IMG/VR virus record: IMGVR_UViG_3300048694_001042
Span: 1 to 64,000 of that record
DNA from: a virus
Length of the DNA stretch: 64,000 nucleotides
Reading direction: 5' to 3' (one strand)
Position numbers and translations under genes: made by a program. Shown piece by piece: positions 1-64,000 of this stretch. Each line of letters opens with the position of its first letter. Positions within the stretch are counted from its first letter, which is position 1. The notes beneath the pieces are model-generated. The model did not search any database, had not been told where the DNA came from, and saw nothing but the letters and a program-made list of their open reading frames with translations.

Positions 1-1
1 T

Positions 2-1570
2 GATTTGGTAGGCGACGATCAACTGTTTGACCTTATTGGCGCTGCGGCCGAAGCTGACCCCAACGTAAACATTTGGGACGTACCTGAAGTAGTGGATCGA
101 CTGCAAGAGTTGGGTGTAGAAGTACCTGTAAATCAAGAAGCCGACGAGCAAACTCCGCAAGCAGTGTCCGAAAGTCACATGAGTGAAGTTGATTCAATCA
201 TTCAAGACCTTATTTCCGGCGAAGCTGACGCTTACAACTTGCTGACCAGCCCGACCACTCCCGAAGAACAATATGTGTCCAATATTCTCCGCAAGGAATA
301 CGAAGATGTGTCCATTGATCACGGACTGCATCCGGACGATGACTTTGAAGAAATCATAGATCGCGTGCTTGACCGTTTGGCACAAGACTATGGACACAAT
401 GTAACCGAAGCCGACAGCCCATATTTTGCCGAAACCACAGTGGCCGGTTCAGTTGCTCCTGTGGCACATGAAATGGCAGAAGAAAGTGAAAAGAATCCTT
501 TTACTAATGCGTTAGGTCATGCGTTATGGCGTGACCTAAGCAAAGAAAAGAAAGCAAGCCCTCAACAAGTTCAGCGCAACAAAGAGCGTTGGGCAAAGCG
601 TCAGGCAGAGCGTGAGCAAGGTGTGGCGGAAGAGGCCGAAAATAAAGATATGACCGGCCAAACTTGCGAAAAGTGTAAGCGCGGTAAGTATCAAGAAACC
701 AGCATCCACGATGATATGGATGGTGTATTACATTGTACCAAGTGCGGCACCAAGGTTGATCGTTGGAGAGCATACAAAGAACCGAGCGCCCGCGCCAGAA
801 GTCGTCAAGCAACAAAAGATTTTAATCGTAGTAAAAGTCAAGGTATGGCAGAAGGCTCAACTGATACTGTGTATCCCAACGCCGAAGTAATCAAATCCAA
901 AAACGGCAAGCCAATTGGTGAGATATACAAAGATGAGTATGGTTGGGGCTGCTTCCATTATGGTGCTGACCGTGGATACGACTTGATCGACAGCAGAAAA
1001 GATGCCATTGACGCACTGCGAGACTTGCATCAAGAAGCAGGTCACAAAGGCCCGGACTATACAATTAAAGGTGTGGCGGAAGGCTACGATGACGAAGAAC
1101 ACCCAATCCGCGATGATGGCAACGAAGGTCGTCCGGGCAAACAATACCAGTGCCCGCGTTGTCATTCCACCGACATAAAAACATACAGTGATGGCGAGAA
1201 GGAATGTCACCAGTGCCATAAAACCTGGGATGTTAAAGGTGTGGCGGAAACAACAAGAGGTGGGTTTGGTGGCTCAGCCGGTCAAGCACATCACGAAATT
1301 GAATGGCTCAAGAACAAGATTGAAACACTGAAACCATTGTTGGCCAAGAAACCAAGTATTGCTCGTCAAATAAAAGATTTGGAAAGACAAATCCGTGAGA
1401 GAGAACTGGCTATAGCATATCAGAAGGAAGGCATGGCAGAAGGCGAGCAACAGGCTTTTGTGAATCCGCACCACAATGATCCAATCAACGCCAACAGCGC
1501 CATTACCGGTAGCTACTACGAAGGTGAAGATCCTCTGGTAAGATTAAAATCACTGGCTTTGTCTAAATGA
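2..1570 (+). CDS. Possible virion/prohead-core protein with zinc ribbons and repeated (V/M)AE(G/E/T) sites (5' truncated)
   Basis: The frame is open to the window edge, so the true start lies upstream; a TTG at 5 is the first internal candidate. About 521 residues are visible. Two CxxC...CxxC zinc ribbons are present, near residues 221-247 and 382-405. Short motifs of the form (V/M)-A-E-(G/E/T) recur near residues 157, 207, 281, 357, 413 and 477, separating modules of about 50-75 residues. This resembles the hydrophobic-x-Glu | Gly/Ala specificity of T4-type prohead proteases, suggesting a processed internal or core protein; that is inference. The N-terminal part is acidic and the C-terminal part has a charged, coiled-coil-like stretch (about 430-470). 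A terminator follows directly. I do not recognise a specific family. Confidence 0.6.
   Translation, partial: DLVGDDQLFDLIGAAAEADPNVNIWDVPEVVDRLQELGVEVPVNQEADEQTPQAVSESHMSEVDSIIQDLISGEADAYNLLTSPTTPEEQYVSNILRKEYEDVSIDHGLHPDDDFEEIIDRVLDRLAQDYGHNVTEADSPYFAETTVAGSVAPVAHEMAEESEKNPFTNALGHALWRDLSKEKKASPQQVQRNKERWAKRQAEREQGVAEEAENKDMTGQTCEKCKRGKYQETSIHDDMDGVLHCTKCGTKVDRWRAYKEPSARARSRQATKDFNRSKSQGMAEGSTDTVYPNAEVIKSKNGKPIGEIYKDEYGWGCFHYGADRGYDLIDSRKDAIDALRDLHQEAGHKGPDYTIKGVAEGYDDEEHPIRDDGNEGRPGKQYQCPRCHSTDIKTYSDGEKECHQCHKTWDVKGVAETTRGGFGGSAGQAHHEIEWLKNKIETLKPLLAKKPSIARQIKDLERQIRERELAIAYQKEGMAEGEQQAFVNPHHNDPINANSAITGSYYEGEDPLVRLKSLALSK
471..1446 (+). repeat. Interspersed short coding repeats (GGTGTGGCGGAAG-like)
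   Basis: Six spaced copies of a short coding motif, GGTRTGGCRGAAG or close variants, lie near 471, 621, 842, 1071, 1239 and 1431. Each encodes (G)(V/M)AE followed by G, E or T. The copies are dispersed between unlike modules rather than arranged in tandem. Confidence 0.6.
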
Positions 1571-1581
1571 TATAAATAACA

Positions 1582-1610
1582 TTGACACAGACAGCAAAGG
1601 CGCATATACT
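1582..1610 (+). promoter_or_regulatory. Consensus sigma70-type promoter for gene 32, nested in the terminator
   Basis: TTGACA (1582-1587), a 17-nt spacer and TATACT (1605-1610). The predicted start near 1617 lies in the loop/right arm of the terminator hairpin, so the new transcript lacks the left arm and should escape termination. A TATAAATA late-type box also lies at 1571-1578. Confidence 0.75.
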
Positions 1611-1633
1611 AAGTCTTGTGTATGCGCTTTTTT
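1600..1633 (+). terminator. Rho-independent terminator upstream of gene 32
   Basis: GCGCATATAC (1600-1609) pairs with GTGTATGCGC (1618-1627) with one G-U pair and an 8-nt loop, followed by six T residues (1628-1633). It ends transcription of the upstream gene. The left arm also contains the -10 box of the next promoter. Confidence 0.85.
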
Positions 1634-1645
1634 GTTCTGTATCAC

Positions 1646-1692
1646 AGGCAACTAAGATCTAATTATTAGATAGGCAACATAACATAGGCAAC
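1646..1692 (+). promoter_or_regulatory. Repeat-containing gene 32 leader, candidate autoregulatory operator
   Basis: Three copies of AGGCAAC lie at 1646-1652, 1672-1678 and 1686-1692, with a perfect 15-nt palindrome (ATCTAAT-T-ATTAGAT, 1657-1671) between the first two. T4 gp32 represses its own translation by binding its mRNA leader; these repeats may serve that role here. That is inference. Confidence 0.4.
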
Positions 1693-1710
1693 TTTGAAAG
1701 GAAATATACT

Positions 1711-2715
1711 ATGGCATCATTAGCAGAAATTCGCGCACGTTTACAGGCAGCAGAAAACAAACAAGGTGGGCAATCCACTGGCGGAGACAACTCAATTTAT
1801 CCGCACTGGAATATGGAAGAAGGCCAATCGGCTACACTACGCTTCCTACCCGATGGTAACTCCAAAAACACTTTCTTCTGGATGGAACGAGCAATGATTC
1901 GTTTGCCTTTCGCTGGTATCAAAGGCGAAATGGATTCGAAACAAGTTATGGTTCAAGTACCTTGTGTTGAGATGTGGGGCGAAGCTTGTCCAATCTTGGC
2001 AGAAGTTCGTACTTGGTTCAAGGACAAGAGCCTTGAAGAAATGGGTCGCAAATACTGGAAAAAGCGCAGTTACATTTTCCAAGGCTTTGTGCGTGAAAAC
2101 CCCTTGAGCGAAGACAAGACTCCTGAGAACCCAATTCGCCGATTCATCATCGGTCCTCAGATCTTCACAACCATCAAAGGCGCCTTGATGGACCCCGAGT
2201 TGGAAGAATTGCCAACTGACTACCTGCGTGGCCTGGACTTCCGTATCAGCAAAGGTTCAAAAGGTGGATTTGCTGACTACAACGGCAGCAAGTGGGCACG
2301 TAAAGAAAGCGCTCTCACTGAAGAAGAGCAAGCAGCCATTGAAAAGCATGGCTTGTTTGACTTGAGCACATTCCTGCCCAAGAAGCCCGGCGAAGTTGAG
2401 CTCAAGGTTATCAAAGAGATGTTTGAAGCATCTGTTGATGGTCAGCCATACGACACCGAGCGTTGGGGTCAATACTTCCGTCCTGCTGGTGTTCAAGCAC
2501 CTGGCGGCGCTGCATCCAACAACGACGAGGACACACCTGCTCCTGCAGCCAAGGCAGCACCTGCTCCTGCAGCCAAGCCTGCTGCGGTTGACGAGGATCC
2601 TCCTTTTGACACCGATGACGCTCCAGCAGCCAGCGCACCTGTACAGGCCGCAAAGCCTGCAGGCAATGCCCAAGACATCTTGGCAATGATTCGCGCTCGT
2701 CAAAACAAGCAGTAA
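1711..2715 (+). CDS. 32: Single-stranded DNA-binding protein, gp32-like
   Basis: A 334-residue protein (T4 gp32 is 301) that coats single-stranded DNA during replication and recombination. The N-terminal 230 residues match the gp32 core: an LRFLPDG-type strand, aromatic-rich stretches, and Cys85 and Cys93 in the region of the structural zinc site. The usual third Cys is not obvious, so zinc binding is uncertain. Residues about 265-315 form an Ala/Pro/Asp-rich flexible linker, and a short conserved tip (ILAMIRARQN) ends the protein, like the acidic interaction tail of T4 gp32. The ATG follows a GAAAGGA ribosome site. It is transcribed from its own strong promoter and followed by uvsX and uvsY, the recombination proteins it works with. 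Confidence 0.93.
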   Translation: MASLAEIRARLQAAENKQGGQSTGGDNSIYPHWNMEEGQSATLRFLPDGNSKNTFFWMERAMIRLPFAGIKGEMDSKQVMVQVPCVEMWGEACPILAEVRTWFKDKSLEEMGRKYWKKRSYIFQGFVRENPLSEDKTPENPIRRFIIGPQIFTTIKGALMDPELEELPTDYLRGLDFRISKGSKGGFADYNGSKWARKESALTEEEQAAIEKHGLFDLSTFLPKKPGEVELKVIKEMFEASVDGQPYDTERWGQYFRPAGVQAPGGAASNNDEDTPAPAAKAAPAPAAKPAAVDEDPPFDTDDAPAASAPVQAAKPAGNAQDILAMIRARQNKQ

Positions 2716-2729
2716 TAACTACTGAACAC

Positions 2730-2751
2730 ACGCAAGGGGAAACCCTTGCGT
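2730..2751 (+). other. Perfect 9-bp RNA hairpin with GAAA tetraloop between gene 32 and uvsX
   Basis: ACGCAAGGG pairs perfectly with CCCTTGCGT around a GAAA loop. No T-tract follows, so it is more likely an mRNA stability or processing element that separates expression of gene 32 from uvsX than a terminator. Confidence 0.6.
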
Positions 2752-2772
2752 TCCATTCTCTATAGGTGATAC

Positions 2773-3834
2773 ATGGCAAAACCATTTGATGTAAGTAAGT
2801 TCCGCAAGGAAATTACAAAAAGTATTGACGGCCTTTCTATTGGCTTCAACGACCCAACTGATTGGGTCTCCACAGGCAACTATGCCTTGAACTATCTCAT
2901 TAGTGGTGACTTCAACCGCGGCATTCCGCTGGGCAAAGTCACTGTGTTTGCAGGTGAATCTGGCGCAGGCAAAAGTTATATCTGCTCTGGTAACATTATC
3001 AAGAACGCACAAGAACAAGGTATCTTTGTTGTGCTGATTGACAGTGAAAATGCTTTGGACGAAGACTGGCTCAAAGCACTTGGTGTTGACACCAACGAAA
3101 ACAAACTTCTCAAATTATCAATGGCCATGATCGATGACGTAGCCAAAACAATCTCTACGTTCATGGCTGATTACAAAGGCTTGCCCGACGGAGAACGGCC
3201 CAAAGTTCTTTTTGTTATCGACTCCCTCGGAATGTTGCTGACCCCTACCGACATCAACCAGTTTGACAGCGGTGACCTGAAAGGTGACCTTGGGCGTAAA
3301 CCTAAAGCTCTTACCGCACTAGTCCGCAACTGTGTTAATATGTTTGGTAGTTATAACGTGGGTTTGGTTTGTACCAACCACACTTATGCCAGCCAAGACA
3401 TGTTTGATCCTGACGATAAGATTAGCGGCGGGCAAGGTTTTATCTACGCAAGCTCAATTGTTGTTGCTATGAAGAAACTCAAACTCAAAGAGGACGAGGA
3501 CGGCAACAAAGTAACTGACGTTATGGGTATTCGTAGTGCTTGCAAGGTTATGAAAACTCGCTATGCCAAACCCTTTGAAGGTGTGCAGGTGAAAATTCCT
3601 TATGAGACAGGTATGAATCCTTACTCAGGTCTTGTGGACTTGGCTGAAAAGAAAGGCTTCCTCAAGAAAGACGGTAACCGGTTGGCTTATACCACATTAG
3701 ACGGTGAGATCATCAAGCATTTCCGCAAAGCTTGGGAATCAAACGAAGGCGGATGCCTTGATGTGGTTATGGCAGAATTCGGAAAACGCAAAGAAGAGGT
3801 AAGTATTGTCGATGACAATCAGGAGGAAGCGTAA
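2773..3834 (+). CDS. uvsX: UvsX RecA-like recombinase
   Basis: A 353-residue RecA-family ATPase (T4 UvsX is 391) that forms filaments on single-stranded DNA and drives strand exchange in recombination-dependent replication. Walker A GESGAGKS is at 61-68 and Walker B VLFVIDS near 145-151; a downstream NHTY stretch fits the ssDNA-binding L2 region. The C-terminus is acidic. It lies between gene 32 and uvsY, the classical partners. The start follows a TAGGTGA ribosome site. Confidence 0.95.
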   Translation: MAKPFDVSKFRKEITKSIDGLSIGFNDPTDWVSTGNYALNYLISGDFNRGIPLGKVTVFAGESGAGKSYICSGNIIKNAQEQGIFVVLIDSENALDEDWLKALGVDTNENKLLKLSMAMIDDVAKTISTFMADYKGLPDGERPKVLFVIDSLGMLLTPTDINQFDSGDLKGDLGRKPKALTALVRNCVNMFGSYNVGLVCTNHTYASQDMFDPDDKISGGQGFIYASSIVVAMKKLKLKEDEDGNKVTDVMGIRSACKVMKTRYAKPFEGVQVKIPYETGMNPYSGLVDLAEKKGFLKKDGNRLAYTTLDGEIIKHFRKAWESNEGGCLDVVMAEFGKRKEEVSIVDDNQEEA

Positions 3835-4098
3835 ATGCATTCAGAAGTAGCAAGCGAAATTTGGAGTGAACTCAAGCGTTATATCAACACAGTAGATCGC
3901 ACTGAAGCCGCAGAAGTCCTTATCTCTACACTAGTTAACTATGACGAGGATGTTGAGGATATCCGGGACGCATTCAAAGGCGATTCGGATGTTAAAAAGG
4001 CCCTTGTGGCCTATCTCGACAACGACCAAGATCATGAGGACGAAGAAGAGGAAGAAGAAGACTACGACGAAGATTACAACGAAGACTGGGAAGATTAA
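3835..4098 (+). CDS. Small acidic protein in the recombination operon
   Basis: An 87-residue protein whose ATG directly abuts the uvsX stop and whose stop overlaps the uvsY start (TAATG). The last 25 residues are almost all Asp/Glu with Tyr and Asn, a DNA-mimic-like or protein-binding tail. The N-terminal 60 residues look helical. I do not recognise a family. Strict packing between uvsX and uvsY suggests a recombination-related role, which is inference. Confidence 0.8.
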   Translation: MHSEVASEIWSELKRYINTVDRTEAAEVLISTLVNYDEDVEDIRDAFKGDSDVKKALVAYLDNDQDHEDEEEEEEDYDEDYNEDWED

Positions 4099-4550
4099 TG
4101 TGGTATAGTCGTGTTGTTGCTGATCTTGGAAGCATTCCAGATTTTATAGCACACTACGAACGCGAACTTGTTGATGCCAAAAAAGATTGTAAAATCGGTG
4201 GCATCGTAGAAAAGAATATCACTGCCCTACCAGGTATAACTGAGCACCGTTTTAATCAACTACAAGAGATTGAAGCGGTGCTTAATTATCTCAATATTCA
4301 GCTTCGCAAAATTCGTAGAAAGCATTTCCAAAAGTACTTGGAAGCCTATGCTCGTGCCTTGACCTCACGTGATGCTGAAAAGTACGTGGATGGCGAAGAC
4401 GAAGTGATTGACTTTGAAACCATCATCAACGAAGTTGCATTATTGCGTAACAAGTGGTTGGGTGTAATGAAAGGCCTAGACACCAAGCAGTGGCAAATGG
4501 GTCACGTGGTGCGATTAAGAACTGCAGGCATGGAAGACATTCAGGTGTAA
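4098..4550 (+). CDS. uvsY: UvsY-like recombination mediator
   Basis: A 150-residue helical, charged protein (T4 UvsY is 137). It resembles UvsY in the C-terminal half: a Lys/Arg-rich segment (about 70-85), a segment starting with the ALTSRDAEKY helix, then a helix with W115 and a closing AGMEDIQV-like end comparable to the T4 IQDMRAFE end. UvsY loads UvsX onto gp32-coated DNA. The position directly after uvsX and the acidic gene supports the call; sequence similarity is modest. Confidence 0.75.
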   Translation: MWYSRVVADLGSIPDFIAHYERELVDAKKDCKIGGIVEKNITALPGITEHRFNQLQEIEAVLNYLNIQLRKIRRKHFQKYLEAYARALTSRDAEKYVDGEDEVIDFETIINEVALLRNKWLGVMKGLDTKQWQMGHVVRLRTAGMEDIQV

Positions 4551-4557
4551 ATACCTG

Positions 4558-5316
4558 ATGAAAATTGTACTTGTTACTGGTGGATTTGATCCGCTGCACT
4601 CCGGTCACCTTGCTTATTTTGAAGCTGCTCGACAGTTGGGTGATCAACTTATTGTTGGTGTAAATTCTGATGAATGGCTTGTTCGTAAAAAGGGCAGGCC
4701 ATTCATGCCTATTACAGAACGAACTAAGCTCATACAATCGTTAAAAGTAGTGGACAATGTGATATTGTTCAATGACAATGATGGGTCTAGCATTGAAGCC
4801 ATTAAAAATGTCAAAATGTTATACCCAGCTGCTGAGATTGTTTTTGCCAATGGCGGAGACCGTACAAAGGAAAACATTCCCGAAATGGTGTTTGACGATG
4901 TGGAGTTTGTGTTTGGTGTAGGTGGCGAAGATAAAAAGAACAGTTCTAGTTGGATCCTCGAAGATTGGAAAAAGCCCAAGACAGACCGTGCCTGGGGCTA
5001 CTATCGGGTGTTGCACGAGGTAGGCACACATGTCAAACTCAAAGAACTCACCGTAAATCCCAAAACATGCTTGAGCATGCAACGCCATGAACGTCGTGCA
5101 GAGTTTTGGTTTGTGGCCGAAGGCGAAGCCACAGTGTACACAGTGGACCCTTACAGCACAGATTATGACCTAATGGCAAGTCCAGCCAGGCATCAGTCTA
5201 CCTGGATACGACTCAACGAATGGCATCAACTGTGCAACGAAACTGATGAACCACTCAAACTGATCGAAATACAGTATGGCGAAGATTGTGTGGAAGAGGA
5301 CATTGAACGAAAATGA
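4558..5316 (+). CDS. Cytidylyltransferase-cupin fusion protein
   Basis: A 252-residue two-domain protein. Residues 1-135 are a nucleotidyltransferase fold with the GGFDPLHSGHL signature (HxGH), as in TagD/RfaE-type cytidylyltransferases that make CDP- or ADP-activated sugars and alcohols. Residues about 145-250 form a cupin like the C-terminal half of type II mannose-6-phosphate isomerases, with the metal-binding MQRHERRAEFWFVAEG stretch. This pairing suggests synthesis of an activated sugar for the glycosyltransferases that follow; the substrate cannot be read from sequence. The stop overlaps the next start by 4 nt. Confidence 0.85.
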   Translation: MKIVLVTGGFDPLHSGHLAYFEAARQLGDQLIVGVNSDEWLVRKKGRPFMPITERTKLIQSLKVVDNVILFNDNDGSSIEAIKNVKMLYPAAEIVFANGGDRTKENIPEMVFDDVEFVFGVGGEDKKNSSSWILEDWKKPKTDRAWGYYRVLHEVGTHVKLKELTVNPKTCLSMQRHERRAEFWFVAEGEATVYTVDPYSTDYDLMASPARHQSTWIRLNEWHQLCNETDEPLKLIEIQYGEDCVEEDIERK

Positions 5317-5999
5317 AGCCCATTCCAATTTTTATTGGATATGATCCTCGAGAAGCCATAGCATACCATACATGTGTTAATTCAATTGTACGACATGCAT
5401 CAAAACCAGTGGCCATTGTGCCCTTGGCTTTGAACCTGTTTGAAGACTACACAGAAACGCACACAGACGGATCAAATCAATTTATCTACTCGCGATTCCT
5501 AGTGCCGCACTTGATGGATTACACAGGTCATGCTATTTTTGTTGATGGCGACATGATTGTTCGTAGTGATATTGTTGAATTGTGGAACTTGCAAGATCCT
5601 AACAAGGATGTGCAAGTAGTCAAGCACGACTATAAAACTCGCATGCCCGTGAAATACCTAGGAGCAAAAAATGAAGACTATCCTCGAAAAAATTGGTCTA
5701 GTGTTATTCTGTGGAATTGTTCTAGCTTTTCTAACAGGAAACTTACCCCCGAGTTCGTCCAGCAATCCACCGGCAGTGAGCTCCACCGCTTCACGTGGAT
5801 AAAAGACAATTGCATTGGAGAACTGCCCCGAGAATGGAACTGGTTGCCCGATGAATACGGGCCAAATCCTGACGCCCGGTTACTGCATTACACACTTGGC
5901 GCACCCTGCTTCCATGAGTTTGCTACCACGCCACAGGGAGATGAATGGCACAGAGAACGCATACTCACTGAATACTGTGAACAAAAGGGTATAAATTGA
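5313..5999 (+). CDS. Glycosyltransferase, GT8-like
   Basis: A 228-residue protein with an N-terminal IFIGYDPRE strand and a metal/nucleotide-binding DGD motif at about 78-80 (FVDGDMIVR), typical of GT8-like enzymes that transfer sugars from nucleotide sugars. A conserved YSRFLVPHL segment precedes the motif. The start overlaps the upstream stop by 4 nt (ATGA). Acceptor unknown: host surface glycan, virion protein or phage DNA are possible. Confidence 0.8.
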   Translation: MKPIPIFIGYDPREAIAYHTCVNSIVRHASKPVAIVPLALNLFEDYTETHTDGSNQFIYSRFLVPHLMDYTGHAIFVDGDMIVRSDIVELWNLQDPNKDVQVVKHDYKTRMPVKYLGAKNEDYPRKNWSSVILWNCSSFSNRKLTPEFVQQSTGSELHRFTWIKDNCIGELPREWNWLPDEYGPNPDARLLHYTLGAPCFHEFATTPQGDEWHRERILTEYCEQKGIN

Positions 6000-6733
6000 A
6001 AGCCTTCATTATTCACTTGCCCAACCAAGAGTTTAGTAATGCACATGCCACTACTATGAGGAATGAGTTGCGTGAGTTTGGATTTGATACAGAATTATTT
6101 GAAGGAACTCCGGGCGAACAAGCAGAAATTGAATATCAAGAAACTGAAAGAAAACTCTGGCCTTACAGTATCAAAGGCGTTCAGTTAACACAGCAAGAAG
6201 TTGAACAAAGCATAGGACACTTGTTGCCAGCAGATTATTTTGTAGAACATGATGTAAAAATCGCACGCAAAATAAAGTGGAGCGACGATTGGATTGGGAA
6301 AGTATCTCGACCTGGAGTCAAAGGTTGCTTTGACAGTCATTACAGATTGTGGAGACGCTGCATTGACCTCGACGAACCCATTGCAATATTCGAAGACGAT
6401 GTGAAATTTTTTCGAGGATATAAACCTGTTGACTTTGACGATGTGTTAATTGTCAGCATAGGAAAAATGGCCTGGAAAGAAGAACCATACAAAACATATT
6501 TGGAAACACCTGCATCAACTCCCAGACCCATGGCATGGAGAAATTACAGCATGCCCGGTACTTCGGGCTACATCATAATGCCGCATGCATGTCGTGCATT
6601 GGTCAAGACCTATAGAGATTGGTATTTGCCAGCAGACAATGCTATCAATCGAGCACTAGTAAATATTCAAATACACAATTATCTCATGGGCAGGCACATG
6701 CACGAGAGCGAAGGGAACGTAAGCGCAATATGA
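5996..6733 (+). CDS. Glycosyltransferase, GT25-like
   Basis: A 245-residue protein using a TTG start that overlaps the upstream TGA. The segment GCFDSHYRLWRRCID followed by IAIFEDDV near residues 110-138 matches the GT25 pattern (GC..SH...W then LEDD) of lipopolysaccharide glycosyltransferases. A late MPGTSGYII stretch fits the family's conserved end. The stop overlaps the next start (ATGA). The sugar donor is unknown. Confidence 0.75.
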   Translation: MKAFIIHLPNQEFSNAHATTMRNELREFGFDTELFEGTPGEQAEIEYQETERKLWPYSIKGVQLTQQEVEQSIGHLLPADYFVEHDVKIARKIKWSDDWIGKVSRPGVKGCFDSHYRLWRRCIDLDEPIAIFEDDVKFFRGYKPVDFDDVLIVSIGKMAWKEEPYKTYLETPASTPRPMAWRNYSMPGTSGYIIMPHACRALVKTYRDWYLPADNAINRALVNIQIHNYLMGRHMHESEGNVSAI

Positions 6734-7644
6734 AAGTAGGAATTTTTTACAGCTCCATAAGCAATCCTGCAAAGTTTCCAAACAAAACCATGTTGATGGA
6801 TAATTTTGCCACTGGAGTTCGTCAACACAGCGATGAAGTCATTGAATACCGACAACAAGGACCCATACAGCAAGACTTGGATGTGGGTTTTGTTTTGGGC
6901 TACACACTGGAGCAAAATCACAGACGCAAAATCATTGACAGTCTGGTAGCACAAAAAGCCAGACCAGTTTTTGTTGACAGCAATATTTTGCACTATGCTA
7001 GAAAAGAGCATGAATGGCACAGATACAGTTTGGATACTGTGTACCCTGATTCGGGCACTTACTTTTTCTCTGATACAGTTGAACCCAAGTGGGCAACATA
7101 CAGCAAGTGGCATGGTGTTGATGCCAAGCCCTGGAGAAGCACAGGCGATCACATATTGTTATTGTGCCAGCGCCCACATGGTTGGAACATGTTTGGCAAC
7201 AGCCAAGACACTTGGCTAGATGAAACAATTGGTAGATTAAAACGACACACGGCCCGACCACTAAGAGTGCGTATGCATCCCGGAGACGGCACCCGAGAGC
7301 AACAGATTACCAGACTAAAACAGCGTTATGGGTCAAGTGTTGAAATCAGTCATGCCGAAAACATCCGAGAAGACTTGATCGATTGCTGGGCCGCAGTGGG
7401 CTACAATTCCACACCAAATGTGGTTGCTGCCATTGAAGGCATACCTGTGTATGTGCATGACCCTGTGCATAGTTGGGCAGCAGGCACAGCGTTTACCAGC
7501 TTGGATGAGATTGAAAATCCCACCATGCCCGATCGAACCGAGTGGCTTGAACGCATTGCCAACATACACTGGAGCAATCAAGAAGTAGTCGGTGGCAAAC
7601 TATGGGCGGCTATTCGAAACTATATTTTGACTGCTCGTCAATAA
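6730..7644 (+). CDS. Capsule-type glycosyltransferase-like protein (KpsS-like), copy 1
   Basis: A 304-residue protein; the ATG at 6730 overlaps the upstream stop and gives an N-terminal strand typical of a Rossmann fold. The C-terminal half has a basic RMHPGDG motif and a GYNSTPNVVAAIEGIPVYV motif, seen in capsule/Kdo-type glycosyltransferases of the KpsC/KpsS group. The gene at 8375 carries the same two motifs, so the pair are distant paralogues. The 3' end overlaps the opposite-strand gene by 35 nt. Confidence 0.65.
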   Translation: MKVGIFYSSISNPAKFPNKTMLMDNFATGVRQHSDEVIEYRQQGPIQQDLDVGFVLGYTLEQNHRRKIIDSLVAQKARPVFVDSNILHYARKEHEWHRYSLDTVYPDSGTYFFSDTVEPKWATYSKWHGVDAKPWRSTGDHILLLCQRPHGWNMFGNSQDTWLDETIGRLKRHTARPLRVRMHPGDGTREQQITRLKQRYGSSVEISHAENIREDLIDCWAAVGYNSTPNVVAAIEGIPVYVHDPVHSWAAGTAFTSLDEIENPTMPDRTEWLERIANIHWSNQEVVGGKLWAAIRNYILTARQ

Positions 7645-8344
7645 AACTTGGCAAGTCTTTTCTAGTGCCTTTGGCAGTCCAAATCACACTGTCAGGCTGC
7701 ATGTGCCAGTCAATTAGTGTGCTGGGCAACTGTGCCCATTTGTATTTGGGAACAATATTGGCCAGCACATCTTGATCCAATCCCCACCACAAGTCATCCC
7801 GATCCATGTGCTGTTTTAATACAGTGGCATACTCTCGGAGAAATGGCTTGGCGGCAGCATGCAAATACAGACCGCCTGCTAGAAATCTAGCACGCCGACC
7901 TGTTATGTGATGTATGTAAAAATCATTGGCATCGGGCAACACAGGAATTTCTTTTCGTACAACAGCATCTACGTCAATGGCCAAGGTAGGTTGGTCAAAT
8001 ATCTCTGCCAGTTTTACAAAACGTTGGCAAGCACAGTAGGTACTCATCATGCGCTGTTCTAACTGAGTCTGGCCGCCCTTACGCATGGCTTCGTTGATGC
8101 TGTGCAATTTTGCTGGATCACAATCAGCACGCCGCCATTGGTCGGCAGCAGTGCGAAATTGATCTAGTGTAATATGTTCGCAAGTATACGCAACATTGTG
8201 TTGGTCACACCACTGGAGATCTTGTGGTTCGGGGTTATAAATGTGTGCTTTTATTCCAGCAGAAGAATTAGCCTGTACACTGCGAATCAACGCTTTGCCA
8301 AACTGTTGAAAGTAGTCGGCACTGGCAGCAAAATAAACAATCAT
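7610..8344 (-). CDS. Glycosyltransferase-like protein with DVD motif
   Basis: A 244-residue protein on the minus strand, the only one in the glycan cluster. It has an LAIDVDAVVRKEIP segment at about 121-134 equivalent to the DxD motif of GT8-like enzymes, and a later YLHAAAKPFL segment. The ATG at 8344 is preferred over one 18 nt upstream because it sits 7 nt after a late-type box (TGTAAATA, minus strand), giving a leaderless transcript. Acceptor unknown. Confidence 0.75.
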   Translation of the reverse strand: MIVYFAASADYFQQFGKALIRSVQANSSAGIKAHIYNPEPQDLQWCDQHNVAYTCEHITLDQFRTAADQWRRADCDPAKLHSINEAMRKGGQTQLEQRMMSTYCACQRFVKLAEIFDQPTLAIDVDAVVRKEIPVLPDANDFYIHHITGRRARFLAGGLYLHAAAKPFLREYATVLKQHMDRDDLWWGLDQDVLANIVPKYKWAQLPSTLIDWHMQPDSVIWTAKGTRKDLPSFIDEQSKYSFE

Positions 8345-8351
8345 GGTGGGA

Positions 8352-8368
8352 TATTTACACATTAAATA
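8352..8368. promoter_or_regulatory. Back-to-back late-type promoter boxes
   Basis: TGTAAATA reads on the minus strand (8359-8352) 7 nt before the ATG at 8344, and ATTAAATA reads on the plus strand (8361-8368) 6 nt before the ATG at 8375. Both resemble T4 late boxes, and both would place the transcript start at the start codon. Confidence 0.5.
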
Positions 8369-8374
8369 TCATTG

Positions 8375-9226
8375 ATGAAAATTGCTTACTTTCCCGCCGC
8401 TGTTGCTCGTAACGGGCATTCTGTGCTAGACGCTGTGTTAGACAGTGCTCGAATCGGCGGCATGACCTTGTGCGAAAACAGCCTGGACGCTGATGCGGCA
8501 GTGATTTGGTCAGTGCTTTGGAATGGACGCATGGCACCAAATCGAGCGGTATACGAACACTATAGAAAACAAAACAAACCAGTTATTGTGCTGGATGTTG
8601 GCGCATTACGCAGAGAAGTCACATGGAAACTGGCGGTAAACCATATCACTGCACAAGGTTACTACGGTCACCAGATCAATCTAGATGAAGACAGGCCCAA
8701 AAAGCTAGGTATTACCTTGGAAGGTGCCATTGGCACAGACCCTAGCATACTGATTGCTTGCCAACACCGTGCCAGTTTGGCAGTAGAAGGCTTGGAAAGC
8801 CTAGAGAGTTGGGTAGGTCAACAGGTGCAACAAATACGACTTCACTGTGATAGAAAAATCACAGTGAGACCACATCCTCGCAGTGCGTTAGATATATCAA
8901 AATTGCCGTCTGATATTACCATACAATCTCCCAGGCGAGTGCCCGATACATACGATGCGTTTAATCTAGAATTTAGATATCATGCTGTGGTCAACTACAA
9001 TTCTGGACCGGGCATACAAGCAGCCATAGCGGGTGTGCGTCCCGTGGTTGACTCAACCAGCCTAGCATACCCAGTGGCAGTGAGCTATGCTGACATTGAG
9101 CAACCGTATTACACTGACCGACATCAGTGGCTGACAGAAATATGTCACACCGAATACACCTTGGATGAACTGAGAAGGGGCACATGGATTCGAAGAATCG
9201 AACCAGCGTTGACTGTGCCTGCTTGA
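8375..9226 (+). CDS. Capsule-type glycosyltransferase-like protein (KpsS-like), copy 2
   Basis: A 283-residue paralogue of the gene at 6730. Shared landmarks are a basic RPHPRS motif in the middle and a NYNSGPGIQAAIAGVRPVVD motif near residue 210, comparable to the donor-binding end of capsule/Kdo transferases. The start is ATG 8375; no ribosome site is visible and a late-type box lies 6 nt upstream. The 3' end overlaps the next gene by 43 nt. Confidence 0.65.
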   Translation: MKIAYFPAAVARNGHSVLDAVLDSARIGGMTLCENSLDADAAVIWSVLWNGRMAPNRAVYEHYRKQNKPVIVLDVGALRREVTWKLAVNHITAQGYYGHQINLDEDRPKKLGITLEGAIGTDPSILIACQHRASLAVEGLESLESWVGQQVQQIRLHCDRKITVRPHPRSALDISKLPSDITIQSPRRVPDTYDAFNLEFRYHAVVNYNSGPGIQAAIAGVRPVVDSTSLAYPVAVSYADIEQPYYTDRHQWLTEICHTEYTLDELRRGTWIRRIEPALTVPA

Positions 9227-9918
9227 TTCACGGATCAGGCTACGACTGGATCTATGTAGATCATTTGTATAACATGTTGAATAGAACCTTGCAGAATCGT
9301 GTGAGGTTACATGTTTATACCGAAGCTGATAGGCCAGTGCCGTCGCACATGATCAAGCATGAATTGAAAGAATGGCCTGGCATATCGGGTCCTCGGCGCA
9401 GCTGGTGGTATAAATTACAGTTGTTTGATAGTGAACATCACTCAGGTGATTTGCTGTATTTTGATTTGGATACAGTGATTGTTCGCGACATAACTTGGAT
9501 CCCCGAACTCACAACAGAAAAACTCTGGACCATTAGAGATTTTAGAAACTTACAAAACCCAAATCACTGGGGAATGAATTCCAGTGTGATGTGGTGGAAC
9601 GTGTCTAAATTCAACTGGGTCTGGGAACAGTTCAAAAACAGCAACATTGCCACGGTCATATCCAAGCATCCGCACGGTGATCAACAGTACATTGGTAATG
9701 CAGTTGGGCACAATGCAATTAGATTTTTGGATGCCAATCGAGTGCAAAGCTGGCGCTGGCAAGCACATGATGGCGGCTTTGATTTTGTAAAGAGACAGGC
9801 AAAAACTCCGGGCACAGGAACATGCATCGACAATGACGTTGCAATATTGGTATTTCATGGTCAACCTAAACCTCACGAATTGCCAAATGATGTTGTAATA
9901 AAACAACACTGGAAATAA
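9184..9918 (+). CDS. Glycosyltransferase with DLD motif
   Basis: A 244-residue protein with an N-terminal (S)VDCACLIHGSGYDWIY stretch and a LLYFDLDTVIVRDI segment near residue 94, the DxD-type donor/metal motif of GT8-like enzymes. The GMNSSVMWWN stretch after it is typical of the family's acceptor-side loop. It is the last gene of the glycan cluster and is followed by a strong promoter. Donor and acceptor are unknown. Confidence 0.8.
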   Translation: MDSKNRTSVDCACLIHGSGYDWIYVDHLYNMLNRTLQNRVRLHVYTEADRPVPSHMIKHELKEWPGISGPRRSWWYKLQLFDSEHHSGDLLYFDLDTVIVRDITWIPELTTEKLWTIRDFRNLQNPNHWGMNSSVMWWNVSKFNWVWEQFKNSNIATVISKHPHGDQQYIGNAVGHNAIRFLDANRVQSWRWQAHDGGFDFVKRQAKTPGTGTCIDNDVAILVFHGQPKPHELPNDVVIKQHWK

Positions 9919-9920
9919 GG

Positions 9921-9949
9921 TTGACCAATAATTCCCATTTTGCTATAAT
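9921..9949 (+). promoter_or_regulatory. Cassette promoter A
   Basis: TTGACC (9921-9926), 17-nt spacer, TATAAT (9944-9949) with an extended TGC element. The spacer sequence is shared with six other promoters in this window. It is followed by a leader with AGGAG and the gene at 9980. Confidence 0.88.
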
Positions 9950-9979
9950 ATACACATAAACAGCAAACAGGAGCCACAA

Positions 9980-10201
9980 ATGGAACTCGCAATTGGTACC
10001 AAAATCCGTTACACCAGCGCCGCAGGTGTCCGTGTTGCAACTGTTAGCAACATCAAAGTTGCCCCTACTGCCAAGCCCGGCTTTCTGAACACCTGGTTGA
10101 CCCTGGACATTCCCGTCCAGCGTGGCGTAAAATTTAATACTAAAGTTAATATTCCTGCTGACAACGGTTCTTTGTCTGCATTCCGTGTTGAATTGGCTTG
10201 A
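9980..10201 (+). CDS. Small basic beta-rich protein
   Basis: A 73-residue protein with a clear CAGGAG ribosome site. The N-terminus (IGTKIRYTSAAGVRVATVSNI) suggests a small SH3/KOW-like barrel, similar in pattern to the C-terminal part of the protein at 39851, which is driven by the same promoter type. Its TGA stop lies inside the -35 box of the next promoter. Function unknown; likely an early host-takeover gene. Confidence 0.8.
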   Translation: MELAIGTKIRYTSAAGVRVATVSNIKVAPTAKPGFLNTWLTLDIPVQRGVKFNTKVNIPADNGSLSAFRVELA

Positions 10202-10226
10202 CCAATAATTCCCAATTTGCTATAAT
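10198..10226 (+). promoter_or_regulatory. Cassette promoter B
   Basis: TTGACC (10198-10203), 17-nt spacer, TATAAT (10221-10226), extended TGC. The -35 box overlaps the stop codon of the preceding gene. The leader after it is nearly identical to that of promoter A. Confidence 0.88.
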
Positions 10227-10256
10227 ATACACATAAACAGCAAACAGGAGCCCCAA

Positions 10257-10403
10257 ATGCAAGTACGTGAATTGATAGAGTTATTGTCGCAATTTGACCC
10301 TGAATCCCAGGTATTGTCATCGCAAGCCGGTGGAGAATACGAGTCTGACTTGTCCTTACTGGAAGTAGAAGTCTGCGATGGGGTTGTTTGGTTGCGTGAC
10401 TAA
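10257..10403 (+). CDS. 48-residue early-type protein
   Basis: A small gene with a CAGGAG site 6 nt before the ATG, its own strong promoter and a stop just before the next promoter. The product starts MQVRELIELL, followed by a DPESQVL turn, and ends in acidic/hydrophobic alternation (EVEVCDGVVWLRD). The N-terminal pattern resembles small phage helix-turn proteins. No function assigned. Confidence 0.75.
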   Translation: MQVRELIELLSQFDPESQVLSSQAGGEYESDLSLLEVEVCDGVVWLRD

Positions 10404-10406
10404 CGG

Positions 10407-10435
10407 TTGACCAATAAATCCCAAACTGCTATAAT
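10407..10435 (+). promoter_or_regulatory. Cassette promoter C
   Basis: TTGACC (10407-10412), 17-nt spacer, TATAAT (10430-10435), extended TGC. It drives the AAA+ ATPase gene at 10467 through a leader with CAGGAG. Confidence 0.88.
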
Positions 10436-10466
10436 ACAATTTTAACGCACAAAACAGGAGCCAACC

Positions 10467-11489
10467 ATGAGTGCAATTCGTGTTGTAAACGGAACATACC
10501 GTAACAAACCCGTCCGTAATCAAGAATTTGTTCTTGTTAACGGTTTCCAGACCGGCGCCAAAGGCAACTATGTTACCGTTAAAAACAACGGTGCCTTTCC
10601 TAACTGCCCCGATACGATTCGTATCAGCGTTGACAACATCGCCGACATCGAGTATACTAACGGTATGACACAAGACAACACCGTACAGTTCGAAAAGCCC
10701 GCAACTCCTGCAGAAACCGACGAGCAAGCCATTGAGCGTATTCGTGAGCGTTTTGACATCCTGCATGAAATGACCAAGGCCAGCGTAACTGGCGACATTC
10801 GTGCTATGATTGTGTCGGGCCCTCCTGGTGTTGGCAAAAGCTTTGGCGTGGAGCAAGAAATTGAAAAAGCTACTATGTTTGACAAGTTGGCTGGCAAGCG
10901 CCTCCGTGCTGAAGTTGTCAAGGGCTCAGCTACCCCAATCGGCTTATATCAAACGCTGTACAAATATAGCGACTCAAATTGTGTCGTGGTATTCGATGAC
11001 TGCGATTCAATTCTGTTGGACGATGTCTCCCTTAACTTACTCAAAGGCGCCCTCGACTCGGGTAAAAAGCGAACCATCAGCTGGTTGTCAGAGTCGTCCG
11101 CCCTGCGCCGTGAAGGCATTCCTGATCGCTTCGAGTTCAAAGGTTCAGTTATCTTCATTACCAACTTGAAGTTTGACAAAATGAAGAGCCAAAAGCTCCG
11201 TGATCACTTGGATGCACTGCAAAGTCGTTGTCACTATCTGGACCTGACGCTTGACACCATGCGTGACAAACTGTTGCGGATCAAGCAGATTGCCAAGGAC
11301 GGCGAGCTGTTCAAGGACTACGAGTTTGAAGAGGCTGTGCAAGATGACATCATTGACTTCATGCACACCAACAAGGATCGCTTGCGTGAAGTGAGCTTGC
11401 GTATGGCTCTGAAGATCGCTGACCTGCGTAAACTGAGTGCGCTGAATTGGAAGCGACTGGCTGAGACCACTTGCATGAAGGCAGCTTAA
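10467..11489 (+). CDS. AAA+ ATPase
   Basis: A 340-residue protein. The first 80 residues form a beta-rich domain; a AAA+ module follows with Walker A GPPGVGKS at about 117-124, Walker B VVVFDDCDS near 174, and a sensor-1 ITNLKF stretch near 233. It resembles the stand-alone AAA ATPases found in many T4-like phages of aquatic bacteria, whose role is not settled. It is the largest gene under a promoter of the repeated cassette type, so early expression is likely. Confidence 0.85.
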   Translation: MSAIRVVNGTYRNKPVRNQEFVLVNGFQTGAKGNYVTVKNNGAFPNCPDTIRISVDNIADIEYTNGMTQDNTVQFEKPATPAETDEQAIERIRERFDILHEMTKASVTGDIRAMIVSGPPGVGKSFGVEQEIEKATMFDKLAGKRLRAEVVKGSATPIGLYQTLYKYSDSNCVVVFDDCDSILLDDVSLNLLKGALDSGKKRTISWLSESSALRREGIPDRFEFKGSVIFITNLKFDKMKSQKLRDHLDALQSRCHYLDLTLDTMRDKLLRIKQIAKDGELFKDYEFEEAVQDDIIDFMHTNKDRLREVSLRMALKIADLRKLSALNWKRLAETTCMKAA

Positions 11490-11490
11490 T

Positions 11491-11733
11491 ATGGACGGAC
11501 GAGTTATGCACCTCAGTAATATGTGGCGCGAACGTCCGGCTGCTTGGCAAAAGTTCTATGAAGGTGAAAAGTTAGCTCGATATCTGAGCAAGATGTATTA
11601 CACCCTGAACGTCAAGGCAGTCAATCGCAAACTTAAAAAATATGATGCTGTTTATGAGTATGATCGATCAGAAGCCCGTGTTATATTTGCCAAGGAAAGT
11701 GGCTACTTTTGGTTCATGCTAAAGTGGAGTTAA
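11491..11733 (+). CDS. Small hypothetical protein
   Basis: An 80-residue basic protein rich in Arg, Tyr and Trp, starting 1 nt after the ATPase stop. It is probably cotranscribed with the ATPase. No family recognised. Confidence 0.6.
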   Translation: MDGRVMHLSNMWRERPAAWQKFYEGEKLARYLSKMYYTLNVKAVNRKLKKYDAVYEYDRSEARVIFAKESGYFWFMLKWS

Positions 11734-11745
11734 AGAAAGTGATAT

Positions 11746-11976
11746 ATGAGTGATCAAGAGTTTGACGACGAACCAGGCACCTGGAACTTTGTTGCATATA
11801 AAATGGACTACGAAGGCCTTGACTATTGTTTTCGTTGTTATGCAGATTTTGAAGAAATGGAAGATCCAGAGTTTCACCGACTACGCCAAGAATACGTAGC
11901 CGCCGCAGACGCTCTCGAATCATATATCAAAGCAAAGGTAGATCCAAAGTATTTAGAAGCATTAGGTATCGATTAA
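11746..11976 (+). CDS. Small acidic hypothetical protein
   Basis: A 76-residue acidic protein with a weak AAAGTGA ribosome site. The C-terminal half is predicted helical. A run of eight C residues directly follows its stop. No function recognised. Confidence 0.6.
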   Translation: MSDQEFDDEPGTWNFVAYKMDYEGLDYCFRCYADFEEMEDPEFHRLRQEYVAAADALESYIKAKVDPKYLEALGID

Positions 11977-12035
11977 CCCCCCCCGCCGTGTGCGTAAGGG
12001 CAATGCCAATAAGTCCCTTTCGATAAGGATACAAA

Positions 12036-12188
12036 ATGATTCTTCTTAATATTCTTATTACTGTTTGGGCTTGGAAGGTAGCCAACGATGCGTTCGAGAT
12101 AGAAAGAAACACAGCCGGTTGGGTGTGTGTTGCAGTAAGTGCAATGAATGGTGCAGTGGTTTTATATCGTTTGACAAGTGGAGTTTGA
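12036..12188 (+). CDS. Small membrane protein, paralogue 1
   Basis: A 50-residue protein with an AAGGA ribosome site. It starts with a hydrophobic segment (MILLNILITVWAW), has a short polar turn (EIERNTAGW), and then a second hydrophobic segment. It shares this layout and the pattern A..E.n.aGW..v..SA.N.A with the product at 12303, so the two are probably diverged duplicates. Function unknown; inner-membrane location expected. Confidence 0.65.
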   Translation: MILLNILITVWAWKVANDAFEIERNTAGWVCVAVSAMNGAVVLYRLTSGV

Positions 12189-12189
12189 T

Positions 12190-12300
12190 ATGTACGAAGT
12201 ATGGGATGGTGATTTGTTTTTGTTCGCTGTGGACACTGAGTTCGAAGCCCATGAGGCCATTGAAGAAGGGTTTACAGTAAAAGAAAAGACCATTGTGTAA
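12190..12300 (+). CDS. 36-residue acidic protein
   Basis: A very small gene that starts 1 nt after the upstream stop and ends 2 nt before the next start. The product is acidic (MYEVWDGDLFLFAVDTEFEA...). It sits between the two paralogous membrane genes, and this tight packing is the main evidence that it is translated. Confidence 0.5.
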   Translation: MYEVWDGDLFLFAVDTEFEAHEAIEEGFTVKEKTIV

Positions 12301-12302
12301 AA

Positions 12303-12455
12303 ATGGACGTCTGGAGCTGGCTCAATTTATTTTTTGTATTTTTCAGCGCATGGTGTGCTAGGATTTGTTTCGAAAATAACGATCGAGCCGGTGGATGGTT
12401 TAATGTTTTTGCCAGTGCCGCAAATGCGGCGTCGGCCTTGGTAAGTATTTTTTAA
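12303..12455 (+). CDS. Small membrane protein, paralogue 2
   Basis: A 50-residue protein with hydrophobic N- and C-terminal segments flanking an ENNDRAGGW turn, matching the layout of the product at 12036. Two tandem terminators follow, so it closes the early-type operon. Function unknown. Confidence 0.6.
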   Translation: MDVWSWLNLFFVFFSAWCARICFENNDRAGGWFNVFASAANAASALVSIF

Positions 12456-12460
12456 GATTC

Positions 12461-12496
12461 TCCTAGGCAAATCGGTTGGCTCCGGCCTAGGATTTT
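12461..12496 (+). terminator. First of two tandem terminators
   Basis: TCCTAGGC (12461-12468) pairs perfectly with GCCTAGGA (12485-12492) and is followed by TTTT. Confidence 0.7.
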
Positions 12497-12497
12497 A

Positions 12498-12529
12498 ACA
12501 GGTGCCCGTAAAACGGCACCTGTTTTTTT
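12498..12529 (+). terminator. Second tandem terminator
   Basis: ACAGGTGCC (12498-12506) pairs perfectly with GGCACCTGT (12515-12523), followed by seven T residues that also supply the first two bases of the next -35 box. Confidence 0.92.
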
Positions 12530-12556
12530 GACATTTTGTTGTGGTAAGTATATACT
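12528..12556 (+). promoter_or_regulatory. uvsW promoter, leaderless
   Basis: TTGACA (12528-12533), 17-nt spacer, TATACT (12551-12556). The uvsW ATG begins 6 nt after the -10 box, where transcription should start, and no ribosome site precedes it. Confidence 0.85.
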
Positions 12557-12562
12557 ACTACA

Positions 12563-14032
12563 ATGAAAACATGCACAATCGTGATCCGCGATGAAGTCAA
12601 CATCAAGCTGGAAGGCTTGGATCTAGACGTAAGAAAAACTCTAACAAACACATTCAAATATGATGTGCCCTATGCGAGGTATCTTCCAGCAGTGAGGTTG
12701 GGACGGTGGGACGGCAAGGTCAGCTACTTTCAAATGGGCGGTAGCACCTACACTAACTTGCTACCAGACATTATTCCCATACTTGAACGCTACAACTATA
12801 ATATAGAACTAGACGACCAACGTGACTATTCTGTCAGCTTTGACTTTGATCGAGTAGAAGAAAATCGCTGGGCATACAAGACCTGGCCCAAAGGCCACCC
12901 TGCGGCAGGTGAGCCTATCATGTTGCGTGACTACCAAGTGGAAGTTATCAATAGGTTTTTAGAAAACCCGCAAAGCATTCAAGAAGTTGCAACAGGTGCA
13001 GGTAAGACAATTACTACAGCAACACTCAGTGCCGCAGTTGAGCCGTACGGTCGGTCAATTGTTATTGTGCCCAACAAGAGCCTGGTAACACAAACAGAAA
13101 AAGACTATGTTAACTTGGGCCTGGACGTTGGCGTTTATTTTGGTGACCGCAAAGAGCACGGACACCAGCATACTATCTGCACATGGCAGAGCCTCAACGT
13201 ATTGCTAAAAAACACAAAATCTGGCACTGCTGACATTACCATTGCGGACTTCATTGAGGATGTTGTATGCGTGATGGTCGACGAAGTACACATGGCCAAA
13301 GCAGATGCGTTAAAAACATTACTCACAGGAGTGATGAGCCGTATACCAATACGTTGGGGGCTGACAGGAACTATTCCCAAAGAGAAGTTCGAAAGCCAAA
13401 GCCTGCTGGTCAGCTTGGGTCCTGTAATAGGCAAACTTACAGCCAACGAACTGCAACAACAGGGTGTGTTGGCACAATGTCACGTTAACATTGTGCAACT
13501 GCAAGATCACGTGGAGTATCCAGACTACCAAAAAGAACTAAAATACTTGCTGGAAGAGTCTGGCAGGCTCGATGCTATGTCAGCCTTGATTCAACAGGTA
13601 AACGAAACAGGCAATACCTTGGTGTTGGTAGATCGAACCGAGTGCGGCCGCCAGTTGGTCGAGCGCCTGGGCGAACGTGCAGTATTTGTATCAGGTGCAA
13701 CTAAATCCAAAGATAGGCAGGAAGAATATGATCAAGTGGCTGAAGCAACGGACAAAATTATTGTGGCCACTTACGGTGTGGCTGCGGTTGGAATTAATAT
13801 TCCTAGAATCTTTAACTTGGTGCTTATTGAGCCTGGTAAGAGCTTTGTCCGTGTTATCCAATCAATTGGTCGTGGCATCCGCAAAGCTGAAGACAAGGAT
13901 CATGTTCAGATCTGGGACGTTACGAGTACGTGCAAGTTTGCGAAGCGGCACTTGACCAAACGCAAAGCTTACTATCGAGAAGCCAATTATCCATTTACCC
14001 AAGAAAAACTTGAGTGGATGAAAGTCAAATAA
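12563..14032 (+). CDS. uvsW: UvsW-like DNA helicase
   Basis: A 489-residue superfamily 2 helicase (T4 UvsW is 502) that branch-migrates recombination intermediates and unwinds R-loops, shifting replication from origin to recombination mode. Walker A ATGAGKT is at about 143-149, the DEVH box at about 240, the LTGT motif III near 270, and motif VI QSIGRGIR near 433. The N-terminal 110 residues correspond to the UvsW substrate-binding domain. The ATG coincides with the predicted transcript start. Confidence 0.93.
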   Translation: MKTCTIVIRDEVNIKLEGLDLDVRKTLTNTFKYDVPYARYLPAVRLGRWDGKVSYFQMGGSTYTNLLPDIIPILERYNYNIELDDQRDYSVSFDFDRVEENRWAYKTWPKGHPAAGEPIMLRDYQVEVINRFLENPQSIQEVATGAGKTITTATLSAAVEPYGRSIVIVPNKSLVTQTEKDYVNLGLDVGVYFGDRKEHGHQHTICTWQSLNVLLKNTKSGTADITIADFIEDVVCVMVDEVHMAKADALKTLLTGVMSRIPIRWGLTGTIPKEKFESQSLLVSLGPVIGKLTANELQQQGVLAQCHVNIVQLQDHVEYPDYQKELKYLLEESGRLDAMSALIQQVNETGNTLVLVDRTECGRQLVERLGERAVFVSGATKSKDRQEEYDQVAEATDKIIVATYGVAAVGINIPRIFNLVLIEPGKSFVRVIQSIGRGIRKAEDKDHVQIWDVTSTCKFAKRHLTKRKAYYREANYPFTQEKLEWMKVK

Positions 14033-14033
14033 G

Positions 14034-14060
14034 TTGACTTTTCAGTCAACTTCCTATAAC
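14034..14060 (+). promoter_or_regulatory. Promoter of the gene at 14069, near leaderless
   Basis: TTGACT (14034-14039) and TATAAC (14055-14060) with a short 15-nt spacer; the ATG lies 8 nt after the -10 box. AGTTGACTTTTCAGTCAACT (14032-14051) is also an inverted repeat that could act as an operator or a weak hairpin after uvsW. Confidence 0.55.
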
Positions 14061-14068
14061 ATACAACT

Positions 14069-14569
14069 ATGCGAATTTTAACTCTCGACAACGCTCATTA
14101 CGACCTTGACCACTTGCCAGATGAAATAGATGACATGAGGTTTGCCATACTGGACAACTCCAACCCTGTTGAACCCGACTATCATTTTATTCCACTGATA
14201 TTTTTGGAAAGTTTCAATGCTCCTGCACTGGTGTTGCGTATAGGAACACAAACCATACGCATGCCCATGGACTGGCAAGTGCTAATTGGAGAGCCCGATG
14301 TGGGCGATCTCGAAGTGCTGCCACTGACATCAATCAATGATCGTGGATTCAAAGTGTTTCAGTTTAACCCATTGACCAGTTTCCGTCCCAGCTTTTTGGA
14401 CATTGAAATCCTAGATGTGTATCATGAAGTTTCGTGGTATGCACCCAAACTCAAGAATGGACAAATGCTTGCAGTTCCTATTACTGAAGGTGATGATCCG
14501 GACTGTGTGTACTTTGTCAAGGACATCAGCCGCAACTGCGAAATCGTCAACTACAACCTTGCTTGGTAA
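14069..14569 (+). CDS. Conserved-looking phage protein of unknown function
   Basis: A 166-residue beta-rich acidic protein (MRILTLDNAHYDLDHLPDE...) with a central IGTQTIRMPMDWQVLIG strand pair. Its place right after uvsW and the phage-like start suggest a T4-family accessory gene. It has no ribosome site and its own promoter. No function recognised. Confidence 0.75.
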   Translation: MRILTLDNAHYDLDHLPDEIDDMRFAILDNSNPVEPDYHFIPLIFLESFNAPALVLRIGTQTIRMPMDWQVLIGEPDVGDLEVLPLTSINDRGFKVFQFNPLTSFRPSFLDIEILDVYHEVSWYAPKLKNGQMLAVPITEGDDPDCVYFVKDISRNCEIVNYNLAW

Positions 14570-14570
14570 T

Positions 14571-14720
14571 ATGGCACAGTATACAGAACCCGAAGTTTTT
14601 GAAATTATCAATAGATTGGCAAGAATCTATTTAGAAAGTTATCCTAGTGATCGGGAAGGCCTTGAACGCTTTTTGCGTTGGGCATATTTACAGTACGGAT
14701 ATACCTATGGGAACCCTTAA
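14571..14720 (+). CDS. 49-residue helical protein
   Basis: A small protein (MAQYTEPEVFEIINRLARIY...) starting 1 nt after the upstream stop and overlapping the next gene by 14 nt. It looks like two amphipathic helices. No function recognised. Confidence 0.6.
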   Translation: MAQYTEPEVFEIINRLARIYLESYPSDREGLERFLRWAYLQYGYTYGNP

Positions 14721-14949
14721 CCCTGGCACTACTTACATTTATGAAAGTGTAGCCGGAACAATATTTGCTCGTGAGTTTGGTAAAACAGAACGAAAGGTAG
14801 TGGGGTATACAACGGATGTTAGTTCTGAATTTGCCATGTACAAGAGTGAAATAAACCAAGTGTTGAAGATGTGCGAGTCGGATCTGGTCATGCGAGAGTT
14901 GCTGGATCAACTGTTTGTAATGTATAATCTAAAGAAAACACATGAGTGA
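14707..14949 (+). CDS. 80-residue phage-type protein
   Basis: The start at ATG 14707 gives MGTLNPGTTYIYE, a beginning I associate with small conserved proteins of marine T4-like phages. The middle contains a hydrophilic strand pair (IFAREFGKTERKVVGY) and the C-terminal half is helical. Overlaps both neighbours. Function unknown. Confidence 0.65.
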   Translation: MGTLNPGTTYIYESVAGTIFAREFGKTERKVVGYTTDVSSEFAMYKSEINQVLKMCESDLVMRELLDQLFVMYNLKKTHE

Positions 14950-15382
14950 CAAACTAAACATTGCCAACGAGATGAGAATGTTTGATCGCAAGGTCAGAAC
15001 ATTCTACGAAGAACTCACAGACGAAGAACGTAAAAAGTTCTCCACGTACTTGATGATACGTTGGGGTTCGGCTGTGGAAGGCAGCAGAGACTTACAAGAG
15101 TTTTATCTTATTTCCACTAACGAACGACTCAACAAGCATTTCTTTGCCATGAGTCGACATCCTAAATTACAGTGGCTCATGGCCACCAGCGTGAGTCCAG
15201 ACATGGGTACACCCAGACACAATTGGATATCGCCAAAGAAAAAAGAAAAAACATCAGCAATTAGAAAACAGTTGGTGGAAATATATCCGCATCTCAAGGA
15301 TGACGAAATAGATTTACTGGCTTCGATCACAGACAAAAAAGAACTAGACAACTACTTGAAAGCACATGGAGACCGTGACTAA
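14942..15382 (+). CDS. Conserved-looking phage protein of unknown function
   Basis: A 146-residue, highly charged helical protein. The second half has PRHNWISPKKKEKTSAIRK then YPHLKDDEIDLLASITDKKEL, a pattern I associate with T4-like phages of marine bacteria. The basic patch could bind nucleic acid. It overlaps both neighbours (8 and 17 nt). Confidence 0.75.
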   Translation: MSDKLNIANEMRMFDRKVRTFYEELTDEERKKFSTYLMIRWGSAVEGSRDLQEFYLISTNERLNKHFFAMSRHPKLQWLMATSVSPDMGTPRHNWISPKKKEKTSAIRKQLVEIYPHLKDDEIDLLASITDKKELDNYLKAHGDRD

Positions 15383-16052
15383 ATTCAAATGTCAATATTG
15401 CCACAAAGAGTTTGTGCGTGAAAGCACTCTGGCTGTGCATGTGTGCGAACAAAAAAAGCGCAGACAAGACAAGAGCGAGCGCGGCGTAGAACTTGGATTC
15501 CAAGGTTATGTGAGATTTTACGAAATGTCACAAGGTTCAGCCAAGTTCAAAACCTATGACGATTTTTGTGAAAGTCCTTACTATAGAGCATTTGTCAAAT
15601 GGGGTCGTTACTGTGTTAGCACTCGGGTGATAAATCCCAAACAGTTTTTAGAATGGCTGCTCAAGCACAATAAAAAGTTGGACAATTGGTCCAGTGACAT
15701 TTTGTACACAGAATATCTCACATGGTATCTCACAGTGGAAAACGTTGCTGACGCACTGGCACGAGCAGTGGAGTATGGCATGGATTGGGCAGAAAAGAAT
15801 CAAGCCCGTGACTGTGATTGTTTGCGATATGGATCTACTCATGCCCTGTGCTATGCTATCACAGCAGGGCGCATAAGTCCCTGGGTGATTTACAACTGCG
15901 AGTCGGGGCAGGGATTTTTGCAAAACATCAGTTCTGAACAATTGGCAATGATTTGGCCATATATCAATTCTGATGTGTGGCAAAAAAGGTTTGCAGACTA
16001 CTCAGCAGATCAAGAGTATGCCAAGGAAATTTTAGCAAAGGCAGGATGGTAA
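15366..16052 (+). CDS. Zinc-finger phage protein
   Basis: A 228-residue protein with a C2H2/C2HC-like finger at residues 9-27 (CQYCHKEFVRESTLAVHVC), followed by a mostly helical domain with conserved aromatic residues (ELGFQGYVRFYE). This layout occurs in many aquatic T4-like phages without known function; a role in transcription or replication is plausible from the finger and from the neighbourhood. Confidence 0.8.
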   Translation: METVTKFKCQYCHKEFVRESTLAVHVCEQKKRRQDKSERGVELGFQGYVRFYEMSQGSAKFKTYDDFCESPYYRAFVKWGRYCVSTRVINPKQFLEWLLKHNKKLDNWSSDILYTEYLTWYLTVENVADALARAVEYGMDWAEKNQARDCDCLRYGSTHALCYAITAGRISPWVIYNCESGQGFLQNISSEQLAMIWPYINSDVWQKRFADYSADQEYAKEILAKAGW

Positions 16053-16053
16053 T

Positions 16054-16422
16054 ATGATCAAAAGTATAAATGGTGGCAGCGGCATTCAAATCACCAATGG
16101 CAGTCTGTCGTGGCCCAGTTTCTATAACAGTGCCAGTTCAAGTGGCAATACTCTAATAGGGCAAGTTCGCTATAATGGTTCAAGTCAGAACTTGGAAGTG
16201 TACGATGGCAACAATTGGTTGATGATATCAGGTTCTTACCCTATGATAGAATTGTCAGGCGAAGTCCAATCCATATTGGCCTGGGCCAGAATAAAAATGG
16301 CAGAAGAAGAACGAATCAAACAGCTGGCAGCCAAACATCCCGCAGTGGCTGACGCATTGAACGCTGTGGCCCGAGCCGAAGAACAAGTTCGAATTGCAGC
16401 AGCATTGGTAGACACAGCATGA
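16054..16422 (+). CDS. Small virion-associated-like protein
   Basis: A 122-residue protein. The first 60 residues are Gly/Ser/Asn-rich beta structure with a VRYNGSSQNLEVYDGNNWL motif, common in phage tail or fibre proteins. The C-terminal 50 residues form an Ala-rich helix. I infer a minor structural or fibre-associated role. Confidence 0.6.
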   Translation: MIKSINGGSGIQITNGSLSWPSFYNSASSSGNTLIGQVRYNGSSQNLEVYDGNNWLMISGSYPMIELSGEVQSILAWARIKMAEEERIKQLAAKHPAVADALNAVARAEEQVRIAAALVDTA

Positions 16423-16997
16423 GCGCAGACATCGACATTGACATGCCCAACAGGGACGCATTGCTGAAACTGATCCAGCATGTGCCTGCACGGCTTGAAG
16501 TTAATGGTCAAGTGCGTAAACATAACTCGGGTATCTACGTTACAGAAATTCCTAGGGACATTCCCAACGGTTGTGCAGCTATTGATTACGAAGCAGCCGA
16601 ACAGCGCGGCTATTTCAAAATAGACTTGCTAAACATGAGTGTTTACAATCTGATCAAAAGTCCTGAACACTACCAACAGATGCTGGCAATTGAACCGCCA
16701 TGGAGTCGACTGTGGACAGACCCAGCTTGGGCAAGCCAATTGGTACATGTAGGAAACTATACAGATTTGTTAAAACAAATGCAGCCAGATTCAATACCCA
16801 GAATGGCTGCTTTTATATCAATTATTCGTCCGGGCAAAGCACATTTGCAACGCAGGCCTTGGACGGAAGTATTTGCAAGTGTGTGGGATGGTGATGACAG
16901 TCGGGGATTTGTGTTCAAGAAGTCACATGCGCTAAGTTACAGCATGTTGGTCAAATTGCACATGAACTTGCTCAATCAAGTCGACGCACAAGCGTGA
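16419..16997 (+). CDS. Miniature DNA polymerase III alpha (DnaE)-like protein
   Basis: A 192-residue protein that aligns by eye with separated parts of bacterial DnaE. DIDIDMPNRD at 4-13 matches the catalytic (D)FDxDF...RD motif; HNSGIY at 35-40 matches the HAAGVV-type segment; GYFKIDLLNM at 64-73 matches the third catalytic Asp strand (KFDFLGL); RPGK at 137-140 and FKKSHALSY near 166-174 match RPGPM and FNKSHSAAY. All three catalytic Asp positions (6, 8, 69) seem present, but the protein is less than one fifth of DnaE length and lacks room for PHP, full fingers and beta-binding regions. Activity is unknown. The start overlaps the upstream stop. Confidence 0.65.
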   Translation: MSADIDIDMPNRDALLKLIQHVPARLEVNGQVRKHNSGIYVTEIPRDIPNGCAAIDYEAAEQRGYFKIDLLNMSVYNLIKSPEHYQQMLAIEPPWSRLWTDPAWASQLVHVGNYTDLLKQMQPDSIPRMAAFISIIRPGKAHLQRRPWTEVFASVWDGDDSRGFVFKKSHALSYSMLVKLHMNLLNQVDAQA

Positions 16998-17349
16998 TTG
17001 ACTTTCGTTTTGATTTTTTTCTGCTGATATCCAGCAAGCTGCACACCGGACCGTGTAGTATTTCCAAATCTTTGTTTGAAAAGGTTCTCAATGTGGGTTT
17101 GAATTGATCCCACTCCCCGCGAAGAAATATGTTTATGGGAATAGAATGATTGCTTTCCCACCACCAGGTGTTGGCCAGTTCTAAAAATGCCAGTTTTTCC
17201 TGCTGTGATTGCACAGCACCAAAGTCGTAGATTGTGGTAATAGCATCATCCCTGTTTTGGATAACGCCCACGTACTCTTCGTTGGCGTAGATGCACAGCG
17301 TTATAAACGGATACTTTGCTGCTAGTTTTTGAAAGATATCATTGCCCAT
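16972..17349 (-). CDS. Conserved-looking phage protein, minus strand
   Basis: A 125-residue protein convergent with the DnaE-like gene (26-nt overlap). It begins MGNDIFQKLAAKYPF, has a Trp-rich ELANTWWWESN segment in the middle, and ends in a basic tail (SRKKSKRKSITLVRRLD). It looks like a small conserved gene of aquatic T4-like phages. Function unknown. Confidence 0.7.
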   Translation of the reverse strand: MGNDIFQKLAAKYPFITLCIYANEEYVGVIQNRDDAITTIYDFGAVQSQQEKLAFLELANTWWWESNHSIPINIFLRGEWDQFKPTLRTFSNKDLEILHGPVCSLLDISRKKSKRKSITLVRRLD

Positions 17350-17354
17350 AAATA
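17348..17354 (+). promoter_or_regulatory. Late-type promoter box
   Basis: ATAAATA, 16 nt before the ATG at 17371, fits a T4-type late promoter for the structural gene that follows. A GAGG ribosome site lies in between. Confidence 0.5.
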
Positions 17355-17370
17355 ATTGTTCGAGGATCCT

Positions 17371-18444
17371 ATGTATTCAACAACCATTTACTTATACCAG
17401 CAGACAACCAAAGTTTTGTTAGTTGACACCGATGGCGGATCCTTCACTTATAGGTATGACCCCGTGTACGCAAAACCTCTTACTGTAAACAAAGGCGTTG
17501 ACAACGTGCTCTTGTTTGAGTTTATCAATCAAGAAGAAAAACCTGTCAACATCACAGGCTCAACATTTGTGTTCCGCTTGTTAAACCAAACTGGTGATCA
17601 AGTGCTGATCGAAAAACCCATGACCACACTCAGCGCACCTTTGGGTCGTGTCAAAGTGGTGCTGGATACCATGGACACAATTGATATTGTTGCTCAACCC
17701 GGTAGCTACAGTATACAACGAGCCCAGGGAGACTATGTGCAAGCTGTGTTTGTGGATGCACAAGCTGGTGCCCGAGCAGATTGTAACATTGTGGATTCAG
17801 TGCTACCGCAGTTTATTCCCAGCCGAGCATTGACCATTCCAGATATCTACGGCAAAGCTCAACAGTTGACCCCCGGACCTACCAACTGGCCAGACTGGGC
17901 CTTGTACCCACCGCCTGTGAACACCACCCAACTCACTGAATTTTACTCAAGTGAAATTCCTACCAGTGAACAAAATCTAACCACTGTCAGTGCAGACTTT
18001 GATACATTTACTGGAACAATCAAATTCCAAGCTGCTGACACCTATCAGTCCGTTTGGTATGATGTCACAGAATGCTGGGAATTCTTTGCCGAAACCAGCA
18101 CTAGATATTTCAACATTGTGGGCTTTTATCCCTTGATCCGCATGGCTATCAACAACAGTGTGGGATTTGGTGCAACTGCTACTCCTGTGGTAGAAGAGGG
18201 TGTGGTTGTGGCAATCAACGTGAACAATTCTGGACAAGGATACGTGGCCACTCCCAAAGTACAAATTCTTGGTGATGGTGCAGGAGCCACTGCTCGAGTT
18301 GTTTCTGTGGGAGAAGATGGACAAATTGGTCCAATTGAAGTGACCAATGGCGGTGCTGGATATGTTCCTTTGCAGTACCAAGGTACACAAGCAGCCACGG
18401 TGTTGATTACCAATGGCTACATTTCAAACATCAAATATCGTTGA
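17371..18444 (+). CDS. Baseplate/tail structural protein with BppU-like N-terminus
   Basis: A 357-residue protein. Residues about 35-115 resemble the BppU-type Ig-like domain (a linear polymer-style domain with NxGVDNVLLFEF ... NITGSTFVFRL). The middle has a tail-like WPDW...YPPPV segment. Residues about 255-345 carry two NxGxGYxxxPxV-type repeats (NSGQGYVATPKV and NGGAGYVPLQY), common in phage virion proteins. It is flanked by replication genes but has its own late-type box. Confidence 0.75.
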   Translation: MYSTTIYLYQQTTKVLLVDTDGGSFTYRYDPVYAKPLTVNKGVDNVLLFEFINQEEKPVNITGSTFVFRLLNQTGDQVLIEKPMTTLSAPLGRVKVVLDTMDTIDIVAQPGSYSIQRAQGDYVQAVFVDAQAGARADCNIVDSVLPQFIPSRALTIPDIYGKAQQLTPGPTNWPDWALYPPPVNTTQLTEFYSSEIPTSEQNLTTVSADFDTFTGTIKFQAADTYQSVWYDVTECWEFFAETSTRYFNIVGFYPLIRMAINNSVGFGATATPVVEEGVVVAINVNNSGQGYVATPKVQILGDGAGATARVVSVGEDGQIGPIEVTNGGAGYVPLQYQGTQAATVLITNGYISNIKYR

Positions 18445-18469
18445 TCTAGTGTTACAAATCTGTTATACT
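18441..18469 (+). promoter_or_regulatory. Primase promoter, leaderless
   Basis: TTGATC (18441-18446), 17-nt spacer, TATACT (18464-18469). The primase ATG begins 7 nt later with no ribosome site. The -10 lies in an inverted repeat (CTGTTATACTGTAACAG, 18460-18476). Confidence 0.8.
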
Positions 18470-18476
18470 GTAACAG

Positions 18477-19442
18477 ATGTTTGATATTTTCAGTTATTTG
18501 CCAGCGAAAAGAAAGCAAACGCCTTCGGGTTGGGTAAGCTTCAATGCAGTTTGTTGCAGTGACAAGCGACAACGTGCTGGACTGAAAACCACAGAACAAG
18601 GTTGGAGTTATCACTGCTTCAACTGCTCGTACACAGCCAGTTTTATTCTGGGTCGCAATCTAAGTTTCAAAGCTCGCAAATTGTTAGGGATGTTAAATGT
18701 TCCCGAAATGGAAATTGAACATTTGAATTTAGAAAGCATGCGTCACAGGTCCATGGAAGGGCTAGTAGCAGATCGTCAGCGCACACTCAATGCACTAGCA
18801 GACATTAAATTTGAAGAACGAGACTTGCCACCCTATGCAGAACTGCTGACAGAGGAAGGCAGTTATAGAGATTACGTGCGTAGCAGACGAGTGCCCGAAG
18901 ACTATCCTGTGATGATTCAAACACAAAACGACGGAGTACACTGGACCAGACCACACGTGGTAATTCCGTTTACACATGACAACACTGTGGTTGGTTGGAC
19001 ATGTAGATTTTTAGATACCAAAACTCCCAAGTACATTTCAGACAGCCAGCCCAACTATGTGTTTGGAACTGATTTACAAAAGGAATCTTGGACGCATGTG
19101 CTGGTCATGGAAGGCATCTTTGATGCACTCAGCATTGGCGGTGTGGCAACCATGCACAATACCATCAGTGATGGACAAGCAAGACTCATACGCAGCCTGG
19201 GCAAAGACATAACTGTAGTACCAGATCAAGACACCGCAGGCCTGGCACTGATTGACCGTGCAGTGGAATTGAACTGGGCAGTAAGCATACCCAACTGGCC
19301 ATCTCACATCAAAGATGTAAACGATGCAGTAATAGAATTTGGCAAGTTGGCAACTATGCTAACTATATTCGAAGCCAGAGAAACGTCGAAGATTAAAATA
19401 GAATTAAGGAAGAAGAAACTTGCTCAAAGATTACAACGCTGA
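18477..19442 (+). CDS. 61: DNA primase, gp61-like
   Basis: A 321-residue primase (T4 gp61 is 342) that makes RNA primers for lagging-strand synthesis. Cys26/Cys27 and HCFNC at 46-50 form the zinc-binding site. A TOPRIM segment with VLVMEGIFDALS lies near 205-216, followed by a VVPDQDTAG metal-binding stretch near 240. The helicase gene follows with a 23-nt overlap, matching the T4 primosome pair. Confidence 0.9.
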   Translation: MFDIFSYLPAKRKQTPSGWVSFNAVCCSDKRQRAGLKTTEQGWSYHCFNCSYTASFILGRNLSFKARKLLGMLNVPEMEIEHLNLESMRHRSMEGLVADRQRTLNALADIKFEERDLPPYAELLTEEGSYRDYVRSRRVPEDYPVMIQTQNDGVHWTRPHVVIPFTHDNTVVGWTCRFLDTKTPKYISDSQPNYVFGTDLQKESWTHVLVMEGIFDALSIGGVATMHNTISDGQARLIRSLGKDITVVPDQDTAGLALIDRAVELNWAVSIPNWPSHIKDVNDAVIEFGKLATMLTIFEARETSKIKIELRKKKLAQRLQR

Positions 19443-20859
19443 TATCCAAAAACTATTTTTGGAAATGATGTTAGAAGACGCAAGCAGTTATGTGCGTATT
19501 CAAAACATCTACAACCCCCAGAACTTTGACAAGAGTCTGCGACCTGCGGCTGAGTTTATACAAGAACACAGCGACAAGTTCAAGACCATGCCCGACCGCA
19601 CTCAAATTTCTGCAGCCACGGGTGTTAAGCTAGCACCAGTACCCGACTTGAACGAAGGTCACTTTGACTGGTTCATGACAGAGTTTGAAGCATTTACTCG
19701 ACGCCAAGAACTTGAACGTGCCATTCTCAAAGCCGCAGACTTGCTGGAAAAGGGCGAGTTTGAACCAGTCGAAAAGCTGATCAAAGATGCAGTACAAATC
19801 AGTCTGACCAAAGACATGGGCACAGATTATTTTGCTGATCCTGCGGCTCGTATCAACAAGTACTTCAATTCTGGCGGACAAGTGAGCACAGGCTGGCCGC
19901 AACTGGACAAACTGTTGTATGGCGGATTCAGTCGCGGCGAATTGAACATTTTTGCAGGTGGCTCGGGATCTGGAAAAAGCTTGGTCATGATGAACATTGC
20001 ACTCAACTGGTTGCAACAAGGACTCAGTGGTGTGTATATCACACTAGAACTTTCAGAAGAACTTACAAGCTTGCGTACAGATGCCATGCTGACCAATATG
20101 TCAACCAAAGACATTCGCAAGGACATTGATACCACAGAACTCAAAGTCAAACTGGTTGCCAAAAAGTCCGGGCAATACAGAGTCAAAGCACTGCCGGCAC
20201 AAAGCAATATCAACGACATCAGAGCCTATCTCAAAGAAGTACAAATTCAAACAGGTATTCGAGTGGATTTTATGATGGTTGACTACTTGGACTTGCTGAT
20301 GCCGGTCAGCGCCAAAGTCAGTCCCAACGACTTGTTTGTCAAAGACAAGTATGTTTCAGAAGAATTGCGTAACTTGGCCAAAGAGTTAGGCATCTTAATG
20401 GTAACTGCATCGCAGTTAAACCGTTCAGCAGTTGAAGAAATTGAATTTGATCACTCACATATTTCGGGTGGTATCTCAAAGATCAACACAGCAGACAACG
20501 TATTTGGTATTTTTACCAGCAGGGCCATGAAAGAGCGCGGCAAGTACCAAATTCAATGTATGAAAAGTCGTAGTTCAACTGGCGTGGGACAAAAAATTGA
20601 CTTGGAATACAACATTGAAACCATGCGTATTACAGACGAAGGCGGGGACGAAGGAACCGGCTATAACAAGCCGCAAAGCTCGCTAATGGACTCAATCAAA
20701 GCTCGTAGCCAAGTGAAATCCGCAGAAGAAACTTCAGAAGCTCCGCAGAAATGGGAACGTGCCACAGGCGTTCCAGCTTGGGAACAAGCTCCTAAAATTG
20801 AAGCAGATGTGCAAAGTACCAAGTTAAAACAGCTTTTGGGTAAAATAAAATCAAACTGA
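19420..20859 (+). CDS. 41: Replicative DNA helicase, gp41-like
   Basis: A 479-residue DnaB/RecA-fold helicase (T4 gp41 is 475). Walker A GGSGSGKS lies near 180-187 and Walker B FMMVDYLDLL near 285; a SRSSTGVG segment fits the arginine-finger end. The TTG start is chosen because AAGGAAG sits at the right distance upstream. It forms a hexamer on the lagging-strand template and works with the overlapping primase gene product. Confidence 0.93.
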   Translation: MLKDYNADIQKLFLEMMLEDASSYVRIQNIYNPQNFDKSLRPAAEFIQEHSDKFKTMPDRTQISAATGVKLAPVPDLNEGHFDWFMTEFEAFTRRQELERAILKAADLLEKGEFEPVEKLIKDAVQISLTKDMGTDYFADPAARINKYFNSGGQVSTGWPQLDKLLYGGFSRGELNIFAGGSGSGKSLVMMNIALNWLQQGLSGVYITLELSEELTSLRTDAMLTNMSTKDIRKDIDTTELKVKLVAKKSGQYRVKALPAQSNINDIRAYLKEVQIQTGIRVDFMMVDYLDLLMPVSAKVSPNDLFVKDKYVSEELRNLAKELGILMVTASQLNRSAVEEIEFDHSHISGGISKINTADNVFGIFTSRAMKERGKYQIQCMKSRSSTGVGQKIDLEYNIETMRITDEGGDEGTGYNKPQSSLMDSIKARSQVKSAEETSEAPQKWERATGVPAWEQAPKIEADVQSTKLKQLLGKIKSN

Positions 20860-20865
20860 TTCTGA

Positions 20866-20872
20866 ATAAATA
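20866..20872 (+). promoter_or_regulatory. Late-type promoter box
   Basis: ATAAATA, 19 nt before the ATG at 20892, at the junction between the replication and structural genes. Confidence 0.4.
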
Positions 20873-20891
20873 ATTCAAAGGTCCTTGGACG

Positions 20892-21140
20892 ATGCAAAAA
20901 AAGACTCGAAGTATTTTAGAAGAATTGGACTCCATGTATGTGGAGCGAGATCGCCGTCTAATAATTGAAAACAGAGCTGCCAGTGTTATTGCCAGTGCTG
21001 TGAGATTATTGGAGCAGATTGATGCTGAGTTCCCACCAGACCAGGCAGAGAATCTCACACGCAAATTGCTCAATGCCATTCGCACTAGAGATTCAGGAAA
21101 ATTCGCCAGATCTGTAAGGAGAACAAATGCAGATCTATGA
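20892..21140 (+). CDS. Small helical protein
   Basis: An 82-residue charged helical protein (MQKKTRSILEELDSMYVERDR...) overlapping the next gene by 14 nt. It heads the structural-type operon. No function recognised; a head or neck accessory role is possible. Confidence 0.7.
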   Translation: MQKKTRSILEELDSMYVERDRRLIIENRAASVIASAVRLLEQIDAEFPPDQAENLTRKLLNAIRTRDSGKFARSVRRTNADL

Positions 21141-22158
21141 AATCTTCCAAGCTAATGAAAACGTACTCAAAGGCGTTGCTAACAGTGTAAAAAGCGCAGT
21201 AAGTCGCACACCTGCTATTGCTGGCGCTGTGAACAGCGTAAAAAGTGTAGCAAGCCGTGCCCCTGCCATTGCTGGTGCAGTTGCTAGCGATATTGGCAGC
21301 AGAATACTAAGCCGCGCAGGCTTGCCCGGAGACGTTGGACTAGGTTCAAAAAATGCATTTGGTGACAAAGAAGCCCAAGCTGCTCGCACCGCTGAACCCA
21401 TAATCAAAGCACAAGCAGACAACTTATTCAAACAGTGGGCTGCAAACAAAGATCGATCCAATCCTGCTGCTCTACAACAATCACTGATCAGTGTGGTGCA
21501 AAATACACTGTTGCAAAGAAAACTAGGCCGTGATTATACCAACTTAGATAACTGGGTTGCACAAGACCCCCAAACCCAACAACGTGCTGCCGGACTGGTT
21601 AAAAATATCACCTCAGGTATTGATACTATTTTGAAATCCGACCCGCAAGATACTGCCCAAGCTTGGGAAAATCTTGTGCGAGCAACTTCCCAGGCCATGT
21701 CACTAATGACATTCCATCCTAAGAATTACAACTATTCAGGTCAGGCCGCTGCACAAATGCCAGTGGTTACTACCACAGCACAAGGATACAAGATTGGCAA
21801 CACTGCATTGAACTCAGCCAATCCTGCTCAGCAAACAATGATACAGTTAATCAAGAGTCAAGTTGCCCCAAATGGTGCATTACCTAGAATCACAGTGACC
21901 CCACAAGGTTATATGTTAGGCTCGTTACCTTTGACACCTACCGATGCTACACACAAAAAATTAATTGACATTATCACCGGTGGCAAACCCAAAACAACAA
22001 AAGCCAAAACAAAAAAAGCTAAACCACAGCCTACAGCAAAACCAATTGCAGGTACAGAGATCAAAGGAGCCAAAGCTGGTGCACCGACTTCGGCAGAAGT
22101 TGCCAATCTTGAAAAACGTATACAACAGGCTCAGGCTGCCCAAGGACAAACAGCATGA
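21127..22158 (+). CDS. Virion/internal protein of unknown function
   Basis: A 343-residue Ala-rich protein starting MQIYEIF, a pattern shared by several phage structural-region proteins. Residues about 19-52 contain a tandem pair of 17-residue units ending in PAIAGAV. The C-terminal 60 residues are Lys/Pro/Ala-rich and disordered, followed by a short coiled coil. Position between the helicase and a large nucleotidyltransferase-like protein suggests a packaged or assembly protein; this is inference. Confidence 0.7.
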   Translation: MQIYEIFQANENVLKGVANSVKSAVSRTPAIAGAVNSVKSVASRAPAIAGAVASDIGSRILSRAGLPGDVGLGSKNAFGDKEAQAARTAEPIIKAQADNLFKQWAANKDRSNPAALQQSLISVVQNTLLQRKLGRDYTNLDNWVAQDPQTQQRAAGLVKNITSGIDTILKSDPQDTAQAWENLVRATSQAMSLMTFHPKNYNYSGQAAAQMPVVTTTAQGYKIGNTALNSANPAQQTMIQLIKSQVAPNGALPRITVTPQGYMLGSLPLTPTDATHKKLIDIITGGKPKTTKAKTKKAKPQPTAKPIAGTEIKGAKAGAPTSAEVANLEKRIQQAQAAQGQTA

Positions 22159-24050
22159 AATTACTAGAAGGTGGAAACGTATTCAAAGACGCTGACGGAC
22201 AGCCGTTGACCGGCCGTGTGAATCAAAGTGACATCCCTGCCACTGTGCAATGGATTGAGCAATTGACTGGCATTGAATTTCCACGTGATCGTTGGCTAGG
22301 CAGCACAGGCAAGAACCCTACTTCGGGAGACCTAGATCTTGCTGTGGATGCCAACGAAGTCAACAAAGACCAACTGTTTGCCAAGCTGAGTGCATGGGCA
22401 GCAAGTCACAAACTCAACCCCAAGGAATGGATCAAAAAGGGCGGCGAAGTGCATTTGCGTACACCTATTGCCGGCCGTCCAGAATTGGGTTATGTGCAAA
22501 CTGATTTTATGTTTTTTCCTAACTTAGATTGGGGACAGTTTTATTACAGCCAAGGCCCGGACTCTGCTTACAAAGGTATGAACCGCGCTGTGCTCATGAG
22601 CAGCATAGCCAAACAACAGGGACTCAAAGTTGGCAGCAACGGTGTGTTCAGCAGAGCTACTAACGAACTGGTAAGTCAAGATCCCGATCAACTGGCTGAC
22701 TGGATACTGGGCAAAGGTCGCACTCGCAAAGATCTTGCCACTGTGGAAAGCATTTATGCTGCACTAGCTCGTGATCCTGATCGCGATGTCAAGCTGGCAG
22801 ATTTTCGTGAGTATTTGGCTCGCGAAGGCCTGCAAGAACCTACTGCTGTGAACGAAAACACTGAAGTAAACTTCTTGGCCAAACTGCGTGACCGCATTGT
22901 CAATCAAGGCATGCAACCCTTGATCGAAACTGAAACTGCCAACCCTTATAGCATATACGAAGCAGAAGAAACCAACGTTGGTGGCCGAGCCAAGGGCATT
23001 GAGCACTTGGAAGACCTGGTGTTCCGCAAAGGCCGACGTGGTGCCCAAGAAGCCTTGGCCATTGTGCAAGCTGCCAGCGAACAACCGGCCAGCACCACTG
23101 TAAAGTGGGACGGCAAGCCTGCTGTGGTATTTGGACGCAAGCCTGCCACAGGCGAGTTTGTGCTCACAGACGGTTCAGGATTTGAAGCTCGGGGCTATGA
23201 TGGACTTGCTACCAGCCCCAAAATGATGGCACAAATTCAAAACACACGCTCCGGAGAACGGTCGGGCATTATCAAGCTGTATGCTGACTTGTGGCCTATA
23301 CTGGAAGCTGCCACACCCACAAACTTCCGTGGTTATGTCAAGGGTGATTTGTTGTACATGGAAACACCTCCACTGGAAGCCGGCAACTATGTGTTCAAAC
23401 CCAACACAGTGGAATATCGTATTCCAGCCAAATCAAGCCTGGGACAGCGTATTGGTAATTCTACCATTGGTATTGCCATGCATTCCATGTATGCTGACCA
23501 AGGCGAAGCTAGACAGCCGCTCAGCAGAGTAAAATTCAACGAAGTACCTGGTCTGTTGTTGATCGAGCCCATTGCTGGCAAAGAAATGATGCCAGAGTCT
23601 AACTTGGTCAAACAAGTCAAAGCATTGATTCGCAGCAAAGGCGCTGCAATTGACACACTGTTTAATCCTGCAGAATTACGAGCACAGCAAATCACAGACT
23701 TGGCCAAGCTGTGTGTGGATTACATCAACTATAGAATCCGCACAGGTAATTTTGATAACTTGTTGGCAGGGTTTGGAGATTGGTTAAAAACCAAAGTCAC
23801 TCCTAAAAAGTTTGGTAACATCATTGAGTACTTGCAAAGTCCACGTAGCAACACTGAAGCATTGGCTGCTGCATTTACTATTTTTATACTGTTGCACGAC
23901 TTAAAGCTAGACATACTGCGACAGCTGGATCTACGCGATCCTGGGCATGAAGGTTGGGTTATGGCCACACCCGCAGGCTATGCTAAGGCGGTCAATCGCT
24001 TTGATTTCACTGCCAGAAACCGCGCCCAAAATAACCCTCAACAGGCGTAA
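22155..24050 (+). CDS. Two-domain nucleotidyltransferase / KxDG ligase-like protein
   Basis: A 631-residue protein. The N-terminal domain has GSTGKNPTSGDLDL at 49-62, the GS...DxD signature of polymerase-beta-type nucleotidyltransferases. Near residue 317, VKWDGKPAVVFG matches motif I (KxDG) of the ATP-grasp-unrelated ligase/capping-enzyme adenylating family, followed by a possible motif III (GYVKGDLLYME, near 400). If both domains are active, it could modify and ligate RNA or DNA ends. Similar large proteins occur in T4-like phages of marine bacteria with no agreed role. Overlaps both the upstream gene (4 nt) and a structural neighbourhood. Confidence 0.65.
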   Translation: MKLLEGGNVFKDADGQPLTGRVNQSDIPATVQWIEQLTGIEFPRDRWLGSTGKNPTSGDLDLAVDANEVNKDQLFAKLSAWAASHKLNPKEWIKKGGEVHLRTPIAGRPELGYVQTDFMFFPNLDWGQFYYSQGPDSAYKGMNRAVLMSSIAKQQGLKVGSNGVFSRATNELVSQDPDQLADWILGKGRTRKDLATVESIYAALARDPDRDVKLADFREYLAREGLQEPTAVNENTEVNFLAKLRDRIVNQGMQPLIETETANPYSIYEAEETNVGGRAKGIEHLEDLVFRKGRRGAQEALAIVQAASEQPASTTVKWDGKPAVVFGRKPATGEFVLTDGSGFEARGYDGLATSPKMMAQIQNTRSGERSGIIKLYADLWPILEAATPTNFRGYVKGDLLYMETPPLEAGNYVFKPNTVEYRIPAKSSLGQRIGNSTIGIAMHSMYADQGEARQPLSRVKFNEVPGLLLIEPIAGKEMMPESNLVKQVKALIRSKGAAIDTLFNPAELRAQQITDLAKLCVDYINYRIRTGNFDNLLAGFGDWLKTKVTPKKFGNIIEYLQSPRSNTEALAAAFTIFILLHDLKLDILRQLDLRDPGHEGWVMATPAGYAKAVNRFDFTARNRAQNNPQQA

Positions 24051-24063
24051 TTTTTGCCAGTTT

Positions 24064-24090
24064 CATAAATAAGTGTAGGGTCAAAGACCC
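24064..24090 (+). promoter_or_regulatory. Late promoter and 5' mRNA hairpin
   Basis: CATAAATA (24064-24071), then a GGGTC-AAA-GACCC hairpin (24078-24090) starting about where the transcript should begin. Such 5' hairpins often stabilise abundant mRNAs. Confidence 0.65.
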
Positions 24091-24113
24091 AATTAACTTA
24101 AAAGGAAATTATC

Positions 24114-24518
24114 ATGGCTTATTATACCCCAGTAAATGGTGATGCACAACCAGTATTTGCAATCGACGTTCAAAACGGTCCTGTTGCTGCTTCTGCTTCT
24201 ACCGCTGCTACACCAGTTAACCTAGCTGGTCCTAAGTTGGACTTCTTCCGCGTTGTTGCTAACACCACAGTGGTTAGCCAGCAAGGCGTGCAAGAATACG
24301 TTGCTAACGTTATTCAAGCTATCCAACAAACCGCTACAGTCGCTATGTACCAAGTTGACGGCACAGTGTTGAGCTTCGGTGTTTACCCAACCGGCGCTTT
24401 TGCTAACGCTTCAACCAACACATCAGCTGCCAGCTTCTTGGCTGCCGCCAACATTACCTACACAGGTTATCAGTTGGATAGCGCCACAAGCATTGGTTTC
24501 AAACTAGCTGCTTCCTAA
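24114..24518 (+). CDS. Probable abundant virion structural protein
   Basis: A 134-residue Ala/Thr/Ser-rich, beta-predicted protein with a strong AAAAGGA ribosome site. It is a single-gene transcription unit: late promoter with 5' hairpin before it and a strong terminator after it, as expected for a high-copy virion protein such as a decoration or tube-like subunit. No family recognised. Confidence 0.75.
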   Translation: MAYYTPVNGDAQPVFAIDVQNGPVAASASTAATPVNLAGPKLDFFRVVANTTVVSQQGVQEYVANVIQAIQQTATVAMYQVDGTVLSFGVYPTGAFANASTNTSAASFLAAANITYTGYQLDSATSIGFKLAAS

Positions 24519-24539
24519 TTCAAACCTAGGTCAAGCATC

Positions 24540-24569
24540 AACCCCGGACATAAAAACTCCGGGGTTTTT
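24540..24569 (+). terminator. Rho-independent terminator
   Basis: AACCCCGGA (24540-24548) pairs with TCCGGGGTT (24558-24566), followed by T residues. Confidence 0.9.
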
Positions 24570-24592
24570 CTTTGGCCTTAAATACCCGCACG

Positions 24593-25009
24593 ATGAAAAT
24601 ACTATGCAAAACCCTGTTTGATTGCACACGCACTGGTGTAACCGGGCATTTTCGCCCAGCACAGGTGCCTTTTGTTGACCAAGCGGAACAAACAATCAAC
24701 AACCAGGAAGATTGGAATCGTGCAAGAAATCAACAGCGCAATTGGGAAACAATCATGCAAATTGCCAGTCTCCGAGCACAGATTATGTCTACTAGCAAAA
24801 CACGCAAGGTTGATGACACCTGGGAATTTTCATTCGAAGTAGAAACAGTGGGTGTTTACAGCAGCAACGGGGACCCAGAAGACCTTGACGGGCTGCTGGC
24901 CGAATGCGAGGGCATACCCATGGTCGTTGGACTAAATGAAACTGTGAGTGAATCCACGCTGATCCCCGGAAAGAACATTTGGTTCGATGCCATAAATATT
25001 GAACCATGA
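24593..25009 (+). CDS. Conserved-looking phage protein
   Basis: A 138-residue protein. ATG 24593 is chosen because a CTTAAATA late-type box (24577-24584) lies 8 nt upstream, giving an almost leaderless message. The product begins MKILCKTLFDCTRTGVTGHF and has a central TWEFSFEVE strand. It resembles small conserved proteins of T4-like phages; function unknown. Confidence 0.7.
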   Translation: MKILCKTLFDCTRTGVTGHFRPAQVPFVDQAEQTINNQEDWNRARNQQRNWETIMQIASLRAQIMSTSKTRKVDDTWEFSFEVETVGVYSSNGDPEDLDGLLAECEGIPMVVGLNETVSESTLIPGKNIWFDAINIEP

Positions 25010-25269
25010 GCGACACCACAGAAATCGAAAAAAAGAGTCTAGAAGCACACGTTGAACTGTGTGCCGAAAGATACAAACTTCTTGAAACCAAACTAGGAAC
25101 AGTTGAGCAAGGAGTTAGGCACGCTAATTCGTTAATTGAAGATTTAGCAGAAACTGTGAGCAAATCCAGTGAAAAAAGCAATGATAGATTGATCGCCTGG
25201 GGCGTGGGAATCATTGTCACATTGTCTGGCGCTTGCGGTTGGTTATTGACCAATTATCTCAATAAATGA
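25006..25269 (+). CDS. Coiled-coil protein with C-terminal membrane anchor
   Basis: An 87-residue protein: a charged coiled coil (about 5-58) and one membrane segment (about 62-82, WGVGIIVTLSGACGWLL). The layout resembles XhlA-type holin-associated proteins, but a lysis role is unproven. It overlaps both neighbours by 4 nt. Confidence 0.7.
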   Translation: MSDTTEIEKKSLEAHVELCAERYKLLETKLGTVEQGVRHANSLIEDLAETVSKSSEKSNDRLIAWGVGIIVTLSGACGWLLTNYLNK

Positions 25270-25742
25270 TCAAAGAACAAAAACTAGAACAGTGGGCCGA
25301 GCGCGAACTCATTCGTCATATTCACACTATGATTATTGACGACAACGACGGTGGTTATGTAGTTTTTGGAAAATACCATCTCACACCCGAAACCCATGGA
25401 TTTGCTGTAAAAACTTGGGATCGACACATACACTGTTTTGGCAGCAAACGATCTGCAATCAGTTGGTGTGTGGCCGACAGATCCAACAACATCAATCTAG
25501 CCAATCAAATTTTAGTACTAGACCGCAAACAACAAATGCTGTCTGCAGACATACACTGTCGTCGAGGCCAGGCCAATCGCGGACGTACAGAAGATTTTTA
25601 CGAAATAGTAAATACCAAAGTGCAGCCCAAAATTGAGCAGCATCTTTCGGTGACTGCTGAATTAGAGAAATGTATAAATTCGGCTAAATATATTCAAATT
25701 AGAGGATTCAATAATGAAATTGCAAGAACTAGCGGCCAATAA
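25266..25742 (+). CDS. Hypothetical phage protein
   Basis: A 158-residue protein with an N-terminal helical region and a central HLTPETHGFAVK ... HIHCFGSKRSAISWC stretch rich in His and Trp. Overlaps its neighbours by 4 and 29 nt. No function recognised. Confidence 0.7.
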   Translation: MIKEQKLEQWAERELIRHIHTMIIDDNDGGYVVFGKYHLTPETHGFAVKTWDRHIHCFGSKRSAISWCVADRSNNINLANQILVLDRKQQMLSADIHCRRGQANRGRTEDFYEIVNTKVQPKIEQHLSVTAELEKCINSAKYIQIRGFNNEIARTSGQ

Positions 25743-26685
25743 GCCAAGCAAGCAAATAGCCCAAGTATTCGAAAGTTACTTTGGGTCAAACCTGCACTTT
25801 GACCAGTTAAACGCTGGACAAACAAAAACACTGTTGGGTCGCGTACAAAAAATTCTAGGTGAAACCAGACGCACACCTGGCTTTTATCAAAGTCAAAACA
25901 ATCCCACATATCTCAAGCTAGTTATGTTGGAACAGGCACTGACCAGCCGCCTGCGCGAAGCTGGAGTTCCTCCTATCCCTGGTACCACTCCTGCTGCCGC
26001 ACCTGGCACCACTGGCACAACCACAGCTACACAGACTCCACAGGATGCTGCCAAGCAAGCTGCCGCCACAGTGGCTGCTACCAAGGATCCTGCACTACGT
26101 GCTGCATTACAGAAAGCTGCCAAAGGCCAAAGCTTGAATCCTCAAGAACAAAAAATGGTAGCTGGCGCTGCACTAATGAAACAAGAAAGCCGTTTGCGTA
26201 ATGCTTATCGCATGCTCAAAGAATCTGAAGTGCAACAAGCCCAAGTGGTGTTGGCCGCTCAAGACATGGTAGACAAAATGCAAGGCATGTTGGAAGACGT
26301 AAGCGAATTGCAATTCAAAGAATTGCCAGCTCTAGTTGACTCAATCAAGAACCAAGTGGGTATTGATCAAGCTCAACAGTTCAATACTGATGTGTCGGCT
26401 GCACTAACTGGCTTGATGCAGAATCTACAAGCTACCAAGCAACAGCTTGACTCTGCACTGGGTGTGGTAACTGGTCAAGCTCCTGCTGTTCCTGGCGTAC
26501 CCGGTGCAGGCGACCTTGGCGCCGAACTAGGTGCTGACTTGGGTGCTGCTGCAGGCGGCGCTCCTGGCGCCGAAGCAGGTGCCGAACTAGGTGCTGACTT
26601 AGACAATGACCTGGCTGCTGCCGCTGCTGCCGGCAACGAAGCTGAACCAGCACCTGCTGCTAGCTTAGGCCGCGCACGTAGATAA
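25714..26685 (+). CDS. Structural/core-like protein with Ala-Gly-rich tail
   Basis: A 323-residue protein starting MKLQELAANKPSKQIAQVFESYFG, a start I associate with virion or prohead-core proteins of T4-like phages of aquatic bacteria. Residues 85-140 are Thr/Ala/Pro-rich, 150-250 form helices, and 255-320 are a Gly/Ala/acidic low-complexity tail with repeated AELGADLG units. Probable virion or scaffold role, inferred. Confidence 0.65.
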   Translation: MKLQELAANKPSKQIAQVFESYFGSNLHFDQLNAGQTKTLLGRVQKILGETRRTPGFYQSQNNPTYLKLVMLEQALTSRLREAGVPPIPGTTPAAAPGTTGTTTATQTPQDAAKQAAATVAATKDPALRAALQKAAKGQSLNPQEQKMVAGAALMKQESRLRNAYRMLKESEVQQAQVVLAAQDMVDKMQGMLEDVSELQFKELPALVDSIKNQVGIDQAQQFNTDVSAALTGLMQNLQATKQQLDSALGVVTGQAPAVPGVPGAGDLGAELGADLGAAAGGAPGAEAGAELGADLDNDLAAAAAAGNEAEPAPAASLGRARR

Positions 26686-27035
26686 TGAGAATCAACGAAG
26701 TTGCTGCTGACCAACCTGGAGCAGACCCAAATCAATTAGTGGGTCTGGTCCAATTTCTCAGTGGCCGCGCAACAGACACTGATGCTCAAAAACAAATTAG
26801 CCAAGATGCATTTATTAAATTGGCACAAAGCTTGGGTGTCAATATCACACATCAAAACCTCGGCGACATAATTAGCCAACCTCCATTAAATGGCGTGCTA
26901 GAACCCTTGGATCCAAATTCCAATATGATCTCATTCAAAGGCGCCGACATAGGCCCTGCCAAAATGAGTGTGCCACAAGCTCAACAAGTTGTCAACAAAA
27001 TGGCCAAAAGCGCAATGAAACGCGGTTTGAAGTAA
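26685..27035 (+). CDS. Small structural-region protein
   Basis: A 116-residue protein starting MRINEVA and sharing its first base with the upstream stop. It has a conserved-looking PLDPNSNMISF turn and a helical C-terminus with basic residues. No function recognised. Confidence 0.7.
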   Translation: MRINEVAADQPGADPNQLVGLVQFLSGRATDTDAQKQISQDAFIKLAQSLGVNITHQNLGDIISQPPLNGVLEPLDPNSNMISFKGADIGPAKMSVPQAQQVVNKMAKSAMKRGLK

Positions 27036-27043
27036 ACGTTTTG

Positions 27044-27071
27044 TTGACAACAGGCGTTGTATTAGTATACA
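27044..27071 (+). promoter_or_regulatory. Sigma70-type promoter
   Basis: TTGACA (27044-27049), 16-nt spacer, TATACA (27066-27071). An ACAAGGAG ribosome site and the ATG at 27091 follow. Confidence 0.65.
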
Positions 27072-27090
27072 ATGCTACAAGGAGATTCCA

Positions 27091-27390
27091 ATGAAAAAAG
27101 CTCTTGCAATTTTAATGCTGATTGCCGGCACGTCGGCTTTGGCACACGGTCCGGTTTATCGTCCACATCCTCATTACAGCCATGGCTATGGCTGGGTAGT
27201 TCCGACAATCATTGGCGGCGTGGTGGGTTATGAAATTGCTCGACAGCAACAACCTGTGGTGGTACAACAGCAACCAGTGATTGTTCAGAATCCCCCGATA
27301 GTGTATCAGCCACAGTCAAATTGTGGACCTTGGATTGAAACACTAAACTCAGACGGAACTATCACTCGCTCACGAACTTGTATGCAATGA
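27091..27390 (+). CDS. Secreted glycine-zipper-like protein
   Basis: A 99-residue protein with a signal peptide (MKKALAILMLIAGTSALA), a His/Pro/Tyr-rich stretch, a short hydrophobic segment (VVPTIIGGVVGYEIA) and Gln/Val repeats. The closing half has two Cys (78 and 97) that could form a disulfide. It resembles small envelope proteins of host bacteria, suggesting acquisition. Function unknown. Confidence 0.7.
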   Translation: MKKALAILMLIAGTSALAHGPVYRPHPHYSHGYGWVVPTIIGGVVGYEIARQQQPVVVQQQPVIVQNPPIVYQPQSNCGPWIETLNSDGTITRSRTCMQ

Positions 27391-27437
27391 AATACTGGAA
27401 AATACAGCTACACTATCATCCTGGGCTAGACATCGAT

Positions 27438-27443
27438 TATAAT
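27438..27443 (+). promoter_or_regulatory. -10 box of a leaderless gene
   Basis: TATAAT ends 5 nt before the ATG at 27449. No good -35 box or ribosome site is seen. Confidence 0.45.
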
Positions 27444-27448
27444 ATAGC

Positions 27449-28036
27449 ATGAAAATAAATCAAGCAACTGCGGCCGAATTGGCCAACTACTCACAGCATC
27501 TAAAATCGCTGCCGCCACATGACAAATACACACGTTTTGGTTTCTCTGTCAGCAACGAAACCATTGATCAGTTGATATTGAATGTGCTGTATCATCCCGA
27601 AGATCATTACATATTTGTAGCACAATACAATGACACTGTTGTGGGTTTTGGGCACCTGGCACGGGAAGGCGCAGACTGGGAATTGGCTGTCAGCGTCAAC
27701 GAAGATTTGCAAGGCCAAGGCATCGGCAACGCACTAATGAGTCACATGATCGGCTGGAGTAAAACACACGGTATTCATTCTGTGTTCATGCACTGCATCA
27801 GCGAAAATCAAAAAATACAGCACCTTGCTCGCAAGCATGGCTTGCGAACTGTAGAACGCTCGGGACCGGAAATAACTGCAAAAGTTGAATTGCCGGATCC
27901 AACAATGATAGATTATGTTAAAACTTATTTGGAAGAACAACAAAATCTAATCAAACAAATTACCGATTTACAAAAAAAGCTATTGGCTACATTTTCGCCT
28001 GTGGCTGTATTCAACCCACAAGACAAAGTAGAATAA
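27449..28036 (+). CDS. GNAT-family acetyltransferase
   Basis: A 195-residue protein with the acetyl-CoA-binding signature VNEDLQGQGIGNALM near residues 83-97 (motif A Q/RxxGxG/A), preceded by a VVGFGHLAREG strand. Target unknown: a host protein, a metabolite or an antibiotic-like compound are all possible. It precedes the dCMP deaminase gene. Confidence 0.85.
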   Translation: MKINQATAAELANYSQHLKSLPPHDKYTRFGFSVSNETIDQLILNVLYHPEDHYIFVAQYNDTVVGFGHLAREGADWELAVSVNEDLQGQGIGNALMSHMIGWSKTHGIHSVFMHCISENQKIQHLARKHGLRTVERSGPEITAKVELPDPTMIDYVKTYLEEQQNLIKQITDLQKKLLATFSPVAVFNPQDKVE

Positions 28037-28037
28037 A

Positions 28038-28547
28038 TTGAAAGAAAAATTCAAACACGCATACATGGACACAGCACGTAGATTTGCTGAACTCAGTCCA
28101 GCAATTAGACGCAAGGTAGGAGCCATTGTTGTAAAAGACGATAGAATTATTTCAATCGGTTACAACGGCATGCCTGTGGGCTGGGACAATGAGTGTGAAT
28201 ATAAAGAATATCTAAATGCTGCTAAGGCAGGGTTCATGAACGACGCAGAAATCCAAGATAAATTTCCCTTTGAAGAATACGTAGAGGAATATCAAGCCAT
28301 GCGTAGATACCGTCTAGTGACCAAAGACGAAGTACTCCACGCAGAGTCCAATGCAGTTTCAAAGTTGGCAAAAAGCAACGAGTCGGGGTTGGGTGCAGAT
28401 TTGTTTGTGACCACAGCACCTTGCATTCATTGTGCCAAACTCATACACCAGACTGGTATTCGCCGAGTGTGGTACAGCGACAATTACAGAGATTCGGCAG
28501 GCATTGATTTCTTGGTCAAGTCCGGCGTAACTGTAGAAAAAATTTAA
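28038..28547 (+). CDS. cd: dCMP deaminase
   Basis: A 169-residue zinc enzyme that converts dCMP to dUMP for thymidylate synthesis (T4 gene cd, 193 residues). The zinc site is HAE at 101-103 and PCIHC at 128-132. A TTG start at 28038 is used because it keeps the conserved N-terminus; an ATG at 28065 is an alternative. Its stop touches the next start (TAATG). Confidence 0.92.
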   Translation: MKEKFKHAYMDTARRFAELSPAIRRKVGAIVVKDDRIISIGYNGMPVGWDNECEYKEYLNAAKAGFMNDAEIQDKFPFEEYVEEYQAMRRYRLVTKDEVLHAESNAVSKLAKSNESGLGADLFVTTAPCIHCAKLIHQTGIRRVWYSDNYRDSAGIDFLVKSGVTVEKI

Positions 28548-29263
28548 TGTATAATCCAAAATTCAATTACCAACCTGTGCCCAGAGTAACCATCGAGGGC
28601 AAACGTTTTTACGCCACTCCTGATGGAAACAAATTACCTAGTGTAACCACAATTCTAGACAAAACCAAAAGTGAAGAAAGCAAAGCAGCACTGAACCAAT
28701 GGCGAGCAAGAGTAGGCACCGAGCGAGCACAGCAAATTACCACAGAAGCAGCCAATCGAGGCACAAGGATGCACACGTACTTGGAAAAGTACATCAAAGA
28801 AGGCGCCATCCCTCCACGTGGAAGCAATCCTTTCTCATGGCCCAGTCATATTATGGCTGAAGAAGTTGTTAAAAAAGGCTTGGTCAATGTAAGCGAGTTT
28901 TGGGGTATTGAAGTCCCACTGTATTTCCCCCGAGTATATGCAGGTACTACAGACGGTGCGGGCATACACTTGAACGAAGAATCCATTTTAGATTACAAGC
29001 AAACAAATAAGCCTAAAAAGCGTGAGTGGATTGAAGATTACTTCATGCAACTTGCTGCCTATGCAGAAGCACACAATGAATTGCATGGCACACGAATCAA
29101 AAAAGGCGTAGTTTTGATGTGCGTCAAGCCCGATTTAGACGCCAATCACAATATCATTGGTCAGCCGCAATACCAGGAATTTGTGCTAGAAGGCACAGAA
29201 TTTGAGAAGTATCGCGGACTGTGGTGGAAAAAGGTTGAACAGTATTATCTGCTAAATATGTGA
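28547..29263 (+). CDS. PD-(D/E)XK exonuclease
   Basis: A 238-residue protein of the Cas4/RecB-like nuclease group. TTDGAGIH gives the first catalytic Asp near 146, and ILDYKQ near 155-160 gives the D-x-K end of the motif. An N-terminal PSVTTILDKTK and a GTRMHTYLEKY helix match phage exonucleases. It may degrade host DNA or process recombination ends. Confidence 0.85.
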   Translation: MYNPKFNYQPVPRVTIEGKRFYATPDGNKLPSVTTILDKTKSEESKAALNQWRARVGTERAQQITTEAANRGTRMHTYLEKYIKEGAIPPRGSNPFSWPSHIMAEEVVKKGLVNVSEFWGIEVPLYFPRVYAGTTDGAGIHLNEESILDYKQTNKPKKREWIEDYFMQLAAYAEAHNELHGTRIKKGVVLMCVKPDLDANHNIIGQPQYQEFVLEGTEFEKYRGLWWKKVEQYYLLNM

Positions 29264-29281
29264 TACCTCGAGGATATCACA

Positions 29282-31177
29282 GTGGCAATTTTACAAATTT
29301 CAAGAATAACCAATCGCAAAGGATTAGCCGAAGACCTCCCACAACCATTGGCTGGTGCAGAGCTGGGTTGGGCAACGGACAGTCGTAGATTATTCATTGG
29401 CAACGGAACTGTTGCCGAAGGCGCCCCTGTAGTGGGCAACACAGAAATTCTTACTGAATTTTCTGATTTGCTTTCCTTTGCTAACCAATACACTTACAAC
29501 GGTGTCAGCGCCACTGGATACACAGTACAAACAGGTCCTACTGTAGCTACCCCGGTTTCGCAAAGCATACAAGATAGATTAGATAGCATCGTAATCGCTA
29601 CAGATTTTGGAATCGTTGGCGATGGTGTTACTGATTGTACCGCAGCGATCAACCGTGCAATGTACCAATTGTATTGTGTCAATAATAATCCAGCAATTCG
29701 ACGGGGATTGTTTTTTCCAGCCGGTGCATACCTCATTACAGGAACCTTGTACATTCCTACCTATGCCACACTGATCGGCGAAGGAAATGAAGGCACAACT
29801 ATTTCATTAGTTACACAGACTTGGTTAGGAACAGTTGCCTGGCAGGCTGATACTATTGTGGTTCGCGAAGGCGTTTACTATCTTTCTTCGCAAGCTGTGC
29901 CCCCAAATACCAGTATTGGTGATACAACCTATTGGACTGAAGTACCAGCACCTGAACAGGTTTGGCAAACAGTAGACAGTCAATTCAATACAGGTACCAG
30001 CATTGGCCTAGGATCAGCAGTTGCTCCAACTGGTATCACTATTACAGGAATACAATTTACCACAGACAATCCTGGAATGCAAGGTGCATTGTTGGAAGAT
30101 GCAAGTCATGTGGTATTAGACAGTGTAAGCATTTTAGGACCTCTCACTGAGCAAAATATCACTGACATTGTTATAGACAGTATTGTAGTTGCAGCGGACA
30201 TCAATGCCGGCTACGAATACACAATTGTCACACTAGGCGACACAGATTTTACAGAGATTGGTGCTTCACAAAACGTAATAGGTACAAGATTCACAGCCAC
30301 AGGACCTGGAACAGGAACAGGTACTGCTGAAATCATGTATCCAACCACCACAGCTATTGCCTGGGCCAGTACGCCTGCATTGGTTTGCAGCAATGTAAAC
30401 ATCACAAATTGCAAGTTCGGTGGTTTCTGGACCGGAACAAAAACAGATCAGCAAATCAAAGGCATAGTGATCGGCCAATCAAAATTTGACACACTGTATC
30501 AAGGCATATATCTTGGCGGAGATGCACCAACTGATGGTGGCGCCAGCGGTGTGCGTATGGTTCAAAATACATTTGACAACATTTATTTGCAAGGCATCTC
30601 ACTTGAAAATGTTGAAATGAACGTGTCAGCATACAACACATTTTATGATGTAGGCAACGAATTCAACGGCGTTGATTATCCACAAAGTTCAATCATTGAC
30701 TTTGATGCTGACAACAACGTCAGCATTGGAGACATGTTCCAAAGAACTGCTGATGTTGCAGAAACTTCTGGATTGGCTAGAATCAATCTGCATCGCCGTG
30801 CGAACATTGCCATGGACGGCGCTTATGCTCTGGATCTAGGAACATATCACCGCCAGTCTGGACTTGAAGCAACTCTAGCAGATGGATCCGACGCTGCGGC
30901 ATTGTTTACAGTTGATTCCGCTGTCACTCGAGCATTTGCTGTTGACTATACCATCGTCCGAGACACTGCTGTGGAAACAGGAAAATACACAGTGGTAGCA
31001 GGCACCGACGGAGAGGGCACTGGACTAAACTCAACATACACTGCCCAACTTCAGAACAGTGTCACAAATGTATTCTTTTCTGTTTCTGAATCCGGTGGTG
31101 TGGTATCTCTGCTATATACAGTTGTTCCCAGCGGAACAGACGCCTTACTTTCATACTCTGTAACAAAACTAGCTTGA
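29282..31177 (+). CDS. Tailspike-like protein with pectate-lyase fold
   Basis: A 631-residue protein with a GTG start. Residues 1-60 are a typical phage tail N-terminal module (LQISRITNRKGL ... ELGWATDSRRLFIGNG). Residues about 110-180 (FGIVGDGVTDCTAAINRAM) start a right-handed beta-helix of the pectate-lyase 3 group used for glycan cleavage. Insertions include a YYLSSQAVPPNTSIGDTTYW carbohydrate-module-like segment and a YEYTIVTLGDTDFTEIGAS domain widely reused in phage virions. A receptor-binding depolymerase is likely. Confidence 0.8.
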   Translation: MAILQISRITNRKGLAEDLPQPLAGAELGWATDSRRLFIGNGTVAEGAPVVGNTEILTEFSDLLSFANQYTYNGVSATGYTVQTGPTVATPVSQSIQDRLDSIVIATDFGIVGDGVTDCTAAINRAMYQLYCVNNNPAIRRGLFFPAGAYLITGTLYIPTYATLIGEGNEGTTISLVTQTWLGTVAWQADTIVVREGVYYLSSQAVPPNTSIGDTTYWTEVPAPEQVWQTVDSQFNTGTSIGLGSAVAPTGITITGIQFTTDNPGMQGALLEDASHVVLDSVSILGPLTEQNITDIVIDSIVVAADINAGYEYTIVTLGDTDFTEIGASQNVIGTRFTATGPGTGTGTAEIMYPTTTAIAWASTPALVCSNVNITNCKFGGFWTGTKTDQQIKGIVIGQSKFDTLYQGIYLGGDAPTDGGASGVRMVQNTFDNIYLQGISLENVEMNVSAYNTFYDVGNEFNGVDYPQSSIIDFDADNNVSIGDMFQRTADVAETSGLARINLHRRANIAMDGAYALDLGTYHRQSGLEATLADGSDAAALFTVDSAVTRAFAVDYTIVRDTAVETGKYTVVAGTDGEGTGLNSTYTAQLQNSVTNVFFSVSESGGVVSLLYTVVPSGTDALLSYSVTKLA

Positions 31178-31183
31178 CATTCG

Positions 31184-31609
31184 ATGTGGCATCGACAATT
31201 TTCTGATCGACTGAGTTCGTGGACCGAACTCAGAACAACTTGCGCTCAATTGCCTGTGGATCAAGCACTGGCAAATATCAATCGATGGTGGTTTGACGCC
31301 CCGTGGATTCCTTATCATTTGCACTGGGATGATCAGTTAACTTGGCCCGATCCATGGCAATTGCTAGACGATAATTTATTCTGTCCGCTTGCACGAGGAC
31401 TGGGAATCCTGTATACTATAGCTATACTTGATCGCAGTGACATGCAAAATGCTGTTTTAATCGAGGTTGGAAGTGACAATTTAGTCCAGATTGCTGGGGG
31501 GAAATATATATTGAATTGGGACCCAGATGACATCGTAAATATCAACCTAGACCGATTAAAAATTCGTCACAGCGTCAGTCAAGAGCAAATAAAAAAACAA
31601 ATTAAGTAG
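31184..31609 (+). CDS. Conserved-looking phage protein, Trp-rich
   Basis: A 141-residue Trp-rich protein (MWHRQFSDRLSSWTELR...) with a WDDQLTWPDPWQLL motif. I associate this pattern with T4-like phages of aquatic bacteria, near nrd genes. Function unknown. Confidence 0.75.
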   Translation: MWHRQFSDRLSSWTELRTTCAQLPVDQALANINRWWFDAPWIPYHLHWDDQLTWPDPWQLLDDNLFCPLARGLGILYTIAILDRSDMQNAVLIEVGSDNLVQIAGGKYILNWDPDDIVNINLDRLKIRHSVSQEQIKKQIK

Positions 31610-31614
31610 GTAAA

Positions 31615-33936
31615 ATGAAAAATATAACAGTTGTTAAGCGCAGCGGTAGCCGCGAGCCGTTGGCATTGGAAAAATGGCAAGCTCAAATTGCCAAAATATG
31701 TTCGGGTATAGCAGATGTTAGCCAGAGCATGATAGAGATCAGAACACAGTTACATTTTTATGATGGTATAACAACACAAGAAATTGATGGTATTACATTA
31801 CGTGCTATTGTGGATTTGATTGATATTGAATCCAACCCTGATGTTGGACACACCAACTATCAGTACGTGGCAGGAAAACAGCGACTGAGCATGTTGCGTA
31901 AAGATGTATACGGAACATATGATCCTCCACACTTGTTGGATATTGTCAAGCGAAATGTTGCAGTAGGTTTGTACACTCCTGAATTGCTGGAATGGTACTC
32001 AGAAGATGATTGGAATCGAATGAATGAAATCATTGATCATTCAAAAGATGAGCAGTACAGTTATGCCGCAGTGGAGCAGATGATCGAAAAATATTTGGTC
32101 AGAAATAGAGCAACGAAAGAAATTTATGAAACACCTCAAGTTAGATACATGGTTGCTGCTGCGACTGTATTCCACAAAGAAGAGCCTAACTCAGCTCGTT
32201 TACGCTATATCAAAGAATATTATGGCGCGGCTTCGGACGGCCTTTTCACACTGGCTACTCCAGTCCTCGCTGGTCTTGGTACTCCTACTAAGCAGTTTAG
32301 CAGTTGCGTTCTTATCAGGTCAGACGACGATCTGGACTCAATCTTTGCCTCTGGCGAGATGATGGCCAAGTATGCCAGCAAGCGAGCTGGCATTGGCTTG
32401 GAAATTGGACGCTTGCGTCCGCTAGGATCGCCCATACGTGGTGGAGAGATCATGCACACCGGCATGATTCCTTTCTTGAAAAAATGGTTCGGTGATTTAC
32501 GTTCATGTTCACAAGGTGGTATCCGTAATGCAAGTGCGACTGTGTTTTATCCCATCTGGCATCATCAGTTCGATGATCTCATTGTGCTCAAGAACAACCA
32601 AGGTACCGAGGAGACACGGGTACGGCATATGGACTATGGGGTGGTACTGTCGGCTTTCTTTTGGCGTCGATTCAAGAACAAAGAAAATATCACTTTCTTT
32701 GATCCCAACGAGGTGCCGGATCTATACGAGGCATTTTATCGGAACACTAAGTTATTTGAAGATCTATATGTCAAATATGAAGCTAGATCTGACCTCCGGA
32801 AAAAGACTATGTCTGCTGAAGAAGTCTTTGCCTCAGGCATACTTAAGGAACGAACAGACACTGGTCGCATTTATCTAGTGTTCATTGACAATGTGATGAA
32901 TCAAGGTCCATTTGACCCTGAGTATCACACCATTTACCAGAGTAACCTTTGCTGTGAAATTCTCCTCCCTACAAAGCCGTTTAAGCGTCTGGATGACGCT
33001 GATGGGCGCATCGCGCTCTGTACGCTTGGAAGTATTAACTGGGGCGCCTTCCGGAATCCTGAAGACATGCGCCGTGCTTGCAGAATTCTGCAGAGATCCT
33101 TGTGTAATATCCTTGACTACCAAGACTTCCTTTCTATCCAAAGTCAACTATCGAACGATGAGATTCAGCCGCTGGGTATCGGTATTACTAACCTTGCTTA
33201 CTGGCATGCCAAACGGGGTTTCCAATATGGCGACCGGGATGCTTTGGCCGAGGTTAAATCGTGGATGGAGCACCAGGCTTTCTACCTTACCGAAGCAACA
33301 GTTGAACTTGCGAAAGAGCGTGGCCGCTGCAAAGATTCGGACCGCACCTGGTACGGTAAGGGTGTGTTTCCTTGGGAGCGACGAGCCGCCGGGGTCAACG
33401 AACTCACGGACTTTTCACCTGAGTTAAACTGGGAAGGCTTGCGCGGACTGATGCGAGCATGGGGTGTGCGTAATGCCACACTGATGGCCATTGCTCCTGT
33501 AGAGTCAAGCAGTGTTGTGATCAACTCAACCAACGGCATTGAAATGCCCATGAGCTTGATCACTGTAAAAGAAAGCAAAGCTGGTTCACTCACACAAGTG
33601 GTTCCAGAATATCAAAAGCTGAAGAACCGTTATCAACTGATGTGGGCACAAAAAGATTGCGACGGTTATTTGAAGACAGCGGCTGTATTGGCAGCGTATG
33701 TTGACCAATCAATCAGCACAAACACCTTCTACAATCCGGCCCACTTTCCCGACCGCAAGGTTCCCACAACATTGATTGCTCGAAACTTAATGCTGGCTCA
33801 TCACTGGGGATTGAAAACATTCTACTACAGTTTGATCAACAAGCAAGGTAGCAAACAAAAAGACGAAGATGTAGTTGCACCGTTAGAAGTGATTGACTAC
33901 GACATGGAAGAAGATTGTGAATCTTGTAAGCTATGA
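31615..33936 (+). CDS. nrdA: Ribonucleoside-diphosphate reductase large subunit
   Basis: A 773-residue class Ia NrdA (T4 NrdA is 754) that reduces NDPs to dNDPs for phage DNA synthesis. It starts with an ATP-cone domain (VVKRSGSREPLALEKWQAQI), carries the active-site Cys in FSSCVL near residue 228, and ends with the redox pair CESC at 768-771 that accepts electrons from glutaredoxin. The middle (about 32230-33470) uses visibly different codons from the ends. Unlike T4, nrdB does not follow directly. Confidence 0.95.
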   Translation: MKNITVVKRSGSREPLALEKWQAQIAKICSGIADVSQSMIEIRTQLHFYDGITTQEIDGITLRAIVDLIDIESNPDVGHTNYQYVAGKQRLSMLRKDVYGTYDPPHLLDIVKRNVAVGLYTPELLEWYSEDDWNRMNEIIDHSKDEQYSYAAVEQMIEKYLVRNRATKEIYETPQVRYMVAAATVFHKEEPNSARLRYIKEYYGAASDGLFTLATPVLAGLGTPTKQFSSCVLIRSDDDLDSIFASGEMMAKYASKRAGIGLEIGRLRPLGSPIRGGEIMHTGMIPFLKKWFGDLRSCSQGGIRNASATVFYPIWHHQFDDLIVLKNNQGTEETRVRHMDYGVVLSAFFWRRFKNKENITFFDPNEVPDLYEAFYRNTKLFEDLYVKYEARSDLRKKTMSAEEVFASGILKERTDTGRIYLVFIDNVMNQGPFDPEYHTIYQSNLCCEILLPTKPFKRLDDADGRIALCTLGSINWGAFRNPEDMRRACRILQRSLCNILDYQDFLSIQSQLSNDEIQPLGIGITNLAYWHAKRGFQYGDRDALAEVKSWMEHQAFYLTEATVELAKERGRCKDSDRTWYGKGVFPWERRAAGVNELTDFSPELNWEGLRGLMRAWGVRNATLMAIAPVESSSVVINSTNGIEMPMSLITVKESKAGSLTQVVPEYQKLKNRYQLMWAQKDCDGYLKTAAVLAAYVDQSISTNTFYNPAHFPDRKVPTTLIARNLMLAHHWGLKTFYYSLINKQGSKQKDEDVVAPLEVIDYDMEEDCESCKL

Positions 33937-34109
33937 TAGCTAACGCACAAGATCTGCCAGAAAAGAAAGCCAGCGTAGAGGTATCGGGCATCAAAGTTGT
34001 TGTTGACAAAAACGATAACTGGGAAACTGTAGGAATGATACTCGTACTTGTATTAGGAGTATACGCAGGAATCAAAGTTATAAACAAAATTTTTAAGGAA
34101 ACTAAATGA
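33933..34109 (+). CDS. 58-residue membrane protein
   Basis: A small gene overlapping the nrdA stop and the isocitrate lyase start by 4 nt each, so translational coupling is likely. The product has a charged N-terminal half and one membrane segment ([19 protein letters not shown]). Function unknown. The perfect fit shows that the insertion between nrdA and nrdB is an established operon part. Confidence 0.75.
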
Positions 34110-35314
34110 AAAAGCGTAATTACACACAGGAACAAGTTCGTAAGTTACAAGGTAGCGTACAAATTGAACACACACTGGCCAAACGTGGAGCATACAAACT
34201 TCGCGAGCTATTGGCCAATGAACCATACATCAACACCTTGGGTGCATACAATGGTCAAATGGCAGTACAACATGCCAAAGCTGGACTCAAAGCAATTTAC
34301 TTGAGCGGTTGGCAAGTGGCAGGTGCAAACAATACCTCAAACCAAACCTATCCCGACCAGTCATTGTATCCAGTTGACTCAGTACCTCGTGTGGTCAAAG
34401 GTATTAACAATGCTTTCCGTCGTGCTGATCAAATTGAAACACTGGAAGGCAATGTCACAACAGATTACTTCCTGCCTATTGTTGCAGATGCCGAAGCAGG
34501 CTTTGGTGGTGCGCTAAACGCTTACGAACTGATGGCAGCAATGATCGAAGCTGGCGCTGCTGGTGTACACTTTGAAGATCAATTGGCGTCGGAAAAGAAA
34601 TGCGGCCACTTGGGCGGCAAAGTTCTTGTACCCACAAGTCAAATGATTCGCACACTGAATGCCGCACGACTGGCCGCGGACGTTGCAGGAGTTGACACAG
34701 TTATCATGGCCCGAACCGATGCAGAAAGTGCAACACTGATTACCAGCGACCACGACCCACTAGACAAGGATTTTATTATCAATGAGCGCACTGAAGAAGG
34801 CTTTTATAAATTTAAGAATGGTATTGATGCTTGTATTAGCAGAGGTCTTGCTTATGCCCCTTACGCTGATCTCCTTTGGTTTGAAACTTCGACTCCTGAT
34901 ATTGCACAAGCTAAGAAGTTTGCTGATGCCATCCACGCTGAGTTTCCTGACCAAATGCTTGCTTACAATTGCAGTCCTAGTTTTAATTGGCGTAAGTTTT
35001 TGAGCGAAGACGAGTGCGAAACGTTCCAGCGTGAACTAGGCGAACTGGGCTACAAGTTCCAGTTCATTACACTTGCCGGCTTCCACTCAGTTAACCTTGC
35101 TACCTTTGAATTGGCCGAAGCGTACCGTCAACGTGGTATGGCTGGCTATTCAGAAATGCAACAACGTGAGTTTGCCGCTCAAGAGCGTGGATTTACCACT
35201 GTCAAGCATCAACGTGAAGTTGGCGTTGGTTACTTTGATGCTATCAGCGAAGCAGTGGGTGCCACAAGCACTGTGGCCAACCGAACAAGTACAGAATCGG
35301 ATCAGTTTCATTGA
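34106..35314 (+). CDS. aceA: Isocitrate lyase
   Basis: A 402-residue isocitrate lyase (E. coli AceA is 434), which splits isocitrate to glyoxylate and succinate in the glyoxylate shunt. The catalytic KKCGHLGGK loop is at 164-172 with Cys166, and [12 protein letters not shown] at 124-135 is the substrate/metal region; all key residues are intact. It lies between nrdA and nrdB, coupled by 4-nt overlaps, so it should be made with the nucleotide-reduction enzymes. A likely effect is to bypass carbon loss in the TCA cycle when the cell uses acetate, fatty acids or stored polymer; this is inference. No malate synthase is seen in the window. Confidence 0.95.
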
Positions 35315-35508
35315 ACTCACTGGAACGTATCTGGGCCAGAGCAACTGGGCATTTGATGGGCGAGACCGATGAGGATCGCCCTGATGTGCCTATACTCACG
35401 CTGAAAGAAGCTCGAATAGCATTGTTTTTCAAAACGTTTTGGGTTATAATACATGTGATAACTTGCTGTTTTATTATTGCCGGCGTTATTAGACATTGGA
35501 ACAATTGA
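35311..35508 (+). CDS. Small membrane protein near nrd genes
   Basis: A 65-residue protein using a TTG start that overlaps the isocitrate lyase stop. It has a polar N-terminus ([24 protein letters not shown]) and a membrane segment ([19 protein letters not shown]). I associate this pattern with small membrane proteins near nrd genes of T4-like phages. Function unknown. Confidence 0.75.
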
Positions 35509-35509
35509 T

Positions 35510-35710
35510 ATGATACATATTAGACGCGAAGGCGGGCTCCTTCACAATGGTTTTAATTTTTATTCGTTAACAGACAAAAACAGTTTTGGATTTTTGTTTA
35601 GGTATGGTCCTTACATGCCACAGACGAATTTGGGTTCTAAAGTTTACTGTTTTAGATACAGCAAACAAACAAAAAAATGGATAATCGGACATGTCGCAAG
35701 CTCAATATAA
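35510..35710 (+). CDS. Small hypothetical protein
   Basis: A 66-residue aromatic-rich protein (FNFYSLTDKNSFGFLFRYGPY). It starts 1 nt after the upstream stop, and its end overlaps nrdB by 20 nt. Function unknown. Confidence 0.6.
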   Translation: MIHIRREGGLLHNGFNFYSLTDKNSFGFLFRYGPYMPQTNLGSKVYCFRYSKQTKKWIIGHVASSI

Positions 35711-36791
35711 CTTAAAAACAAAAACAGATTACTTGCAACGCAAGATGTTTCTGGACCCAGCCGGTCCGGTCACTATTCAACGCTTTGAAGAAGTCAAGTA
35801 CAACAAGATTGTGAAGTTTGAACAAGAAGCACGTGGTTTCTTTTGGGTACCAGAAGAAATCTCATTGACCAAAGATGCTCAGGATTTCAAAGACGCCAGC
35901 GAAACTGTGAAACATATTTTCACTAGTAACTTGTTGCGCCAAACAGCATTGGACAGTTTGCAAGGTCGTGGACCCAGTCAAATTTTTACACCTGTGGTGA
36001 GCTTGCCTGAACTGGAAGCCTTGGTCTACAACTGGACCTTTTTTGAAACAAACATCCACAGTCGTAGTTATTCGCACATCATTCGCAACATCTACAACGT
36101 GCCCAAGGATGTGTTTAATACCATTCACGACACTGAAGAAATTGTGAACATGGCTTCAAGTGTGGGCCGGTATTATGATCACTTGCACATGGTCAACTGT
36201 GAAAAAGAACTAGAAGTTCCTGTTAAAGAACAACCACATGTCAAAGCCATTTGGCTGGCACTGAATGCCAGTTATGCACTGGAAGCGTTCCGCTTCATGG
36301 TTAGCTTTGCCACAAGCCTGGCCATGGTCGAAAACAAGATCTTCATTGGCAACGGCAACATCATCAGTTTGATTCTGCAAGATGAAATCCTGCACAAAGA
36401 ATGGACTGCTTGGATTATCAACCAAGTGGTCAAAGAAGATCCACGTTTTGCCGCTGCCAAGGCAGAATGCGAAGCAGAAGTCTATGCCATGTACATGGAC
36501 GTTATTAGAGAAGAAAAAGCATGGGCAGATTACCTGTTCAAGTTCGGTCCTGTTATTGGATTGAATGCCGCTATCCTGCGAGACTTTGTGGACTATACTG
36601 CGGCCGCTGCGCTCAAGGAAATTGGTATCAAGTATCAAAGCCCTGCACCCAAGAGCACGCCCATTCCTTGGTTCAACAAACATGTGGATACACACAAGAA
36701 ACAAACAGCACTGCAAGAAAATGAAAGCACCAACTATGTGATTGGTGTTCTTGACGGCAAAGTGGATTACGATTCATTACCAGATTTATAA
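35691..36791 (+). CDS. nrdB: Ribonucleoside-diphosphate reductase small subunit
   Basis: A 366-residue class Ia NrdB (T4 NrdB is 388) that carries the di-iron centre and tyrosyl radical used by NrdA. Iron-ligand patterns are visible: FETNIHSRSYSHIIRN near 118 and LQDEILHKEW near 229. The C-terminus, acidic and ending in YDSLPDL, fits the tail that docks into NrdA. Glutaredoxin follows after a clear AAGGAG site. Confidence 0.93.
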   Translation: MSQAQYNLKTKTDYLQRKMFLDPAGPVTIQRFEEVKYNKIVKFEQEARGFFWVPEEISLTKDAQDFKDASETVKHIFTSNLLRQTALDSLQGRGPSQIFTPVVSLPELEALVYNWTFFETNIHSRSYSHIIRNIYNVPKDVFNTIHDTEEIVNMASSVGRYYDHLHMVNCEKELEVPVKEQPHVKAIWLALNASYALEAFRFMVSFATSLAMVENKIFIGNGNIISLILQDEILHKEWTAWIINQVVKEDPRFAAAKAECEAEVYAMYMDVIREEKAWADYLFKFGPVIGLNAAILRDFVDYTAAAALKEIGIKYQSPAPKSTPIPWFNKHVDTHKKQTALQENESTNYVIGVLDGKVDYDSLPDL

Positions 36792-36801
36792 GGAGAATAA
36801 A

Positions 36802-37035
36802 ATGAAAGCAACAGTATGGAGTAAAAATGGATGCGGATTTTGCTCACAGGCAAAAGCACTGCTGGAAAGCAAGGGCATCGAATACGAAGAGCGAAATATT
36901 ACCAACAGCAACTGGACCCGAGATGATTTGCTAACTGCGGTACCCACTGCCAAAACTCTGCCACAGATTTTTCTTGGCGAAGAATACATCGGTGGTTACA
37001 CTGAATTGAGAAAAAAATTAACAGAAAGTGCATGA
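36802..37035 (+). CDS. nrdC: Glutaredoxin
   Basis: A 77-residue glutaredoxin with the active-site CGFC at 11-14, TLPQIF (cis-Pro) near 53-58 and GGYTEL near 64-69. It would reduce the NrdA C-terminal Cys pair. ATG 36802 follows AAGGAG. The stop overlaps the next gene. Confidence 0.9.
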   Translation: MKATVWSKNGCGFCSQAKALLESKGIEYEERNITNSNWTRDDLLTAVPTAKTLPQIFLGEEYIGGYTELRKKLTESA

Positions 37036-37337
37036 TGACATTAGAAGTAGGAAAAGTATATACATTTAAGATGAACTCTGGCGAGGAAATGATTGCCAAG
37101 TATCACAGCGAGGTAGTAGGAAACTATATTGCAGTCACTGATCCAGTGAGCGTGGCGCCTGGGCCAAAAGGCATGGGCCTGGTACCCAGCTTGTTTACTG
37201 GAAACCCCGATCAAAGTGTCACTATAAATACTAACTGTATTGCTATGTATGTGGAAACTGACGATGCTGTCAGGGGCAAATATACAGAAGCAACCACTGG
37301 TATTCAAGTGCCAGACAAAAAAATTATAATGGGATAA
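37032..37337 (+). CDS. Small beta-barrel-like phage protein
   Basis: A 101-residue protein whose N-terminus (LEVGKVYTFKMNSGEEMIAKY) suggests a small Sm/SH3-like barrel. The 4-nt overlap with glutaredoxin couples it to the nrd operon, while the next gene starts the spike/baseplate section. Function unknown. Confidence 0.7.
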   Translation: MMTLEVGKVYTFKMNSGEEMIAKYHSEVVGNYIAVTDPVSVAPGPKGMGLVPSLFTGNPDQSVTINTNCIAMYVETDDAVRGKYTEATTGIQVPDKKIIMG

Positions 37338-37338
37338 C

Positions 37339-37623
37339 ATGCCACCAGTGCAACGACAAGGCGATCCAAACACAGCAGGGGGAACAAACACCAGTGGTGT
37401 GAGTTCGGTGCGAGTGAACGGAAAGCCTATTGTTGTTGATGGCACAGTGGTCAGTAGCCATGCACCCTGGGGAAGACCTCATCCGCCGCATGAAGCTGCT
37501 ACCACAACAGGCGGCGTGGGCTCTGTGCGTGCAGGCAATATTCCGGTCAATGTTGATGGCAATGCTGACACATGTGGTCACACTAGAACCGCAGGTTCGG
37601 GCGATGTAAGGGCAGGCGGATAA
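37339..37623 (+). CDS. PAAR-like tail spike tip protein
   Basis: A 94-residue protein with the PAAR-repeat pattern: GDPNTAGG near the start, repeated S(V/S)RVNGKPIVVDGTVV and SVRAGNIPVNVDGNAD units, and His/Cys residues (H50, H53, H56, C79, H81) that could bind iron or zinc at the tip. PAAR proteins form the sharp point of contractile tail spikes. It abuts a large structural gene with a 1-nt overlap. Confidence 0.8.
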   Translation: MPPVQRQGDPNTAGGTNTSGVSSVRVNGKPIVVDGTVVSSHAPWGRPHPPHEAATTTGGVGSVRAGNIPVNVDGNADTCGHTRTAGSGDVRAGG

Positions 37624-39590
37624 TGGGTTTGCTTACTCCACTGCAACTTACTGCGGCTTCGGCATTATTGGATAATTCTGGCATTGCGTTAAATTCAGAA
37701 TGGCAAGATCAATTGCAGGCTTATCAATCTACAGAGTTGATTGCCAACTGGCAAAACGCTGTGAATTATTATAATTCTCGCAGTTGGAAAACCGACAACA
37801 CTCTGGCTTTGTTATTGAGAATGGGCGCTTCAATTTTCCCGGCGCTGGGCAATAGCATTCCAACTGGTGCACCAACACCACGACCCATTGAAGGTCCAGT
37901 AACAACAGGATTTGTGGGCCTGATTGAAAATACTGGAAATTTATACCTAGGAGACGGTAACGTAGGTAAATTTGCTCTTTCCTTCATGGCAGCACAAGGG
38001 TATATCAGTTCAACCAATGTGTTTATCAACAGCGCAGTAAATGCACAGACCTATCTAGGTCCAACATTTACCAACATGAGCAATCTAACAACCAACAATA
38101 TCAGTGCATTGAATTCAAATCTAACTGGGTTTGGGGTGGACCTTGGCAATCAAGGCCAGCTTACTGACATGCAAAACCTCAACAACTATGGCACACCTGC
38201 AGCACTGTTGAAACAAATTTCCAAAGTAGCTGGCTTACAAGGCGGCACATTGAAAATAATTGAAGTTGCGTTAATAGCTGTTGGACTAACCAAGGCCAAC
38301 ATACTAACATTGATCTCAGGGTCTAGAGACGCCAATCCCACACAGTTTGATCAATACCAACGATTGGCTTATACTGGCATGACCAATGTTGTTGGTGCTG
38401 ACCTCCAGCAAGTGTTGAGTATTTTAGATGTTACAACTCCCAACATCGCAACACTAGCAGACTTATTGGATCAGAAAAAAATATTTCCTAACAGTTGGTC
38501 TACACTTACAACTCCCACTGTTAACGGACCCGTGCCGGTTTATCAAGACAACGGCAGTACTAATTTTGCACTGGCCACAGAAGTAGCTGCATATTTGCCT
38601 ACAGCCAGTGGTTGCGAAGAGCTTGGAAAAATAATTCCTCCCGGACAAGCTGTGGCAAATAAATCTGTCCAAGTCGGACTGCAACAAATCACTGGTATTG
38701 CGTCAACTACCTTGCCCAAGCTTGCACAAACAGTTTTGGGACAATGCAAAAACGTATGGTCAGTTAATAAAATTTATCTAGCCGATAGCTGTGTGGCCAA
38801 TGGCCAACCCATACCCACTTATTATCGAGCACAGCAAGATGTTCCTGCTGGCATTGATATCAACAACACTGATTATTGGTTGCCCACATCGTTGGGTGGC
38901 ATCAGTACCATGGCAGGATTACCAGACATTCAAGCACAAACTACAGCGTTGCCTGCTGAAGTTGTTGCATACTATGATACTCTTGCTACAGGTACTGGAC
39001 CCAACGGAACATTGACCACATGCGATTTATTTGGCACTGCTGCTGGCAGCGGATACATTGAAAAATTAGCTACAGTTACAGGAATAATCAATTCTTTGAA
39101 TTCAATAGGTGAACTAAACACATTGAAAAATGTTTACATTAACATGTTGTCAGCAACCAACGATTCTCAAATGTTAAGCTACATCAGTGCTGCCAATACT
39201 AACATTCTTTCTATTAGTACAAATTATCCAGAAGCTGCCGGAATAGCAAATACTGCATGGATGTGGATGGCTACAAAACTTGCTACAGAAAAAAACAATC
39301 AAACCAAAGCTGGCATTGACTACGATAATTTGCCAGACAACAATCAAACCAGTGTTTATGGATTTGTGCAAAATCTACCGCAGTACGGACTTCAAGTTGA
39401 TGCTTGCGGTGCAGGTGATTTCCTGGATCAGGTCGCTGACCTTTCTGTAATCGGTGGGCAAGCGATTGTTGGAACCATGCGCGAAGCCAGAAACAATCAA
39501 CGCCTTGGCGCCGCACAATTGGCGCAAAATACCACACCTTCCACAGGTTTTGCAGTAACGCCTGCGCCTGCAGTTGTTCCTGTAAACTAA
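37623..39590 (+). CDS. Large baseplate/tail structural protein
   Basis: A 655-residue Asn/Thr/Ala-rich protein following the PAAR-like gene, so a baseplate or spike-associated role is likely. Residues about 380-425 contain a VWSVNKIYLADSCV ... YYRAQQDVPAGID insertion with the same YW-ending carbohydrate-module look as in the tailspike at 29282. The C-terminus is Ala/Pro-rich. No close family recognised. Confidence 0.7.
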   Translation: MGLLTPLQLTAASALLDNSGIALNSEWQDQLQAYQSTELIANWQNAVNYYNSRSWKTDNTLALLLRMGASIFPALGNSIPTGAPTPRPIEGPVTTGFVGLIENTGNLYLGDGNVGKFALSFMAAQGYISSTNVFINSAVNAQTYLGPTFTNMSNLTTNNISALNSNLTGFGVDLGNQGQLTDMQNLNNYGTPAALLKQISKVAGLQGGTLKIIEVALIAVGLTKANILTLISGSRDANPTQFDQYQRLAYTGMTNVVGADLQQVLSILDVTTPNIATLADLLDQKKIFPNSWSTLTTPTVNGPVPVYQDNGSTNFALATEVAAYLPTASGCEELGKIIPPGQAVANKSVQVGLQQITGIASTTLPKLAQTVLGQCKNVWSVNKIYLADSCVANGQPIPTYYRAQQDVPAGIDINNTDYWLPTSLGGISTMAGLPDIQAQTTALPAEVVAYYDTLATGTGPNGTLTTCDLFGTAAGSGYIEKLATVTGIINSLNSIGELNTLKNVYINMLSATNDSQMLSYISAANTNILSISTNYPEAAGIANTAWMWMATKLATEKNNQTKAGIDYDNLPDNNQTSVYGFVQNLPQYGLQVDACGAGDFLDQVADLSVIGGQAIVGTMREARNNQRLGAAQLAQNTTPSTGFAVTPAPAVVPVN

Positions 39591-39631
39591 AGTATACATT
39601 TTTAGGTTAGTACACACTTACCCGAAAACAG

Positions 39632-39660
39632 TTGACCAAAAATAGCTATTTTGCTATAAT
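39632..39660 (+). promoter_or_regulatory. Cassette promoter D, leaderless
   Basis: TTGACC (39632-39637), 17-nt spacer, TATAAT (39655-39660), extended TGC. The ATG at 39667 starts 6 nt after the -10 box. Confidence 0.85.
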
Positions 39661-39666
39661 AACAAC

Positions 39667-39786
39667 ATGAACAACAAAACACCAGTCGAAACGCCCGAAG
39701 ACGAGTACACCACAGGCATGGACATTGCTGACAGTGTCGGGCTCATTGCTTTGTGCGTGTTGATTGTGCTGGCACTGTCAATCTAA
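39667..39786 (+). CDS. 39-residue tail-anchored membrane protein
   Basis: An acidic N-terminus and one C-terminal membrane segment (VGLIALCVLIVLALSI). No ribosome site: the ATG coincides with the predicted transcript start. The stop is followed 3 nt later by the next promoter, so this is a one-gene cassette. Function unknown. Confidence 0.65.
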   Translation: MNNKTPVETPEDEYTTGMDIADSVGLIALCVLIVLALSI

Positions 39787-39789
39787 CGG

Positions 39790-39818
39790 TTGACCAATAT
39801 TTCCCATTTTGCTATAAT
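39790..39818 (+). promoter_or_regulatory. Cassette promoter E
   Basis: TTGACC (39790-39795), 17-nt spacer, TATAAT (39813-39818), extended TGC. A leader with CAGGAG follows. Confidence 0.88.
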
Positions 39819-39850
39819 TGAAACATAGCGTAACAAAACAGGAGTTTGAG

Positions 39851-40123
39851 ATGAATATCAAAGACGTCAATTCTGCGATTATTTCTGGCATTTACACCAA
39901 CGACGATCTCAACAGCATTGCTGAAGCACTAAAATATGCTCGCGCTCAACTTGGAAAATTAAACCGTCGTGGCATGTTGCCCGGCGACACTGTGCGGTTT
40001 ACCAGCAACCGCAACGGTATCACCTACACTGGTACAGTGACCAAAGTCAAAATTAAAAACGTTCTTGTTCGCACCAACGCTGGCATGTTCAACGTTCCTG
40101 CTAACATGTTGGAGGCAGTTTGA
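39851..40123 (+). CDS. Small protein with KOW/SH3-like C-terminus
   Basis: A 90-residue protein. The N-terminal 40 residues are helical, and the C-terminal half (PGDTVRFTSNRNGITYTGTV) resembles a KOW/SH3-like barrel, as does the product at 9980 under the same promoter type. CAGGAG precedes the ATG. Function unknown. Confidence 0.75.
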   Translation: MNIKDVNSAIISGIYTNDDLNSIAEALKYARAQLGKLNRRGMLPGDTVRFTSNRNGITYTGTVTKVKIKNVLVRTNAGMFNVPANMLEAV

Positions 40124-40242
40124 TGTTTTGGGTGATTGATAAAAAAGGCGCCAAGTTTGTGTTCAAACGCATCGACGATCTGTTTGACTTCATTGCAGTT
40201 TGCGGTGCAAACAACATTGTTGAAGGGTGGGCAGGGATATGA
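40123..40242 (+). CDS. 39-residue protein
   Basis: Starts within the upstream stop (TGATG) and overlaps the next gene by 4 nt; this packing supports translation. The product begins MFWVIDKKGAKFVFKRIDDL. Function unknown. Confidence 0.55.
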   Translation: MFWVIDKKGAKFVFKRIDDLFDFIAVCGANNIVEGWAGI

Positions 40243-40397
40243 ACTTCCGGCAGTGGTGCCGCGAAAAGTGGTTTGAGCACAAAGACGAACTAGAAGCGTA
40301 CGGCCAGAAATTGCCATATACTTCGCAAGAATACTTTGCCCGATACAAATTCTGGCTCAAGCGCGAATATCGTCATCAACACAATGCAAATCGATAA
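40239..40397 (+). CDS. 52-residue basic protein
   Basis: A basic, Trp/Tyr-rich protein (MNFRQWCREKWFEHKDELEAY...) overlapping the upstream stop by 4 nt. The tail is rich in Arg, His and Asn, so nucleic-acid binding is possible. Function unknown. Confidence 0.6.
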   Translation: MNFRQWCREKWFEHKDELEAYGQKLPYTSQEYFARYKFWLKREYRHQHNANR

Positions 40398-40413
40398 AAG
40401 GTGGTATGTAACT

Positions 40414-40854
40414 ATGGGACTGGATCAATACGCATACGTGGCCGCAAAGGCCGGGCAACGAGAAGAATTTTACGAAACGTCAGAGTACAACGAAGAAACC
40501 AAGGAGTGGGTTAGCAAAACTGCCAAGCCCCGTGAAATTGCCTACTGGCGCAAGCATCCTAACCTGCAGGGATGGATGGAACGGTTGTGGGAACACAAAC
40601 TGGCCGCCCAAGGCCAAATTCCCGAAGCAGGACAATTTGGTAGCACATTCAATGGAGTTGAGCTAGAGCTTACATGGGAAGACCTTGACGCCTTGGAACG
40701 GGCTGTGACACACAACCAACTGCCCGAGACCACAGGTTTCTTCTTTGGCAATCCTTCTGATGAGCATTATCGCGAACAGGATCTTGCGTTTATCCGCGAG
40801 GCCCGAGCAGAGTTGTTCTTGGGACTCAAAGTATTTTACAATTCCAGTTGGTAA
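40414..40854 (+). CDS. Phage protein of the MGLDQYAY type
   Basis: A 146-residue protein. The MGLDQYAY start is common in phage proteins of this kind and follows an AAAGGTGG-like site; an in-frame ATG at 40384 is an alternative. It has a conserved YWRKHPNLQGWMERLW segment, an ELTWEDLDALE helix and a TGFFFGNPSDEHY motif. Function unknown. Confidence 0.8.
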   Translation: MGLDQYAYVAAKAGQREEFYETSEYNEETKEWVSKTAKPREIAYWRKHPNLQGWMERLWEHKLAAQGQIPEAGQFGSTFNGVELELTWEDLDALERAVTHNQLPETTGFFFGNPSDEHYREQDLAFIREARAELFLGLKVFYNSSW

Positions 40855-41048
40855 TGCTCAAGCAAGACATCCTCGACTCAAAAGGCAACGTGTACGCCAC
40901 AGTTAAGTTTGATGGCACCATGTTGTCATTCTGCAACTTACAGCCATACAATCTGACCTTTGTCATGGATGCCCGAGTGGTCGAGCAACTGCTACCAATT
41001 TTACAAAGCATCAAGTTAATTCAGTGGACCGGAGCCGTAAATAAATGA
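40854..41048 (+). CDS. Small hypothetical protein
   Basis: A 64-residue protein starting at the last base of the upstream stop and overlapping the ligase gene by 4 nt. Alternating hydrophobic strands (NVYATVKFDGTMLSF) then a helix. Function unknown. Confidence 0.65.
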   Translation: MLKQDILDSKGNVYATVKFDGTMLSFCNLQPYNLTFVMDARVVEQLLPILQSIKLIQWTGAVNK

Positions 41049-42421
41049 TAGATTACACAGAAGATAGGTTTATTGGAACTATGGCATCAGGTTGGATCCG
41101 CGACTTGGAAAGTTCTGACAGTCGTTTGCATAAAGAGGCAGTGATTGAAAAAGCTCTCATGGCTGCAAAGCTAGGATCAGCAGAAGCGCAGGCGTTCTTG
41201 TTCAACTGTTACCAAGCCTACAATCCGTACTATACATTCCATGTCAAACAAGTACCAGAAGTTAGCGACCACCGAGACCGTCCCAATGCATGGCCTAAGT
41301 TTTGGGCACTGCTAGAAGCACTTCGTACTCGTTCAACTACAGGTAACTCAGCTCGTGAAGCCATTGTGGAATGTGCTGAACTGTTCGATGATGCTGAGTG
41401 GAATACAGTTTGTCGGCGTGTTATTATCAAGGACCTGCGTTGCGGCATCTCAGAAAAGACCTTAAACAAAATTCTTAAAAACACCGATTGGGAGATTCCG
41501 GTATTCAGTTGCCAGCTGGCACAAGATTCAACTGATCAACCCCGGAAGCTCACAGGCTTCAAACGCCTTGAGCCCAAGCTGGATGGGGTGCGTGTGTTAG
41601 CTGTGGTGCAAGGCATGAACGTGAGCTTGTTCAGCCGCAATGGCAAAGAGTTTGCCAACTTCCCCCAGATTGCCAAGGATATTAACATCTACCGCAGAGC
41701 ATTCCAAAACAATCTTGGCTCAGGTGGTCGTTTTGTGCTGGACGGCGAAGTAACTGGCGAGAGTTTCCAAAAGCTCATGAAGCAAGCACATCGAAAAAGT
41801 GATGCCCAAACCGATGGTATGGTGTACAACATCTTTGACGTTGTTCCTTTGGACGACTTCCAGCGCGGTTATTGGAACGCTCAACAATACAAGCGTTTTG
41901 AAATTCTAGATCGCGCCCGCGGCGCACTAGAAGATGCCACAGGCGGTCACAGCCTGAGAGTTGTAAGCGGACTGGAAGTAGATCTAGGCACAGCTGAGGG
42001 CCACGATATTATGAATCGCTATGCCCAAGATTGTGTGGCAGAAGGCTACGAAGGCATCATGATCAAAAGCATGGATGCTCCGTATGTGTGCAAACGAGCA
42101 GACTACTGGATGAAATGGAAGCCTACTATTTCAGTAGATTTGACCATTGTGGGTTTTGAAGAAGGTACCGGTCGTAACGAAAACCGACTTGGTGCTATAA
42201 TTTGTGAAGGAGTTGACAATGATCGTAACATACGAGTTAATGTTGGTAGCGGTTTTAGTGATAGCGATCGTGATGAGTATTGGTCCGGAAGGGATAGCCT
42301 GCTTGGGCACTTGGTTGAAGTCCAAGCTGACGCAGTTACGCAAAACCAAGACGGATCATACAGTTTGAGGTTCCCCCGATTCCTACGTTTCCGTGATTTT
42401 GAAGCAGGCGAAAAGTTGTGA
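41045..42421 (+). CDS. 30: ATP-dependent DNA ligase
   Basis: A 458-residue ligase (T4 gp30 is 487) that joins Okazaki fragments and repairs nicks. Motif I KLDGV is at 178-182 with Lys178 as the adenylated residue; SRNGKEF (motif Ia/II) lies near 205, FVLDGE (motif III) near 233, EGIMIK (motif IV/V) near 340, and WMKWKP near 357. The N-terminal 160 residues match the DNA-binding domain. Confidence 0.93.
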   Translation: MIDYTEDRFIGTMASGWIRDLESSDSRLHKEAVIEKALMAAKLGSAEAQAFLFNCYQAYNPYYTFHVKQVPEVSDHRDRPNAWPKFWALLEALRTRSTTGNSAREAIVECAELFDDAEWNTVCRRVIIKDLRCGISEKTLNKILKNTDWEIPVFSCQLAQDSTDQPRKLTGFKRLEPKLDGVRVLAVVQGMNVSLFSRNGKEFANFPQIAKDINIYRRAFQNNLGSGGRFVLDGEVTGESFQKLMKQAHRKSDAQTDGMVYNIFDVVPLDDFQRGYWNAQQYKRFEILDRARGALEDATGGHSLRVVSGLEVDLGTAEGHDIMNRYAQDCVAEGYEGIMIKSMDAPYVCKRADYWMKWKPTISVDLTIVGFEEGTGRNENRLGAIICEGVDNDRNIRVNVGSGFSDSDRDEYWSGRDSLLGHLVEVQADAVTQNQDGSYSLRFPRFLRFRDFEAGEKL

Positions 42422-42645
42422 GACGCTGGGACGAGGATTCAGATCTGTGGCTGTTTACCATGTCAGAGTTTCAACAGCTTCCTGATGGTATTGTGCTAGA
42501 AAGCATCGATGGCAAAAAAGCAGTAAAAGGTCTGGATCGCATCGGCCACGATCAACGTGCTAGGTATATTGCTTGGGGAATACGAGATCCTTTCAATCAT
42601 GAACTAGGGCCATTGTTTACAAAGTTTGTGTTAGAAACAAAATGA
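42418..42645 (+). CDS. Small phage protein downstream of ligase
   Basis: A 75-residue protein with a GTG start overlapping the ligase stop. It begins MRRWDEDSDLWLFTMSEFQQLPDG, a style I associate with small T4-like phage proteins. Function unknown. Confidence 0.7.
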   Translation: MRRWDEDSDLWLFTMSEFQQLPDGIVLESIDGKKAVKGLDRIGHDQRARYIAWGIRDPFNHELGPLFTKFVLETK

Positions 42646-43106
42646 AGAAAGTCTACTATGAAAAGATCGGGCGCAAATATGTGCCTGTTAGCGAGTACGA
42701 TGGCGATTATCATCTGAGTTTTCCTAAAGGTAATCACCTTGTTATGTGTTATCCTGGTGGCTCCTCACGTAGGTTCAACGTCGAACCTGCCCTGGCTCCA
42801 ATGATTGCTGCCGGCCGCTTTGCTGAAGACAAAATGTGTGAAGCTGTTTATGAGGCAGCTTCCATGCATCGCCAAGAGCACCAAGGCACAGAGCTAACCC
42901 CCGAGCAACTTTGCGCCTGGCGCAATTTTGAAAAAGTCATGGGCGAGCGTGGCAAGTATGTGCAATTCAAAAGCACACACGACATTGTAGGAGCTGGACT
43001 TCGGGTGTTGGAAAAAGAAGCCGCTGAACTCATGACACACCCAGCAGTTCGTGACGCCTACGAACAGTTCCAAGCAGTTTGCAAATTGGTTAAACAAACC
43101 AGTTGA
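42642..43106 (+). CDS. Hypothetical phage protein
   Basis: A 154-residue protein. The N-terminal 60 residues are beta-rich with a FPKGNHLVMCYPGGSSRR stretch; the remainder is helical. It overlaps its upstream neighbour by 4 nt, and the promoter of the next unit begins inside its 3' end. Function unknown. Confidence 0.7.
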   Translation: MKKVYYEKIGRKYVPVSEYDGDYHLSFPKGNHLVMCYPGGSSRRFNVEPALAPMIAAGRFAEDKMCEAVYEAASMHRQEHQGTELTPEQLCAWRNFEKVMGERGKYVQFKSTHDIVGAGLRVLEKEAAELMTHPAVRDAYEQFQAVCKLVKQTS

Positions 43107-43130
43107 CATCTACGCAATCTGTTGTATAAT
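43103..43130 (+). promoter_or_regulatory. Promoter of the structured leader RNA
   Basis: TTGACA (43103-43108), 16-nt spacer, TATAAT (43125-43130). Transcription should start at about 43136-43137, the first base of the long closing helix of the RNA. Confidence 0.8.
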
Positions 43131-43135
43131 CGCTA

Positions 43136-43291
43136 GGCATGGTCCAGGAGGTTGTGCTGCTCAATGGAGAAAGCGGAAACGATTGGTAACCTAGGTCCGC
43201 TAGAACCCGTGGCAAGTGAGCGTAAGTCACAGAGGTGAGACACTGTCTTGGAGAAATCCAAAACCCAGGCTGGTACCCTGGGGAGTATGCC
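43136..43291 (+). ncRNA. Structured leader or non-coding RNA, unknown class
   Basis: About 156 nt without a convincing reading frame. GGCAT (43136-43140) can pair with ATGCC (43287-43291), closing the whole fold. Inside are AGGTT/AACCT (43149-43153 with 43188-43192), CAAT/ATTG (43162-43165 with 43182-43185), GTGA/TCAC (43216-43219 with 43227-43230), TTGGA-GAAA-TCCAA (43248-43261), and CCCAGG/CCTGGG (43264-43269 with 43277-43282). CCAGG at 43144-43148 can compete for the same CCTGG, so two folds are possible. No T-tract follows. It may be a riboswitch-like leader of the gene at 43323 or a stable RNA. I do not recognise tRNA, tmRNA, RNase P or a named riboswitch. Confidence 0.6.
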
Positions 43292-43322
43292 TTAAAGAAC
43301 TAAACAGTGAAAGGAATGAAAC

Positions 43323-43631
43323 ATGTCTGTTGAAATTGCGGTTTCTGCGTTGAGTATGCCGCAGTCCCTCGACTCTCTTAAATTGGAAACGCCCTTGACC
43401 ATGCACCGTGTTGTTTTCGAAATCTCGTCAGTTGAAACATGGTACAAGATAATGGCCGAAGCAAGAGTGCAATTCGGCAAGAACTGGCGTGCTCAACCCA
43501 GAGTCAAGCGCAGACTCACCAGCTGGAGGAACACCACTCTAAAGGTTTGGTTTGAAGTGCCAGACTCGACTTTTGCAACCTGGTGTGCAGTTAAATTGGG
43601 TGTTCAAGCTGTGGGAGTAGTCAATAAATAA
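43323..43631 (+). CDS. Protein downstream of the structured RNA
   Basis: A 102-residue protein with a GAAAGGAA ribosome site. The C-terminal half is basic and aromatic-rich (WRAQPRVKRRLTSWRNTTLKVW). It is the only gene between the structured leader and the next late box. Function unknown. Confidence 0.7.
   Translation: MSVEIAVSALSMPQSLDSLKLETPLTMHRVVFEISSVETWYKIMAEARVQFGKNWRAQPRVKRRLTSWRNTTLKVWFEVPDSTFATWCAVKLGVQAVGVVNK
43623..43630 (+). promoter_or_regulatory. Late-type box, leaderless
   Basis: AATAAATA, with the next ATG (43636) 5 nt downstream, exactly at the expected late transcript start. No ribosome site is present. Confidence 0.55.
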
Positions 43632-43635
43632 ATCT

Positions 43636-45072
43636 ATGTTTCTCTCATGGTTAATGATGGGCGTGGCACTGAGTCTCAGTGTTATCGCCGCTTTTTATAG
43701 TATAGCAGGTTTGGCTGCTATTTTTGCCGCGGCGGTGGTTCCTATTGTGGTAATGGGAACAATATTAGAAGTCGCCAAGCTCACTGTCACAGTTTGGTTA
43801 CACGAGTACTGGCCACGGTGCCGATTCCTTATGAAGGCATACCTGGTACCTGCGGTGGCATTGCTTGCTTTTATTACCAGTATGGGTATATTTGGATTTC
43901 TAAGCAAAGCACACAGTGACCAGGGCATGGTGTCAGGTGACGTGCAAGCCAAGATTGCCATTTACGATGAAAAAATTCAAACCGAACGGGAGAACATTGA
44001 TGCAAATCGCAAGGCGCTTAAACAACTTGATGAGGCAGTGGACCAAGTTATGGCACGCTCAACAGATGAAAAAGGGGCCGATAAGGCCGTGGCAATACGG
44101 CGAGCCCAGCAAAAAGATCGCGCTCGTTTACTTGAAGAAATTAGCAAGAGCCAATTGCGGATTACCGCACTCAACGAAGAACGAGCTCCAATTGCGGCGG
44201 AAGTACGAAAAGTGGAGGCCGAAGTGGGCCCTATCAAGTATATCGCCGCCTTGGTGTATGGGGATAACACCGATGCAAACATTTTAGAACGGGCAGTGCG
44301 TTGGGTCATAATTATTCTAGTAATTGTATTTGACCCATTGGCAATTATGATGCTGTTGGCTGCAACCGAAAGCTTCAAGTGGGAGAAAGAGCCGCCTGTG
44401 GCAGAAACTGTAGTTGATGATGACAAGATTCGAGAAACTGCCAAAGAGCAAGAGCCCGAAATACCAGCGGAGCCTGTGCCCGAAGTTGAAAAGTCTTGGC
44501 AAGAAAAGTATCCATATCTCACTAAACCTTTTGTGCATTTCAGTAATACCAAACCGGTAGTCTATTCGGGCAATCCTGCAGAGTTTCAACAACCTTGGCC
44601 GGAAGAGAAAAAACAAGAGTTGGTCAAGGTAATGAAGGATATTTTCCCGTCGGACGATTGGTTAGACGGCGAAGAGCATGGTTCAGATGAAGAAAAGCAA
44701 GCCATAAGAGAATGGAAAGCGGCTAATCCTGAACTCACAGTAAAAGCACAGCGAGAACTGCTGGCACGTGGTGAAATTACCGAACTACCTTGGGCAAGAA
44801 AACCCAATTCAACTTTTGGATTTGTGTTTCCTTGGAGCCCAGAAAAAGGCGACACATTTATCAAAACAGATGTGGTGCCCAATGCAATGTACAAGTTTAA
44901 CGGAACTCAATGGATGGCCGTTGACAAATCTGTGTTAGACAGTTATACTCATGATACTGCATACATTGATTATCTTATCTCCAAAATATCATCAGGTGAA
45001 TATGATCCTGAGCTATTGTCTGAAGACTTGCGTGATCAAGTAGCTGAACGTATCAAACAAACTGACGCATGA
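43636..45072 (+). CDS. Large membrane protein with coiled coil
   Basis: A 478-residue protein. Three membrane segments lie in the first 95 residues, followed by a long charged coiled coil (about 110-200), a fourth membrane segment (about 218-240, WVIIILVIVFDPLAIMMLLA), and a soluble acidic C-terminal half that includes a late GFVFPWSPEKGDTFIKTD segment typical of tail or virion modules. Similar membrane proteins occur in T4-like phages of aquatic bacteria without a known role. The stop overlaps clpX by 4 nt. Confidence 0.75.
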   Translation: MFLSWLMMGVALSLSVIAAFYSIAGLAAIFAAAVVPIVVMGTILEVAKLTVTVWLHEYWPRCRFLMKAYLVPAVALLAFITSMGIFGFLSKAHSDQGMVSGDVQAKIAIYDEKIQTERENIDANRKALKQLDEAVDQVMARSTDEKGADKAVAIRRAQQKDRARLLEEISKSQLRITALNEERAPIAAEVRKVEAEVGPIKYIAALVYGDNTDANILERAVRWVIIILVIVFDPLAIMMLLAATESFKWEKEPPVAETVVDDDKIRETAKEQEPEIPAEPVPEVEKSWQEKYPYLTKPFVHFSNTKPVVYSGNPAEFQQPWPEEKKQELVKVMKDIFPSDDWLDGEEHGSDEEKQAIREWKAANPELTVKAQRELLARGEITELPWARKPNSTFGFVFPWSPEKGDTFIKTDVVPNAMYKFNGTQWMAVDKSVLDSYTHDTAYIDYLISKISSGEYDPELLSEDLRDQVAERIKQTDA

Positions 45073-46304
45073 AAACAACTGAAAATTTAGATAACTGTAG
45101 TTTTTGTGGAAAACACAAAGATCAAGTAGTTAAGCTCATTGTGGGCGCCGAAGTTGCAATTTGCAACGAGTGTGTGGACTTGTGCCAGACTTTGCTAGAA
45201 GATGCACCTGTTGCCAAAGCTGACAAAACGCCCGGTGCGCTTGATCCTAGAGAAATCAAACGTCACCTTGACGAGTATGTGATTGGGCAAGACCAAGCAA
45301 AAATTGTTCTCAGTGTAGCAGTTACCAACCACTACAAACGAATCAACAACAAAGAAAAACAAACCGAAGTCGAAAAAGCCAACATCCTCATGCTTGGTCC
45401 CACAGGATCAGGAAAAACACTGCTGGCCAGAAGCGTGGCCAGATATTTGGATGTGCCGTTTGTTATTGCAGACGCCACCAGTTTGACTGAAGCAGGATAT
45501 GTGGGTGATGATGTTGAGAGTTTGATCAGTCGGCTGTACGCAGCTTCTGGATTCGACGTTGAAAAAACACAGCGTGGTATTGTGTTTGTGGACGAAATTG
45601 ACAAAATCAGCAGAAAAAGCGAAAGCACAAGTATTACCCGAGACGTGTCGGGCGAAGGCGTGCAACAGGCCCTGCTCAAGTTGGTTGAAGGCACCAAGTG
45701 CAGAATTCAACCAACTGGTGGTCGTAAACATCCAGGCGGGGACATGATCGAAATAGATACCACTGACATTCTGTTCATAGCAGGTGGTGCTTTTGTGGGC
45801 CTGGATAACATTGTTAAAAACCGTATCAAAGGCACCAGCATTGGATTCCAAGCTGAAGTCAACCAAGATACTCCTGGCAAATTAGACATGGTCACGCCCG
45901 ACGATTTGGTACGCTTTGGGTTGATTCCTGAGTTTGTGGGCAGATTCCCCAGTTGGGTAGCATTGCAAGAGTTAACGTTGGAAGATCTCATTTCCATTCT
46001 AACTGAAGTTAAAAACTGCTATGTTGATCAGTATCAATGGTTATTTGACCAAGATCAAGTTGCACTGACATTCGAAACTGACGCACTCAAACGCATAGCT
46101 GAAAATACCATCAAAAACAAAACTGGCGCCCGTGGGCTGCACAGTGAACTGGAGCGTGTGTTATTGCCGCACATGTTTAACTTGCCACGCTATCGAGACA
46201 GCGAAATCAACAGCCTTACAATCACTCAAGACCTGGTAAATAATCCTGTAGAACTAAAGGGATTACATGAACAAGTTGCGAGGAAGGTCAGTACTGGTCA
46301 CTGA
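45069..46304 (+). CDS. clpX: ClpX unfoldase
   Basis: A 411-residue full-length ClpX (E. coli 424). The zinc domain uses Cys10, 13, 32 and 35. Walker A GPTGSGKT is at 110-117, Walker B VFVDEID at 173-179, and IGF at 258-260 is the loop that docks into ClpP, so partnership with a ClpP ring (host or the phage copy at 62876) is possible. It unfolds tagged proteins and feeds them to the protease. Its 3' end overlaps the bS21 gene by 38 nt. Confidence 0.96.
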
Positions 46305-46491
46305 CGACAACATAGAAAAAGCTCTGCGTAAGTTCAAAAAGAAAATCCAAAACTCGGACATTCTTAACGAGCTACGCAAAAGAGAGCATTACGTTAAACC
46401 TACCACCAAGCGCAAACTCAAACGTAGCGCGGCTAAAAATCGCTGGCGTAAAAAGCTGGACGATCAAGCATTGCCCAAGAAGCTATACTAA
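46267..46491 (+). CDS. rpsU: Ribosomal protein bS21 homologue
   Basis: A 74-residue protein matching bS21: [17 protein letters not shown], then RKREHYVKPTTKRK and a basic end. In bacteria bS21 sits near the anti-Shine-Dalgarno end of 16S rRNA on the 30S subunit and helps initiation. Phage bS21 copies may bias host ribosomes toward phage messages, which fits the many leaderless genes here; that link is inference. Confidence 0.85.
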   Translation: MNKLRGRSVLVTDDNIEKALRKFKKKIQNSDILNELRKREHYVKPTTKRKLKRSAAKNRWRKKLDDQALPKKLY

Positions 46492-46730
46492 TGTACGTGG
46501 AGTTCAAGCTACCCGAATCTATTGCTGGTGCGTCATTATTGTTGCTTCGTCGTAGCATACTTGATTGGTCCGAAAAATACCAAATTCCTTACACTGAAAA
46601 AACCATAAAATACACTTACCGCGTGTGTTTTGATAAAGACGAGTCTTATAGTTTTTTTGCAATGACCTATCCACAGACCCGGCACTTTCTCCAATATCGC
46701 ATTGTGTCTGACCTAAATAATAAAATATAA
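46491..46730 (+). CDS. Small phage protein
   Basis: A 79-residue protein starting at the last base of the bS21 stop. It has a MYVEFKLPESIAG start and a KYTYRVCFDKDESYSFFAMTY strand region. Similar small proteins occur next to chaperone or replication genes in T4-like phages. Function unknown. Confidence 0.7.
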   Translation: MYVEFKLPESIAGASLLLLRRSILDWSEKYQIPYTEKTIKYTYRVCFDKDESYSFFAMTYPQTRHFLQYRIVSDLNNKI

Positions 46731-46742
46731 TTTGATTTCGTG

Positions 46743-46806
46743 TATAATAAATAACAATGTAGCGCCGATGGTCGGGCTACAAAATTAATCTTGCTTTTCG
46801 AAGGAG
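46743..46806 (+). promoter_or_regulatory. dnaK promoter and two-part leader, ROSE-like
   Basis: TATAAT (46743-46748) overlaps an AATAAATA late-type box (46746-46753). A hairpin (GTAGC/GCTAC with a bulged G and CCG-ATGGT-CGG tip) spans 46759-46780, starting at the predicted late transcript start. CTTGCTT (46790-46796) can pair with the AAGGAG ribosome site (46801-46806) around a TTCG loop, leaving one G unpaired, as in ROSE thermometers. Confidence 0.6.
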
Positions 46807-46812
46807 AACACA

Positions 46813-48699
46813 ATGAGCAAAGTAATCGGTATCGATCTGGGTACCACAAATTCATGCGTAGCCGTGGTTGAAAACGGCAATTCCCGAGTAATTGAAAACA
46901 GCGAAGGTGCTAGAACAACTCCTAGTGTTGTTGCTTACACCAGCGACGATGTGCTGGTCGGTGCAAGCGCCAAGCGTCAAGCAATTACCAATCCCAAAAA
47001 CACCATTTACGCAGCCAAGCGATTGATCGGACGCAAGTTCCGCGAAGATGCAGTGCAGAAGGACATCAACTTGATGCCGTATAGCATTGTGGAAAATGAC
47101 AATGGTGATGCTTGGGTTCAAGCTGGCGATCGCCGACTGGCACCTCCACAAATCTCTGCAGAAGTTCTGCGTAAAATGAAAAAGACAGCAGAAGACTATC
47201 TTGGCACAGAAGTCACACAAGCTGTTATCACTGTCCCTGCTTACTTCAACGACAGCCAACGTCAAGCTACCAAAGATGCTGGACGTATCGCTGGACTAGA
47301 AGTATTGCGTATTATCAACGAGCCAACTGCGGCTGCACTAGCATACGGCGTTGACAAAGCCGATAAAAAGGATCGCAAGATTGCTGTGTACGACTTGGGC
47401 GGCGGCACGTTTGACGTAAGCATCATTGAAATCGCCAACATTGACAATGAAAAGCAAATCGAAGTATTGAGCACCAACGGAGACACCTTCCTGGGCGGTG
47501 AAGACTTTGACCAGCGCATCATGGACTTCTTGGTCGACGAATTCAAGCGGGATACTGCTGTGGACTTGACCCGAGACGTACTGGCCTTGCAACGCTTGAA
47601 AGAAGCTGCTGAAAAAGCCAAGATTGAACTGTCAAGCAGCACTGCTACAGACGTCAACTTGCCTTATGTCACTGCTGATGCTAGTGGTCCCAAGCACATG
47701 AACATCAAGCTCACTCGTGCCAAACTAGAGAGTTTGGTGGACGAGTTGATCCAACGCAGTATTGAACCTTGCCGCATTGCAATGAAAGATGCCGGTGTCA
47801 CTGCTGATGAAATTGATGAAGTTATTCTTGTTGGTGGCCAAACTCGCATGCCCCGAGTACAAGAAGCTGTGGAAAAACTGTTTGGCAAAGCACCGCGCCG
47901 GGATGTTAACCCTGACGAAGCAGTGGCTGCAGGCGCTGCTATTCAAGGAAGTGTGTTGGCCGGTGACCGCAAAGACGTGTTGCTGTTGGATGTTACACCG
48001 TTGAGCTTGGGCATTGAAACCATGGGTGGTGTGTTTACTAAAATCATCCAAAAGAACACAACCATTCCTACCAAGGGCACACAAACATTCAGTACTGCTG
48101 AAGACAATCAGCCTGCTGTGACCATCAAGGTTGGACAAGGTGAGCGTGAGCTGTTCAAGTACAACAAAGAACTTGGTTTGTTTAATCTAGACGGTATTGC
48201 TCCTGCACCACGTGGCATGCCGCAAATTGAAGTTACCTTTGACATTGACGCCAATGGCATTATGCATATTTCGGCCAAAGACAAAGGCACCGGCAAAGAA
48301 AACAAAATCACTATCAAGAGTGACTCAGGCTTGAAAGAGGATGAAATTCAACGCATGGTTCGTGAAGCTGAAGACAATGCCGAAGCTGACAAGAAACAAG
48401 TTGAATTGATTCAAGCTCGCAACACCGCAGAAGGTACGTTGCATGGGTTCCGCAAGGACTTTGATGCCTACAAGGATCAGGTCACAGAAGAAGAACGCAA
48501 CCGAGCTGAACAAGCACTTCAAGATCTTGACACTGCTATTGGCGGTGATGACGTTGAGGAAATCAACGCAAAAACAACAGAATTGTACCAAGCTATCGGT
48601 CCTATCACCGGTAAAAAGTACGAAGCCGAGCAAAAGGCCAAAGCGGAATCCGAGAAAAAGGATGATGATGTGGTCGATGCCGAAGTCAAGGCTGCTTGA
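46813..48699 (+). CDS. dnaK: DnaK (Hsp70) chaperone
   Basis: A 628-residue full-length Hsp70 (E. coli 638). The N-terminal ATPase has [13 protein letters not shown] at 5-17, a [11 protein letters not shown] phosphate loop near 194 and a VGGQTRMP loop near 338. The linker [16 protein letters not shown] near 385-400 and the substrate domain are intact, and the acidic C-terminus ends in VVDAEVKAA. No dnaJ or grpE is in the window, so it probably works with host co-chaperones. The leader may respond to temperature. Confidence 0.97.
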
Positions 48700-48709
48700 T
48701 TTCGATAAG

Positions 48710-48769
48710 TAAAAATACAGGTGCCGATGGTCGGGCCCGTATAACAAAGTCAACTTGCTTTATAAGGAG
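48710..48769 (+). promoter_or_regulatory. hsp20 late box and two-part leader, ROSE-like
   Basis: TAAAAATA (48710-48717) is a possible late box. A hairpin at 48717-48740 has the same bulged G and CCG-ATGGT-CGG tip as in dnaK, but a different lower stem. CTTGCTT (48754-48760) and AAGGAG (48764-48769) can pair around a TAT loop. Confidence 0.6.
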
Positions 48770-48776
48770 AAATGAC

Positions 48777-49220
48777 ATGACTAAGACTTTAACACTACGC
48801 ACATTCGATATCCCACAAATGCACAAGTTTGGGATTGGATTCGACAACATGTTTGATGAACTCATGCGTGTTACATCACAACAACAAACCAATTATCCTC
48901 CACACAATGTGATCAAAACAGGTGAAAACACCTTGATCATTGAAGTGGCTGTGGCTGGCTTTGCCGAAGGCGAAATTGACATTCAGGTGGAGAAAAACTT
49001 GTTGACAATTCGTGGCGAGCAGGCACGTGAAACAGATGCCAGTTGGGAATTTTTGCATCGCGGAATTTCCAGCCGTGATTTTAGCCAAGCTTTTACTTTG
49101 GCCGATCACGTGGAAGTAAAAAGCGCCAGCATTACCAACGGCATTTTGAGTGTGTTTTTGGAACGCAAGATTCCAGAAGAAGCCAAGCCAAAGAGTATTG
49201 CTATTACCTACAATAAGTAA
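48777..49220 (+). CDS. hsp20: Small heat shock protein Hsp20
   Basis: A 147-residue alpha-crystallin-domain protein (IbpA-like). The crystallin core runs from about 38 to 130 (NTLIIEVAVAGFAEGEIDIQVE ...), with an A.ITNGILSVFLER strand near its end, and the C-terminal I-x-I motif (SIAI) near 141-144 supports oligomer assembly. It holds unfolding proteins for DnaK, whose gene is 78 nt upstream. The start is fixed by AAGGAG. Confidence 0.93.
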   Translation: MTKTLTLRTFDIPQMHKFGIGFDNMFDELMRVTSQQQTNYPPHNVIKTGENTLIIEVAVAGFAEGEIDIQVEKNLLTIRGEQARETDASWEFLHRGISSRDFSQAFTLADHVEVKSASITNGILSVFLERKIPEEAKPKSIAITYNK

Positions 49221-49258
49221 TATAATGTAAATACAGCAGTGGGAATGGTCCCACTGCT
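49221..49258 (+). promoter_or_regulatory. clpS promoter region and 10-bp hairpin
   Basis: TATAAT (49221-49226) overlaps TGTAAATA (49226-49233). A perfect hairpin follows: AGCAGTGGGA (49235-49244), loop ATGG, TCCCACTGCT (49249-49258). It lacks the CTTGCTT element of the dnaK and hsp20 leaders. Confidence 0.6.
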
Positions 49259-49275
49259 ACAACAAGGATAATAAA

Positions 49276-49590
49276 ATGGCACAGTCAGATACACGTACCA
49301 AAATCAAGCCTAACGAAGCTGTCAAAGAGCCACCGATGTTCAAGGTAGTTTATATCAATGACAATCAGACCAGCATGGAATTTGTGATTTCCAGCTTGGT
49401 TGATTATTTTGATTACCGCATTGAAACTGCTGAACAAATCACCATTGACATTCACGAAACCGGCTCTGCTGTGGTAGCTGTGTTGCCTTATGAAATTGCC
49501 GAGCAAAAAGGCATCGAAGTTACTCTCAATGCACGAGCACAAAGCTATCCGCTACAAATCAAACTTGAACCCGATGGCGTGGGTCAATAA
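49276..49590 (+). CDS. clpS: ClpS N-degron adaptor
   Basis: A 104-residue ClpS (E. coli 106), which binds proteins with N-end-rule residues and hands them to ClpAP. The pocket motif INDNQTSMEFV is at 27-37 (Asn28, Asp29 and Met34 kept; E. coli Asp36 is Asn30 here) and His60 matches E. coli His66. PYEIAEQKG near 71-79 is typical. No clpA is seen, so it would need host ClpA or work with the phage ClpX in an unknown way. Its 3' end overlaps the opposite-strand gene by 7 nt. Confidence 0.92.
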   Translation: MAQSDTRTKIKPNEAVKEPPMFKVVYINDNQTSMEFVISSLVDYFDYRIETAEQITIDIHETGSAVVAVLPYEIAEQKGIEVTLNARAQSYPLQIKLEPDGVGQ

Positions 49591-50378
49591 TCAATTGTAA
49601 TGCGCTTGGGGTGATACACCCAAGTTGACCACGGCGAACCACTGCGACCACGACAGTTATTCACATAACGAATATTGTCGTGCGTCTGGTCTACGCTGCC
49701 ATGGTAGTGACCAAAGCACCAGGTGTGTATTTTCTTTTCAGAATCTGCTGCCAATACATGTTGCATATAACGATTGCCCATGGTATTGAATTTCAACGAT
49801 CCCACTAGATTGACGTCGTGGTTGATCAGCACAGGGTTGGGCACAGTGTGAGTGGCAACCACAATCTTTTTAACGTCAATATGTGTTTGCAAGCGTTTGA
49901 TTGAACCGATCATGTAGCTGGCATCGTTTGTACTCATCTTACGTATGTTTTCTATTTCGTTTAGGCCATAGAATTCTTTTTCTGCGTACCATTGGGCAGA
50001 TTGATCGGGGTCTGTAACACCATCAAAGTCAAACCCCCACCAGCCGTTGGTTCCAATAATGGCCACACCGTCTACCACTACCACATTGTCTTGTAGATAA
50101 ACAACATTGTGTACCGCAGTAACACGATCCACCAAGTCACGATAGCTGTGTCCTAGATCTTGCATGTGGTTGGAGTGTTCGTCGTTGCCGTCGATATAAA
50201 ACACAGCTTGATAGCATTTGCCCAAGTGTGTGAGTGCTTCGATCAGCCGGTCTCGGTCCTTGGCAACGTCTCCTACTACCAAACAGTGGGCGCTGGTGCT
50301 GCGGTCAGTCCAGTCAAACGTTTCTTGCCAAGTATCTATGTGTAAATCAGAAATTAAATCAAAAGTAAATTGCATCAT
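49584..50378 (-). CDS. Calcineurin-like metallophosphoesterase
   Basis: A 264-residue metal-dependent phosphoesterase on the minus strand. The five motifs are visible in order: SDLHID (10-15), GDVAKDRD (near 36), GNDEH (near 64), THTVPN (near 175) and GHYHG (near 222). A CTAAATAT late-like box lies just upstream of the two possible ATGs (50378, 50375). Substrate unknown; host DNA, RNA or nucleotides are candidates. Confidence 0.9.
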   Translation of the reverse strand: MMQFTFDLISDLHIDTWQETFDWTDRSTSAHCLVVGDVAKDRDRLIEALTHLGKCYQAVFYIDGNDEHSNHMQDLGHSYRDLVDRVTAVHNVVYLQDNVVVVDGVAIIGTNGWWGFDFDGVTDPDQSAQWYAEKEFYGLNEIENIRKMSTNDASYMIGSIKRLQTHIDVKKIVVATHTVPNPVLINHDVNLVGSLKFNTMGNRYMQHVLAADSEKKIHTWCFGHYHGSVDQTHDNIRYVNNCRGRSGSPWSTWVYHPKRITIDY

Positions 50379-50401
50379 ACATATTTAGAAGGATTTTTAT
50401 C

Positions 50402-50767
50402 ATGCATATAATTTTTGGCGATGCCATAAAACACATACCCAATAGTTATACAGTATTGGAGTTAGATACCATACGTATAGAACCTGACAACCAAGAATTC
50501 AAGACCTACTGTGTGATTGAAAAAATTCCTTTGGCTGAGTTTCCTGTTGCAGAAATAAATCAAAAAGTTCATGCAGATTTGATACAACACTACAAGCAGC
50601 AGGACTGGCAATTTTGCGAAGATGCAATCTCTGTACTGTACGGAAAATGGGACGGAGAAATAGATAGTTTTTATGACGACTTGAGCCGACGAATCAACGA
50701 GTATAAAAACGTCAAGTTAGAACCCAGCTGGGATGGCACACTGGTGCGTTCTATAAATACTCAATGA
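50402..50767 (+). CDS. Hypothetical phage protein
   Basis: A 121-residue acidic protein (MHIIFGDAIKHIPNSYTVLELD...) with an AAGGA site. The first 50 residues are beta-rich, then helices. The stop overlaps the desaturase start by 4 nt, so the two are coupled. Function unknown. Confidence 0.75.
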   Translation: MHIIFGDAIKHIPNSYTVLELDTIRIEPDNQEFKTYCVIEKIPLAEFPVAEINQKVHADLIQHYKQQDWQFCEDAISVLYGKWDGEIDSFYDDLSRRINEYKNVKLEPSWDGTLVRSINTQ

Positions 50768-51474
50768 CAGAATTAATTGCAACCCTAGTAATGACGCACA
50801 TTACCATTGCTTGTGTTACCTTGTATTTGCATCGTAGCCAAGCTCATCGCAGCGTGACCTTTCACCCAGCGATAGCACATTTCATGCGTTTTTGGTTGTG
50901 GCTCACAACAGGCATGGTTACCAAACAGTGGGTGGCCATACATCGCAAACACCATAGATACAGTGATCGATCAGGCGACCCGCACAGTCCATTGGTGTAT
51001 GGTATCCGCAGAGTTTTCTTTCAAGGAGCAGGTTTATATCATGAAGCAAGCAAAGATCGTGTTATGGTTGACGCATACGGTGCTGGTACTCCTGCTGATT
51101 GGATGGAGCGCAACGTATACAGTGCTCACTCCAGACTTGGCATTGGCCTTCTCTTTTTGTTCAACGTTGCCGTTTTCGGTTGGGTCGGCGCCTTAATATG
51201 GTTGGTACAAATGGCGTGGATTCCGTTTTGGGCAGCGGGAGTGATTAACGGCCTAGCACATTGGTGGGGATATAGAAATGGTGAAACTAGAGACAACAGT
51301 AGAAATATTAGTCCCATTGGTATTATCATCGGTGGTGAATGCTTACATAATAATCACCATCTTGACCCTGCTAGTGCCAAACTGAGCCGACGTTGGTTTG
51401 AGTTTGATATTGGTTGGATGTATATTGTTATTTTGCGTTCAGCGGGGTTGGCAAAGGTTACCCAGGCAAAGTAA
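50764..51474 (+). CDS. Fatty acid desaturase
   Basis: A 236-residue membrane di-iron desaturase of the acyl-CoA/delta-9 type. The three histidine boxes are intact: HRSQAH at 23-28, HRKHH at 60-64, and HNNHH at 195-199. Hydrophobic segments near 1-20, 35-55 and 125-160 fit the membrane topology. It introduces a double bond into acyl chains, raising membrane fluidity. In a phage it is likely an auxiliary metabolic gene that adjusts host membranes, perhaps for cold or for envelope changes in infection. Confidence 0.92.
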   Translation: MTELIATLVMTHITIACVTLYLHRSQAHRSVTFHPAIAHFMRFWLWLTTGMVTKQWVAIHRKHHRYSDRSGDPHSPLVYGIRRVFFQGAGLYHEASKDRVMVDAYGAGTPADWMERNVYSAHSRLGIGLLFLFNVAVFGWVGALIWLVQMAWIPFWAAGVINGLAHWWGYRNGETRDNSRNISPIGIIIGGECLHNNHHLDPASAKLSRRWFEFDIGWMYIVILRSAGLAKVTQAK

Positions 51475-51654
51475 CTTGAACTGTTCCATTTGATCCTGCG
51501 CTTCTACCACAGCACCCATCCAGAACCATTGATCCAGCATGGATTCCACAAACAGGTCCATGTACCAGTTAAACAATGGGCTGTTGAGCCAGGGCTCTGA
51601 TTGTTGGACCAGCAGGCGGTTCCACGCCTGCCCTAGTTGATAAAACTCATACAT
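51439..51654 (-). CDS. Small phage protein, minus strand
   Basis: A 71-residue Trp/Leu/Gln-rich protein (MYEFYQLGQAWNRLLVQQ...) convergent with the desaturase (36-nt overlap). Its ATG overlaps the stop of the upstream minus-strand gene (TGATG), so it is coupled to it. Function unknown. Confidence 0.6.
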   Translation of the reverse strand: MYEFYQLGQAWNRLLVQQSEPWLNSPLFNWYMDLFVESMLDQWFWMGAVVEAQDQMEQFKLLCLGNLCQPR

Positions 51655-51740
51655 CAGCTTGATTTAGTAGGGGTAATAGGTGCGGGCTTGTTGCCATTGA
51701 ATGGCGGGTTTTTGGGTGGATTATGTTTGAACCAACTCAT
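51654..51740 (-). CDS. 28-residue Pro/Asn-rich peptide, leaderless
   Basis: A tiny gene starting MSWFKHNPPKNPPFNG. A perfect TATAAATA late box (minus strand) ends 5 nt before its ATG, so the ATG should be at the transcript start. The stop overlaps the next start (TGATG). This geometry is the main evidence that it is real. Confidence 0.55.
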   Translation of the reverse strand: MSWFKHNPPKNPPFNGNKPAPITPTKSS

Positions 51741-51745
51741 GCTGG

Positions 51746-51753
51746 TATTTATA
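51746..51753 (-). promoter_or_regulatory. Perfect late promoter box, minus strand
   Basis: TATAAATA on the minus strand, exact T4 late consensus, 5 nt before the ATG at 51740. Confidence 0.7.
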
Positions 51754-51823
51754 TGTGACGTTGTGATTTTTTCAGGCCAGTGTAAAATAGCGATAAATTA
51801 TTCTATTACATTAAGGAACATTC

Positions 51824-53065
51824 ATGAAAAAAATCGGGTTTATTGGGATTGGCAAGCTAGGCTTAGACTGTGCTGAAGTAATGGCTGAAAAGCATGAAGT
51901 TCGCGGATATGACATCTATCCACGAACCAGTGATTCAGTAAAAGTCTGTGACATCAGCGAGCTGGTCAATGAAAGCGAGTGGATTTTTATCGCAGTCCCA
52001 ACACCACATGCCGAAGGCTATGATGGAAGTGTGCCAAGCTCGCACATGGAACCACGTGACTTCGGACACGACGCTGTGATTGACGCAATCAAGAACGTAA
52101 ACAAGTATGCTACATCTCCTAAAAAGGTTGTGCTGATTTCTACAGTGCTACCGGGCACAACACGCAAGCACTTTTATCCTTTGCTGGACAAGCAACATCA
52201 GTTCTTGTACAATCCCTACTTGATTGCCATGGGATCAGTAAAATGGGACATGGCCAATCCTGAAATGGTCATGATTGGTACAGAAGATGGCAACCCCAAT
52301 GCTCTGGCCGGTGAGTTGATTGATTTGTACAAAACCATGATGCAAAACAATCCACGCTATGAAATTGGTACCTGGGACGAGTGCGAAGCAATCAAGATTT
52401 TCTACAATACCTTTATTTCAGCCAAGGTTGGTCTGGTCAACATGATTCAAGACTTTGCCATGCGTATTGGACACATCAACGTTGACGTTGTGACCAATGC
52501 TCTAGCTCGAAGCACCATGCGTATCATGGGACCCAAGTACATGACCGCAGGCATGGGCGATGCAGGCGCTTGCCACCCACGTGACAACATTGCTCTGCGT
52601 TGGTTGGCCAAAGAGTACAATTTGGGCTATGACTTGTTTGACACAGTGATGCATGCCAGAGAAATCCAAGCCAAAAACTTGGCCATGTTCTTGGTGGACT
52701 TGAGTGTGATGAACGACAACTTGCCCATTGCCATTCACGGCAAAGCATACAAGCCCGACGTTCCCTACTGCATTGGTAGCTACAGCACCTTGGTTGGACA
52801 CTATGTTGAACAAGAAGGTAAATCGGTTGTGTACGTCGATCCCTTGGCCGATGATCCAACCAACGTGGTTGAAAAGGTTGGTGGACCTGCAATCTTTTTA
52901 TGGGCACATGATCGCAAGATCACTTACGAATACACTGGTGACCAACCCGAAACTCAACCTTATTGTGAAATCCTCCCAGGATCCATTATTGTTGACCCTT
53001 GGCGCAAGCTGAAATCGGGCAACGGCATTGAAGTTATTCATTACGGTAACACCCGTCAACAATAA
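51824..53065 (+). CDS. UDP-glucose/GDP-mannose-type 6-dehydrogenase
   Basis: A 413-residue nucleotide-sugar dehydrogenase that oxidises a UDP- or GDP-hexose to the uronic acid. The N-terminal Rossmann motif GFIGIGKLG is at 5-13, and the catalytic Cys lies in GACHPRDN near 250. The C-terminal domain (SYSTLVGHYVEQEGKSVVYVDP) is complete. AAGGA precedes the ATG. It would supply uronic acid sugars and connects by function to the glycan cluster at 4558-9918. Confidence 0.88.
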   Translation: MKKIGFIGIGKLGLDCAEVMAEKHEVRGYDIYPRTSDSVKVCDISELVNESEWIFIAVPTPHAEGYDGSVPSSHMEPRDFGHDAVIDAIKNVNKYATSPKKVVLISTVLPGTTRKHFYPLLDKQHQFLYNPYLIAMGSVKWDMANPEMVMIGTEDGNPNALAGELIDLYKTMMQNNPRYEIGTWDECEAIKIFYNTFISAKVGLVNMIQDFAMRIGHINVDVVTNALARSTMRIMGPKYMTAGMGDAGACHPRDNIALRWLAKEYNLGYDLFDTVMHAREIQAKNLAMFLVDLSVMNDNLPIAIHGKAYKPDVPYCIGSYSTLVGHYVEQEGKSVVYVDPLADDPTNVVEKVGGPAIFLWAHDRKITYEYTGDQPETQPYCEILPGSIIVDPWRKLKSGNGIEVIHYGNTRQQ

Positions 53066-53066
53066 C

Positions 53067-53095
53067 TTGACAAATAAACCCAATACGTGTATAAT
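53067..53095 (+). promoter_or_regulatory. uvsE promoter, leaderless
   Basis: TTGACA (53067-53072), 17-nt spacer, TATAAT (53090-53095). The ATG at 53102 starts 6 nt later with no ribosome site. Confidence 0.85.
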
Positions 53096-53101
53096 TACAC
53101 T

Positions 53102-54121
53102 ATGACTACACGTATTGGCTTTTGCTGCAAATGGCTCGATGACCCTGCTGAAACTGCAGGCCGTAAACCCACGTCTGAGAGCCGTGACCTAAATGGACGT
53201 TCCACTACCATGCGTTGGCTCCGTGAACATGCGGACGAAGCCGAACAACGCCAGTGGGACATTATGAACCACAATGCCCGTGCGGCTCTGCTTATGGTAG
53301 AACGTGTGGGCACACTGCCTCCTGAACGCAGAATGGTGCGTCTGGGTAGCGAAATGCTACAAGGCTACACAGAACCTTCATGGATAGATTGGTGGCAACG
53401 ACGTGAAATACAAGATCACTGTGAACGAATCTTTGCGCCGGTTGGAGACGCTGCTCGGCGTCTTGGTGTACGGCTATCCTTCCATCCAGGGCAATTTTGT
53501 GTACTGGCAAGCGAGTCGGATGAAATCGTGGAGAGATCCATACTCGAGTTTGAGTATCATACAGACATGGCGCGGTGGATGGGATTTGGCCATGACTTTC
53601 ATGATTCGGGATTCAAGATCAACGTACACTTATCGGGCAAAGGCGGTCCTGCTAAGTTTTTGCAGACGCTGAAACGTCTGTCACCTGAGGCTAGAAACCT
53701 TATCACTATCGAAAACGACGAGATGTCAAATGGGCTTGATACTACTTTACTTGTGGCTGAGCATTGTGCTCTTGTGCTGGATATTCATCACCACTGGGTC
53801 AAAACAGGCGAATATATCGACCCCGCGGACGCTCGTGTTCAGCGGGTTCGTGAGTCTTGGCGTGGTGAGCGTCCTGTACTCCATTTTTCTACTAGCCGCG
53901 AAGATATTTTGGTTGACCATGATCCAAACGTTCGACCAGACCTTGCTGCTCTTATTGCTGGAGGTCATAAAAAACAGCAACTCCGGGCACACAGTGACTT
54001 CTATTGGAACCATGCTGTGAACGACTGGGCCTTGAGCTTTGCTGATCGCTTTGACATACAATGCGAGGCCAAGGGCAAGAACCTAGCAAGTGAACAGATC
54101 TATGAACGACTTATTGGTTAA
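53102..54121 (+). CDS. uvsE: UV damage endonuclease (UvsE/UVDE)
   Basis: A 339-residue TIM-barrel endonuclease that nicks DNA 5' to pyrimidine dimers and other distorting lesions. Metal-ligand patterns include RLSFHPGQF near 125-133, a KINVHLSGKGG segment near 173-184, TIENDE near 202, and LDIHHHW near 225. ATG 53102 is used because it matches the promoter and gives the conserved start (TRIGFCCKWL). It allows dimer repair without the host nucleotide-excision system. Confidence 0.92.
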   Translation: MTTRIGFCCKWLDDPAETAGRKPTSESRDLNGRSTTMRWLREHADEAEQRQWDIMNHNARAALLMVERVGTLPPERRMVRLGSEMLQGYTEPSWIDWWQRREIQDHCERIFAPVGDAARRLGVRLSFHPGQFCVLASESDEIVERSILEFEYHTDMARWMGFGHDFHDSGFKINVHLSGKGGPAKFLQTLKRLSPEARNLITIENDEMSNGLDTTLLVAEHCALVLDIHHHWVKTGEYIDPADARVQRVRESWRGERPVLHFSTSREDILVDHDPNVRPDLAALIAGGHKKQQLRAHSDFYWNHAVNDWALSFADRFDIQCEAKGKNLASEQIYERLIG

Positions 54122-54389
54122 TACCTTTAGTTGGATACGAGATGATTTCCGGTCTTATCCTACTAGGTTTGTTGTTGAGTTGCTTGCTTGGGCTATTAGC
54201 ATTGGGTGCAGTATTACTATGGCTCTTACTGTCCCCAACCCACCCTTACTCACCTTATATCCTATTTGGATCTCTGGTTGCGCCATGTATGCTTGGGCTG
54301 CTTATACTAGGAAATCATTTGGCATGCTGGTTAACTACCTGCTTCTTGTGACCATTGATTCAGTTGGCCTATTTAGGATGCTTATGTAA
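54102..54389 (+). CDS. Membrane protein
   Basis: A 95-residue protein overlapping the uvsE end by 20 nt. At least two membrane segments (about 24-42 and 48-65) and a hydrophobic end are visible. Function unknown. Confidence 0.65.
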   Translation: MNDLLVNTFSWIRDDFRSYPTRFVVELLAWAISIGCSITMALTVPNPPLLTLYPIWISGCAMYAWAAYTRKSFGMLVNYLLLVTIDSVGLFRMLM

Positions 54390-54461
54390 GCAGATATTTC
54401 TTTCGTTTAGTTACCATAAGTAATAGGTACTCAAGTACGCTATACTCTAAGGTGAACAATA

Positions 54462-55913
54462 ATGATAAGAACTATCACTGCGGGGTTACTTGCCGTTTCA
54501 ATGGCCGGAGCCGTTTCCGCACAAACTCTAATTAATCAAAGCTCTATATCCAGTGGATATGGATCTGCTAGCTTAATAGATACCAACAGTACTTCTAACT
54601 CAGTTAGTACTGTTAATACCACAAATACCAGCACAGCTACGACTAACAGCACCGCTACCAGTACTGTTACGTCCACCAACGTAAACACCAACAACAACGT
54701 AAACAGTGGTGCTGTGACTTATACCAACAACAACGTAAACAGTGGGTCGGTAACCTATACCAACAACAACGTTGCGTCGGGGGAAGTAACATACAACAAC
54801 GTAAACAGTGGCACAGTGAATTACAACAACACAAATACCAGCACTGCCACAAATACTAACAACAACACAAATACCAGCACAAGCACCAATACAAACACAA
54901 ACAACAACACAAATACCAACACCAGTACCAGCACTGCTACAAACACCAACAATAACACAAATACCAGTACCAGTACCAATACAAACACAAACAACAACAC
55001 AAATACCAACACAAATACCAGCACATCAACCAACACCAACAACAACACAAATACCAACACTAGTACCAATACAAACACCAATACAAACATAAACACCAAT
55101 AACGGTACTATGAATTACAACAACACCAACACAAGCACAGCCACTAACACAAACAACAACACCAGTACCAGTACTGCAACTAACACAAACAACAACACCA
55201 GTACTAGCACCAACACAAACACCAATAACAATACCAACACATCAACTAGTACCAACACAAACACCAATAACAATACAAGTACCAGTAACAACGTGAACAC
55301 TAACACAAATACCAGTACTGCTACAAATACTAATACCAACAACAATACCAATACCAGTACAAGTAACAATGTGAATACAAACACCAATACGTCGACTAGC
55401 ACCAGTACAAGTAGTAACAACAACGTCAACCAAAACGTACAAACTGGAGACATGACCAATCGTAATATTAACGATACTACAATTACACAAAAGATTATTC
55501 AGCCTCCACCAACTGCTATTGCTCCAATGATGATGAGCGGCGGCAACCAAGACCTGTGTACAACTGGCACATCCAGTGCTGTACAAACACAAATCTTTGG
55601 TGTGTCAACAGGCGGTACAGTACGTGACTTGAATTGTGAACGTTTGAAGTTGAGCAAGACATTGTTTGATATGGGTATGAAAGTTGCTGCCGTTGCTACA
55701 ATGTGCCAAGACAAGCGTGTTTGGGATGCTATGATGGCTGCAGGAACACCTTGCCCATACGAAGGCAAGATTGGTGAACAGGCCAAGGCTGCATGGGAAG
55801 CAAACCCAACCAAGGTACCACCTGAACCAGAAAAGGAAGTGAAAGATGACACTTATCAGAAAGTTGGCTTTGGTGCTCTTATTGGCATCTTGGTTAACAA
55901 GTGGTTCAACTAA
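54462..55913 (+). CDS. Secreted Asn/Thr/Ser-repeat protein
   Basis: A 483-residue protein with a signal peptide (MIRTITAGLLAVSMAGAVSAQ). Residues about 40-330 are almost only Asn, Thr and Ser with a few Ala and Val, in short repeats such as NTNTST and NNVNSG. The C-terminal 150 residues are ordinary: LCTTGTSSAVQTQIFG, Cys residues (CERLK, MCQDKRVW, TPCPYEGKIG), and a final membrane-like segment (VGFGALIGILVNKWF). A TATACT box (54441-54446) and a TAAGGTG site precede it. A surface-displayed or envelope protein is likely; the role is unknown. Confidence 0.8.
   Translation: MIRTITAGLLAVSMAGAVSAQTLINQSSISSGYGSASLIDTNSTSNSVSTVNTTNTSTATTNSTATSTVTSTNVNTNNNVNSGAVTYTNNNVNSGSVTYTNNNVASGEVTYNNVNSGTVNYNNTNTSTATNTNNNTNTSTSTNTNTNNNTNTNTSTSTATNTNNNTNTSTSTNTNTNNNTNTNTNTSTSTNTNNNTNTNTSTNTNTNTNINTNNGTMNYNNTNTSTATNTNNNTSTSTATNTNNNTSTSTNTNTNNNTNTSTSTNTNTNNNTSTSNNVNTNTNTSTATNTNTNNNTNTSTSNNVNTNTNTSTSTSTSSNNNVNQNVQTGDMTNRNINDTTITQKIIQPPPTAIAPMMMSGGNQDLCTTGTSSAVQTQIFGVSTGGTVRDLNCERLKLSKTLFDMGMKVAAVATMCQDKRVWDAMMAAGTPCPYEGKIGEQAKAAWEANPTKVPPEPEKEVKDDTYQKVGFGALIGILVNKWFN
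54600..55440 (+). repeat. Low-complexity AAYACN-type coding repeats
   Basis: A run of short imperfect repeats built of AAC/AAT and ACA/ACC codons (plus AGT/AGC) that encodes the Asn/Thr/Ser region. Third-base variation is high, so the repeat is kept at protein level rather than as exact DNA copies. It also makes long open frames on the opposite strand (Val/Leu/Phe runs) that are not genes. Confidence 0.85.
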
Positions 55914-57834
55914 CAGCCAAGAACTAGTACCTGGTCAAGTTTATAACACACAAAACTTGACCAATAACTCTACTTCTGCCAGTTCTACTACTGGAACTTG
56001 GCAGAACGTTGGTTTGTGGAATCAGGGATTGCCATGCTGGGCACCAGGCGGGCCCACCTATTGCGGACCAAAACCTTATTTCAATAACGGTAGTGTGAAC
56101 TTTTCCTATGGCACCACTGACTTGAATCAAGTAGTGAACATTGCTGCGGCATTGCCTACCAGCAGCACTGGATTGAGAGTTAATGGTTTCAATTTTGGAT
56201 TCACTGCTAAAAACGGCAATGGCTGGGACGATGGTCGCCAAGACTATCTTGCAGCCTATGTTAAATTCCGTGACACTAGTGGGGCTGTGGTTGCCAATTA
56301 CGACTACTCCGGCAGTACCAATCGCCAATACAACTGGACCACATTTAATTTTAGTGAGACATTTACTACACCTTATGCTGCCAAAGATTTGAGCACAGCG
56401 CAATACGGGTTTGTTGGAAGAGACAACAACTTCTGGGCCGGACCATACGGACCTGAAATCCAAGGAATAAATTTCAGTTTGAAATATTCAGTAGACCCTT
56501 GTGTGAAAGATCCGCTGTCAAGCCCAACCTGTTCAGGCTTCTTGGACGCATTGAGTAAAACAACTGGTGCAACCTCCACTTCGGCAACAACTACCACAGC
56601 TTCGCCTGCCACAGTGGCAGCAACTACAACAACTGAAACACCAGTTACAACAACTACCACAACAGTATCTGGACCACCACCTTCTGCGGTTTCTGCTGAT
56701 TTGTTGTCTAAGATTGTGGAAAGCAATCGAACTGCTAATGCAGCCTCTGCGGCCAGCATTACAGCCGCCACAAATCTAAATGACAAATCTTCTGTGGCAG
56801 CATTTGCGCTGTCAGTGATTGCAAAAAATGCAGCCAATGACCGAGCAATACAAGAAAAAGCAGTAGGAGATGCAATAGCTTCTGCCAATGCGGCTGCAAC
56901 AGCAGCAGTTGAGCAGGCACAAGCAATTGCATTGACTCAAAGTCTAGCCAGTGCAAACACTGCCAATAGACTTGCTGGAGCTGCGGTTGCAAGCAGTGGT
57001 CCAGCGCCTGGCGTTAATACTGCTGCATCAGTTCCAGCAGCTGGAGTCAATAATGCGGTGACAGGTCCAGCACCTGGTGCTACTATTGCAAATAATGCCA
57101 CTGTGGTGACCAATAACACAGGTGCAATACAAACTGGCAACAACAATAATATCACAGCACAGAACAGTTTACCATTGCTAGCCCCAGCACCTGCACCGGT
57201 TGTGGAAAACACTGCACCAACGCAATCAACTGCGCCAGTAGTTCAAACAGCAGTGGTGCAAAATAACAATGTTTCCTTGCCAAGTACTACGCCAGTTGTA
57301 GCCAGTTTTGAGCTGTTACCGCCATCGATCTCAACTGCAACACAACCTGTGACATCAAACCCTGCACAAGGATTAAACGTAGCAATAACATCTACACCAT
57401 TTACGCCTGCACCAGTTTTTGTTTCACCGGCGCCAGTTTTTGTTTCACCAGCGCCAGTAATTGAATTGCCAAAATTCAAAGAAGTCGAAAGCAGTCGTAA
57501 CATAGACATGAGCTCACCCACTGACTTTGTTGCTGGATATGTAAACACCAAACACAACCTAAATGACATGCAAGCCACAACAAACGCACCAGCAGTGAAC
57601 AGCAAAGCACAAGACAATGATGCTGCCGGTGGCGTTACTATTGCAGCCATTGCAAAAATGCCACCAGGATACGATCTATATACGTCACTGTCAATTAGAG
57701 ATGCAAACTTCTACAAGCCAGAAGAGTTGTATCGTGGACAAAAGACTGTGGACAATGTTAGATTACTAAGAGGTTTGACTGGAGCTAGTGATAGAGTCCA
57801 TCAAGAAATGGTTGATAGCCAATATAACAAATAA
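55846..57834 (+). CDS. Large secreted protein with Ala/Thr/Val-rich repeats
   Basis: A 662-residue protein with a signal peptide (MTLIRKLALVLLLASWLTSG). Residues about 60-215 form a beta-rich domain with a distinctive FNFGFTAKNGNGWDDGRQDYLAAYVKF segment that recurs in marine phages without known role. Residues 235-480 are Thr/Ala/Pro/Val-rich and disordered, including coil-like Ala stretches. It overlaps the preceding secreted gene by 68 nt, so both are one unit. A periplasmic or cell-surface role is inferred. Confidence 0.75.
   Translation: MTLIRKLALVLLLASWLTSGSTNSQELVPGQVYNTQNLTNNSTSASSTTGTWQNVGLWNQGLPCWAPGGPTYCGPKPYFNNGSVNFSYGTTDLNQVVNIAAALPTSSTGLRVNGFNFGFTAKNGNGWDDGRQDYLAAYVKFRDTSGAVVANYDYSGSTNRQYNWTTFNFSETFTTPYAAKDLSTAQYGFVGRDNNFWAGPYGPEIQGINFSLKYSVDPCVKDPLSSPTCSGFLDALSKTTGATSTSATTTTASPATVAATTTTETPVTTTTTTVSGPPPSAVSADLLSKIVESNRTANAASAASITAATNLNDKSSVAAFALSVIAKNAANDRAIQEKAVGDAIASANAAATAAVEQAQAIALTQSLASANTANRLAGAAVASSGPAPGVNTAASVPAAGVNNAVTGPAPGATIANNATVVTNNTGAIQTGNNNNITAQNSLPLLAPAPAPVVENTAPTQSTAPVVQTAVVQNNNVSLPSTTPVVASFELLPPSISTATQPVTSNPAQGLNVAITSTPFTPAPVFVSPAPVFVSPAPVIELPKFKEVESSRNIDMSSPTDFVAGYVNTKHNLNDMQATTNAPAVNSKAQDNDAAGGVTIAAIAKMPPGYDLYTSLSIRDANFYKPEELYRGQKTVDNVRLLRGLTGASDRVHQEMVDSQYNK
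57412..57453 (+). repeat. 21-bp tandem duplication inside the secreted gene
   Basis: Two copies (57412-57432 and 57433-57453) that differ at one base and encode PVFVSPA twice. Likely a recent slippage event. Confidence 0.7.
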
Positions 57835-57849
57835 TAAAAGGAGCCAGAA

Positions 57850-58437
57850 ATGGGAGAGGAAATCAAAGACTTAAACAAGGAAGTCGACAAATTAGAAGAA
57901 GCAGCCAAAAAGTACGCTAGCAAGGACACAGTGATCAGCATTGGTGGGTATGAATTCACGCCGGCCAAGCTCATGGTAGCATTTACGTTAGCCAGTTCAC
58001 TGCTAGGCGGTTTGTATGGTGCGTTTGAAGTGTACAAAGACTACATAGGCATGAAGAAAAAGATTGCTGAATACACAGCACCAGACCTGTCAGGATTTGA
58101 CAAACGTCTGGCCGTGATTGAAGAAAACAGTCAAAAAGCGTCGGACTACACTCGTGATATCAAAACTGATTTGAAGAGTGACATTCGCCGCAATGAGTCA
58201 GTCACAGAACAAGTGGAACGCAGTGTCAAACAAGCACAGCGCGAAACTGAACAAGAGATGCGTCAAGCACGCAAAGATGTGCGTGAAGACCTGGACAAGG
58301 CACGCAATGAAGTCAATGCTATCCGCAAGGAAATGGCAGAAGCACGTAGAGAAATTTCACGTGAAGTTGAGCAACTCAAACGTGAAGTAGATGGCAAGAT
58401 TCAAAAGGCCATCGACAATCCCTTGGCTAACAAATAA
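57850..58437 (+). CDS. Membrane-anchored coiled-coil protein
   Basis: A 195-residue protein with one membrane segment near residues 38-56 (AKLMVAFTLASSLLGGLYG) and a long, highly charged coiled coil from about 85 to 185. AAAGGAG precedes the ATG, and its stop overlaps the next start (TAATG). Function unknown; a link between membrane and virion or DNA is possible. Confidence 0.75.
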   Translation: MGEEIKDLNKEVDKLEEAAKKYASKDTVISIGGYEFTPAKLMVAFTLASSLLGGLYGAFEVYKDYIGMKKKIAEYTAPDLSGFDKRLAVIEENSQKASDYTRDIKTDLKSDIRRNESVTEQVERSVKQAQRETEQEMRQARKDVREDLDKARNEVNAIRKEMAEARREISREVEQLKREVDGKIQKAIDNPLANK

Positions 58438-58589
58438 TGTATACCACTTACTTCTTAATAGGGTTTGTTACATCGTTTGGATGGTGGTCAGCAGGCAAAG
58501 TACAAAAGTCAGTTGACAACACTGTTGTTGAAATAAGGGTTGAAACCAAGACAGTTGCACCTGCCAAACCAACGACCGATGCAAAGTAA
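58437..58589 (+). CDS. 50-residue membrane protein
   Basis: Starts in the upstream stop (TAATG). It has one N-terminal hydrophobic segment (YFLIGFVTSFGWWSAG) and a Thr/Lys/Pro-rich tail. It is coupled to the coiled-coil membrane gene. Function unknown. Confidence 0.65.
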   Translation: MYTTYFLIGFVTSFGWWSAGKVQKSVDNTVVEIRVETKTVAPAKPTTDAK

Positions 58590-58595
58590 AATGCC

Positions 58596-59147
58596 ATGGT
58601 CGATCCTATTTCCATTGGCGCAGCGTATCTAGTTGCCAAAACAGCAGTAGGTGGAATCAAGGAAGCTATTAGGCTTGGAAAAGACGCTGGTGAAATAGCC
58701 GGCGAAATTTCCAAGTTTTTTCATTCTGCAGTCACAGTAGAAAAGGCTGCTAAAAAAATTGACGCTGACCGCGTGGTCAAGATGAAGCAGGATGTCAAGA
58801 AAGGCGACCTCAAAGGCTATTACGAACTCACAGCCGAAGCTATGGACATTGCCATCAAGGCCGAAGAAGTCAAACGATTTGAAGAAGAAATCAAAGATAC
58901 GCTAATATGGTCCGGACGTGGACACATTTACTATACCATGGTAAGTGAACGCAATAGAATGGAAGCTGAACAGGCCCGAGCCATTGCTCTTGAAGAACTA
59001 GAGCAAGCTAGAATAGAACAAGAAAAGCAACATCAAAAAGAAATGACACGAGACTTGATGTGGTGCGCGGCTGCTATAACACTAACCGGCTTGTTTCTCT
59101 GGTGGGTGGTTGATTTTATGATAACCAAAAAAATGGGAGTTGTTTGA
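58596..59147 (+). CDS. Membrane-associated helical protein
   Basis: A 183-residue protein: a hydrophobic N-terminal helix, a coiled coil (about 85-150), and a C-terminal membrane segment (WCAAAITLTGLFLWWVVDFM). It resembles the conserved membrane/coiled-coil proteins of T4-like phages of aquatic bacteria. The minus-strand terminator lies inside its 3' end. Function unknown. Confidence 0.75.
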   Translation: MVDPISIGAAYLVAKTAVGGIKEAIRLGKDAGEIAGEISKFFHSAVTVEKAAKKIDADRVVKMKQDVKKGDLKGYYELTAEAMDIAIKAEEVKRFEEEIKDTLIWSGRGHIYYTMVSERNRMEAEQARAIALEELEQARIEQEKQHQKEMTRDLMWCAAAITLTGLFLWWVVDFMITKKMGVV

Positions 59148-59157
59148 CAACCCCCAT
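59127..59157 (-). terminator. Terminator of the minus-strand H1-tailed gene
   Basis: Reading on the minus strand, ATGGGGGTTGT pairs with ACAACTCCCAT (one mismatch, loop CAA), followed by seven T residues (plus-strand A run 59127-59133). It lies within the end of the convergent gene. Confidence 0.8.
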
Positions 59158-59165
59158 TGCGTAGA

Positions 59166-59513
59166 TTACTCTTTGGCTTTTTTAGCACGAGGCTTAGCCG
59201 GAGCTTTCATAGCTGCTGGCTTTTTTGCGGCTGCTTTTTTAGCTGCTGGCTTTTTAGCAGGTGTTTTTGTTTCTGTCTTGGCTTCTACTACCGGAGCAGG
59301 ATTGGCAGGATGCTTGTTCCACTCTTCTGCAGTCAAACTGTGTAGTCCCACACAATAACCAGACGGGCTACGACCGCAGCCGCACTTGGTTGGTTCTACC
59401 TTTGTGGTAGGTGCTTCGGCAGCAGGTGTTTCTACTTTGTAAGGCGCAACAGAGTCATTCTGGGCCGGGTGACCTTTTCGGTTTAATATAAAATCAAATA
59501 ATGTTTTGAACAT
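59166..59513 (-). CDS. CxC...C...H (CDGSH-like) protein with histone-H1-like tail
   Basis: A 115-residue protein on the minus strand. CGCGRSPSGYCVGLH at 44-58 has Cys44, Cys46, Cys54 and His58, almost the 3Cys-1His spacing of CDGSH iron-sulfur proteins (C-x-C-x7-C-x3-H rather than x8). The C-terminal 40 residues are Lys/Ala/Pro repeats (AKKPAAKKAAAKKPAA), like bacterial and eukaryotic histone-H1 tails, and should bind DNA or RNA. A metal- or redox-sensing nucleoid-like protein is a speculation. It is the only minus-strand gene in this region. Confidence 0.75.
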   Translation of the reverse strand: MFKTLFDFILNRKGHPAQNDSVAPYKVETPAAEAPTTKVEPTKCGCGRSPSGYCVGLHSLTAEEWNKHPANPAPVVEAKTETKTPAKKPAAKKAAAKKPAAMKAPAKPRAKKAKE

Positions 59514-59564
59514 TTGGTTCTCCTCGGGGGTATTTATTAGTGACCATTCACTACAAAAAACTTA

Positions 59565-59649
59565 TTGCACTGCACAAAAAAATCATATATAATAGTACAT
59601 AGGACGCTGAATAGGTCGGGTCCTATAGTAGACTTGCTTACTTAAGGAG
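59565..59649 (+). promoter_or_regulatory. Phasin-like gene promoter and two-part leader, ROSE-like
   Basis: TTGCAC (59565-59570), 17-nt spacer, TATAAT (59588-59593). A hairpin with ATAGGAC/GTCCTAT arms (59599-59605, 59620-59626) starts at the predicted transcript start and carries GGTCGGG. CTTGCTT (59633-59639) can pair with AAGGAG (59644-59649) around an ACTT loop. Confidence 0.6.
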
Positions 59650-59655
59650 AAAATT

Positions 59656-59937
59656 ATGTTTACACTAGACGCAACCATCGACGCCGTACAAAACGGTAAA
59701 AAACAATTCGTTAACACTTTCGTTCCAAACGAAAGCGTAAAAGAAACACTGAATAATTTCATTGACGCCCAAGCCGAATACACCAAGGCTGCGGTCAAAG
59801 TCGGACAAGACACAGCTACCAAGTTGGCTAGCGAAATGACCAAGGCCATTGGCGAAGCTGCCAAGTTTGACTACACCAAGTTTGGCGAAGGCGTAATGAA
59901 GGCCTATGACAACTTGGCCAAAGCCACTAAAAAGTAA
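59656..59937 (+). CDS. Phasin-like protein
   Basis: A 93-residue amphipathic helical protein (FIDAQAEYTKAAVKVGQDTATKLASEMTKA) resembling phasins, which coat polyhydroxyalkanoate granules. It is shorter than most phasins (about 110-190), so membership is tentative. It forms a single-gene unit with the chaperone-type leader and its own terminator, suggesting high expression. If it is a phasin, it may mobilise or protect storage granules or act as a small chaperone. Confidence 0.6.
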   Translation: MFTLDATIDAVQNGKKQFVNTFVPNESVKETLNNFIDAQAEYTKAAVKVGQDTATKLASEMTKAIGEAAKFDYTKFGEGVMKAYDNLAKATKK

Positions 59938-59958
59938 TACCTAAGTATTATCCGTACA

Positions 59959-59984
59959 AGCCCCTGTTTTAGGGGCTTTTTTTT
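59959..59984 (+). terminator. Rho-independent terminator
   Basis: AGCCCC (59959-59964), loop TGTTTTA, GGGGCT (59972-59977), then T residues. Cassette promoter F begins 3 nt later. Confidence 0.9.
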
Positions 59985-59986
59985 GG

Positions 59987-60015
59987 TTGACCAGTAATTC
60001 CCGTTTTGTTATAAT
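59987..60015 (+). promoter_or_regulatory. Cassette promoter F, leaderless
   Basis: TTGACC (59987-59992), 17-nt spacer, TATAAT (60010-60015), extended TGT. The ATG at 60022 starts 6 nt after the -10 box. Confidence 0.85.
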
Positions 60016-60021
60016 TTGAAC

Positions 60022-60231
60022 ATGGAAACACTAGCAAAACAAATTTTTCAAGAGAATCCCATCATTGCATCCGAGAGCATGTTGCTGAGTCTGGGGTTTG
60101 AACGTATGCGAAAAGAACAAGGATCCAAGGCTGCTCGTTATTACTTTTGGTATGACGAGGACTTCCCTGCAGACTATGTCAGTGAGTACTTTTGGCTGCA
60201 ACGTCAGGTTCGAATCGGGGTTGACCAATAA
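60022..60231 (+). CDS. Small early-type protein, leaderless
   Basis: A 69-residue protein (METLAKQIFQENPIIASES...) with aromatic and charged residues in the second half (RYYFWYDEDFPADYVSEYFWL). No ribosome site; its stop lies inside promoter G. Function unknown. Confidence 0.7.
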   Translation: METLAKQIFQENPIIASESMLLSLGFERMRKEQGSKAARYYFWYDEDFPADYVSEYFWLQRQVRIGVDQ

Positions 60232-60249
60232 TTCCCATTTTGCTATAAT
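60221..60249 (+). promoter_or_regulatory. Cassette promoter G
   Basis: TTGACC (60221-60226), 17-nt spacer, TATAAT (60244-60249), extended TGC. The ATG at 60259 is 9 nt after the -10 box, so the message is leaderless or nearly so. Confidence 0.85.
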
Positions 60250-60258
60250 TACACTACT

Positions 60259-60417
60259 ATGAAGCCCATACAGTTTACACTGCCGCCTGTTAAGGAACGT
60301 CGACACCGTGCTCTATTCGATCGCGACTTGCCGTTCCGCGGACGTGTGGAAAAAAGCAAAACTGAGTATCAACGCAAACCCAAACATCGAGGCCGAGATG
60401 ATAACCTTCACTCCTGA
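60259..60417 (+). CDS. 52-residue basic protein
   Basis: A strongly basic protein (MKPIQFTLPPVKERRHRALF...) ending RKPKHRGRDDNLHS. It overlaps the next gene by 20 nt. A short basic early protein could bind nucleic acid or RNA polymerase; no family recognised. Confidence 0.6.
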   Translation: MKPIQFTLPPVKERRHRALFDRDLPFRGRVEKSKTEYQRKPKHRGRDDNLHS

Positions 60418-60616
60418 ACAAGAACAGTTCATGCAACTAACCCAAACTCGTTCGTACTATCAAGGTATGCGCGAAGGTGTTGAGTTATATGCACACTGGC
60501 GGGACGGTGTACAGTATGTGGGTACCACTGGCCGCACTCTCAAGCAAGCTCTTGCTGATATCAACAGTGAAGAAGCACAGAGCATGGCTCGTTGCGATCG
60601 ATTGAAGGTGATATGA
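60398..60616 (+). CDS. Small early-type protein
   Basis: A 72-residue protein (MITFTPEQEQFMQLTQTRSYY...) with an amphipathic helix and a GTTGRTLKQALADI segment. Overlaps both neighbours. Function unknown. Confidence 0.6.
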   Translation: MITFTPEQEQFMQLTQTRSYYQGMREGVELYAHWRDGVQYVGTTGRTLKQALADINSEEAQSMARCDRLKVI

Positions 60617-60939
60617 GCAACTCTAAACGCAGAAGCCACTCTAAGCGCAAAACCACGCGAGTACGAGTTGCCCAGGCTGAGTCCGTCGATTGGTGGACCG
60701 AGCCCAACATTGAATTCAAAAAGCACGAGCTCATTCCACGGACCAAAGATGTTTTTGGTGAGCCCGGAATCCAAGCAGGCCGTCGTTGGTTCTACAAAAC
60801 CAATCGTGAATATTTCTACAATCGAACGCCAACACTCAACGGTGGCTGGGTGAGCGTTTCCAGAACGCGAATGTTTCTTGACTTCTATTTCAAACGTCCA
60901 GAGGATGCCACATGGTTTCAACTAAAGTGTATGGGCTGA
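60613..60939 (+). CDS. Basic hypothetical protein
   Basis: A 108-residue protein with an Arg/Lys/Ser-rich start (MSNSKRRSHSKRKTTRVRV) and an aromatic-rich centre (RRWFYKTNREYFYNR). It overlaps both neighbours. Function unknown; nucleic-acid binding is possible. Confidence 0.65.
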   Translation: MSNSKRRSHSKRKTTRVRVAQAESVDWWTEPNIEFKKHELIPRTKDVFGEPGIQAGRRWFYKTNREYFYNRTPTLNGGWVSVSRTRMFLDFYFKRPEDATWFQLKCMG

Positions 60940-61169
60940 TTGCAGCCTTGGTGTTGACCACAGCTGGTTGCACTACCAATCGTGCTCCGCCTGTTGATGT
61001 GAGACTCGTCCCTAATGATTGTGTTAACCGCCAACTGATAATAAACTATCTCAGTGAGCAAGCCGCACTGCCCCGCGGAACCCTTGAAAGCCAACAAGAC
61101 TATGAACGTACTCGCGCAGAAATTCGTCAACGTATTTGGACCATGCGTTATTATTGCCAGCCTGTGTAG
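60912..61169 (+). CDS. Lipoprotein, tandem paralogue 1
   Basis: An 85-residue lipoprotein with a signal segment and lipobox LTTAGC (acylated Cys at 20). The mature part has a DC ... YYC pattern, also seen in the overlapping lipoprotein at 61102, so the two may be duplicates. Overlapping lipoproteins recall Rz/Rz1 spanin pairs, but both here carry a lipobox. Probably in the outer membrane. Confidence 0.7.
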   Translation: MVSTKVYGLIAALVLTTAGCTTNRAPPVDVRLVPNDCVNRQLIINYLSEQAALPRGTLESQQDYERTRAEIRQRIWTMRYYCQPV

Positions 61170-61392
61170 TGGTTGTGCAACAGGAACACCCAGCCGCGTG
61201 GCCATTGATCCCTATGACTTGAATTACTTTCAACCTGATTGCAGTCAAAAGGCACAGCAAATTGCATTTTTACAAAGTCTCCGCCGCAGTCCTGAAGATC
61301 GAGCATTCACGCTCAGTGGCTGGTTTGGTGTGGACGATCAAGTAAACTGGACCATTAACTCTCACATACTGTATCTCAAACAATACTGCTAA
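61102..61392 (+). CDS. Lipoprotein, tandem paralogue 2
   Basis: A 96-residue lipoprotein. ATG 61102 gives a signal segment and lipobox LCSGC near 20-24. It overlaps the first lipoprotein by 68 nt in another frame and shares its DC ... YC pattern, ending LKQYC. Its stop overlaps the next start. Confidence 0.7.
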   Translation: MNVLAQKFVNVFGPCVIIASLCSGCATGTPSRVAIDPYDLNYFQPDCSQKAQQIAFLQSLRRSPEDRAFTLSGWFGVDDQVNWTINSHILYLKQYC

Positions 61393-61952
61393 TGAAAAAA
61401 TTATTGTTATTGATTGCCTTGCCTGCTGTGGTTTCAGCGCAACAATGCGTGTTGCAAGACCGTACAGTGACTCGAGGTACTGTAGTCATCCAAGAGCGCA
61501 GTGAAATGCGAGCCGAAGTGGTACCAGCGTTTAACGGTGGCCGCAAGTGTATGGCCAGCTTTCGAGTACGAATTGGTGGCGAATGGCACAGCGCATTTGG
61601 TGAATACGAATGGCCTGGCGACCGACCCAGAGAAGAAGCCTGTGCTGTGGCTGTGAAACGTGCTGAAGATTCTGTGCGCGAGCGTGTGAGCCGGACTCAA
61701 GTTGTGACAGAAAAGACGTTGATTTGTTCAGACAATCCGGACCACCAAACCTTGCGGTCCATGAATCCTGGAACTATTGGCAAACTCAGCCAGTTCCGAC
61801 CCCATCCTGATTTACCTCGTGAGTTTTGGCATAACGGTGCCCCATGCAGGTTCTTTTTGGATAGCACCTATACCGGATCCGATGTAAGGACTTGGCAAGG
61901 TGTGATTTGTAAGCTACAAGACTCAAATTGGGTAGTGGTTGACAAATTTTAA
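61392..61952 (+). CDS. Secreted Cys-containing protein
   Basis: A 186-residue protein with a signal peptide (MKKLLLLIALPAVVSAQ). Six Cys residues in the mature part could form disulfides. It starts in the upstream stop, so it belongs to the lipoprotein operon. Function unknown. Confidence 0.7.
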   Translation: MKKLLLLIALPAVVSAQQCVLQDRTVTRGTVVIQERSEMRAEVVPAFNGGRKCMASFRVRIGGEWHSAFGEYEWPGDRPREEACAVAVKRAEDSVRERVSRTQVVTEKTLICSDNPDHQTLRSMNPGTIGKLSQFRPHPDLPREFWHNGAPCRFFLDSTYTGSDVRTWQGVICKLQDSNWVVVDKF

Positions 61953-61967
61953 TTTTGGTGCTATACT
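61939..61967 (+). promoter_or_regulatory. Sigma70-type promoter for the Lpp20-like gene
   Basis: TTGACA (61939-61944), 17-nt spacer, TATACT (61962-61967). A GAAAGG site and the ATG at 62000 follow. Confidence 0.85.
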
Positions 61968-61999
61968 ACATTATCCTCAACTAACCTGAAAGGTTTGAA

Positions 62000-62824
62000 A
62001 TGAAAGTTTATCGTTTGTTACTTGTTGCAGTCACTGCCAATTTGGTTGCCTGCGCCAGCGCCCAAAAAGCTGAAACTGTGGTTGCTCCGCAACCGGTTGC
62101 ATCGGCACCGGCACCGGCACCGGCGGCGGCTGCTCCTGCTCCGCATCCTTATGCATTGCCCCCACAGGCCATGCGTACTGTGACCCCTGCTCCGGCGTGG
62201 TTCATTCAACTGCCTGAGAGTACTGCCGAAATGGTGTTTGCCGCGGCAACTGCTACCAGCGTAGACGAGCAAATGGCTTACAGCAAGGCTCGCATGTTTG
62301 CAGAACAAAAGCTGGTTGAACAAACTCGATCAGTGATTCGCACTCAGACCAAGAGCTACCGCAACGACACAGGTGCCGCCATGGTAGAGAGTTTTGAAAC
62401 TGTGGTTCGCAAAAACGCCAATGGTGAGCTGATTGGTGCCCAGCGTGTGGACAGCCAAGTCACGTTTGACGGACGTCAGTACAAGGTCTACGTGTTGTTG
62501 CGTTTGCCACTAGGCGATGCTAACGTACTGGCCAAAGAACGCGAATCTGCAAAACTGCGTCGAGAAGCTGAACTACGAAGTGGCCGTGCCCAGCAAGATC
62601 TTGACCGAGCAGTGGATGCTGAAAAGCAAGAGCAAGAAAAAGCTGACCAAAATCTACGCAAAGAAGTTGGTCCTCGAGCCGAAAGTGCCGTGCCCACTGT
62701 GTCTGTGCCAGTTTCGCAAGGTGAGCTCAAGCTTTTGGATGTAGAAAACGCTGAATACAAAGCTCGTCGGGCAGAAGCACTGGAAAAGCCCGGGGCAGTG
62801 ATAGGACAAACTACCCTACGATAA
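62000..62824 (+). CDS. LPP20-type lipoprotein
   Basis: A 274-residue protein with signal segment and lipobox LVAC (Cys near 18), an Ala/Pro-rich linker (about 25-60), then a segment like LPP20 lipoproteins (PAWFIQLPES ... MAYSKARMFAEQKLVEQ). A coiled coil spans about 180-215. It probably sits in the outer membrane or periplasm; function unknown. Confidence 0.75.
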   Translation: MKVYRLLLVAVTANLVACASAQKAETVVAPQPVASAPAPAPAAAAPAPHPYALPPQAMRTVTPAPAWFIQLPESTAEMVFAAATATSVDEQMAYSKARMFAEQKLVEQTRSVIRTQTKSYRNDTGAAMVESFETVVRKNANGELIGAQRVDSQVTFDGRQYKVYVLLRLPLGDANVLAKERESAKLRREAELRSGRAQQDLDRAVDAEKQEQEKADQNLRKEVGPRAESAVPTVSVPVSQGELKLLDVENAEYKARRAEALEKPGAVIGQTTLR

Positions 62825-62830
62825 ACGGCT

Positions 62831-62838
62831 TATAAATA
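62831..62838 (+). promoter_or_regulatory. Perfect late promoter box upstream of clpP, nested in the terminator
   Basis: TATAAATA, exact T4 late consensus. The start near 62844 would fall in the left arm of the terminator hairpin, so the clpP transcript should escape it. Confidence 0.65.
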
Positions 62839-62867
62839 AAAGCGGCTCCCGGGCCGCTTTTATTTTT
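62838..62867 (+). terminator. Rho-independent terminator
   Basis: AAAAGCGGC (62838-62846) pairs with GCCGCTTTT (62853-62861) around TCCCGG, followed by a T-rich stretch. Confidence 0.85.
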
Positions 62868-62875
62868 GGCAAATC

Positions 62876-63448
62876 ATGGCAAACGACATCGACACATCAG
62901 ATAAATCCCCAGGACAACTGCTACAAGAAAACGGAATGTATGTTTTCATGGGCGAAGTTGACCATGACAATATCAAGCCGATCATAGAGTGGATCTTGCA
63001 CGAAAACTACGTGGTCAAGAAAAAGAAAAAAGAACTGCTGTTGATGATTTGCAGTGATGGTGGCAGTGTGGAAAGTGCGTTTGCTCTAATCGACGTGATG
63101 CGTAGCAGTAACATACATATCAAAACAGTGGGACTGGGGCAGATAGCAAGTGCAGGACTTCTGATATTCTTAGCAGGGTCTCCGGGACGCAGAGTGCTCA
63201 CTCCCAACACATCAATATTGAGCCATCAGTTCAGTTGGGGCTCAGATGGCAAGGCACATGAACTGTTTGCCACAATCAAAGAGTTTGAGCTTACTCACAA
63301 ACGCATGGTCCAACACTATCGAGACACCACAGGCTTGGATGACGAGGAAATTAAAAAGACCTTGCTTCCCCCGCATGATGTGTGGCTCACAGCAGAAGAA
63401 GCGTTGGAATACAATATCTGCGACGCAATTTCAGAAATTCAACGCTGA
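62876..63448 (+). CDS. clpP: ClpP protease
   Basis: A 190-residue ClpP (E. coli mature form 193). The triad is Ser92 in GQIASAGLL, His117 in SHQFSWG and Asp168 in HDVWLTAEEALEY, so it should be active. It forms the proteolytic ring used by ClpX (phage copy at 45069) or host ClpA/ClpX. No ribosome site is clear. Its gene is 17 kb away from clpX and has its own late-type box. It overlaps the opposite-strand gene by 10 nt. Confidence 0.92.
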   Translation: MANDIDTSDKSPGQLLQENGMYVFMGEVDHDNIKPIIEWILHENYVVKKKKKELLLMICSDGGSVESAFALIDVMRSSNIHIKTVGLGQIASAGLLIFLAGSPGRRVLTPNTSILSHQFSWGSDGKAHELFATIKEFELTHKRMVQHYRDTTGLDDEEIKKTLLPPHDVWLTAEEALEYNICDAISEIQR

Positions 63449-64000
63449 CGACGTTCTCTACCCAGTGTACCAGCATCGGTTTTAGGGCCGGCTGCGGAAC
63501 GTGCAGTTTTTACTCCTGGACCTGTGAGTCTAGTAGGCTCTTCAGGTGCAACGCCGCCAGCACTGGCTTTTAAGTTTGGTCGGCGATCCATGGCTCGTTC
63601 CAGTGACTGTGCGCTGACAGGATCGTCCCACTTGGCTCTGCGATACTCAGTCAGTTTTTCCAGCAACGGTTCTTTTTCAATATAGTTACGAACATACAAA
63701 CCACTGGGGCGATTTTCAATCTTCATTCTGACTGTGAGCAATTTGTTTTTGGGATTGCCACGCTCGTGAATCACAACTTCGGGCCAAGTTTTGCTGTCAT
63801 TGTAGGTAGCACCCAAATCAACTGTTTGAAGTTTTCTCACCAGGTTGTTGAATCTCAAGACCTTGAACCCACCTTTGTCAAAGTCCACTAGTTCGACCTT
63901 GGGGTCTCCCAGTGTAGCAAAGTGTGTGATTCCTCTAGCAATGCTGTCAATCATGCCAGCTTCTTCTTTGGCGCTGGCATTTTTTAATTCTGTATCAATT
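63439..64000 (-). CDS. Hypothetical protein, minus strand (5' end outside the window)
   Basis: At least 187 residues; the frame stays open to the window edge, so the start lies beyond 64000 (an internal ATG is at 63954). It has a VELVDFDKGGFKVLRFNNLVRKL region, a conserved-looking RMKIENRPSGLYVRNYI stretch, and a basic, low-complexity C-terminus (ARSAAGPKTDAGTLGRERRQR). Function unknown. Confidence 0.7.
   Translation of the reverse strand, partial: IDTELKNASAKEEAGMIDSIARGITHFATLGDPKVELVDFDKGGFKVLRFNNLVRKLQTVDLGATYNDSKTWPEVVIHERGNPKNKLLTVRMKIENRPSGLYVRNYIEKEPLLEKLTEYRRAKWDDPVSAQSLERAMDRRPNLKASAGGVAPEEPTRLTGPGVKTARSAAGPKTDAGTLGRERRQR

Follow-up and report, generated by a model that had tools for sequence, protein, structure and literature searches.

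Bacterial replicases are C-family DNA polymerases, which are otherwise large enzymes. What, then, is a protein doing in a phage replication block if it carries the active-site motifs of the replicase subunit DnaE in only 192 residues? The gene in question lies in a 64,000-nucleotide stretch (the window) of the virus record IMGVR_UViG_3300048694_001042. The original prediction described a DnaE-like protein with all three catalytic aspartates and weighed a stripped polymerase core, a decoy that binds host replication parts and a re-used fold.

A small gene in a conserved replication block

The gene is a real ORF, with an ATG at 16419 and a stop codon that ends at 16997. We refer to its product as the C-half and to its partner protein, described below, as the N-half. 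The start of the C-half gene overlaps the stop of the preceding ORF in an ATGA at 16419–16422, which suggests translational coupling of the two. The features of the locus are listed here.

12563–14032, plus strand: UvsW-type helicase belonging to the conserved replication block (phrog_16, E=5.9e-78)
15366–16052, plus strand: phrog_11058 protein, a conserved neighbour with a single weak match to a C2H2 zinc finger
16054–16422, plus strand: upstream ORF whose stop overlaps the C-half gene start
16419–16997, plus strand: C-half gene, 192 aa (ORF; PHROG 11778 match; predicted Pol III alpha/PolC fold)
16428–16442, plus strand: DIDID, residues 4–8 (structural alignment to Taq DnaE and PolC; E. coli sequence; invariance)
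16617–16625, plus strand: K67-I-D69, equivalent to E. coli K553/D555, with the third catalytic Asp (profile alignment to E. coli DnaE; invariant)
16827–16838, plus strand: RPGK, residues 137–140, fingers motif, RPGP in E. coli DnaE (R137, P138 and K140 invariant)
16914–16928, plus strand: FKKSH, residues 166–170, fingers motif, FNKSH in E. coli DnaE (F166, K167 and H170 invariant)
16972–17349, minus strand: small convergent ORF, phrog_11637, overlapping the 3′ end of the C-half gene by 26 bases
18477–19442, plus strand: DNA primase (phrog_47, E=1.7e-32)
19420–20859, plus strand: DnaB-like replicative helicase (phrog_19, E=3.1e-69)

The primase, helicase and UvsW neighbours named in the original prediction are confirmed by these profile matches. 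A structural or baseplate-like ORF lies between the phrog_11637 ORF and the primase. The order UvsW, C-half, primase, helicase recurs in PAC2, PA5oct, CBB, RaK2, XaC1, PBECO4 and Phosso. PAC2 also has a C2H2-annotated gene directly upstream of the C-half gene, and a small convergent gene occupies the same place in PA5oct, RaK2, CBB, Atu_ph07, SCTP-2, Vibrio phage 2.275 and Slicko01. Upstream of UvsW, at 10467–11489 on the plus strand, an AAA+-like protein was observed (phrog_1250, E=6.2e-84) that also has weak helicase-loader and clamp-loader matches.

The C-half belongs to a conserved phage family

The C-half matches PHROG 11778, annotated 'DNA polymerase', almost end to end (E=1.6e-50; residues 3–187 to profile positions 7–193 of 197). 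The DnaE family phrog_405 matches it weakly (E=2.6e-6), and Pol III hits in Pfam and NCBIfam were sub-threshold only. All four motifs quoted in the original prediction are present in the order given, and the protein is, as claimed, about one sixth of the length of DnaE. On sequence grounds, the resemblance to DnaE is not chance.

At least 304 relatives of the C-half were found in IMG/VR. In a phage collection it occurs in 63 records, some of them partial. Most are jumbo phages, including RaK2, PA5oct, CBB, Atu_ph07 and Phosso, and two are 141-kb Alishewanella phages. The hosts include Pseudomonas, Klebsiella, Salmonella, Erwinia, Escherichia, Xanthomonas, Agrobacterium, Sinorhizobium and Vibrio, among others. 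Labels in these records run from 'hypothetical' through 'putative membrane protein' to 'DNA polymerase III alpha'.

In an alignment of 31 sequences, whose members are 31–85% identical to the protein studied here, the invariant residues are D4, D6, D8, H35, K67, D69, R137, P138, K140, F166, K167 and H170. A pattern check of 124 ORFs found DxDxD and K-x-D in all 124 and RPxK in every full-length ORF; the F[KN]xxH pattern is absent from one ORF, RAS14. The C-half chain starts three residues ahead of DIDID, and a short leader directly precedes this motif in every C-half with its start set.

The predicted fold is that of a Pol III palm and fingers

An AlphaFold2 model built from the 31-sequence alignment reached a pLDDT of 90.2 and a pTM of 0.80. 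The top 13 PDB hits of this model in Foldseek were all Pol III alpha (best E 3e-3). Re-scoring with VIA-align, which covered Foldseek's top chains only, placed C-half residues 1–192 on PolC 970–1296 (Z 9.9), Taq DnaE 460–841 (Z 9.6) and E. coli DnaE 399–781 (Z 8.2). In all, 14 Pol III or PolC entries scored from Z 9.9 to 6.2, against Z 3.6 for the first unrelated fold. The fold is therefore predicted to be the Pol III palm plus fingers and not an unrelated one. The sequence signal is fainter. A single-sequence search of PDB sequences with the C-half gave no relevant match, so profiles were needed; the best sequence-only match of the C-half profile to a solved Pol III was weak (E=0.0084), and hhalign in global mode gave a meaningless alignment.

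The three catalytic aspartates of the original prediction are present and invariant, but comparison with solved Pol III structures changes the first pair from D6/D8 to D4/D6. Two predicted strands, 5–9 and 68–72, carry the aspartates, and both align with Pol III. Since the structural alignments start at Taq 460 and PolC 970, D4 and D6 fall on the first and second aspartates of the DxDxD motif, which are the metal ligands (D401 and D403 in the E. coli motif PDFDVDF). D4 and D6 thus correspond to the metal-binding pair of strand 1. In the profile alignment, D69 pairs with E. coli D555 inside VKFDF. The spacing from D8 to D69 is 60 residues, compared with about 150 in E. coli DnaE (D405–D555), and this fits the loss of most of the thumb. 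As modelled, the C-half comprises the palm and fingers of Pol III and has lost most of the thumb. The PHP, thumb, clamp-binding and C-terminal domains of cellular DnaE are not in its 192 residues.

A weak PF07733 hit at CBB 53183 was considered as a free-standing thumb gene and rejected; it crosses three stops and overlaps an ORF in another frame.

A second small protein corresponds to the nucleotide-binding part

The nucleotide-binding half of the palm, with its GRGS motif, is not in the C-half chain, and a motif scan of the window ORFs found no GRGS. The stripped polymerase core of the original prediction is therefore one subunit: it does hold palm plus fingers, but the GRGS half of the palm is on a separate protein. 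A PF07733 search of annotated jumbo phages led to this second small protein, the N-half, which is PHROG 11127 ('DNA polymerase', about 170 aa). Its gene is separated from the C-half gene by tens to hundreds of kilobases.

The N-half ends in ...GVGRGSSVASYVL..ELD..EFL(N/K/R), which matches the point in DnaE where FERFLN precedes PERVSMPDFDVDF. Its model is of moderate confidence (pLDDT 79) and is lowest at the GRGSS loop, a loop conserved in the N-half family. Residues 70–172 of the model align to E. coli DnaE 278–393 and to Taq up to 455, and the last residue maps to E. coli N393. The N-half is thus the nucleotide-binding part of DnaE (about 278–393) with the GRGSS motif, and from this alignment the two halves abut, leaving a gap of about five residues in DnaE. 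Ahead of the palm, N-half residues 1–70 (5001–5210 in L131) had no convincing PDB match; this segment could serve in docking or partner binding.

The two genes co-occur almost strictly. The N-half profile matches 13 of 13 annotated phage records with a C-half, plus the related contigs G003 and G004. The tblastn lists for the two halves, compared by accession and with a few C-half records unlisted, share 58 accessions. Slicko01, Slickus01 and a 109.5-kb record are on the C-half list only (the N-half of Slicko01 was found by profile), and two accessions are on the N-half list only. Both halves lie on 13 of 17 long IMG/VR contigs; on the other four, the expected position of the C-half presumably falls beyond the contig end.

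Neither tblastn, motif scan nor profile found a credible N-half in the window or in the rest of the 88,493-base record of this phage (G000). A further relative, G008, also has the N-half. The order of two markers near the end of G000 (79777–80679 and 81753–82547) is shared by their matches in G003, G004 and G008, in which the N-half follows the second marker by 28–30 kb. From this collinearity, the N-half of the present phage should lie at about 111,000, some 22 kb beyond the last base of the record. In G003, sequence inspection suggests that the N-half is followed by a gp31-like co-chaperonin ORF and, 1.3 kb beyond the N-half, by an ORF for an RFC-type clamp loader.

A full DnaE was also sought with phrog_405, and none was found in G000 or 15 relatives; in the relatives the profile detected the two halves only, barring one marginal match in Phosso (profile positions 457–483, E=0.01). 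In G000 the hits cover profile positions 578–681 and 784–808 only. All 13 annotated records, G003 and G004 encode a family B polymerase, whose KxxxNSLYG and YGDTDS motifs are intact in G003; none was found in the 88,493-base fragment.

G007, a 54-kb viral contig with a C-half, has a 562-aa ORF that resembles a compact single-chain DnaE without PHP (L119 103–1788, minus strand, equal to G007:C1:44831-46516). It has RGSAGSS, DIDLDF and FKID motifs, matches phrog_405 over profile positions 358–828 (E=9.7e-55) and adjoins ORFs reading as a porin and a PstS-like protein. An epsilon-like (DnaQ-type) exonuclease is encoded in L085 (9733–10578) and related records, in several of them near UvsW. We rejected it as a general partner: 9 of 12 annotated records tested have it above the Pfam cut-off, but it was not found in G000, G003, G004 or G008.

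Discussion

We consider it probable that T4-like jumbo phages encode a minimal C-family DNA polymerase as two proteins, that the C-half is its C-terminal subunit, and that the halves associate and serve an accessory role. We infer the complex, its activity and its role as follows. D4, D6 and D69 of the C-half would hold two Mg2+ ions, and its reduced fingers would contact the template and the incoming nucleotide. The GRGSS loop of the N-half would bind the dNTP triphosphate. Association of the two proteins would then restore a single Pol beta-like palm. Nearly thumbless and without PHP, clamp-binding or OB domains, the enzyme would be poorly processive, which points to an accessory role, for instance in repair, lesion bypass or the filling of gaps, alongside the full family B replicase of the phage. 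The fuller proposal, that two small proteins from distant genes come together in trans to form a template-dependent C-family polymerase without a thumb, working beside that replicase, has in our judgement an even chance of being right.

A different activity could also arise from the same two halves. They may form a nucleotidyltransferase, for example a terminal or repair enzyme, that reuses the Pol III palm and no longer depends on a template. Many non-templated transferases occur among Pol beta-fold enzymes, and we count this in favour of such an enzyme. The halves lack most of the thumb and every other DnaE domain (phrog_405 sees two halves and the marginal Phosso match), and the phages already own a complete family B polymerase. 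Against this, the C-half keeps both fingers motifs, RPGK and FKKSH, with R137, P138, K140, F166, K167 and H170 invariant, and its gene sits within the replication block. We regard a template-independent transferase as unlikely.

Far less probable is a structural or regulatory factor, either an idle remnant or a decoy binding replication proteins of the host or the phage. The small size, the loss of most DnaE domains and the full family B polymerase of the relatives would suit it. A decoy, however, needs neither catalytic residues nor a separate partner gene, and both families preserve theirs, namely the GRGSS loop, all the catalytic aspartates and the lysine two residues ahead of D69. The clamp-binding and tau-binding regions of DnaE are also absent. 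Because the catalytic residues of both halves are invariant in our alignments and the two genes occur together, we do not retain the decoy or re-used fold of the original prediction. That the genes are decaying fragments of a once-intact phage dnaE is hardly credible: a single ancestral protein would account for both parts, and the thumb has gone, but more than 300 IMG/VR relatives keep the motifs, the C-half is found in phages of many hosts, and gene order is kept among members only about 33–40% identical to the protein studied here.

A two-protein polymerase, as favoured here, has been described before from sequence, and the protein encoded at 16419–16997 is a member of that two-gene family. 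Iyer et al. (2021, PMC7824862) reported that group 2.2 jumbo phages have a minimal Pol III alpha split in two, beside a family B polymerase. The split gives an N-terminal NTP-binding protein and a C-terminal Mg2+- and template-binding protein, encoded by distant genes, and these phage versions were proposed to be ancestral (PMC7824862). Earlier, the N-half was noted in the 2017 phage CBB paper as a truncated 172-aa Pol III alpha (PMC5259590), and an alpha subunit was reported for Atu_ph07 (PMC6102473). A search of the open-licence literature found no experimental test of the split polymerase. New beyond Iyer et al. are the exact cut site, the missing thumb, the near-strict co-occurrence and the assignment of D4/D6 with D69.

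If the proposal is true, the trans-assembled polymerase may be the smallest known and may serve as a model of an early bacterial replicase. A natural C-family enzyme cut in the middle of its active site, with about 365 residues in total, would bear on the minimum needed for C-family catalysis and on whether the split phage Pol III alpha is ancestral or derived. It would also account for a gene that many phage genomes still list as 'hypothetical' or 'membrane protein'.

Comparison with known polymerases

The palms of Pol III and Pol X (family X) both have the Pol beta fold, and enzymes of this kind can be small. The C-half had no match to a family X domain, and both its sequence and its predicted fold place it with Pol III, not with the Pol beta-like gap-filling polymerases.

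With bacterial DnaE and PolC the C-half shares the palm Asp triad, the VKFD-type motif, the RPG and FxKSH fingers motifs and the fold over residues 1–192. Unlike them, it is without the nucleotide-binding half of the palm and the PHP, clamp-binding, OB and tau-binding parts. We know of no precedent for a thumbless C-family polymerase.

The described split Pol III alpha (Iyer et al.; PHROG 11778 plus 11127) has the same size, motifs and UvsW, primase and helicase setting. The present case differs in being an uncultured phage fragment in which neither the partner gene nor a family B polymerase was found; relatives place the partner beyond the record end. As in the described system, those relatives have a distant, separate partner gene and a family B polymerase.

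Follow-up and report, generated by a model that had tools for sequence, protein, structure and literature searches.

The window, a 64,000-nt stretch from a virus record of 88,493 bases (IMGVR_UViG_3300048694_001042), encodes a genuine RNA whose family had not been described before; it is the first member of this phage RNA family to be reported. The RNA is best read as the leader of the mRNA for a 102-aa gene, rather than as a free 156-nt RNA, because its conserved structure extends to the ribosome-binding site (RBS) of that gene, which starts at 43323, and because a plus-strand scan between the RNA and the gene found no terminator. From promoter to start codon, the leader measures about 185 nt (187). 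The earlier note's proposal of a structured RNA of unknown class under a strong promoter was borne out; its self-contained RNA of 156 nt was not, as the structure runs to the RBS. Phage-type genes in the record include those for a DnaB-like helicase, ribonucleotide reductase, a tail-spike-like protein, an ATP-dependent DNA ligase, and ClpX.

Identification of the RNA family

The first relatives were obtained as homologues of the 102-aa protein in IMG/VR, upstream of whose genes the same RNA was seen, and further relatives came from a pattern on the 3' hairpin of the RNA. Ten relatives were used to build a covariance model, R1. A gene-blind pattern of the core, CCGTGGC...AANTC...GG.TG.R.CA, returned 98 IMG/VR stretches. 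R1 confirmed 71 of the 74 new IMG/VR loci from this pattern, with E-values of about 1e-51 to 1e-5, and all 15 loci of a further set within the same range. A second model, R2, was re-modelled after a mutual-information scan of the R1 alignment. R2 detected the RNA in contigs that the RNA pattern had missed and recognised the most distant relative, L008, which is in neither model, at E ~7e-7. Overall, the covariance models confirmed the RNA in more than 100 IMG/VR phage contigs, some of which possibly sample the same phage twice, and 80 distinct RNA sequences were aligned.

Searching 85,000 bacterial and archaeal species genomes with the core pattern yielded 87 stretches. Of the 80 loci examined, none was confirmed by the model, and bacterial or prophage members were rejected on this basis. 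Searches of Rfam 15 gave no match in the window at the gathering score; over the RNA itself there was no hit at E-values up to 10, nor was there one for the RNA of six diverse relatives at E-values up to 5. A search of one literature collection found no paper on such an RNA. The earlier statement that no known RNA family was evident held. The absence of a reading frame held as well: each frame was open in at most 23 of the 82 members, and a coding sequence within the RNA was rejected since the members share no frame.

Promoter and 5' end

As a sequence, the predicted promoter is well established. It is the perfect consensus described earlier (TTGACA-N16-TATAAT), and similar promoters precede the relatives: matches of at least 9/12 were present before 82 of 85, versus 11% of random windows, and matches of at least 10/12 before 78 of 85, versus 2% of random windows. 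The transcript start is predicted at approximately 43136-43138, that is, at the conserved 5' end of the RNA. In the window (43136-43140) and in the relatives, a 5' GCAT (GCCT in one lineage) is nearly invariant at this predicted start and has no covarying partner.

Features of the leader and its gene. Positions are those of the window.
Feature	Position	Strand	Basis
Sigma-70 promoter, TTGACA (43103-43108), N16, TATAAT (43125-43130)	43103-43130	+	12/12 match
Whole leader RNA, structured element plus RBS of the 102-aa gene	43136-43322	+	covariance-model matches, pair counts
P2a 5' strand TGTG, partner CACA (43228-43231)	43153-43156	+	mutual information (second scan, after R2); swap test 0/20000; double changes in 3/4 pairs
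P2b 5' strand GCTCA, partner TGAGC (43217-43221)	43159-43163	+	mutual-information scan; swap test, own partner fits better than swapped (0/20000 permutations as good); double changes in 5/5 pairs
P3 hairpin AGCGGA/TCCGCT	43172-43201	+	double changes in all modelled pairs
Conserved core CCGTGGCA; GGCA (43211-43214) is the P1* 5' strand	43207-43214	+	covaries with 43288
P2b 3' strand (43217-43221), conserved GTAAGT bulge (43222-43227), P2a 3' strand (43228-43231)	43217-43231	+	mutual information, swap tests, pair counts
PK2 5' strand, CACTG (43241-43245) and TCTT (43246-43249), after conserved core GAGGTGAGA	43241-43249	+	
P5 hairpin GGA-GAAA-TCC with GNRA tetraloop, then conserved AAAACC	43250-43259	+	double changes in 5/6 modelled pairs
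P6 hairpin CCCAGG/CCTGGG	43264-43282	+	double changes in 6/6 pairs
P1* 3' strand TGCC, partner GGCA (43211-43214)	43288-43291	+	98.1% paired, versus 81.8% for the 5' GGCAT alternative
PK2 3' strand, AAGA (43295-43298) and CAGTG (43305-43309), adjoining the Shine-Dalgarno sequence	43295-43309	+	swap test 0/20000 permutations
Shine-Dalgarno AAAGGA	43310-43315	+	sequence; conserved beside CAGTG in most relatives
102-aa gene downstream of the leader; basic product, predicted E-H-H-E-H-E core	43323-43631	+	
Conserved unpaired core segments CCGUGGC, GUAAGU, GGUGNGNCA, AAAACC			
Core segments CCGUGGC, GUAAGU, GGUGAGACA			

Structure of the RNA

The minimum free energy of the RNA was ordinary compared with shuffled sequences (z = -0.13). 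The case for a structure was therefore made by comparison. In the R1 alignment, 93.3% of the cells pair, and 307 cells carry double changes, versus 77 in shuffled alignments and at most 48 in slid ones. In the final structure of 35 pairs, 94.1% of the cells are paired, 478 carry double changes (118.5 shuffled, at most 87 slid), and double changes occur in 30 of the 35 pairs, the alignment being fitted to P2b, P3, P5, and P6 and not to P2a or P1*. Covariation among relatives, on which the earlier note had staked its proposal, is therefore present, and the comparison of sequences demonstrates the predicted fold. The first mutual-information scan ran on the R1 alignment, which was not fitted to P2 or P1*. 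The MIp z-scores and swap tests ignore phylogeny, and those swap tests that concern PK2b and P2a were rerun with each type represented by a single member.

P2a and P2b form a long-range stem that encloses P3. P2b occurs in the relatives as GTCTTC/GAAGAC, TCTCA/TGAGA, ACTGT/ACAGT, and GGTTA/TAACC. P3 is peripheral and is short or absent in some relatives (L227 and L290 were examined). Three hairpins in the window proved to be real and to covary: AGCGGA/TCCGCT (P3), CCCAGG/CCTGGG (P6), and the GAAA hairpin (P5), which has a GNRA loop in most relatives. P5 extends to TTGGA/TCCAA if PK2b is open.

The closing helix assigned previously, between GGCAT at 43136-43140 and ATGCC at 43287-43291, could form in the window and has not been kept by evolution: 23 of the 80 members have its outer pair, and 15 cannot form its A-U pair. 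The ATGCC strand covaries instead with the internal GGCA, forming P1*. Positions 43214 and 43288 covary as A-U in 67 members, U-A in 9, and G-C in 1; L008 has a G-C pair there. On a tree of the downstream protein, the U-A exchange (GGC-A/U-GCC to GGC-U/A-GCC) needs two changes, weakly resolved branches leaving one origin not strictly ruled out. The helices interlock: P1* crosses P2, and PK2 crosses P1*.

Two candidate elements were rejected along the way. In the first, PK1, the 5' strand GTCCAGG would form a pseudoknot with the P3 loop; it was discarded since its own pairing was no better than swapped pairings. The second, an early helix named P4 (GTGG with TCAC, in R1), gave way to P2a and P1* in the light of the mutual-information scans.

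A pseudoknot at the ribosome-binding site

The structure does not end at 43291, as had been supposed; a covarying pseudoknot, PK2, continues to 43309, beside the Shine-Dalgarno sequence. Sequence comparison firmly places this predicted helix at the RBS. In its 3' strand, a short spacer separates AAGA from CAGTG. The second half of PK2 varies freely while staying complementary, as in TCCTA/TAGGA, TCTTA/TAAGA, TCTCA/TGAGA, TCCCT/AGGGA, TCCAA/TTGGA, CCCTG/CAGGG, and CCTC/GAGG. The mean pairing energy was -4.28 kcal/mol for own strands and -2.33 kcal/mol for swapped strands, and the swap test gave the same result when each type contributed a single member.

The reverse complement of PK2a was found before the gene in all 48 members with CACTG and all 3 with CACCT. 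It was lacking in the 20 members with CAAGG or CAAAG, where by our reading a short (G/A)GA/TCT match is all that is left; the CAAGG lineage has a PK2a of only about 3 pairs. Later relatives, found by the gene alone, mostly obey the PK2 rule. In the lineage of L010, L084, and L050, PK2a is CACCT/AGGTG and the spacer to the start codon is longer; these three loci have a short upstream frame, MYQ[L/F][G/R]DL-stop, after the RNA and ahead of the gene.

The switch suggested by the earlier note fared differently in its two parts. Only 5 of 71 members would allow CCAGG and CCCAGG to compete for one CCTGG, and this part was dropped; a switching leader could still operate through PK2.

The downstream gene

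The 102-aa protein is basic, with a pI of 10 in the window and a median net charge of +5 in the family, and shares the conserved stretch KNWRxQPxVKRKL. Its predicted structure comprises a folded E-H-H-E-H-E core and a low-confidence N-terminus. Profile and fold searches returned nothing significant, including no RNA-binding family, and the family has no single-strand-binding relative in Pfam or PHROG. The gene had no match in 50,697 phage records, and no relative was found in cultured phages.

The RNA and the gene are linked one to one. A gene-first search gave 80 gene loci, and R2 placed the RNA directly upstream in 78, or 78 of the 79 testable loci. One of the two others, L296, is cut at the contig edge; L272 is a true absence. 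Every RNA with readable downstream sequence leads to the same protein family, including RNAs from the gene-blind pattern; L040, L113, and L048 are cut by or near contig ends in this count. Each of 20 phage records tested, up to 364 kb, contained exactly one confident copy of the RNA, and the structure was found only in the leader of the 102-aa gene.

Several features around the gene were observed in individual loci. In L272 (positions 1480-1770), the copy follows directly on the upstream gene, and the dozen residues usual at the N-terminus are missing. In L052, L068, L087, and L069, a segment matching the common N-terminus (MSVEIETS...) is present but does not share a frame with the remainder of the protein; these loci have GTGTTTATTAAAATAGTGACCTCT followed by an ATG in another frame, which could mean a leader peptide, a frameshift, or a start codon that has moved.

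In the window, the 102-aa gene is followed at 43636-45072 by a gene for a 478-aa protein with a predicted membrane-like N-terminus and a coiled-coil-like middle, homologues of which also occur in phages without the RNA (e.g., L011, L016, and L022). A frame at 46267-46491 reads, by eye, like ribosomal protein bS21 and lies, within 45069-48699, beside ClpX and a frame reading like DnaK; relatives carry frames resembling HSP20 and ClpS. A translation and protein-quality-control cluster thus appears to lie beside the RNA in large phages. Phages encoding bS21 were linked to Bacteroidetes by the authors who described them, in a paper that does not mention ClpX or ligase (PMC9723584).

Possible functions of the leader

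Because its last helix lies against the RBS, the leader probably controls the amount of 102-aa protein made. Similarly, since PK2 has its 3' strand right beside the Shine-Dalgarno sequence, formation of PK2 should hinder 30S binding. Judging by this geometry, PK2 is likely to repress translation, and with good confidence we take the leader to be under regulation and not constitutive.

The best explanation as a whole is an autoregulated leader of the 102-aa mRNA, a tentative reading whose probability falls somewhat short of even. The strong promoter would start the RNA at its first conserved bases, and the RNA would fold into the P2a/P2b stem with P3 at its end, the hairpins P5 and P6, and the crossing helices P1* and PK2. 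With PK2 formed, binding of the 30S subunit would be hindered; with PK2 freed, translation would be allowed. The basic 102-aa product would attach to the conserved core and stabilise PK2, which would turn off further synthesis of the protein. The one-gene, one-copy pattern suggests, by the parallel with T4 gene 32 (PMC535899), that the likeliest effector is the gene's own protein, to which we give nearly an even chance. Counterpoints to autoregulation are the lack of a profile or fold match between the protein and any RNA-binding family, the gene without a leader in L272, and the shortened PK2a of the CAAGG lineage, and the strict linkage to one gene could also reflect inherited synteny.

The main rival is a small-molecule riboswitch, in which the core would bind a small molecule or ion, lock or free PK2, and set translation. 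The many conserved unpaired bases of an aptamer-like core with covarying helices argue for it, as does a pseudoknot at the RBS similar to that of preQ1 riboswitches (PMC11625349), the platform reaching the RBS, where it would be expected to affect translation. However, the only gene family downstream is of no metabolic kind and is not one recognised to use, make, or move a ligand. The single copy per record and the lack of a confirmed candidate among the bacterial genomes also weigh against a riboswitch, which we regard as unlikely on balance.

A structured leader could also work with no effector, protecting the 5' end of the mRNA or holding translation at a level that is fixed or is timed co-transcriptionally. 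The predicted transcript start lies right at the conserved 5' end, and PK2 may simply tune initiation from beside the Shine-Dalgarno sequence, but the conserved unpaired core bases exceed the need of a stability element; we consider this explanation improbable. The RNA might instead be excised from the transcript and act in trans as a free regulatory RNA or an RNA-protein particle, perhaps bound to the adjacent basic protein, which would fit its own strong promoter and the basic protein gene next to it. This reading is made less likely, and in our view is likewise improbable, because the conserved structure includes bases up to the Shine-Dalgarno sequence of the gene; the lack of a plus-strand terminator before the gene points the same way. 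Finally, the folding energy would suit an intergenic stretch that has no function and folds by chance, but compensatory covariation is extensive across the 80 distinct sequences and excludes a chance fold, reducing the probability of this explanation to practically nothing.

Relation to known systems and significance

Among known leaders, the pseudoknot of the T4 gene 32 leader is far smaller. The gene 32 operator is likewise a phage mRNA leader with a pseudoknot upstream of its gene, whose own nucleic-acid-binding product represses translation (PMC535899). In contrast, the crossing helices described here span ~155 nt, the 102-aa protein matches no single-strand-binding family, and binding by this product is putative. 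The preQ1 riboswitches are also knotted leaders with a pseudoknot at or beside the RBS (PMC11625349). The present fold is larger and differently wired, has no Rfam match, and precedes no biosynthesis or transport gene.

Autoregulatory leaders of ribosomal proteins (reviewed in PMC10931766) are structured leaders tied to genes for basic products. They resemble the present leader in that a single leader goes with a single gene family, the basic product of which could bind it; the differences are that our RNA matches no Rfam leader and that the 102-aa product is not a recognised ribosomal protein. Lastly, GOLLD, ROOL, and OLE are conserved, ornate RNAs associated with bacteria or phages that were also first seen by comparative genomics (PMC12286853). 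They are much larger, whereas this RNA is a short leader of one gene with no Rfam match to them.

It is rather probable that the family represents a new, so far phage-only class of regulatory leader, whose interlocking pseudoknots would sense the phage's own basic protein or a ligand during infection and gate the RBS. A well-supported RNA class that lacks a database entry is worth having. This one is ready for testing, given a fold proven by covariation, a strong promoter, a single target gene, and natural compensatory variants of PK2. The leader would reveal by what means large uncultivated phages adjust the amount or the timing of one widely retained protein, and it offers a way into the function of a protein family without known relatives.
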